DNA of 21,394 nucleotides from a virus: positions 1 through 21,394 of IMG/VR virus record IMGVR_UViG_3300028287_000034; one strand, written 5' to 3'. The notes beneath the pieces were generated by a model. That model had not been told where the DNA came from. It did not search any database and saw only the letters and a program-made list of their open reading frames with translations. The translations under genes were made by a program, and so were the position numbers. This document shows positions 1 to 21,394 of this stretch, one piece after another (positions within the stretch are counted from its first letter, which is position 1; each line of letters begins with the position of its first letter).

Positions 1-992
1 ATTCTTTTTATAATTGCTTCATAGTCTCTTGATGTAACAGCTCTGTATTGAGACGAATATAATCTTGGTGCATAATATTTAATTGAATCTATTGGTTCAA
101 TATCCCCACCATTGATTGACGATTGATTAGTTGTGATCGTAACAGTTCCTGGATCAATAACCGCACCAGTCGCAGTTTCTAATGTTCCAGAGAATGAAAA
201 ACTAGAAGCACCATTGCCATCTCTTCCATCTGTAATAATATAGTTGGCAGTAATTATAGTTCCATCAGAACCAACAGCATCACCAAGTTTTTTACCAATA
301 AGACCATCACCAAATCGTAATTCATATTTTTCATCTTGAACTTCATTAATGAAGAAAATTCTAGAGTTTTTATCTACATCAAAAATATTTTCTGAAAGGA
401 AATATTCAATACCAAGTCCATCTTGTTCTGTTTTTTTAATGTATACCTTAAGTGTTGATGTATCAATGAAAGAATTATTCAGAACAAATCTTTGATCCAA
501 AGAACCATCATATTGAAATTGTTTAGTTAGGAATATTCCCTGATAAACATTGAGGTTGTTAAAGGATGCTATACCGTCCACAACGTTTGCTGTAACGTCT
601 TCTGACACGGCAAAGGTATATGTAGTATCATTAGCACTCCCTACACACACTATGCCTGCCTTAAGGGTCAATGTAGGAGTGTCTGTGCTGGTTATTACAT
701 TAAATGATATTTGTGCCGTTGATGCGACTCTGGAACGGGGAACATATCCAATGTTACCTGCCAGAGAAACTACATTCTCTCGAAGAGTTGCTGAATCCAA
801 AAAGGATTCATTCACAACCATATTCGAATTGAATGCAGTAATGTAAGTATTATATGCTAACGTATCAATTAAAACTGAAAAATTTGATCCTTCAAAGTCA
901 AAGTCCGTGAATGTAGAGTTAGCACGGAGGTAATCTTTGATAGAAGTTTTTATCTGATCAAAATCTAGATTTGTATATTTTGTAAAAGGCAT
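1..992 (-). CDS. 6: Baseplate wedge subunit gp6, N-terminal part (partial)
   Basis: Structural protein of the T4-type baseplate wedge; gp6 forms the ring that joins wedges and works with gp25 and gp53. About 330 residues are visible, opening MPFTKYTNLDFDQIKTSIKD, and the frame stays open to the window edge, so the C-terminal half lies outside. Recognisable gp6-like features are the N-terminal segment on DYLRANSTFTDFDFEGSNFS and the later RFGDGLIGKKLGD stretch typical of gp6/J-like baseplate proteins. The ATG lies 1 nt after the gp25 stop, which fixes the start and suggests translational coupling. The gp25-gp6 order is as in T4-like cyanophages. Identification is by sequence resemblance and synteny. 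Confidence 0.88.
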   Translation of the reverse strand, partial: MPFTKYTNLDFDQIKTSIKDYLRANSTFTDFDFEGSNFSVLIDTLAYNTYITAFNSNMVVNESFLDSATLRENVVSLAGNIGYVPRSRVASTAQISFNVITSTDTPTLTLKAGIVCVGSANDTTYTFAVSEDVTANVVDGIASFNNLNVYQGIFLTKQFQYDGSLDQRFVLNNSFIDTSTLKVYIKKTEQDGLGIEYFLSENIFDVDKNSRIFFINEVQDEKYELRFGDGLIGKKLGDAVGSDGTIITANYIITDGRDGNGASSFSFSGTLETATGAVIDPGTVTITTNQSSINGGDIEPIDSIKYYAPRLYSSQYRAVTSRDYEAIIKR

Positions 993-993
993 T

Positions 994-1395
994 TTATCTG
1001 GTTGCCTCTAGGAGGAATGAATATTCTTGTGTCGGAAACTCTTGACCAATAATATCAAATATAACTGTTACATTAAATGTATTTTCGTCTGCTATTGGAT
1101 CTACCTGAACGATCAAATTTTCGACTCTATCTTCAAAATTATTAATTGCAATTTCAATTTGGTCCTGAATAACTGATGCAGTACCAAAATCAACGAACTC
1201 GAATAGGCTTCTTCTTACATCAGAACCCAACAAAGAGTTAAAAAATCTCTCTGTTGGGATAGTTTCTACTATATTTCTTACGGAACGACGAATTGCGTTC
1301 TCATTTTTAAGAATAGGAAGATCTTTTGTCACAGGATGAGGCTCAAAAGACAAACTAATGTCCTTGAATGACCGTGATATCCTCTGAATTGCCAT
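994..1395 (-). CDS. 25: Baseplate wedge subunit gp25
   Basis: T4 gp25-like baseplate wedge protein (a lysozyme-related fold without clear lytic activity), part of the core wedge heterotrimer. It has 133 residues, against 132 in T4. Visible family features are an N-terminal DISLSFEPHPVTKDL segment, the central NAIRRSVRNIV helix, the PTERFFNSLLGSDVRRSLFE signature and a C-terminal beta strand pair ending in FLLEATR. It directly precedes gp6 in the direction of transcription. An exact T4-type late promoter lies about 23 bp before its ATG, matching late expression of structural genes. Confidence 0.93.
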   Translation of the reverse strand: MAIQRISRSFKDISLSFEPHPVTKDLPILKNENAIRRSVRNIVETIPTERFFNSLLGSDVRRSLFEFVDFGTASVIQDQIEIAINNFEDRVENLIVQVDPIADENTFNVTVIFDIIGQEFPTQEYSFLLEATR

Positions 1396-1417
1396 TGTTA
1401 AAGAGTTTTCTTAATTA

Positions 1418-1425
1418 TATTTATA
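1418..1425 (-). promoter_or_regulatory. T4-type late promoter (TATAAATA)
   Basis: On the minus strand the octamer TATAAATA matches the T4 late promoter consensus exactly, with an AT-rich flank. It lies 23 bp upstream of the gp25 ATG and overlaps no coding sequence. Late promoters of this form are read by phage sigma gp55 with gp33 and the sliding clamp in T4. It would start transcription of the gp25-gp6 structural unit. Confidence 0.7.
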
Positions 1426-1427
1426 CT

Positions 1428-1604
1428 CTATTCCTGAAGATTCTTCTGCCCTTTCTTCAAATCATCATGCATAATCTCCTGAATTACTCTTTCTTCAGGA
1501 TCTTCAGTTTTTTTAGGTAATGACCAGTAATCTGTGGTCAAACTTGTTGTTCCCCACACTTCTTTCATGTAATTTGTACTTCTATCGACTGGTGAATTGC
1601 CCAT
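1428..1604 (-). CDS. Conserved small phage protein, 58 aa
   Basis: Unknown function. The product starts MGNSPVDRSTNYMKEVWG and ends KKGQKNLQE; it is hydrophilic, without membrane segments or cysteines. A strong Shine-Dalgarno site (AGGAG, 5 nt before the ATG) decides the start. It lies between the 224-aa protein and the gp25 late promoter, so it may belong to the structural block. A 6-bp inverted repeat (CTGATT/AATCAG) lies just upstream of the ribosome binding site. Confidence 0.75.
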   Translation of the reverse strand: MGNSPVDRSTNYMKEVWGTTSLTTDYWSLPKKTEDPEERVIQEIMHDDLKKGQKNLQE

Positions 1605-1661
1605 TTTGCTCCTGATTAGTAAAATCAGAACTTTTTGAGGGGTTACTATCCCTATTCTTAT

Positions 1662-2336
1662 TTATTTTTCACCCTCTTCGGATGAATTTTCACGTTCCTG
1701 TGCAGTCTTCCAGAAATATTCGTCCTCACGTCCCATTCCAAGTCGTTCAAACCCATTTTCAACTTGATAATATTGAGTCGAAACCTTAAAATCCGGCATT
1801 TTTGGTTCGACAGGTGTCAAACTATTGTCAAAAATACGTAATCTATTGTTTGGATACAGTGCATATTGCCCATTCTCAAGTTCAATCAGGTTATGTGACT
1901 TATGTTCGGCAGGATTTTCACTGGTAGCCCAATCAACATAGTCTGGATCATGATGATAGTTATCAATGGTACAAATATAAGTACCTTTGACATTGCCATA
2001 GTCACGGGTATAGCATTCAAAGTCCATTGAACCAATAAACTTCTTATCCACCGAGACAACCCCGTAGTCCATACAATTCCAAAACTGTAGGTTTGGTAAG
2101 TTCATGTCCGGACTTGGTGTCTCAGGGTCTGCTACAAAGGCACTGATGGGCAATTTATCATACATTGCCGCATATTCTGGTAGATAGGTCTCAAAATAAA
2201 AAGCACGTCCAGGAATCGATTTAACCGATACCCAAACGCCCTTTACAAATTCACCATGTCCACTTTGATGATCCGTTAGATATTCTTTACGAACCCATAC
2301 TTCCTGTGATGGAAGATTTACAATCAAACATGCCAT
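1662..2336 (-). CDS. Conserved cyanophage protein of unknown function, 224 aa
   Basis: I recognise this as a protein that recurs in T4-like cyanophages next to the gp25/gp6 block; no function is known to me. It opens MACLIVNLPSQEVWVRKEYL and contains the segments GVWVSVKSIPGRAFYFETYLP, MDYGVVSVDKKF and ENGQYALYPNNRLRIFDNSLTP. The composition is aromatic-rich and soluble, with no signal peptide, and the tail is acidic and charged. Position and late-type surroundings suggest a structural or assembly role, but this is only inference from context. Confidence 0.8.
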   Translation of the reverse strand: MACLIVNLPSQEVWVRKEYLTDHQSGHGEFVKGVWVSVKSIPGRAFYFETYLPEYAAMYDKLPISAFVADPETPSPDMNLPNLQFWNCMDYGVVSVDKKFIGSMDFECYTRDYGNVKGTYICTIDNYHHDPDYVDWATSENPAEHKSHNLIELENGQYALYPNNRLRIFDNSLTPVEPKMPDFKVSTQYYQVENGFERLGMGREDEYFWKTAQERENSSEEGEK

Positions 2337-2364
2337 ATAGTGACAATAAAACTACACTTATATA

Positions 2365-2517
2365 TTATCCTCGTCCTTGTCCACGATACATCTTACGCTT
2401 CCCATTACGAGAAGTCGCGGCATACTTCGTGTGCTTCCCACATCCCTGACGAGTTTTCTTCGGCTTCCCTTCTATAAAACCGTTACCACTTAATCCAACC
2501 TTTGAACGTACTGCCAT
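2365..2517 (-). CDS. Small basic conserved phage protein, 50 aa
   Basis: A very basic 50-residue protein (MAVRSKVGLSGNGFIEG ... KKTRQGCGKHTKYAATSRN ... GKRKMYRGQGRG) rich in Lys, Arg, Gly and Ser. It resembles in composition a nucleic-acid-binding or small ribosomal-type protein, but no domain is certain. I recall close relatives in other T4-like cyanophages. The AAGGAGTT string about 10 nt before the ATG, at the end of the preceding gene, is a good ribosome binding site. It follows the 53-aa gene by 9 nt, so the two are probably cotranscribed. Confidence 0.72.
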   Translation of the reverse strand: MAVRSKVGLSGNGFIEGKPKKTRQGCGKHTKYAATSRNGKRKMYRGQGRG

Positions 2518-2526
2518 AATAACTCC

Positions 2527-2688
2527 TTAATACTTTTTGATTTGTGTTTCTAAATCTTCTGGTCTTGGAGAACCTTTCTGATAATACTCTATCGAAAGGT
2601 CCTCCATCTTATCAAAATACTCCTCCTCCGTCAAGTTCTTATACAGAACTTTCCCTTTATGGAGAATTGTATATTCTGTCAGCCCCAT
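2527..2688 (-). CDS. Small conserved phage protein, 53 aa
   Basis: Unknown function. It starts MGLTEYTILHKGKVLYKNLTE and has a charged helical middle (EEEYFDKMEDLSIEYYQKG). The ATG overlaps the glycosyltransferase stop as TGATG, which fixes the start and implies coupling. The N-terminal pattern looks like a short beta hairpin followed by a helix. No membrane segment or catalytic motif is visible. Confidence 0.72.
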   Translation of the reverse strand: MGLTEYTILHKGKVLYKNLTEEEYFDKMEDLSIEYYQKGSPRPEDLETQIKKY

Positions 2689-3446
2689 CAGATCACTCTT
2701 GTCTTCTCATGTCCAACACGAATCCGTGGATCACACCATATCTTAAATCCTGCTTCGATAGCATCGAGACAGAATGATACATCCTCTCCACACATATCCT
2801 GCACCTCTCCACTCTCAAAGACTTGCATCTTCGGAGCAAACCATGGATACTTAATACCTTCGTCCTCAAATACTCCGTGCTTAATTAGCAACCATCCAAA
2901 TCCTGCATAGTCTACAGTGAACGGTTTACGACGCTTTGTAATACTCTCCCCGGTTTCATGATTCATCACTCCACCACTTTTACGGAAGTCCTCCTCATCT
3001 AACCAGTGTGCAACTGATGTGGTCTTACCATCCTCAGTCATATACCATCCACTCGCAATGTCTTCATCCATTAGTACTAATTGCCAAAACTTCTCTGAGT
3101 TAAACACAATGTCACTGTCAATCCATAATTGCCAATCATAATTTAACTTGCCATCCCATGGAATTTGATCCGGTCCTCGCAATACATTCGCACCTAAACA
3201 TTTGCATCTTGCAAAGTTTACCATCGATGAATAATCTTGCGAAATCTGGATACTTGCTCCGGCCTGTACTAAATCAAAACAAAGTTGTACAAAGTTTTTG
3301 AGATACGTATAAGAAACTCCTCTACCAGGTAAACAAAAGACAATGGACTTGCCTCTTACCATTTCCTTTGCTTTCTCATAGTCCCATTCTGGAGCACTCT
3401 CAGTTGCTTTGGGAGTCTTTGCTTTTACTGTAAATCCTTTAGCCAT
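2688..3446 (-). CDS. Glycosyltransferase-like protein (GT-A type, DxD)
   Basis: Probable nucleotide-sugar-dependent glycosyltransferase of 252 aa, perhaps modifying virion proteins, DNA or host surface sugars; the acceptor is unknown. After a charged N-terminus comes a GT-A-like core: SIVFCLPGRGVSYTYLKNF (about residues 34-52), the metal-binding WIDSDIVF (DSD at 110-112), and near the C-terminus GEDVSFCLDAIEAGFKIWCD followed by a conserved His in VGHEK. These match family-2-like transferases carried by T4-like cyanophages. It is transcribed with the two small genes downstream. Fold assignment is fairly secure; substrate is not inferable. Confidence 0.75.
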   Translation of the reverse strand: MAKGFTVKAKTPKATESAPEWDYEKAKEMVRGKSIVFCLPGRGVSYTYLKNFVQLCFDLVQAGASIQISQDYSSMVNFARCKCLGANVLRGPDQIPWDGKLNYDWQLWIDSDIVFNSEKFWQLVLMDEDIASGWYMTEDGKTTSVAHWLDEEDFRKSGGVMNHETGESITKRRKPFTVDYAGFGWLLIKHGVFEDEGIKYPWFAPKMQVFESGEVQDMCGEDVSFCLDAIEAGFKIWCDPRIRVGHEKTRVI

Positions 3447-3490
3447 AACTTTAATTGAACTACGTCACTATCATAACACTCTATCTATAC

Positions 3491-3661
3491 TCAGTCAAGA
3501 CTTCGAATTATAATACAATCATTCTCTACCTCGATGTTTACTTCTGTTCCCTCGTACCACCCCTTCTCATCACATACCCATTCCGGTATCGTAATAATAT
3601 ATTCCCCACTTACTGGGTCGATCTCTACAGTCGTAAAATTTTCCTGCGGATTTTTTTGCAT
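3491..3661 (-). CDS. AbrB/SpoVT-like small protein, 56 aa
   Basis: Possible DNA-binding or antitoxin-like protein of the swapped-hairpin AbrB/MazE type. The pattern is EIDPVSGEYIITIPEWV, then GWYEGTEVNIEVENDCIIIRSL: a beta strand ending in IP, a helix, and GW..GTEV.I preceding a second strand, as in AbrB-fold proteins. I recall similar small proteins in marine T4-like phages. It might be a transcription regulator, but no operator can be tied to it here. An AAGGTTCAAAG stretch before the ATG gives a modest ribosome binding site. Confidence 0.62.
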   Translation of the reverse strand: MQKNPQENFTTVEIDPVSGEYIITIPEWVCDEKGWYEGTEVNIEVENDCIIIRSLD

Positions 3662-3797
3662 ATCTTTGAACCTTGTGCCTTGTTTTTATATATGAAAAAT
3701 TTTTTTATTAAAGTGATATTGAGATCGGACTTTGGGTCGTTTATAGCTTAAAGTAGTAGGGGGTTTTTATATACGGGCACGGCAACGCATAACATAA

Positions 3798-3815
3798 GGG
3801 GGGCAATCACCCCCC
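3798..3815 (-). other. GC-rich hairpin in intergenic gap
   Basis: A perfect 6-bp G/C stem (GGGGGG with CCCCCC around a 6-nt loop) follows the HicA-like gene by 9 nt on the minus strand. The sequence after the stem is TTATGTTATG, without a proper U-run, so it is a weak terminator or a 3'-end stabilising hairpin. The rest of the gap up to the AbrB-like gene (3662-3797) holds no gene. It does contain two copies of TATATAAAAAC on the minus strand, which are late-promoter-like but imperfect. Confidence 0.45.
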
Positions 3816-3824
3816 ACTGCTGTA

Positions 3825-4022
3825 TCACGAACGAATGCCCCTATCTATCAACTGCCTGCGAACTCCCCTCCTAACTTGATTCATAGCATGAGGACATGAT
3901 GGTGATGAAGGGGCAGTATAAGTAAATCCTATGTAATGCCTAAAGACTAAATGTGTCCTTTGACGTTCTAAGTCATAACCCATAGAATCCATAAAGATGC
4001 GTACTTCTTTTTTGTATTTCAT
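3825..4022 (-). CDS. HicA-like small protein, 65 aa
   Basis: The order of motifs resembles HicA/YcfA mRNA-interferase-like dsRBD folds: a helix (YKKEVRIFMDSMGYD), then LERQRTHLVFRH with the His of the third strand, a strand (GFTYTAPSSPS) and a terminal helix (HAMNQVRRGVRRQLID). True HicA toxins have G-[ST]-H before the strand; here it is RTH. No HicB partner is adjacent, so it may be an orphan or repurposed RNA-binding protein. The ATG overlaps the stop of the nucleotidyltransferase gene (ATGA). Confidence 0.55.
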   Translation of the reverse strand: MKYKKEVRIFMDSMGYDLERQRTHLVFRHYIGFTYTAPSSPSCPHAMNQVRRGVRRQLIDRGIRS

Positions 4023-4924
4023 GATATGGAGAATTTAGTGTTGTTAAAGTTAGCATAACTGAACTGCTCACGATTAACTAACTTAAATGTACCATACTCA
4101 TTAGAGTAGACATAACCCTCACCACCGATTGGAGTTTGTCCGATGTATGCCTTTGGACCATTATTCCGACAGAGATAGATAGCATCTTCTTTTATTGACT
4201 TAACTAATAACCAGAAACTGATGAGTTTCTCATTCATAAAGGTAGAAGCAATGACAGGACGATTCTCACGAATACAAGAATTAAGTTCCTGTTTAATCAG
4301 TTTGGCATCCTTATCTGTTACAAACTCAACGTTCTGTGCCATTACCTTAGCAAAAGAAATTACATCGTCTAAGTCATGGAATCTCTTCAGTCCATCATCA
4401 TAACGACCGGATGCAATCGTTGCTCTGGGTTTTACAAACTTACAATAGAATGTATCTGTAATAGTGAAGTTCATCGGGTGTGCGATTGCATCCCTTAAAT
4501 CACTCTCTGCTGTGTAATACGTATGAGGGGCAATGATAATCTCCTCTTCTACAATGTTATCGAACTGATAGGTGATTGTGTTCGGTGTGTATTCATCAGT
4601 GCCACCGATTCCGATGAAGTCACCCTGAAAGATGCCGTCAGTTAGTGGAAGATAGTCAAGGCAATTATGGAGGATTGCTGCAACGTTGCCCGTGTGGTTC
4701 CTATTAATGTCCTGATGCGATTCGTTGATTTTGATCTTTACTTTGTTGAATACGGACTTTGTACCCACGAAGAAATTACCGGTCGCAGGATTCTTTCCCC
4801 ATACGATTGCCGGTGCCCCATCCATCTTTACTGACAGATTGCCCTCATTACGTAGACAATCAAGAGCACTTAAATCACCGGTGAGAATGGAATCTTCGGG
4901 ATGTTCGATGTGCTTGTTTTGCAT
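4019..4924 (-). CDS. Putative covalent nucleotidyltransferase (ligase/capping-like), 301 aa
   Basis: Looks like a member of the DNA/RNA ligase and mRNA-capping superfamily, which link a nucleotide to an active-site lysine. Visible motifs: motif I KMDGAP with Lys33, a motif III-like strand FQGDFIG (100-105), motif IV EGYV with Glu269-Gly270, and motif V FKLV with Lys281, in the correct order. I do not see a C-terminal OB domain; the protein ends soon after motif V. From memory similar phage proteins carry a DUF name (DUF6267). Substrate is unknown: RNA repair, nucleic acid modification or protein adenylylation are all possible. The 114-aa and 71-aa genes lie upstream in the same direction. Confidence 0.66.
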   Translation of the reverse strand: MQNKHIEHPEDSILTGDLSALDCLRNEGNLSVKMDGAPAIVWGKNPATGNFFVGTKSVFNKVKIKINESHQDINRNHTGNVAAILHNCLDYLPLTDGIFQGDFIGIGGTDEYTPNTITYQFDNIVEEEIIIAPHTYYTAESDLRDAIAHPMNFTITDTFYCKFVKPRATIASGRYDDGLKRFHDLDDVISFAKVMAQNVEFVTDKDAKLIKQELNSCIRENRPVIASTFMNEKLISFWLLVKSIKEDAIYLCRNNGPKAYIGQTPIGGEGYVYSNEYGTFKLVNREQFSYANFNNTKFSIS

Positions 4925-4966
4925 AATGTTGAGAAAAAAGTGAATGAATAAGGTGGGGAGTTTGTA

Positions 4967-5182
4967 TCAGATAGGGAAGGAAATATTCTTTGCCTCAGGA
5001 TTGCAACGATATTTGCCGGGGTCACTACCTTTGAAGGACGAACATGCACCGGCATGGATATAAGCAGGAACTGCTACGTTATCACTGGAAACCCACAAAG
5101 TGCGACGGGTAGTGATTGAAGAGGCAATGCGGAACATATTAGAGAATGATGAGAATGAGAACGATTGAGTAAAATCGGGCAT
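4967..5182 (-). CDS. Conserved phage protein, 71 aa
   Basis: Unknown function. The product begins MPDFTQSFSFSSFSNMFRIA and contains TTRRTLWVSSDNVAVPAYIH and a Cys-containing tail (GACSSFKGSDPGKYRCNPEA). Two cysteines about 16 residues apart might bind metal. The start codon sits inside a perfect 6-bp inverted repeat (GGGCAT/ATGCCC), and there is no clear Shine-Dalgarno site, so translation may be structure-dependent. It follows the 114-aa gene in the same operon. Confidence 0.6.
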   Translation of the reverse strand: MPDFTQSFSFSSFSNMFRIASSITTRRTLWVSSDNVAVPAYIHAGACSSFKGSDPGKYRCNPEAKNISFPI

Positions 5183-5194
5183 AACATGATGCCC
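5177..5194 (-). other. Inverted repeat enclosing a start codon
   Basis: GGGCAT and ATGCCC form a perfect 6-bp stem with a 6-nt loop. On the minus strand the 3' arm carries the ATG of the 71-aa gene. It could act as a weak terminator for the upstream gene or mask the start codon; the run after the stem (GATTTTAC) is too poor for a convincing terminator. Confidence 0.5.
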
Positions 5195-5212
5195 ATTCTT
5201 TTTTAGTTTTAA

Positions 5213-5557
5213 TCATGCAAGACGCATACCTGAAGTGAACTTAACGGTTTGCATTTCGTTGAATGTTTCATTAAAGACACGAACAAACCAGGTCCAATTC
5301 TGTTGATATACCCGCTCATTCTTTGTTCCACAGGTATATCCAAATGCGTTAAGAAGTGCATTTAGACGGGATTTTGTGGTCTGTGATTGATAACCACCAT
5401 CATAAAGTTTCAGTGAATCTTCATCAATCTCAGCAATCAAGTTGCCATGAAGATAAACCTTTGAGATACCATCTTCAAGGGTGACTGTTGTGTTCGCAGA
5501 TGTCCAGTTAGTGTTATCTTTGATTGCTTGGATCATCTGGGTTTCGATTTTGCGCAT
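5213..5557 (-). CDS. Conserved cyanophage protein, 114 aa
   Basis: I recognise this family as widespread in marine T4-like phages, but without known function. Visible parts: an N-terminal helix (MRKIETQMIQAIKDNTNW), a beta-rich core (TVTLEDGISKVYLHGNLIAEI, LKLYDGGYQSQTTKSRLNALL) and an aromatic C-terminus (QQNWTWFVRVFNETFNEM). No membrane segment or catalytic triad is apparent. It is the first gene after promoter cassette P1, with an untranslated leader of roughly 50 nt, and probably heads the unit continuing into the 71-aa, nucleotidyltransferase and HicA-like genes. Confidence 0.82.
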   Translation of the reverse strand: MRKIETQMIQAIKDNTNWTSANTTVTLEDGISKVYLHGNLIAEIDEDSLKLYDGGYQSQTTKSRLNALLNAFGYTCGTKNERVYQQNWTWFVRVFNETFNEMQTVKFTSGMRLA

Positions 5558-5615
5558 GAGAGGCAGGTAGAAAGGTCTGAGAGGTGTGGTGAGGTGCTGT
5601 CCCCTCCACTTCTAT

Positions 5616-5673
5616 AGAATACACGATTTTGAGGTCTGTGCCGGAACCTTGTGCCAGTTTGACCGACTGTCCA
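5616..5673 (-). promoter_or_regulatory. Promoter cassette P1 (dyad + 28 bp + TATTCT)
   Basis: Read on the minus strand: a 24-bp imperfect dyad (TGGACAGTC ... ACTGGCACA, 5650-5673), a 28-bp spacer, then -10 TATTCT (5616-5621) preceded by AAAATCGTG. No -35 hexamer is visible. It is 59-bp identical with P2 and shares its downstream half with P3 and P5. It should drive the 114-aa gene. Confidence 0.65.
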
Positions 5674-5740
5674 CTCTCGGCCGCTCTGAGTATCATTTAG
5701 TGATACTCCAGTTAGTGTTAGTTAGTGAGTTGAGTAAGTG

Positions 5741-5893
5741 TTACTCAGGTCTAAGTTTTACAGTATAAATCTCAAAGTTTGGATGCAATTCTTTGCATCT
5801 TGCATATGCTTCGTCAGCAGTTTCTATCATGTAAGAAAGCACGTCGCGCATCTGTTTTTTAGTGTCGTAACCGTAGCAATTCCAGACAGGCAT
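5741..5893 (-). CDS. Hypothetical phage protein, 50 aa
   Basis: Unknown function. It begins MPVWNCYGYDTKKQMRDVLSY and ends FEIYTVKLRPE, a helix-strand pattern with about 15 charged residues. There is no strong Shine-Dalgarno site. The leader is the ATTC-repeat spacer typical of this region, and its stop codon lies in one of the AGTAACACTTACT motifs. Third gene of the unit starting at P2. Confidence 0.65.
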   Translation of the reverse strand: MPVWNCYGYDTKKQMRDVLSYMIETADEAYARCKELHPNFEIYTVKLRPE

Positions 5894-5932
5894 GTGATTT
5901 AGTGAATGAATGAATGAATGAGTAAGTGTTAC

Positions 5933-6172
5933 TTAGCAGAGCACATAGTTGCTCAAATCATTACGATTATCACAAGATGTCCAGGTATCGTAAAAAGAAT
6001 CCCATGCCGTTTCGTTATCAACAAAGGAATTGATTTCCAGCATCTCACATACCCAATCATATGCCATATCTACATCGGCATTTGTATCATTCACGAAGGC
6101 AATCATTTGCCCCATGATATCATTCCAAGTTGCTTGGAATTCAGGGGAAAGGTTGAAGATTGGAGTTGACAT
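5933..6172 (-). CDS. Hypothetical phage protein, 79 aa
   Basis: Unknown function. An acidic, Trp-rich and probably helical protein (PEFQATWNDIMGQMIAFVND, then ADVDMAYDWVCEMLEI, then DSFYDTWTSCDNRND). No membrane segment. Its stop is followed by the repeated spacer sequence seen after neighbouring genes. It lies in the P2 transcription unit between the 63-aa and 50-aa genes. Confidence 0.68.
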   Translation of the reverse strand: MSTPIFNLSPEFQATWNDIMGQMIAFVNDTNADVDMAYDWVCEMLEINSFVDNETAWDSFYDTWTSCDNRNDLSNYVLC

Positions 6173-6206
6173 TTTGTTAGTTAAAGAATGAATGAGTAAG
6201 TGTTAG

Positions 6207-6398
6207 TTAGTGTGAGTAAGTTCCCATATGATCACCTAATTCAATAACAGTATGTCCGAGGTAATCTTCAACCCAGACAATGGAATTAAACTCTTCGAAC
6301 ATCGAATAAGCAACATCGATAGCATGATCCTGAGAGGAGCAATGCTCCGTTTCGTTGAACTCAGGGCAATGAACTGTGTAAACCAAAATCGAACTCAT
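6207..6398 (-). CDS. Hypothetical phage protein, 63 aa
   Basis: Unknown function. The chosen start (MSSILVYTVHCPEFNE) lies 16 nt after the -10 box of P2; an upstream GTG in frame would fall inside the -10 and is rejected. The pattern looks like a small alpha/beta fold: strand (ILVYTVHCPEF), helix (QDHAIDVAYSMFEEF), strand (SIVWVEDYLGHTVIEL). The short distance to the promoter implies a leader of under 12 nt. Confidence 0.68.
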   Translation of the reverse strand: MSSILVYTVHCPEFNETEHCSSQDHAIDVAYSMFEEFNSIVWVEDYLGHTVIELGDHMGTYSH

Positions 6399-6413
6399 TT
6401 CTTTGACCCTTCT

Positions 6414-6471
6414 ACAATACACGATTTTGAGGTCTGTGCCGGAACCTTGTGCCAGTTTGACCGACTGTCCA
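6414..6471 (-). promoter_or_regulatory. Promoter cassette P2 (dyad + 28 bp + TATTGT)
   Basis: Minus strand: dyad at 6448-6471, 28-bp spacer, -10 TATTGT at 6414-6419. Positions 6416-6474 are identical to 5618-5676 of P1 over 59 bp, which is the longest exact repeat noticed in the window. It drives the 63-aa, 79-aa and 50-aa genes. Confidence 0.65.
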
Positions 6472-6492
6472 CTCGCGGCTGACCGGTTTGTG

Positions 6493-6600
6493 TTACTTAG
6501 TGTGAGGTGAGTTAATAACTGTAACCCAGTTAGTTGGGGGTGATAGTTTGTTCGATACTTTCACCCACCGACCTTTAAAACGAACGAGAGTAAATTTCAT
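6493..6600 (-). CDS. Very small basic protein, 35 aa
   Basis: A 35-residue product (MKFTLVRFKGRWVKVSNKLS, ending VTVINSPHTK) whose ATG overlaps the stop of the 49-aa gene as TGATG. Basic, with two beta-strand-like stretches. The coupling and in-frame length make it credible although short. Last gene before P2. Confidence 0.55.
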   Translation of the reverse strand: MKFTLVRFKGRWVKVSNKLSPPTNWVTVINSPHTK

Positions 6601-6749
6601 CAGTAATCTATCTTACCGTTGAGATATCCTTCCACATCAAACTTCTTATCATCTTCATACTCTTCTTTGTATTCAATCACATCATAAATCTCACCGGGCA
6701 TGTCATTAATCTCAGAGAAAATGTCAGTGTCGAAAGTGTCGTAATCCAT
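6600..6749 (-). CDS. Acidic small protein, 49 aa
   Basis: Unknown function. Strongly acidic and Tyr-rich (MDYDTFDTDIFSEINDMPGE, then YDVIEYKEEYEDDKKF). Such small acidic proteins are common among phage early host-takeover genes, but nothing specific supports a role. The leader has an AT-rich stretch without a strong ribosome site. Coupled to the 35-aa gene downstream. Confidence 0.6.
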   Translation of the reverse strand: MDYDTFDTDIFSEINDMPGEIYDVIEYKEEYEDDKKFDVEGYLNGKIDY

Positions 6750-6785
6750 TTTAAAAAGTGTTAGTGAGTGTGAGTTGATTAAGTG

Positions 6786-6959
6786 TTACTGTATAACTTT
6801 CTCAACGATTTTCACATTTTCAATTTCGTATTCAGACGTAATTTTTTCTTCCTTATAACGTTCAGCATCAGAATAATCAGAAAAAACTTTACATCCCTCA
6901 GCATCTTCAAAATCATATCTGTCACCAATGATCACGGTGTATACGACGTAAACTTTCAT
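6786..6959 (-). CDS. Hypothetical phage protein, 57 aa
   Basis: Unknown function. MKVYVVYTVIIGDRYDFEDA, then VFSDYSDAERYKEEKITSEY, then ENVKIVEKVIQ: a beta-beta-alpha-beta pattern, like many small phage early proteins. A Shine-Dalgarno site (AGGA in AATCAGGAACAAAAATG) supports the start. Second gene in the P3 unit. Confidence 0.68.
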   Translation of the reverse strand: MKVYVVYTVIIGDRYDFEDAEGCKVFSDYSDAERYKEEKITSEYEIENVKIVEKVIQ

Positions 6960-6999
6960 TTTTGTTCCTGATTAGAGTGAGTGAATGAGTAAGTGTTAC

Positions 7000-7239
7000 T
7001 TAGTCTATAAGTTCTTTCATCATGTTATTAACCTCGATTCCGTCTATCTTTACATCATCCCACTTACATCCGTCCGGTGTTTCTTTACTACCAGCATCGT
7101 GGATGATACTTACCATGTGTCCGTAAGTTCCACCATCCCTTGCAATGTCACATGCTAGTTCATACAAACCACAATCATTTCCGATCCAGAGAGCAACATT
7201 CCAGGTTTCCCAATTTGCCCAACCGTTGTAACCTTCCAT
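7000..7239 (-). CDS. Conserved phage protein (GWANWETWNVALWIGND family), 79 aa
   Basis: I recognise the N-terminal signature YNGWANWETWNVALWIGND as a small protein family found in many phages (from memory DUF7249); function unknown. Residues 4-22 are the signature, followed by helices (GLYELACDIARDG, THAT region YGHMVSIIHDAG) and a TPDGCKWDD turn. The start is fixed by AGGAATTCACCAAATG after the P3 -10 box. First gene of the P3 unit. Confidence 0.8.
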   Translation of the reverse strand: MEGYNGWANWETWNVALWIGNDCGLYELACDIARDGGTYGHMVSIIHDAGSKETPDGCKWDDVKIDGIEVNNMMKELID

Positions 7240-7264
7240 TTGGTGAATTCCTGATGACTTAACT

Positions 7265-7322
7265 ACAATACACGATTTTGAGGTCTGTGCCGAAACCTTG
7301 TGATAGTTCCTTGACTGTCACA
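7265..7322 (-). promoter_or_regulatory. Promoter cassette P3 (dyad + 28 bp + TATTGT)
   Basis: Minus strand: dyad TGTGACAGT-N6-ACTATCACA (7299-7322), 28-bp spacer, -10 TATTGT (7265-7270). The dyad overlaps the stop codon of the 72-aa gene. Positions 7242-7285 are identical to 7834-7877 of P5 over 44 bp, including the leader up to the ribosome binding site. Confidence 0.68.
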
Positions 7323-7536
7323 CAGTACGAATCGTGATGCCCATCATTAACTCGTGAGCAACATCGATAGAATCATCTTCCTTTACAATTGGAAGATTAG
7401 TATCAACAAACTCCGAAGCAAGATCCATCATTAACTCGTGCATTCTCTCATCTGCTGCAGCAAACTCAGCAAACTCTTCTACGAAACCTGATGCTAACCT
7501 ACGAATTGCTTCGTCATGGACATTGAGCATACTCAT
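7318..7536 (-). CDS. Hypothetical phage protein, 72 aa
   Basis: Unknown function. The start chosen (MSMLNVHDEAIRRLASGF) follows the P4 -10 box and its leader; a longer frame upstream would run through the promoter and is rejected. Helix-rich and acidic (VEEFAEFAAADERMHELMMD, then SEFVDTNLPIVKEDD). The TGA stop lies inside the P3 dyad. It appears to be transcribed as a single gene between P4 and P3, though read-through is possible. Confidence 0.66.
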   Translation of the reverse strand: MSMLNVHDEAIRRLASGFVEEFAEFAAADERMHELMMDLASEFVDTNLPIVKEDDSIDVAHELMMGITIRTV

Positions 7537-7561
7537 TTGGTGAATTTCTGATGACTTAACT

Positions 7562-7619
7562 AGAATACACGATTTTGGACCCTGTGCCGTGACCTTGTGA
7601 CACTTTACCGATTGGGAGG
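7562..7619 (-). promoter_or_regulatory. Promoter cassette P4 (degenerate dyad + 28 bp + TATTCT)
   Basis: Minus strand: 24-bp element at 7596-7619 with a good promoter-proximal half (GTGTCACA) and a poor distal half, 28-bp spacer, -10 TATTCT (7562-7567). The leader is the same as in P3 and P5 with two substitutions. The spacing is unchanged although the spacer sequence differs (ACAGGGTCC for ACAGACCTC). Confidence 0.58.
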
Positions 7620-7659
7620 CAGCTGACCTGGGCATCATTTAGTGATACCACAGTTAGTG

Positions 7660-7827
7660 TTACTTAGTAGGGAAATTCTTACAGACAGCATCACATAGTC
7701 GCGTTGTCAATTCATCACTCAATCGATCACTTATAATGCCACTAAGTTCACCATCAACAATTGCGATGATATCTTCCATTAACTGTTCTCTGCTCATTAA
7801 CATCTCAAGTGTGTCGTTGTTAATCAT
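7660..7827 (-). CDS. Hypothetical phage protein, 55 aa
   Basis: Unknown function. MINNDTLEMLMSREQLMEDI, then VDGELSGIISDRLSDELTTR, ending CKNFPTK: mostly helical and acidic. The leader from P5 supplies AGGAATTC about 12 nt before the ATG. Its stop is followed by the AGTAACACTAACT spacer found after other genes here. Confidence 0.62.
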   Translation of the reverse strand: MINNDTLEMLMSREQLMEDIIAIVDGELSGIISDRLSDELTTRLCDAVCKNFPTK

Positions 7828-7856
7828 TTTTGAGGTGAATTCCTGATGACTTAACT

Positions 7857-7914
7857 ACAATACACGATTTTGAGGTCAGTGACCATCTAGTGTGCCAGTT
7901 CCTCTACTGTCACA
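7857..7914 (-). promoter_or_regulatory. Promoter cassette P5 (dyad + 28 bp + TATTGT)
   Basis: Minus strand: the best dyad of the set, TGTGACAGT-N6-ACTGGCACA (7891-7914), with 8 of 9 arm positions pairing, a 28-bp spacer and -10 TATTGT (7857-7862). It drives the 55-aa gene. An extra, oppositely oriented copy of the dyad lies 43 bp upstream, making a larger inverted repeat. Confidence 0.7.
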
Positions 7915-7978
7915 CCCATAAGGTCTTCTAATGGGTCTTATAAGGTTCTCCGGTGCCAGTAGAGGAACTGGCACACTA
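7888..7978. repeat. 22-bp perfect inverted repeat with 47-bp loop
   Basis: Arms 7888-7909 and 7957-7978 are exact reverse complements (arm core TGTGCCAGTTCCTCTACTG). Each arm holds a promoter-type dyad, so this is two operator copies head to head. The right arm ends on the TAG stop of the 50-aa gene. As RNA it would form a very stable hairpin at the 3' end of that gene, with no U-tract. Confidence 0.85.
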
Positions 7979-8128
7979 ATACACGTCTACAGTCTCTCTG
8001 ATGCTAATATCAACATTCTCGTCACCTTCTAGTCCTAAGATATCATTCCAATTGATATCTTCTAGATTTAAATCATCATAACACTCGATGTCTAATGTAA
8101 CACTTATGATGCGTTTGTGTGCGTACAT
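7976..8128 (-). CDS. Small acidic conserved phage protein, 50 aa
   Basis: Unknown function. MYAHKRIISVTLDIECYDD, then LNLEDINWNDILGLEGDENV, then DISIRETVDVY. I recall the DLNLEDINW..ILGLEGDE segment in several T4-like cyanophages. Beta strand, acidic loop, beta strand; no cysteine pair or membrane segment. Probably read from the consensus promoter at 8450-8478, downstream of the TCTCGT array; a few array units lie directly in front of its ATG. Confidence 0.72.
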   Translation of the reverse strand: MYAHKRIISVTLDIECYDDLNLEDINWNDILGLEGDENVDISIRETVDVY

Positions 8129-8203
8129 GTGTATCTCGTGTGATGTGTGTTATAATGTGTTATGTGTACACATATCTCGTAGTGTATATGTATATCTCGT
8201 ATG

Positions 8204-8416
8204 TTATGCGTAATGTTTATACGCAAGCTCTACGTAATCACATGTATCTCGTGCGTACTCATCATCTATCTCGTATGTATCCTGGGTGTTATGTGTATCT
8301 CGTAGTGTATATGTGTTATGTGTATCTCGTACATAATGCTCATACATCTCGTCCTTATAGTACGTATAAGACTCGTTGTTATAATGATACTGTAACTCGT
8401 GGTCTTCGTAATACAT
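8204..8416 (-). CDS. Low-complexity Tyr/Asp/His-rich protein encoded in the array, 70 aa
   Basis: An open frame across the array gives MYYEDHELQYHYNNESYTYY, then repeating ..YVRDTHNTYTLRDTHNT.., ending ELAYKHYA; 14 Tyr, 10 Asp and 9 His in 70 residues. Start chosen because the consensus promoter at 8450-8478 would begin RNA near 8443. Ribosome binding is weak (ACGAG before the ATG). The array motif contributes RD or DE pairs. Repeat spacing is not always a multiple of three, which argues against strict protein-level selection, so it may not be a real gene. Confidence 0.35.
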   Translation of the reverse strand: MYYEDHELQYHYNNESYTYYKDEMYEHYVRDTHNTYTLRDTHNTQDTYEIDDEYARDTCDYVELAYKHYA

Positions 8417-8449
8417 GGGGTCTCGTAGAGATTTGTATGTTACTTGTAT

Positions 8450-8478
8450 ATTATACAGACATCTCGCACGTATGTCAA
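8450..8478 (-). promoter_or_regulatory. Perfect consensus sigma-70 promoter (TTGACA-17-TATAAT)
   Basis: Minus strand TTGACA (8473-8478), a 17-bp spacer and TATAAT (8450-8455): both hexamers match consensus exactly at ideal spacing. It differs from the dyad cassettes, which lack a -35. This is the typical form of a strong T4-type early promoter read by unmodified host polymerase. RNA would begin near 8443 and run through the array into the 50-aa gene. Confidence 0.85.
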
Positions 8479-8564
8479 GTGTGATCTCGTGCGGCATTCA
8501 TAAGCATTATTTATCAATCTCGACGAGAAAAATGTGTGGGTCTCAGAGTTTTTATGCGGGGTGG

Positions 8565-8593
8565 TTGACAAAACTGCCGTCTTGTGCTATGCT
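8565..8593 (+). promoter_or_regulatory. Sigma-70-like promoter (TTGACA-17-TATGCT) on the plus strand
   Basis: TTGACA (8565-8570), 17-bp spacer, TATGCT (8588-8593). It points away from the minus-strand consensus promoter, toward the HNH gene about 240 bp downstream. It would give a long leader containing the tandem repeat and the hairpin. Confidence 0.65.
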
Positions 8594-8610
8594 CGCAGAT
8601 AAAGGTTGCA

Positions 8611-8692
8611 TAAGATCTGAGAGGTTTATAAGGGGTTTATCATAAGATCTGGGATTTATAAGAGGTTTATCAGAAGGTTTATAAGAGTATTA
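8611..8692. repeat. Tandem repeat, about 32 bp x 2.5
   Basis: Units begin TAAGATCTG at 8611 and 8643, each followed by GGTTTATAAG or ATTTATAAG and GGTTTATCA; a third partial unit (AAGGTTTATAAGAG) follows. On the minus strand the units contain TTATAAA, reminiscent of late promoter cores. Lies in the HNH leader. Confidence 0.65.
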
Positions 8693-8799
8693 GATTTCCA
8701 CAAATAAGTATTCAATTCTCATAAAAATCAGAGTATTTATAACTCTTTTCAGAACACTAAATCAAATAAAAACAATAATTAAACAATAATGTAATAATC

Positions 8800-8827
8800 T
8801 TTACCACTAAATAAAAACAGTGGTAAA
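8800..8827 (+). other. 9-bp hairpin before HNH start
   Basis: TTTACCACT and AGTGGTAAA form a perfect 9-bp stem with a 10-nt A-rich loop, ending 9 nt before the HNH ATG. T4 homing endonuclease genes are known to be translationally restrained by leader hairpins; this could serve the same purpose. No Shine-Dalgarno site is visible between stem and ATG. Confidence 0.6.
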
Positions 8828-8836
8828 CTATAAGCA

Positions 8837-9376
8837 ATGCAATCCAGATTTATAAGGTTTGAGAATACAAAACATCTGAAAGATTATGAAGGTTATGGTA
8901 TTGATGTGGAAGGTAATGTATGGTCATTTAAGAAAAAGAAACCAAAGATGCTTTCCCCCGGATGGAAAAAGAAGAATCATGGATATAGATCTGTTGTATT
9001 AACACCTAAGGATAAAAGCAAACCTTTAAAGAATTTCTTAGTTCATAGATTAGTTGCATTAGCATTCATTCCAACTGATGACATCACAATGCAAGTTAAT
9101 CATATCAATCGTAATAGTACTGATAATACATTAGAAAACTTAGAATGGGTAAGTAGAGAAAAGAATATATCTCATAATGATAAAGTGAATGGATTTAAAT
9201 TAGATTCTTACATAATAGCAAAGATAAAAGAAGTTCACTCTGCTTCTATAAGAAAAGGTCTTCCAGTTCCTACTTCCTATGAATTTATGAATAGTATAAT
9301 AGAAGGTTCATTAGAACAATATATCAATCAGTATGGTTTGCGTAAAGTAATGAATCAATTACCGAAACCAAGTTAA
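8837..9376 (+). CDS. HNH homing endonuclease, 179 aa
   Basis: Free-standing homing endonuclease, a selfish DNA-cutting gene. N-terminal NUMOD4-like segment (DYEGYGIDVEGNVWSF, residues 16-31) and the HNH core: VHRLVALAFIP (69-79) then VNHINRNSTDNTLENLEWVS (87-106), with His89 and the Asn residues in the expected places. The C-terminal 70 residues would be the DNA-recognition part. It is the only clear plus-strand gene in the window, is AT-rich, has its own promoter and leader, and ends one base before the convergent stop of the 210-aa gene. All this suits an acquired mobile gene. Confidence 0.9.
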   Translation: MQSRFIRFENTKHLKDYEGYGIDVEGNVWSFKKKKPKMLSPGWKKKNHGYRSVVLTPKDKSKPLKNFLVHRLVALAFIPTDDITMQVNHINRNSTDNTLENLEWVSREKNISHNDKVNGFKLDSYIIAKIKEVHSASIRKGLPVPTSYEFMNSIIEGSLEQYINQYGLRKVMNQLPKPS

Positions 9377-10009
9377 TCATTTTTTATCACCAAATAGTTT
9401 GTTCATATAATTAAGCACTTGTTCATCTACATTCTCAGTGATAGTTGCTTCTACTACATCATCAATAGAATCACCTGTCCATACACTCTTAGTCGCATCA
9501 GCAGTAATCAGAAATGCCCTAAGTTTATCCTTCGTCTTATCTTCTTTCTCCTTTCTTTTGATGGCAATTAATCCATTAATATGATTAGTAATCTTTGTAT
9601 TTTTAATCTCTCCATTAATCTTATACTTTACCTTTGACATACGTGTTAATTGTTTTATGTCATCACTATTCCAGATAAGACAATGATCAAATATATCATC
9701 AGGAAGATTTTCATTTACAGACATAGGCATGGCACTGGATCTGGAATCATACAAGAGATTGGATCCACGAATTCCAAAAAGAGCACGAATGATATCTTCA
9801 TCATCAGATGTTTTTGCAAGATGTCTCATTAACCAACTATCATATGCGTATACTTGATATGTCCTACAATTTTTATAATACTTCTTTTTCCATTCTTTAC
9901 GGGCAACCCTATTATACTCTTGCATAACTGATTCATCTGAATAGCAATCAATGATATGTAAAATTAATTCCTTTTCTGTTTTGAAGTTGGTGAATAGTTT
10001 TTTGAACAT
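9377..10009 (-). CDS. Hypothetical phage protein, 210 aa
   Basis: Not recognised. Begins MFKKLFTNFKTEKELILHII, with a basic segment (ARKEWKKKYYKNCRTYQVYA, about 37-56), a middle domain (MRHLAKTSDDEDIIRALFGI) and a Lys/Glu-rich helix (AIKRKEKEDKTKDKLRAFLI). No membrane segment or signal peptide. AT-rich like the adjoining HNH gene. It is the last gene of the unit starting at P6, 32 nt after the 80-aa gene, and ends tail-to-tail with the HNH gene. Confidence 0.72.
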   Translation of the reverse strand: MFKKLFTNFKTEKELILHIIDCYSDESVMQEYNRVARKEWKKKYYKNCRTYQVYAYDSWLMRHLAKTSDDEDIIRALFGIRGSNLLYDSRSSAMPMSVNENLPDDIFDHCLIWNSDDIKQLTRMSKVKYKINGEIKNTKITNHINGLIAIKRKEKEDKTKDKLRAFLITADATKSVWTGDSIDDVVEATITENVDEQVLNYMNKLFGDKK

Positions 10010-10041
10010 GATGTTTTGTGAAGAAGGGTTAGGTGGACATT

Positions 10042-10284
10042 TTATAAAGTGTTTTTTCTCAAGAATAGTTCTCTATTCAGTTGTTTGAACTCCTCACTTC
10101 TTTTTATGTAATCATCTTCAAAGAAGACAATCTCAACCTCTTTTGATACTCCACTTCTAACAAGAGTGACTTTAATCGATGGAACAGTTGTATATTTGTA
10201 ACTTTTCTCACTTTTCTCAACTGCTATGACATCATCAAGGCAGAATGTAACATCATTTGAATAATCAGTGAAGAATGTTTTCAT
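10042..10284 (-). CDS. Hypothetical phage protein, 80 aa
   Basis: Unknown function. MKTFFTDYSNDVTFCLDDVI, VPSIKVTLVRSGVSKEVEIV, then a charged helix (YIKRSEEFKQLNRELF). The strand-rich N-terminal 55 residues with a C-terminal helix could be a small PH-like or SH3-like module, but this is only a secondary-structure impression. AAAGGAACTC supplies the ribosome binding site. First gene after P6. Confidence 0.68.
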   Translation of the reverse strand: MKTFFTDYSNDVTFCLDDVIAVEKSEKSYKYTTVPSIKVTLVRSGVSKEVEIVFFEDDYIKRSEEFKQLNRELFLRKNTL

Positions 10285-10304
10285 GAGTTCCTTTGGTTGT
10301 AATG

Positions 10305-10363
10305 AGTATAAGGCATCTAGGTGCCCTGTGGGGGTTAGGTGTGACAGTTCTTATTCTGTCTCA
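10305..10363 (-). promoter_or_regulatory. Promoter cassette P6 (dyad + 29 bp + TATACT)
   Basis: Minus strand: dyad TGAGACAGA-N6-ACTGTCACA (10340-10363), 29-bp spacer, -10 TATACT (10305-10310). The dyad contains the TAA stop of the 82-aa gene. The spacer is C-rich (CCTAACCCCCACAGGG) with a small GGCA/TGCC hairpin. Drives the 80-aa and 210-aa genes. Confidence 0.68.
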
Positions 10364-10599
10364 TAAACACTCTTTCGACTCTTCACATAAGTAAGATCCT
10401 TCCATTGATGAGGATAACAACAAAGCAGAGTATGAATGAACTTATGTTTCTCATCACGGGTATACTCACAATTGGGTTTAGGTTTCACTCCTGTCTCAAT
10501 CGTAATATACAAACTATCAACAAAATAGACCCATCCTTCATGTATCACACCATGATGATTCCATCTTACATAATCATTCACCTTTGGTTGATAACTCAT
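10351..10599 (-). CDS. Conserved phage protein, SH3-like, 82 aa
   Basis: Resembles a small protein I recall from many T4-like marine phages: KVNDYVRWNHHGVIHEGWVYFV, then a strand-rich Thr/Lys segment, then LLCCYPHQWKDLTYVKSRKSVY. The N-terminal DYVRW...GWVYFV pattern suggests a KOW/SH3-like barrel. Cys60-Cys61 with several His could bind metal. Last gene of the eleven-gene operon; its ATG overlaps the previous stop (ATGA). Confidence 0.72.
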   Translation of the reverse strand: MSYQPKVNDYVRWNHHGVIHEGWVYFVDSLYITIETGVKPKPNCEYTRDEKHKFIHTLLCCYPHQWKDLTYVKSRKSVYETE

Positions 10600-10874
10600 G
10601 AGTATAATAATGCTTCTAATGAATTTAGATTCTTCTTCATCGAACTATAAGGAGTTGTATCCTTAATTGATACTTCCTTACCTACCTTCTTTGAATTAAT
10701 TGGTGCATAATACTTTCCCTTCTTTGATGAATAGAATCCCCATATTGCTTTTGGTGGTGTATCTCTATAAGAGAACTCTGCATGATTGATTATCCATACT
10801 GCATCATACCTTGCATTAAATGATTCAAATGAATAAGAAAAACCTTTGGGTGGTAGATGTGGGAAATCAATCAT
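10596..10874 (-). CDS. Hypothetical phage protein, 92 aa
   Basis: Unknown function. MIDFPHLPPKGFSYSFESFN, a Trp-containing strand pair (AVWIINHAEFSYRD, PKAIWGFYSSKKGKYYAPIN) and a basic C-terminus. The start overlaps the preceding stop by 4 nt (ATGA), and its own stop overlaps the next start the same way, so it is embedded in a translationally coupled series. Confidence 0.7.
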   Translation of the reverse strand: MIDFPHLPPKGFSYSFESFNARYDAVWIINHAEFSYRDTPPKAIWGFYSSKKGKYYAPINSKKVGKEVSIKDTTPYSSMKKNLNSLEALLYS

Positions 10875-11023
10875 TGGACTCTTACAACCTTTAATCGTTT
10901 TGGACTTGTACCTTCATTTAATTGTGCATCATAATACTTCTTACATTCTTCCTTTGTTAATGGTCCCGTGATATCAACCCAACCCATTGTTTCTTCTTCT
11001 TGGAGTTTATATAATTCTTCCAT
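10871..11023 (-). CDS. Hypothetical phage protein, 50 aa
   Basis: Unknown function. MEELYKLQEEETMGWVDITG, then PLTKEECKKYYDAQLNEGTS, ending PKRLKVVRVQ. The GPLTKEECKKYYDAQLNEG..P..L+VV segment looks like a conserved phage motif (an acidic helix followed by a strand). The start is 1 nt after the upstream stop. Confidence 0.7.
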   Translation of the reverse strand: MEELYKLQEEETMGWVDITGPLTKEECKKYYDAQLNEGTSPKRLKVVRVQ

Positions 11024-11024
11024 A

Positions 11025-11249
11025 TTATTCGATTACCATTGCACTAATTATACCACATTCATAATCATCAGACAACATTAACTTTGTGGCATTAGTAATC
11101 TCATTCATCACTGCATCAGTATTCTCATCCTTAAATTTAATCTCTGGGTCTGTAATCACAAGTGAAAATGCTCTCATATCATTCTCTGCAATCAAGACAA
11201 TTAACCCATTAAGAGACCAATGATCAATCAAATACACATACTTAGTCAT
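11025..11249 (-). CDS. Hypothetical phage protein, 74 aa
   Basis: Unknown function. Small alpha/beta pattern: MTKYVYLIDHWSLNGLIVLI, AENDMRAFSLVITDPEIKFK, then a helix (DAVMNEITNATKLMLSDD). A strong AAGGAG lies 6 nt before the ATG, inside the end of the previous gene. The start overlaps the preceding stop (ATGA). Confidence 0.7.
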   Translation of the reverse strand: MTKYVYLIDHWSLNGLIVLIAENDMRAFSLVITDPEIKFKDENTDAVMNEITNATKLMLSDDYECGIISAMVIE

Positions 11250-11431
11250 AAGAACTCCTTCATGAGATAATCAACTGTAATTTCCATTTTGGCAGCAGTG
11301 TTTTCAATAAATTCATCCAATACCTCAGGGGCATCCTCCTTGACTACTGTATACCATGAATACCATAACTCTGGATTCGTTTGTGGGGTGACTGGTGTTC
11401 CTTTAGAAAGATTGTTCAACATAAGATTCAT
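11246..11431 (-). CDS. Hypothetical phage protein, 61 aa
   Basis: Unknown function. MNLMLNNLSKGTPVTPQTNP, ELWYSWYTVVKEDAPEVLDE, then a helix ending YLMKEFL. Overlaps the end of the 71-aa gene by 29 nt; a later ATG (third codon onward) would shorten the overlap slightly. No Shine-Dalgarno site is evident, so translation probably depends on coupling. Confidence 0.62.
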   Translation of the reverse strand: MNLMLNNLSKGTPVTPQTNPELWYSWYTVVKEDAPEVLDEFIENTAAKMEITVDYLMKEFL

Positions 11432-11618
11432 AATTGAGTTTGACGTTTGTTGTGTCTAGTGTAACATAATAATCATATAACCGATCATACAAAGTATCAA
11501 TACTACCTGATGATCGATTAATCTGTATCTGATCTATACTCTCTATCAATTCAAGTGACTTGAGTATAATATCTAATTCATGTACATTCAGTTCAATGTT
11601 AACCTCTGTCTTTTTCAT
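11403..11618 (-). CDS. Hypothetical phage protein, 71 aa
   Basis: Unknown function. MKKTEVNIELNVHELDIILK, SLELIESIDQIQINRSSGSI, DTLYDRLYDYYVTLDTTNVK: two helices with a short linker. Good ribosome site (AAAGGAGTTA before the ATG). Overlaps the end of the 56-aa gene by 20 nt. Confidence 0.66.
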   Translation of the reverse strand: MKKTEVNIELNVHELDIILKSLELIESIDQIQINRSSGSIDTLYDRLYDYYVTLDTTNVKLNYESYVEQSF

Positions 11619-11769
11619 TCATTAACTCCTTTAACTGCCATACGGTTTCTTTCATTGTAACCTGAGCATAACCAGTCGCATAAGGATAACCTTTGTTTTC
11701 ATCCTTACCAACATCATAACATACTTGAATCGCATCTTCAAGTCTTTCAATCATATGAGATACATTCAT
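11599..11769 (-). CDS. Conserved small phage protein, 56 aa
   Basis: Unknown function. MNVSHMIERLEDAIQVCYDV, GKDENKGYPYATGYAQVTMK, ETVWQLKELMNEKDRG: helix, Gly/Tyr-rich loop (GYPYATGYAQ), helix. I recall this loop in other cyanophage small proteins. The ATG overlaps the preceding stop as ATGA. Confidence 0.7.
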   Translation of the reverse strand: MNVSHMIERLEDAIQVCYDVGKDENKGYPYATGYAQVTMKETVWQLKELMNEKDRG

Positions 11770-12020
11770 GATAATTCAACTGGTTGTGATTTGAAATACA
11801 ATCCTGCCATTTGCATCATATCAATTAACTTTGATTGTATCTCCTCTAATTGTTCTGCATCCACATCATCATCCCAAAAATCTATAATCTCAAACTCATC
11901 AAAGTTTAAGTTGAGATGATTAAATGGAACACGGAATAATTCACCCTCACTACAAACCGTATACATGCAATTGTGCTCCTCAACTGTTAGAAATACACCA
12001 GAAAAAGTTAAATCAGTCAT
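11766..12020 (-). CDS. Acidic hypothetical phage protein, 84 aa
   Basis: Unknown function. Beta-rich N-terminus (MTDLTFSGVFLTVEEHNCMY, GELFRVPFNHLNLNFDEFEI) followed by a very acidic stretch (DFWDDDVDAEQLEE) and a helix (LIDMMQMAGLYFK). The ATG shares one base with the preceding stop (TGATG). Confidence 0.68.
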   Translation of the reverse strand: MTDLTFSGVFLTVEEHNCMYTVCSEGELFRVPFNHLNLNFDEFEIIDFWDDDVDAEQLEEIQSKLIDMMQMAGLYFKSQPVELS

Positions 12021-12163
12021 CAGAAATCAAGAGCAAGTTGTTCAAATTCAAGATGGTCACAGCACGTATCATCATCGTGCAAATCAATCATGTCCGTGTC
12101 TGTGTGCTTAAAGAGTTTATCAAACAGATCATTCACGAACTCTTGATTCGATTGTTGAGTCAT
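12020..12163 (-). CDS. Acidic small protein, 47 aa
   Basis: Unknown function. MTQQSNQEFVNDLFDKLFKH, TDTDMIDLHDDDTCCDHLEF, EQLALDF. The His/Asp/Cys cluster (DLHDDDTCCDH) might bind a metal. Overlaps the end of the 45-aa membrane protein gene by 35 nt in another frame, which is long but both frames look coding-like. Confidence 0.58.
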   Translation of the reverse strand: MTQQSNQEFVNDLFDKLFKHTDTDMIDLHDDDTCCDHLEFEQLALDF

Positions 12164-12266
12164 AATAATTCATCATCTGTGTGTCACGTTCTGCAAGGAA
12201 GTTGAGATAACTTCCAATCGCAAAACAAATAATAATACCAGAAAGACCGTATTGAATAACTTTCAT
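12129..12266 (-). CDS. Single-pass small membrane protein, 45 aa
   Basis: N-terminal hydrophobic helix (QYGLSGIIICFAIGSYLNFL, about residues 5-24) then a charged tail. Likely anchors in the host inner membrane; role unknown. The ATG directly follows the preceding stop (TAAATG), which implies coupling. Confidence 0.6.
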   Translation of the reverse strand: MKVIQYGLSGIIICFAIGSYLNFLAERDTQMMNYYDSTIESRVRE

Positions 12267-12443
12267 TTAGTAAAGTTCGGTGGGTTCAACTGTTTCATTC
12301 ACAACGTCCAACCATTCAGACCATACATTCATTGCATGACCACTGGCACCATCCTTTGTCCATTGTGAGATAAACTTAAAAGCATACTCTGCTCTGGATT
12401 CGGGTTGAGCAAGTCGTGCTTTGAGTGCGGGTGACATCTTCAT
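12267..12443 (-). CDS. Hypothetical phage protein, 58 aa
   Basis: Unknown function. MKMSPALKARLAQPESRAEY, AFKFISQWTKDGASGHAMNV, WSEWLDVVNETVEPTELY: helical and Trp-rich. First gene of the eleven-gene unit that ends at 10351; the P7 -10 box is 22 bp before its ATG. The ATG at codon 3 is a possible alternative start. Confidence 0.68.
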   Translation of the reverse strand: MKMSPALKARLAQPESRAEYAFKFISQWTKDGASGHAMNVWSEWLDVVNETVEPTELY

Positions 12444-12465
12444 GGGATCGGTTGCTTATGTGCTT

Positions 12466-12525
12466 ATTATAGGGCAGAGTGGGGTCAGCAGTGCCCCCTG
12501 CTGTGCCAGTTCCTCAGTTGTCATG
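12466..12525 (-). promoter_or_regulatory. Promoter cassette P7 (dyad + 30 bp + TATAAT)
   Basis: Minus strand: dyad CATGACAAC-N6-ACTGGCACA (12502-12525), 30-bp spacer containing a GGGG...CCCC hairpin, -10 TATAAT (12466-12471) preceded by CTGCCC. The distal arm overlaps the stop of the 67-aa gene. Drives the eleven-gene operon. Confidence 0.7.
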
Positions 12526-12724
12526 CCACTCTTGACATACCAGCAAACATACCAGAAATGAAAGCATCCTTAAGTGCGTCTCTGATTGACTCCACATAAA
12601 CCTCATGAAAGTCCAGACTATCAGAGTTTCTGACTTCTAATGTTTCGACACTTGGAAAGTGTTTCTGAGCAATACTAATCAAAAGATCATCAACAACTTT
12701 TTTGATTTCAGTGTCAGTAGTCAT
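12521..12724 (-). CDS. DUF6900-like small protein, 67 aa
   Basis: The core ISIAQKHFPSVETLEVRNSD followed by SLDFHEVYVESIRDALKDAF matches a small family I recall as DUF6900 (pattern A..H...ETLE.R.SDSLDFH...V..I..AL..A), found in phages and bacteria, with no proven function. Residues about 15-60 hold the motif, and the C-terminus is a short helix. Its promoter region lacks the dyad. Confidence 0.75.
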   Translation of the reverse strand: MTTDTEIKKVVDDLLISIAQKHFPSVETLEVRNSDSLDFHEVYVESIRDALKDAFISGMFAGMSRVA

Positions 12725-12747
12725 GGTGGTTTATCTTGTATGTGAAT

Positions 12748-12753
12748 AGTATA
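12748..12753 (-). promoter_or_regulatory. -10 box TATACT without a dyad (P8)
   Basis: TATACT preceded by CCACTCTGCCC, the same context as the P7 and P9 -10 boxes, about 24 bp before the 67-aa gene. At the position where the dyad should be there is only AT-rich sequence inside the upstream gene. The cassette seems to have lost its upstream half, or this gene is regulated differently. Confidence 0.45.
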
Positions 12754-12769
12754 GGGCAGAGTGGACGGT

Positions 12770-12919
12770 CTAGTAAGTGGTTTGAGTTTGTACTATAACA
12801 TCTTTAACCGTAGTAGCGGTACCGTAGTAGCGGTGCAGGTTTACATAAGTACCAACCAAAGTAAAAACCGTCGCAACAACTTGAATGAAAAGCAATGTTT
12901 TTGTTGGGAAATTAGTCAT
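12770..12919 (-). CDS. Small membrane protein with tandem duplication, 49 aa
   Basis: MTNFPTKTLLFIQVVATVFT, LVGTYVNLHRYYGTATTVKD, VIVQTQTTY. Residues 8-28 form a probable transmembrane helix. A 14-bp tandem repeat in the coding sequence covers the HRYYGTATTV segment; with only one copy the frame would end at a TAA right after HRYYG. The tail after the membrane helix is therefore probably new. Sits alone behind P9. Confidence 0.62.
   Translation of the reverse strand: MTNFPTKTLLFIQVVATVFTLVGTYVNLHRYYGTATTVKDVIVQTQTTY
12807..12834. repeat. 14-bp tandem duplication in coding sequence
   Basis: ACCGTAGTAGCGGT occurs twice in a row without change. The unit is itself a partial palindrome (ACCG/CGGT). 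Since 14 is not a multiple of three, gain or loss of a copy shifts the reading frame of the small membrane protein. Confidence 0.9.
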
Positions 12920-12941
12920 GTGGTTGTTTGTTTACTCCGTT

Positions 12942-13001
12942 ATTATAGGACAGAGTGGGGGCAGAGTGAGGGCAGAGTGGACACTGCCCCAAGTGGTTCA
13001 T
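12942..13001 (-). promoter_or_regulatory. Promoter cassette P9 (degenerate dyad + 30 bp + TATAAT)
   Basis: Minus strand: 24-bp element at 12978-13001 (ATGAACCAC ... CAGTGTCCA), 30-bp spacer, -10 TATAAT (12942-12947). The spacer is made of three 10-11-bp units of the type CACTCTGCCC. The element overlaps the TGA of the 90-aa gene. Drives the 49-aa membrane protein. Confidence 0.6.
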
Positions 13002-13270
13002 CCAACTGCCATTGGAGCATACTCGGATCGTGGCATTTGATCTAGGTTGAAGTCAGTTACCTTCGCACCATTTGCAATGCGTTCTGTCCATTCATGACGT
13101 GCTTCGAGTGCTGTCACCGTTGAATAAGACTTGAGACTACTAGTATCGAAGGTGACACGCTTCTGGAAGCGTTTGACAACGACTTTCATACCTTTAACAT
13201 CATCTGCTTCAGCAATGAATGCCTCAGGGAAGAAGTCAACAACGGTGCCGATTGATGTGGTGAGTTGCAT
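12998..13270 (-). CDS. Hypothetical phage protein, 90 aa
   Basis: Unknown function. MQLTTSIGTVVDFFPEAFIA, EADDVKGMKVVVKRFQKRVT, then SLKSYSTVTALEARHEWTER and an acidic tail. Alternating strands then a helix; no catalytic motif is visible. Monocistronic between P10 and P9. AAGGGAAC in the leader serves as ribosome binding site. Confidence 0.7.
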   Translation of the reverse strand: MQLTTSIGTVVDFFPEAFIAEADDVKGMKVVVKRFQKRVTFDTSSLKSYSTVTALEARHEWTERIANGAKVTDFNLDQMPRSEYAPMAVG

Positions 13271-13299
13271 GTGAGTGGTGTTCCCTTGATTACCTCTGT

Positions 13300-13358
13300 A
13301 TTATAAGGCATCCTGGTGGGGTTTCAACATGCCTTGTGCCACCTCTTCAACTGTCAGC
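13300..13358 (-). promoter_or_regulatory. Promoter cassette P10 (dyad + 29 bp + TATAAT)
   Basis: Minus strand: dyad GCTGACAGT-N6-GGTGGCACA (13335-13358), 29-bp spacer with an AAGGCAT/ATGCCTT 7-bp hairpin, -10 TATAAT (13300-13305). A TTGAAA lies 16 bp before the -10 and may be a partial -35. The leader TACAGAGGTAATCAAG is shared with P14. Confidence 0.7.
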
Positions 13359-13830
13359 ATAATGGTGCCGCCTGACTGGTTTTGTCTATAGTTGATGGCA
13401 CGTATATTTCAGGTGCATCAATCTTACCCAATTCATTCTCCAATCCAACTGGTTGACCGAAAGAATAACCATATTCCAAGGCATTCGCACATACAAAATG
13501 TGGATGATCGACCGAAACACCCAGTCTATTGCACATTTCTGCATGATTATCTGCCATTAACTCTACAGCATAGAGCATATTGTCATTGATATGTGATAAA
13601 GAATGATATTTCAATAATTCTGTCTGCAGTGCTAGCATGAAGTTCCCTGACCCTGCTGCGTTGTCAAGAAATGTGCTGTTCTCATTCATCAGGACAGATT
13701 CAGGAATCTCTGATGCCATTTCGGTACACAATTCCATGGGTGTGAATACTTCTCCTGTCTGATCAATACGTTCATCAGATCTTGCAATCTCTGACCCGAC
13801 TGATTCATTGTGTGTGTTTTTACTTGGCAT
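13354..13830 (-). CDS. Adenine methyltransferase half: SAM-binding part without NPPY, 158 aa
   Basis: N-terminal part of an N6-adenine DNA methyltransferase. DQTGEVFTPMELCTEMAS (23-40) is the motif X-type G.[FV][FY]TP segment; FLDNAAGSGNFMLAL (54-68) is an intact motif I that binds S-adenosylmethionine; YAVEL (87-91) supplies the acidic motif II residue; FVCANALEYG resembles motif III. The chain then ends (STIDKTSQAAPLC) where the catalytic NPPY should follow. It overlaps the nuclease gene by 11 nt. It could be a truncated remnant, or the SAM-binding partner of the NPPY subunit encoded two genes upstream. An in-frame GTG nine bases earlier is an alternative start. Confidence 0.75.
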   Translation of the reverse strand: MPSKNTHNESVGSEIARSDERIDQTGEVFTPMELCTEMASEIPESVLMNENSTFLDNAAGSGNFMLALQTELLKYHSLSHINDNMLYAVELMADNHAEMCNRLGVSVDHPHFVCANALEYGYSFGQPVGLENELGKIDAPEIYVPSTIDKTSQAAPLC

Positions 13831-14386
13831 TCTGCTCACTTACGATGGTGCGGAGTGTATCCCAGAAAGGCACGTTGTTATCAACACGTAGTGCAATCTG
13901 TTCTCGGGAGATACAATGAACATTTGCCATTGCATGTTTAGGGTGAACACCCTTACAACTAGTGACAATAATAACATTTTTGCCATTGTATTGCAACCCT
14001 TCATTCATGGTCGCGTCAGCAGCAACGTTACTGATATTGTCCTTATTTGTCAGATAGGTGTTACGGTCTGCCTTGAACTTATGCTGAATGACGTTAGGCA
14101 GTCCGTCTAATGTGCTGATGCCACGTCCATCAATACCACGGTCATAATCCGTGTTTGGTGTATAGTCTGACGTATATGTTAGCGTATGGTCTTTATCCAA
14201 CACCTTGAAGAAATACTCAATGAACCATTCAAATCCGTCTCCCATATATTTCAATGGGTCATAGAAATCAGGGTCTTGTTTCTTACCGGCAGCAACCAAC
14301 TTTTTAAGGAACTTGTCTAGTGTGTTCTCAGAGATTAGCGAGTCAATCTCTTCGCAATCGTAACCAAATGTGTGAATGAGTTTCAT
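13820..14386 (-). CDS. PD-(D/E)XK nuclease-like protein, 188 aa
   Basis: Resembles restriction-endonuclease-like (Mrr/type ISP class) nucleases. Visible features: GDGFEWFIEYFFKVL with Glu53 and Glu57 in a helix (49-63), then TDYDRGIDGRGIS with Asp82 and Asp86, then NVIQHKFK with Gln101 and Lys103, i.e. a D-x(2-3)-GID...QxK signature typical of QxK-type PD-(D/E)XK enzymes. These residues would bind metal and cut DNA. The C-terminal part (NVIIVTSCKGVHPKHAMANV) is another alpha/beta portion. It lies between two methyltransferase halves and follows the NPPY gene by 5 nt. A TTG start three codons earlier is possible. Confidence 0.68.
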   Translation of the reverse strand: MKLIHTFGYDCEEIDSLISENTLDKFLKKLVAAGKKQDPDFYDPLKYMGDGFEWFIEYFFKVLDKDHTLTYTSDYTPNTDYDRGIDGRGISTLDGLPNVIQHKFKADRNTYLTNKDNISNVAADATMNEGLQYNGKNVIIVTSCKGVHPKHAMANVHCISREQIALRVDNNVPFWDTLRTIVSEQNAK

Positions 14387-14391
14387 GATAA

Positions 14392-15480
14392 TCAACCGAG
14401 CAATTTGATGACTTCCAGTTTATTCCAACCGGACCACTTGAAAACATTCATGATCTCTTGAATATCAGGACCATTAAGATAATCTGCCAAGTCTTGTGCT
14501 TCTTCTACTGTCTCACATTCTGTCCATACGATTGTTGCAGTGCCACCCATATTTTGCATCACACGAAATATAGGATAACCGCTGAGACTAATACCAACTC
14601 GGATCTTGTCATTGTTAGGATGATGAACAGTAGTCTTGAATGATTGTGCAGTAGTGTGCCATACTTCCACACCTTCTTCACTTGCCCACTTAGATTTATG
14701 AGTTGTGTGATATTCTGTGGTTCTCTGCCATTTACGATTATTGGTAAAGAACTTGTAAAGACTCAGATTGTGCTCATTGACAACTTTAGGAAGAAAGTCA
14801 TAGGTAGACAAGTCAAGAGAAAAAACACCATCAGTGGCAATAACTTCAGTGTTGCCAGTATACTTAGGATCCCATACAATACGGCAGAAAGTAGAACCAA
14901 CGCCAGGGAAATGATCACCAACAGTGAGATCAATCTTGACAAGATTATTACAAATCAGATTCCACATCTTGCCGGGAGATGTAATCGATGCAGGAATCAC
15001 ATAGGAAACATATTCACTATTCTCAACCGCAGTCTGTAAGAATTGATGCCACAACACCCAACGCTTAGAGTTAGAATTACCCTGATATGGTGGGTTGCCA
15101 AGTGTTGCAGTGAAGTTCATATTGCAGCGAGTCCAGTTGTTCATAGGAGGGACATAGTATGTAACACCGAGTTTCACACATCCTTTCTTCATAATATCAT
15201 AATACTGATTCTGACTATCTGTCAAGTCAGAATGTGTATTCTCAAGATAAACAATGTTAGTATATCCGTGCTCAATCAGAGTCAGAGTCAGCGTCAAGAA
15301 AGTATCAACAACACCGATTGTTGCATCCTTAGAGATACCACGATCATTCAATTCTTGCACCATCTGCTGTGCAAGATCCTCAGGAATTGGTTGCCTACCG
15401 TCAACAGGTTTGATGCCTTTCTTGTAATAAGAAAGCAATGCTTCCCGTTTCTGTGCATAAGATGCCTCGGTCACATACAT
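14392..15480 (-). CDS. NPPY-type adenine DNA methyltransferase subunit, 362 aa
   Basis: Eco57I-like N6-adenine methyltransferase: the catalytic motif IV NPPY (129-132, in TATLGNPPYQGNSNSKRW) is followed by the usual helix and VIPASITSPGKMWNLI strand, then a C-terminal target-recognition-like region. The place of SAM motif I (about 56-71, IGVVDTFLTLTLTLIEHGYT) lacks the D.x.GxG pattern, so SAM binding may be poor without a partner. The start is the ATG after the P11 -10 box; a longer frame reaching the helicase stop would run through a terminator and promoter and is rejected. First gene of a unit that continues with the nuclease and the SAM-binding half. Confidence 0.82.
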   Translation of the reverse strand: MYVTEASYAQKREALLSYYKKGIKPVDGRQPIPEDLAQQMVQELNDRGISKDATIGVVDTFLTLTLTLIEHGYTNIVYLENTHSDLTDSQNQYYDIMKKGCVKLGVTYYVPPMNNWTRCNMNFTATLGNPPYQGNSNSKRWVLWHQFLQTAVENSEYVSYVIPASITSPGKMWNLICNNLVKIDLTVGDHFPGVGSTFCRIVWDPKYTGNTEVIATDGVFSLDLSTYDFLPKVVNEHNLSLYKFFTNNRKWQRTTEYHTTHKSKWASEEGVEVWHTTAQSFKTTVHHPNNDKIRVGISLSGYPIFRVMQNMGGTATIVWTECETVEEAQDLADYLNGPDIQEIMNVFKWSGWNKLEVIKLLG

Positions 15481-15505
15481 GATGCTGTTTGTTTGAACTG
15501 AAGTC

Positions 15506-15565
15506 ATTATACAATAAAAAACCACCCCTGTGATGGAGTGGTGGACAGTTTGATCAACTGGCACA
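15506..15565 (-). promoter_or_regulatory. Promoter cassette P11 (dyad + 30 bp + TATAAT)
   Basis: Minus strand: dyad TGTGCCAGT-N6-AACTGTCCA (15542-15565), 30-bp spacer wholly occupied by a terminator, -10 TATAAT (15506-15511). The dyad begins 1 nt after the helicase stop codon. It separates the helicase from the methyltransferase unit and allows independent expression. Confidence 0.72.
15516..15541 (-). terminator. Rho-independent terminator after helicase
   Basis: Stem CCACTCC/GGGGTGG (one G-U pair) with a 6-7-nt loop followed by TTTTTT on the minus strand. It sits inside the spacer of P11, between dyad and -10 box, so the helicase transcript would end just before the next transcript begins. 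Confidence 0.8.
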
Positions 15566-15566
15566 C

Positions 15567-16967
15567 TCATCCGAGAATGTCCAGAGGATCACCACTAGAA
15601 AGAAGATCCTGAATCATCATACTGTGCTGCCATTGAATATCATAGTCTGCAACACGTTGCTTAAGGTTTTTGGTCAGATCTTCGACGATCTCATCTTCCT
15701 TACCGCGACCAGATACCTCAGTCACGATCTCATCAACTGGCACACCTTGAGTGAGCAATTGATTGACAATTCCTGCCATGCAGTACCAAGCATCGTCAGT
15801 ATCATCGCCATGCTGAATGATAGTTACAATGCCATACTTTTTGCCAGGGGAGGAACGAATTACACGACCCATTGCCTGAACTGCTTTGATATTAGAGCAG
15901 ATATTGCGCATGAAAACTGTACCTGTGAATGCCTTGACATCGATACCCTCACCGAGCATATCGTAGTGGAGAACAATCATTTTGCGGGTCAAGTCTTCGC
16001 CCAGTTCATTAAGTTTAGCAAGGAACTTACCTTTAGCATTAGGAGAAGAGATCTGTGTCTCATTCATATATCCACCGTTCACACTGTCAACAGACAGAAG
16101 ATCGTAACCCTTGTCATTTGCCCACTTAATCATAGCAAGGCGCATACCCTGAATGTTAGCAGTGCCGCGACATGCAACCAGAATCTTGTGTGCTCCAGTC
16201 TCGTAATGCTCGGTCTCATAGTAATTAACTGTCTCCATCAGAGTGTCAACATCAGCAGAAATCTCATCAAGATTCCTCTTCTCAGCGTTGCTAACTTGCA
16301 GATGCAGCACAGGTTCAACAATAGAGCCAGACTCTACAAGATCACCAAACTTAATGTTAGCAATGTGCTCACCATACACAGCAGAGTTATCGAAACCTCT
16401 GCCAGTTGTTGACTCACTGCGACGAGGGGTTGCAGTAAAGTAGTAAGCATGATTTGCAAGGGCACTGATATCCTCTACAGCGTCGAAAGAATCATTATCT
16501 GCTGCATTATGTGCTTCATCGAAATAGGCAACAGTCACAGGAATGTTAGCAGCAACCACACGTTTCAGACTTTTATATGTGCTGAAAAGAATCAGCGGTT
16601 GCTGTGCTTTCTGTGCAATAGAATAGATCTCTTCGATCTCATCGATGGTTGTAGTTGATGACTGAGGTTGTACCTTTATACGGAACTTGAGATTGTTACG
16701 ATTACGCTGCCAAGTCCTAGAATCGGAAGATACTTGACGATAAACGAAATCTGCATCAGAGAGATGCTCATCGAACTCATTAAACAGTTGTTCAGACAGC
16801 AGATGTTGAGGAGCAACAACAACAATCACATTGCCAGGTGTCAAGAATCGACGGCAATCAGTGATGAAAGTGAAAGTCTTGCCAGCACCAGTGCCAGCGG
16901 TCAGATAACCTTTGTTGTTTGCTGCCATCGCATCAAGCATTTCCTGCTGATAGGGACGGAGTTGCAT
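15567..16967 (-). CDS. SF2 DNA helicase/translocase (restriction-type), 466 aa
   Basis: Superfamily 2 ATPase of the type found in type I, III and ISP restriction enzymes. In order: RPYQ (4-7), Walker A AGTGAGKT (24-31), motif Ia VVVAPQHLLSEQ, DEAH box YFDEAH (148-153), motif III TATP (178-181), a second RecA domain with LHYDMLGEGIDV (motif V) and QAMGRVIRS (motif VI). All ATPase motifs look intact. No nuclease or methylase domain is fused; these functions are encoded by the three following genes. UvsW-type phage helicases are the main alternative, but the pairing with an NPPY methyltransferase favours a restriction-like role. Driven by P12. Confidence 0.88.
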   Translation of the reverse strand: MQLRPYQQEMLDAMAANNKGYLTAGTGAGKTFTFITDCRRFLTPGNVIVVVAPQHLLSEQLFNEFDEHLSDADFVYRQVSSDSRTWQRNRNNLKFRIKVQPQSSTTTIDEIEEIYSIAQKAQQPLILFSTYKSLKRVVAANIPVTVAYFDEAHNAADNDSFDAVEDISALANHAYYFTATPRRSESTTGRGFDNSAVYGEHIANIKFGDLVESGSIVEPVLHLQVSNAEKRNLDEISADVDTLMETVNYYETEHYETGAHKILVACRGTANIQGMRLAMIKWANDKGYDLLSVDSVNGGYMNETQISSPNAKGKFLAKLNELGEDLTRKMIVLHYDMLGEGIDVKAFTGTVFMRNICSNIKAVQAMGRVIRSSPGKKYGIVTIIQHGDDTDDAWYCMAGIVNQLLTQGVPVDEIVTEVSGRGKEDEIVEDLTKNLKQRVADYDIQWQHSMMIQDLLSSGDPLDILG

Positions 16968-16990
16968 GGGTGTCTCTCGATTACTTTGTT

Positions 16991-17049
16991 ATTATAATGC
17001 CATCAGACGGTTCTGAAACCCCTGCTGTGACACTTGTTCGACTGGCACA
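16991..17049 (-). promoter_or_regulatory. Promoter cassette P12 (dyad + 29 bp + TATAAT)
   Basis: Minus strand: dyad TGTGCCAGT-N6-AGTGTCACA (17026-17049), 29-bp spacer with a TCAGA/TCTGA hairpin, -10 TATAAT (16991-16996). The dyad ends 2 nt after the metallopeptidase stop. Drives the helicase. Confidence 0.7.
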
Positions 17050-17051
17050 CT

Positions 17052-17468
17052 TTATTTCTCATTTAACCACTGATCATATAACCTTACTTCTTCCTCCCGT
17101 GCCTCAATTTCATGTGGTTGATCCTCATAATCGTAATTACTCACTGGTTCGAGTGAATAACACAATTTTCCATATCGGGATCGCAGGTCACCACGTATCC
17201 ACTGTGCCATATGGGTCAGTTCATGAAAAAGAGTTTTTATATATGTTTCCTTATCCATATGTGCCTGAAGTTCAATCAGGAAGTGTCGTGGTCGATAATA
17301 TCCATCAATCACATCACAATAACCAACAACACCATCACGTTTCAGTCCTTTATGAATAATGTCCACATCAATTTTATGTCGTGGAAAATATTCATTCAAA
17401 AACCAAGAGGTAACATCCTCACAGATGATCTTAGAATAACCGTATCCAAAGTGGTAGATGGAACTCAT
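17052..17468 (-). CDS. SprT-like zinc metallopeptidase, 138 aa
   Basis: Small metallopeptidase: the zinc site HELTHMAQW (HExxH, around residue 83) follows a helix (KETYIKTLFHELTH), and a third ligand is likely in PHEIEAREEEVR near the C-terminus. N-terminal strands include RPRHFLIELQAHM. Cyanophages often carry such SprT-like genes, perhaps for cutting DNA-protein crosslinks or host proteins. It is the last gene of the P13 unit; its ATG abuts the stop of the 31-aa gene (TAAATG). Confidence 0.8.
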   Translation of the reverse strand: MSSIYHFGYGYSKIICEDVTSWFLNEYFPRHKIDVDIIHKGLKRDGVVGYCDVIDGYYRPRHFLIELQAHMDKETYIKTLFHELTHMAQWIRGDLRSRYGKLCYSLEPVSNYDYEDQPHEIEAREEEVRLYDQWLNEK

Positions 17469-17564
17469 TTATAGACCACTCAGTAGAACATAGGTCAATC
17501 GTGCTCCCCAATTCATGAAGACGAAAAATGATGAGATGAATAAAAGTTTTTCTTTAGATGTCAT
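17469..17564 (-). CDS. 31-aa membrane peptide
   Basis: MTSKEKLLFISSFFVFMNWG, then ARLTYVLLSGL: one hydrophobic helix. The ATG overlaps the preceding stop (ATGA) and its stop abuts the metallopeptidase start, so it is placed exactly like a gene. Its first 13 codons are duplicated 310 bp upstream. Confidence 0.55.
   Translation of the reverse strand: MTSKEKLLFISSFFVFMNWGARLTYVLLSGL
17526..17564. repeat. 39-bp direct repeat, copy 1
   Basis: Identical to 17836-17874. Covers the first 13 codons of the 31-aa membrane peptide, up to and including the ATGA junction with the upstream gene. Confidence 0.92.
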
Positions 17565-17809
17565 TTTTCAATTGAATCTTTCATCTGCTGAACCTTCCAT
17601 CTAACATTTAACATTCTTTTATCAAGACATTCTTCTATAGTGTCAGATAAAGTGATTGTATCATCAAGTTGATAAAAATTATCAACCAACTTTTTATTTC
17701 TTTTAATCAAAAAACGGATTCGTCTTTCACACTCTTTCACCTCTTTATAAAGGTAAACACTTACAACAATGCTAATTGTAGTAAGAAAAACAAAAGGAGC
17801 AATAATCAT
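17561..17809 (-). CDS. Membrane-anchored coiled-coil protein, 82 aa
   Basis: N-terminal membrane helix (APFVFLTTISIVVSVYLY, about 4-21), then a charged helical domain (KEVKECERRIRFLIKRNKKL) and a second helix (TIEECLDKRMLNVRWKVQQM). Resembles small spanin- or holin-accessory-like topologies only in shape; no lysis neighbours are seen, so the role is unknown. It lies exactly between the two copies of the 39-bp repeat and looks like an insertion. Confidence 0.66.
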   Translation of the reverse strand: MIIAPFVFLTTISIVVSVYLYKEVKECERRIRFLIKRNKKLVDNFYQLDDTITLSDTIEECLDKRMLNVRWKVQQMKDSIEK

Positions 17810-17829
17810 GATTTTCAGTAGTTTAAAAA

Positions 17830-17874
17830 TTAGATAAATGATGAGATGAATAAAAGTTTTTCTTTAGATGTCAT
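17830..17874 (-). pseudogene. Truncated 14-aa copy of the membrane peptide gene
   Basis: The upstream copy of the repeat keeps the ATGA overlap with the 53-aa gene and reads the same 13 codons (MTSKEKLLFISSF), then one codon and TAA. It is a remnant of the 31-aa gene, left when the 82-aa gene was inserted or when the 5' end was duplicated. Confidence 0.6.
17836..17874. repeat. 39-bp direct repeat, copy 2
   Basis: Identical to 17526-17564. Lies directly after the stop of the 53-aa gene on the minus strand. Confidence 0.92.
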
Positions 17875-18032
17875 GCCGGTCTTACACTCCATTCATCATT
17901 CGGAACCATTGTGTCAATGACGTGCTTGACATTTTCAATTCCATAAACTACAACCTCCTGAGTTGAAGTGTAACCATTTTTCTTCTCACGTTTCCATGAG
18001 ACAATCCATCGATCACATGATACTTTCATCAT
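17871..18032 (-). CDS. Hypothetical phage protein, 53 aa
   Basis: Unknown function. MMKVSCDRWIVSWKREKKNG, YTSTQEVVVYGIENVKHVID, TMVPNDEWSVRPA: strand-strand-helix-strand. The first of two adjacent ATGs is chosen because it gives the 4-nt ATGA overlap with the preceding gene. Confidence 0.68.
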   Translation of the reverse strand: MMKVSCDRWIVSWKREKKNGYTSTQEVVVYGIENVKHVIDTMVPNDEWSVRPA

Positions 18033-18229
18033 CCATGAGTCTCCATAAAATCGTCAAGAGTGTAAATTTCGTCAGTTGATGTTTCTTCAATCAATTGTTC
18101 GATTGTAAGTTCTTCCATCTCTTTACGATATTCTTCTGGTGTTGGATCTTCTGGGTCATAATCATCATGGCAGAGATAGTCCCACTCATGTACAAGTGCA
18201 TCAATCAGTTGTGCTTTAGTGTAATTCAT
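18029..18229 (-). CDS. Conserved acidic phage protein, 66 aa
   Basis: MNYTKAQLIDALVHEWDYLC, HDDYDPEDPTPEEYRKEMEE, then LTIEQLIEETSTDEIYTLDD. I recall this type (LIDAL..E..YL.HDDYDP...EY...L..L...L..ET.TDE..TL..F) in several cyanophages; function unknown. Start chosen at the ATG 2 nt after the previous stop; an upstream in-frame start would overlap the preceding gene widely. Confidence 0.75.
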   Translation of the reverse strand: MNYTKAQLIDALVHEWDYLCHDDYDPEDPTPEEYRKEMEELTIEQLIEETSTDEIYTLDDFMETHG

Positions 18230-18231
18230 AA

Positions 18232-18603
18232 TCACTTCATGTAAAGATATGACCCATACCATGTCGCATTTTCCAGCAACCACTCACGATCTTTGATAAT
18301 TAAGAGATTAAATCGTTCTCCTTTAGCAGGTGCTTTAATGCTTGCTGCTTTGTATACGGAACCAGTTTTCCTATCAATGAAGCAGTGAACTGATTCAGTC
18401 TGACCATCGACACACTGCATCACTTTATGATACTTACGACCAGAGATTAGTGCATAAGAATAGTTGCGACCACTATTTGGATACTGACGTTGATGACTTT
18501 GCTGAAGAGCATCACAAAGCATCAGACCATACTTAGTGACATTGAGTTGGATGGTGTTCTGAGCATCTTTCTGAGCAACGTAGTCGGTGAAGGTGGCAGT
18601 CAT
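18232..18603 (-). CDS. Conserved phage protein, 123 aa
   Basis: Function unknown. Middle and C-terminal parts (RKYHKVMQCVDGQTESVHCF, IDRKTGSVYKAASIKAPAKG, ERFNLL) match a pattern common in phage proteins: K.V......SVH.F.D.KTG.VYK.AS...PAKG.R.NL. N-terminus is helical (ATFTDYVAQKDAQN). Start is the ATG after the P13 leader (GGGAGACCACCC); the frame extends into the promoter but that part cannot be transcribed from P13. First gene of the P13 unit. Confidence 0.78.
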   Translation of the reverse strand: MTATFTDYVAQKDAQNTIQLNVTKYGLMLCDALQQSHQRQYPNSGRNYSYALISGRKYHKVMQCVDGQTESVHCFIDRKTGSVYKAASIKAPAKGERFNLLIIKDREWLLENATWYGSYLYMK

Positions 18604-18627
18604 GGGTGGTCTCCCTTGTATGAATGT

Positions 18628-18686
18628 ATTATAGAGCATCCTGAGAGGGTTTCAGGATGCATTGGGACACTTAGGCAAGTGGTCCA
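18628..18686 (-). promoter_or_regulatory. Promoter cassette P13 (dyad + 29 bp + TATAAT)
   Basis: Minus strand: dyad TGGACCACT-N6-AGTGTCCCA (18663-18686), 29-bp spacer with a 9-bp hairpin GCATCCTGA/TCAGGATGC (18636-18660), -10 TATAAT (18628-18633). The dyad covers the stop of the 137-aa gene. Drives the seven-member unit down to the metallopeptidase. Confidence 0.68.
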
Positions 18687-19084
18687 GCAGGGATTTCCAC
18701 AGGTTCTGGTGCTACCATATCATCGAAATAGTTCATATCATAGGCAAACCAGTTACCATTACGGAAGATATAGGAGTATTCTTCACCATCAGAGAAGAAC
18801 TCTTCCATGTCTTTATCAAGACGTGGTGCATTATCTTCAAGAGATTCACCACGCATAGTGTAATACAAAGCACCAGACTCAGGCAGAGTTTCATTACCCC
18901 AACCGGCATTAGTCCAGGTGCAGGACATATTACCACCATCAATCAGTTCTTTTACTTTCTCAACGGTATCATAGTTGTCACGCAGAACTTTACCATTGAA
19001 CGCAGGATAACCATCATAATGGCAGTAGACAGAAACGATGCTCTCATCTTGAAGTTGGATGCCGATACGTGATCTGGTGCCCAT
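18671..19084 (-). CDS. Conserved phage protein (MGTRSRIG family), 137 aa
   Basis: I recognise the N-terminus MGTRSRIGIQLQDESIVSVY followed by CHYDGYPAFNGKVLRDNYDT as a family spread over many phages; function unknown. The rest includes KVKELIDGGNMSCTWTNAGW and a C-terminal EEYSYIFRNGNWFAYDMNYF. Soluble, acidic. Monocistronic between P14 and P13, with leader TACAGAGGTAATCAAG like P10. Confidence 0.82.
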   Translation of the reverse strand: MGTRSRIGIQLQDESIVSVYCHYDGYPAFNGKVLRDNYDTVEKVKELIDGGNMSCTWTNAGWGNETLPESGALYYTMRGESLEDNAPRLDKDMEEFFSDGEEYSYIFRNGNWFAYDMNYFDDMVAPEPVEIPAGPLA

Positions 19085-19109
19085 GGTGCCTTTGCTTGAT
19101 TACCTCTGT

Positions 19110-19168
19110 ATTATAAGGCATAAAAAAGACCCTGTAAGGGTCAGTGTGACACCTCTTAAACTGTCTCA
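19110..19168 (-). promoter_or_regulatory. Promoter cassette P14 (dyad + 29 bp + TATAAT)
   Basis: Minus strand: dyad TGAGACAGT-N6-GGTGTCACA (19145-19168), 29-bp spacer containing a terminator, -10 TATAAT (19110-19115). The dyad starts 1 nt after the cp12 stop. Drives the 137-aa gene. Confidence 0.72.
19122..19142 (-). terminator. Rho-independent terminator after cp12
   Basis: Perfect 6-bp stem GACCCT/AGGGTC with a 3-nt loop followed by TTTTTT on the minus strand. It lies inside the P14 spacer, ending the cp12 transcript just before the next -10 box. Confidence 0.85.
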
Positions 19169-19169
19169 A

Positions 19170-19397
19170 TCAGTCTTCATAAACCAGACATTCGGGTTCT
19201 GATGGGTTAGCATCACAATACAGTTCTAATGGTGTCGGGTCATGATGATCACCTGCCTCAATCTCTGCCTTGTGATGTTCTACATAATCTTCTAGTTCAT
19301 GTAGCTCACCTTCAATATGTCTCCTTTGTTGTGGAGAGATTGTTGGGTTTTCAAGGATTTCTTTGTCCTTTGCGATGTGAGTTTCGATATTTTCCAT
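19170..19397 (-). CDS. cp12: CP12-like Calvin cycle inhibitor, 75 aa
   Basis: C-terminal DPTPLELYCDANPSEPECLV followed by YED is the CP12 GAPDH-binding motif, with the redox pair Cys61 and Cys70. In hosts CP12 joins phosphoribulokinase and GAPDH into an inactive complex, shutting carbon fixation; cyanophages carry cp12 to steer carbon to the pentose phosphate pathway. Only the C-terminal cysteine pair is present; the N-terminal part (MENIETHIAKDKEILENPTI, then SPQQRRHIEGELHELEDYVE) is a cysteine-free helical region, as in phage versions I recall. Auxiliary metabolic gene; last in the unit of small genes above. Confidence 0.82.
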   Translation of the reverse strand: MENIETHIAKDKEILENPTISPQQRRHIEGELHELEDYVEHHKAEIEAGDHHDPTPLELYCDANPSEPECLVYED

Positions 19398-19418
19398 TGT
19401 GTTATTGTTCTTATACTT

Positions 19419-19574
19419 TTATTTATTTTGACTTTTTGCCTTTTCTACCAAATAATCAGCAAGAGCTTCCATTCTTTCAGGATGAATTGAACGAATACCT
19501 GCCTCTTTTAGGGCAATTTTCATACTTTTTTCTTCATTTTCAGTCAATTTCTTGCCATTTTTTGGTAAAGTCAT
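19419..19574 (-). CDS. Small helical protein, 51 aa
   Basis: Unknown function. MTLPKNGKKLTENEEKSMKI, ALKEAGIRSIHPERMEALAD, YLVEKAKSQNK: basic and helical, perhaps nucleic-acid-binding. The ATG is chosen over an upstream in-frame TTG; AGGATAAG stands 9-12 nt before it. A perfect 7-bp inverted repeat (ATTCTAA/TTAGAAT) lies just upstream. Confidence 0.64.
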   Translation of the reverse strand: MTLPKNGKKLTENEEKSMKIALKEAGIRSIHPERMEALADYLVEKAKSQNK

Positions 19575-19648
19575 AGATTTCTTATCCTGTGTTGATATTC
19601 TAACATTAGAATCCAATAGTATCTATAAATTTAACATTTTATTCAGAT

Positions 19649-19879
19649 TTATTCATCAGTATTGAACCAAGAACCAAACATACCACTGTCTCCAGGTTTA
19701 CGATTTTCAAATTTGTCAAGAATTTCATCAGTTTGAATGACTGATTCTATTTTACTAATCATTTCTGCAATGACACTACAAACCATTGGTCTTTCTTGTC
19801 TTGCAGCAAATGCAAGTGCATTACGAAGTGATTGTTCTGCTTCTTTAAGTGATTCTTCAACTGATTGTGAGAGTGCCAT
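19649..19879 (-). CDS. Conserved small phage protein, 76 aa
   Basis: Unknown function. MALSQSVEESLKEAEQSLRN, ALAFAARQERPMVCSVIAEM, then ISKIESVIQTDEILDKFENR and a C-terminal GMFGSWFNTDE. Helical. The start is the ATG 4 nt after the stop of the 53-aa gene; an earlier in-frame ATG nine codons upstream lies inside that gene and is less likely. Confidence 0.7.
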   Translation of the reverse strand: MALSQSVEESLKEAEQSLRNALAFAARQERPMVCSVIAEMISKIESVIQTDEILDKFENRKPGDSGMFGSWFNTDE

Positions 19880-19883
19880 TTTT

Positions 19884-20045
19884 TTATTCGTTAGAGTTAA
19901 GTTCATCTTTAATTGCCTGTTCCATGAAAGATTGGATTTCCTTACTGGTCATTGTATTTAACCAACTCCAGTTAGGATCTTCTTTATCCCATTCAAGATC
20001 AAATGAACCATCTTCATTCTGATGAACTTTAAGAGAATCAGTCAT
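19884..20045 (-). CDS. Conserved small phage protein, 53 aa
   Basis: Unknown function. MTDSLKVHQNEDGSFDLEWD, KEDPNWSWLNTMTSKEIQSF, MEQAIKDELNSNE. I recall the DGSF...WD..DP.W..LN..T..EI...I..AI segment in related phages. The start overlaps the preceding stop by 8 nt. Confidence 0.72.
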   Translation of the reverse strand: MTDSLKVHQNEDGSFDLEWDKEDPNWSWLNTMTSKEIQSFMEQAIKDELNSNE

Positions 20046-20220
20046 CTTTCTGTTTCCTACGAACTTTTTTCATTTCTTTCATCTCAGATTTAATCATTTG
20101 ATATGCATCTTCTGATGAAAGTTTATTTGCCATTTCCATAGCAGTAATGATTTCTACTCTCGTTCCAAAATGCTGTAATGCTTTTTCAAAACAATTCAAC
20201 TCTGAATAAATGGTAATCAC
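20038..20220 (-). CDS. Conserved small phage protein with altered start, 60 aa
   Basis: The main part (FEKALQHFGTRVEIITAMEM, ANKLSSEDAYQMIKSEMKEM, KKVRRKQKDD) is a helical, basic protein type I recall from other cyanophages. No ATG is available at the expected place: the only upstream start is a GTG overlapping the stop of the homing endonuclease, directly against an AGGAGG, too close for normal initiation. An internal TTG or ATT, 7-21 nt after AGGAGG, may be used. The N-terminus may have been replaced when the endonuclease gene was inserted. Confidence 0.62.
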   Translation of the reverse strand: MITIYSELNCFEKALQHFGTRVEIITAMEMANKLSSEDAYQMIKSEMKEMKKVRRKQKDD

Positions 20221-20798
20221 CTCCTTTTATATGGTCCTAATGGTATTCTACCAGGAACAAACTGTTTACCTGGACATTCTACACTACGTTTAGTGATTTG
20301 TCCATCATTCCACCATGTTGTGCCTTTTTGACTATGGCGATTTCCTGGAAATGGTCTACCTTTATACAACTTACTTAACTTCTCTCTAATTTCTTTTGTA
20401 TGAGTTTTACCAAGCATTCCATGAATACTTGTTCTATTTTTTGCAGATTTACTCATTTTTTTCTTATCTTCATCACTACGTCTCTTACCAGTATTTGATT
20501 TCCCAATCTTTTCTTTCGTCTCCTCACTCATCTTCCAACCAGATTTTCCATCTCCACCATCAGTTAAATTTCTCAAAATCCCTGTGCCCAAATCCTTTCT
20601 ACCAAATATGGCAATCATATACTTTTCGTGCTTAAATGCTTCTTCTTCAGTAAGGTTTTGTTTCAAAAATACTCTTTTATTTTTTGGAGGCAAACCTGAA
20701 TAATGAGTGTTAGGATTATCTATTCTTCTTCCCGTTCCTTTACCAACATAGTAGGGAGTTCCATCTTCACGCAAATATGCGTAAGTGTAGTATTTCAT
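20217..20798 (-). CDS. GIY-YIG homing endonuclease with NUMOD3 repeats, 193 aa
   Basis: Seg-type free-standing homing endonuclease. GIY-YIG domain: TYAYLREDGTPYYVGKGTGR with Tyr6, Tyr8, Tyr17, Gly19 and Arg25, catalytic Glu58 in KHEKYMI, and LRNLTDGGDG. DNA-binding NUMOD3 units follow: GWKMSEETKEKIGKSNTGKR (about 87-106) and HGMLGKTHTKEIREKLSKLY plus KGR. The basic C-terminus (RSVECPGKQFVPGRIPLGPY) completes recognition. It is preceded by a terminator within a 12-bp inverted repeat and overlaps the next gene, signs of insertion. Confidence 0.9.
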   Translation of the reverse strand: MKYYTYAYLREDGTPYYVGKGTGRRIDNPNTHYSGLPPKNKRVFLKQNLTEEEAFKHEKYMIAIFGRKDLGTGILRNLTDGGDGKSGWKMSEETKEKIGKSNTGKRRSDEDKKKMSKSAKNRTSIHGMLGKTHTKEIREKLSKLYKGRPFPGNRHSQKGTTWWNDGQITKRSVECPGKQFVPGRIPLGPYKRR

Positions 20799-20803
20799 CT
20801 GAT

Positions 20804-20878
20804 TTAATCGTGGTTATTATTATTTATTAGAAAAGGGATCTCTAAGACCCCTTTGTTTGCTTAAACAACCACGATTAA
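20804..20878. repeat. 12-bp inverted repeat before the homing endonuclease
   Basis: TTAATCGTGGTT (20804-20815) and AACCACGATTAA (20867-20878) are exact reverse complements, 51 bp apart, bracketing a terminator. Together they form a nested stem structure between the 81-aa gene and the GIY-YIG gene. Confidence 0.85.
20832..20854 (-). terminator. Strong terminator-like hairpin
   Basis: Minus strand stem AAAGGGGTCT/AGATCCCTTT, 10 bp with one G-U pair and a 3-nt loop, followed by TTCTAATAAAT. It would end the transcript of the 81-aa gene. The AATAAATA directly after it is late-promoter-like and could start the next unit. Confidence 0.75.
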
Positions 20879-20896
20879 GCATCATTATTTAGATAA

Positions 20897-21142
20897 TTAC
20901 AAATCCTTGTAGGATCCTCCACCAGAAACAACTATTGTATGATCATCTAGTGTTCCATCCTGCTCACATTGGAGATGAAATCGGGTCATGATGATTACAT
21001 TATCCCTAACAGCACCCGTAAGCATTTGACGACCTTCTTTTGTCATCGAAGAAAACAAACCGTAACGAGTTGCCCAAACATAGAAACACTCATCAATAAG
21101 TTCGGCACCTTCAGGTATAGTAACTTCACTTTCAGAGGTCAT
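20897..21142 (-). CDS. Conserved cyanophage protein, 81 aa
   Basis: Unknown function; I recall this family in T4-like cyanophages. Features: TIPEGAELIDECFYVWATRY, GLFSSMTKEGRQMLTGAVRD, then NVIIMTRFHLQCEQDGTLDD and a Gly-rich end (VVSGGGSYKDL). Soluble. Its ATG overlaps the preceding gene by 11 nt. Confidence 0.78.
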   Translation of the reverse strand: MTSESEVTIPEGAELIDECFYVWATRYGLFSSMTKEGRQMLTGAVRDNVIIMTRFHLQCEQDGTLDDHTIVVSGGGSYKDL

Positions 21143-21394
21143 ATGCTCCCCATTGTTGGTTCAAATTATCATAAATCGCAACAGTTCCTGATGGTGCATC
21201 TTCAGGAGTTTTAATCACTGGTGCTCCATCCTCATTGACTTTTTTATTGAATCCAAAAGGTCCTACTTTAGTTTCAGATCTTTTCTTCATAACAACACCA
21301 GCAAGAGACTCCATAATTTTAAGGATGTCTTCTGCTTTAGCACCTTCACCAAGTTCTTTCGCAACATAAAAATACTTATCAAAGAACTCTTGAC
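21132..21394 (-). CDS. Conserved cyanophage protein, C-terminal part (partial)
   Basis: The frame is open to the right window edge, so the start lies outside; 86 codons are visible, beginning QEFFDKYFYVAKELGEGAKA, EDILKIMESLAGVVMKKRSE, TKVGPFGFNKKVNEDGAPVI. I recall this N-terminal helix pair and GPFGFNK segment in many T4-like cyanophages, function unknown. Internal ATGs are not needed as starts because the coding pattern continues to the edge. Confidence 0.78.
   Translation of the reverse strand, partial: QEFFDKYFYVAKELGEGAKAEDILKIMESLAGVVMKKRSETKVGPFGFNKKVNEDGAPVIKTPEDAPSGTVAIYDNLNQQWGAYDL

Follow-up and report, generated by a model that had tools for sequence, protein, structure and literature searches.

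Related systems

Restriction enzymes are usually classified by the arrangement of their whole domains. In the type ISP enzymes LlaGI and LlaBIII, the nuclease, helicase, coupler, methyltransferase and target recognition domain (TRD) all lie in a single polypeptide (PMC4666363). In the gamma-class N6-adenine methyltransferases (M.BseCI, type I HsdM, CamA), one chain carries the SAM motifs X and I to III together with the catalytic NPPY, motif IV. Methyltransferases made naturally of two polypeptides are known among the cytosine-C5 enzymes: M.AquI is cut after motif VIII, and in M.EcoHK31I only motif IX lies apart, motifs I and IV staying together (PMC3404938). Circularly permuted M.EcoKI-like adenine methylases have been described in jumbo phages, and in the passages of that article found here those of T4-like and Lak phages belong to group 2 (Iyer et al. 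2021, PMC7824862).

The window, that is, the whole stretch of DNA analyzed, is a 21,394-base (21.4-kb) genome fragment of a marine cyanobacterial virus of the Kyanoviridae, a T4-like cyanophage. Between positions 16967 and 13354 it carries four consecutive open frames on the minus strand, in the order helicase, NPPY methyltransferase (MT), nuclease and SAM half:

15567..16967, minus strand: SF2 helicase-like ATPase, 466 aa; ResIII/DEAD, phrog_16; Walker A, DEAH, TATP and QxxGRxxR intact
15506..15542, minus strand: terminator-like hairpin and promoter-like element (ATCACA-17-TATAAT) between helicase and MT, from a pattern scan only
14392..15570, minus strand: MT, putative NPPY catalytic and target-recognition subunit, annotated at 392 aa; phrog_3689
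13820..14395, minus strand: PD-(D/E)XK-like nuclease, 191 aa; E56, D85, D89, Q104, K106; phrog_7683
13354..13839, minus strand: SAM-binding half (motifs X, I, II and III, no motif IV), 161 aa; N6_Mtase, phrog_4376

A preliminary description of this DNA had proposed a four-gene group in this order on one strand, and all four open frames are present. Since the group recurs in Synechococcus phage Bellamy, in ACG-2014f and S-CAM7 and in dozens of IMG/VR contigs, it is not due to chance. Of the named phages, Bellamy, also of the Kyanoviridae, is the closest in each of the four proteins, with identities of 79% for the helicase, 79% for the nuclease and 82% for the SAM half. Comparison with homologues, together with the terminator-like and promoter-like sites ahead of the MT, suggests that the true starts are likely to be ATG 15480 for the MT (362 aa), ATG 14386 for the nuclease (188 aa) and ATG 13830 for the SAM half (158 aa). 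With these revised starts the nuclease and SAM-half genes overlap by about 11 nt.

The locus resembles the type ISP enzymes in combining an Mrr/PD-(D/E)XK-like nuclease, an SF2 helicase-like ATPase, a gamma-type methyltransferase and target recognition. It differs from them in having four chains, in a methyltransferase cut between motif III and motif IV, and in its occurrence in lytic phages. The helicase-like ATPase and the nuclease expected of a type ISP enzyme were both found, the nuclease with weak Foldseek and Pfam support, but the single polypeptide was not. The type ISP comparison drawn in the preliminary description thus holds for the set of activities, carried here on separate chains; membership in the type was rejected, as there are four separate genes rather than one. 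A separate S subunit with two TRDs, as in type I systems, was not found either, and no further conserved gene was seen in the operon; from the sequences, target recognition seems to lie in the MT.

Helicase and nuclease

The helicase matches the Pfam families ResIII (E 5e-17) and DEAD (3e-11), and its motifs, Walker A GTGAGKT, DEAH, TATP and QAMGRVIR, are all kept, in agreement with the SF2 helicase with intact motifs first reported. The residues E56, D85-G-x-D89 and Q104-x-K106 of the nuclease are invariant among 26 relatives and are also kept in a homologue from Prevotella megaphage Lak-B2 with 24% identity. An AlphaFold model of the nuclease (pLDDT 92.4, pTM 0.90) has the order helix, three strands, helix, strand of an alpha-beta3-alpha-beta core, with E56 in a helix, D89 immediately before the second strand and Q104 and K106 in the third. 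In a Foldseek search of the PDB with this model no match reached E<0.001; the top matches, all weak, included HindIII, EcoO109I, Card1, FokI and Hjc and were mostly PD-(D/E)XK nucleases. A PDB sequence search with the nuclease profile gave no matches. Pfam Mrr_cat appeared at E 0.02-0.05 in three member matches only, and phrog_7683 is a family of unknown function. Taken together, the invariant residues and the predicted fold give good, though not final, support for a PD-(D/E)XK-like nuclease. A model lacking the PD-(D/E)XK core would have spoken against the group as first described; the predicted core is present.

Linkage was examined in 42 nuclease loci. The helicase adjoins the nuclease in 40 of these, and the remaining two are cut by the contig end. 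The MT is a neighbor of the nuclease in 38 loci. The SAM half adjoins the nuclease in 35, and in three others it lies just past the helicase. In three exceptional loci (L114-L116) the nuclease and helicase stand with a different protein; in another (L120) there are a nuclease, an NPPY protein and a helicase split over two genes, and no SAM half was found within its 49-kb record. Helicase, nuclease and SAM half are sometimes found without one of the others, which tells against the four-part system proposed below. Scattering of the four genes in related phages would likewise have told against the group; they are linked in relatives, with varying gene order.

A probable methyltransferase in two chains

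The MT contains LGNPPY and clearly matches phrog_3689, 'DNA methyltransferase' (1.5e-32), which bears out the NPPY methyltransferase of the preliminary description, with the Eco57I likeness weak (E 0.004). NCBIfam and PADLOC searches with the MT and the nuclease gave no matches. A degenerate SAM-binding half that lacks the glycine loop spans residues of about 85-139, NPPY lies at 159-162, and the C-terminal, TRD-like part is variable. Motif I was not detected in the window MT by motif scan.

The SAM half has the complementary content. In an alignment of nine phage members its motifs X, I, II and III are invariant, and the alignment, full-length, ends before motif IV. The Pfam match to N6_Mtase covers only positions 23-87, and phrog_4376, to which it belongs, is a family of unknown function. 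For a wider view 80 IMG/VR loci with a SAM-half protein were fetched; together with the named phages and the window, an NPPY partner was readable in 77 loci. The partner is on the strand of the SAM half in all 77, with the SAM half downstream in 76. Motif I, as GxGN, is present in the SAM half in 77/77 loci and in the partner in 9/77 by a loose pattern, mostly PGxG, so that it is absent from the partner in at least 68 of 77; the phage loci are related, and these counts are therefore not independent. Pfam coverage is complementary as well, N6_Mtase at 21-86 in the SAM half against Eco57I at 31-171 or N6_Mtase at 103-253 in the partners.

Three kinds of partner were recognized. One starts about 8 residues before NPPY (P-SSM2_036, ACG-2014f gp186); another, that of the window, Bellamy and ACG-2014f gp053, has a degenerate SAM half ahead of NPPY; the third is a long fusion with a helicase-containing R protein (1074 aa in Synechococcus phage ME01). 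Motifs X and I-III and the NPPY of a gamma-class enzyme are thus split across two proteins that are complementary in motifs and genetically linked, and a natural fusion of the two exists (see below). On this sequence evidence, one methyltransferase in two chains is well supported. The possibility that the SAM half is a second complete methyltransferase was rejected, because no aligned member extends as far as motif IV. Of the second methyltransferase part noted earlier, the SAM-binding part is present, but it is not another enzyme: it carries the SAM-binding motifs that are absent, or have been lost, from the NPPY protein. The cytosine-C5 enzymes M.AquI and M.EcoHK31I are likewise single methyltransferases in two chains, but they are cut elsewhere (PMC3404938).

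The predicted structure of the window MT complicates this picture. The AlphaFold model (pLDDT 87 overall) has a full Rossmann fold that matches M.BseCI along its length (Foldseek E 3e-9), with HsdM and other N6-adenine methyltransferases also among the matches, so that the NPPY chain by itself is predicted to have the gamma-class fold. The degenerate beta1-alpha-beta2-alpha-beta3 half is modeled at pLDDT 93-97, and beta2 ends in a well conserved acid, E110. In the model this half occupies the place where docking of the SAM half would be expected, which counts against our preferred explanation. In MTs of the window type, complex formation would have to displace the degenerate half, unless the SAM half docks in some other way. 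A simple model of two halves appears to fit the P-SSM2-like and bacterial partners better than it fits the window MT. On the SAM-half tree the partner kinds are intermixed, which suggests, but does not prove, one docking mode for all of them.

Exchange of cassettes around the SAM half

Two S-CAM7 isolates are 99.6% identical up to the cassette, and identity resumes at 99.2% from position 7121 of one locus (L004), one base before the start of the SAM half. Between these flanks one isolate has nuclease-MT-helicase and the other R-MT. Similarly, the SAM half and its left flank are 95.5-99.3% identical in three ACG-2014f isolates, and the alleles beside it are nuclease-MT-helicase (C90), R-NPPY (C24) and empty (C7). 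The 'empty' isolate keeps a lone NPPY half, gp186, 100 kb away; a gp186-like match and a SAM half occur together in 35/35 records. ACG-2014f can have two NPPY subunits (gp053 and the gp186 type) with a single SAM half in one genome. On a tree of 59 SAM halves there are 19 changes among five partner classes, against a minimum of 4.

Pairwise comparison of 28 four-gene loci gave median identities of 73% for the nuclease, 71% for the SAM half, 61% for the helicase, 46% for the N-terminal part of the MT and 23% for its C-terminal part. Two loci (L032 and L034) are 92, 97 and 92% alike in helicase, nuclease and SAM half, respectively, and have unrelated MT C-terminal parts; the MT of the former is common to a third locus (L069). 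The MT and its C-terminal TRD-like part are thus swapped between loci that otherwise retain similar helicases, nucleases and SAM halves. This is how a specificity subunit under exchange would look.

Fusions and distribution

In the Aeromonas phages Aeh1, phiAS5 and ZPAH1 (Aeh1p090, phiAS5_215, ZPAH1_67) both halves are in one chain and circularly permuted: NPPY comes first, at residues 9-15, and the SAM half lies towards the C terminus, at about 290-370. When the profile of these fusions is aligned with M.BseCI, the order is permuted: residues 289-374 pair with 10-94, and residues 6-17 with 128-139, the NPPY stretch, this latter match being weak by itself. Compared with the gamma-class enzymes, which share NPPY, the SAM motifs and the methyltransferase fold, the SAM motifs and NPPY are here in separate proteins, or permuted when fused. 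The permuted halves agree with those in the passages found of Iyer et al. (PMC7824862), while the split form, the constant SAM subunit and the linked cassettes are absent from those passages.

In Lak-B2 a helicase, a PD-(D/E)XK-like nuclease, an NPPY protein and a SAM half are encoded one after another. Klebsiella phage PKO111 (gp114/115) and Vibrio phage phi-ST2 (0371/0372) share the split methyltransferase core, but their nuclease is a LEM-3-like GIY-YIG domain (E 3e-15 and 6e-16, respectively) fused to the NPPY half, which is followed by the SAM half.

A scan of bacterial genomes gave 11 distant chromosomal matches, every one of them in an actinobacterial record; no conserved stretch emerged when genomes were scanned with the most divergent SAM-half alignment. 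The actinobacterial SAM half is about 225-290 aa and lacks NPPY, and in one locus (L128) it is part of a longer open frame. In those of these loci that were read further, the SAM half precedes an R protein (about 1100 aa) and an NPPY half (about 350 aa) that begins MxKKFDVVIGNPPYQ and in one case (L134) is fused with R. With the phylum sampled evenly, a SAM half of this type was present in 13/396 genomes. Among hit and sampled genomes, motif I is absent from 22/23 Eco57I proteins adjoining a SAM half, and is present within 350 residues in 13/13 unlinked Eco57I proteins of the same genomes; the regular expression used is crude and misses 3 of these 13 ordinary controls if confined to 170 residues. 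The SAM half is thus a conserved, constant subunit that also stands with quite different cassettes and in bacteria, a feature that the preliminary description did not capture.

A search of the open-licence literature found neither an adenine methyltransferase split between motif I and motif IV nor a cyanophage restriction operon. Within that literature the parts are known; what appears to be new is a gamma-type methyltransferase split between motifs III and IV, with a constant cofactor subunit, swappable catalytic and recognition subunits, and exchangeable nucleases.

Proposed function and alternatives

We consider it probable that the four genes together make up an ATP-dependent restriction-modification-like system carried by the phage, with a split methyltransferase, a constant SAM subunit and swappable specificity and restriction subunits. 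The observations behind this reading are the gene linkage, the complementary motifs, fusion and permutation, the replacement of cassettes beside an unchanging SAM half, and the exchange of the MT. An N6-adenine (or N4-cytosine) methyltransferase would consist of the small constant SAM subunit (X, I-III) and the variable NPPY/TRD-like subunit. The two would assemble, bind a specific DNA site and, using SAM, methylate it in the genome of the phage itself. Where such sites are unmodified, be it in the DNA of the host or of a competing phage, the SF2 helicase and the PD-(D/E)XK nuclease would be recruited to the complex, the former to translocate and the latter to cut, by analogy with type I and type ISP enzymes. 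We infer cleavage by helicase and nuclease from the nature of these parts.

An unlikely alternative, though one with several points in its favor, is that the MT and SAM half serve only in anti-restriction, methylating phage DNA against host restriction, and that helicase and nuclease are neighbors with a role in recombination or repair (UvsW-like or resolvase-like). Several loci (P-SSM2, S-SKS1) have the NPPY and SAM halves with no helicase or nuclease in the cassette, phrog_16 also contains general cyanophage helicases, and the Foldseek search with the nuclease model matched Hjc resolvases among others. However, the nuclease-helicase-MT block is present or absent as a unit in ACG-2014f and replaced whole in S-CAM7, alternative cassettes carry a different helicase-containing R protein, and Lak megaphages have the same four parts. 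Slightly less likely again is a MT complete in itself by virtue of a divergent SAM pocket, the SAM half being accessory or regulatory (a SAM sensor, allosteric activator or decoy). The full Rossmann fold predicted for the window MT, its full-length match to M.BseCI and the conserved acid closing beta2 are what such an enzyme might be expected to have; the missing glycine loop of motif I, the many partners without the entire N-terminal half and the fused, permuted single chains all argue otherwise.

The preliminary description had also allowed for a remnant under new use. The short genes and the degenerate SAM half in the MT could recall a decaying type ISP-like enzyme fragmented by mutation, yet the frames are open, the catalytic residues invariant, and the same gene sets occur in dozens of phages and contigs, with parallel operons in bacteria. 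With motifs intact and conservation broad, we regard such decay as very improbable, and a chance or remnant cluster was rejected on the same wide recurrence and invariant motifs.

Returning to the split restriction-modification-like system, its methyltransferase may belong to a general class in phages and bacteria, for and against which we judge the balance to be even. In such a class a constant SAM subunit would serve interchangeable NPPY/recognition subunits and nucleases (PD-(D/E)XK, GIY-YIG), specificity would be changed by cassette swap, and a genome would sometimes hold two NPPY subunits.

A methyltransferase cut between cofactor site and catalytic motif, with the cofactor half shared and constant, is an unusual architecture. 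If this account is true, many 'DNA methyltransferase' entries (phrog_3689, the NPPY-only PADLOC MTase_II models) would be inactive alone, and phrog_4376 would be the missing half of those methyltransferases. The arrangement would also offer a naturally split scaffold with which adenine methylation could be targeted, and it yields a testable explanation of the means by which lytic cyanophages could combat rival phages or break down host DNA.

Variant forms of the module

A four-part relative was found in locus L120 (1270-4790), where the SF2 helicase is split over two genes and the NPPY gene is placed between them. In loci L114-L116 (L115:4878-8050), a nuclease-helicase pair is followed by a 362-aa protein with the stretch FGDLYDTVLIDVDDN at the position expected for NPPY; a search of the L115 contig for the SAM half found none.

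Genes and repeats around the module

Features of the window:
4019-4924 (-), DUF6267 protein gene, 301 aa
8837-9376 (+), HNH_3 endonuclease gene
15554-15566, 15733-15745 and 17038-17050 (-), example copies of the GTGTGCCAGTTGA element
17052-17468 (-), zincin-like gene, HELTH motif, phrog_10499
20217-20798 (-), GIY-YIG-like reading frame, recognised by eye (YTYAYLREDGTPYYVGKG)

The zincin-like gene lies immediately 5' to the helicase gene; in L011, L012, L014, L016, L018, L109, L118 and L119, homologs are located at the module or in its vicinity. This association is possibly local synteny, or else the gene is possibly an accessory gene. The GTGTGCCAGTTGA element has 17 copies in the whole window at ≤3 mismatches, against 6.1 expected; some lie ahead of the helicase and some close to the MT start.

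The HNH_3 endonuclease is of the homing type, and its gene is on the strand opposite to almost every other window gene. The GIY-YIG-like frame looks, from its sequence, like a homing endonuclease; a similar frame is present at L115:8091-8963. The DUF6267 protein is below the family model length and matches the model in two stretches.

Allelic variation in ACG-2014f

In cyanophage ACG-2014f isolates NC_026927, NC_047712 and KJ019151, a clean filled/empty/alternative site near 36 kb adjoins a single conserved SAM-half gene. These three isolates constitute a natural allele set, usable as is for experiments.
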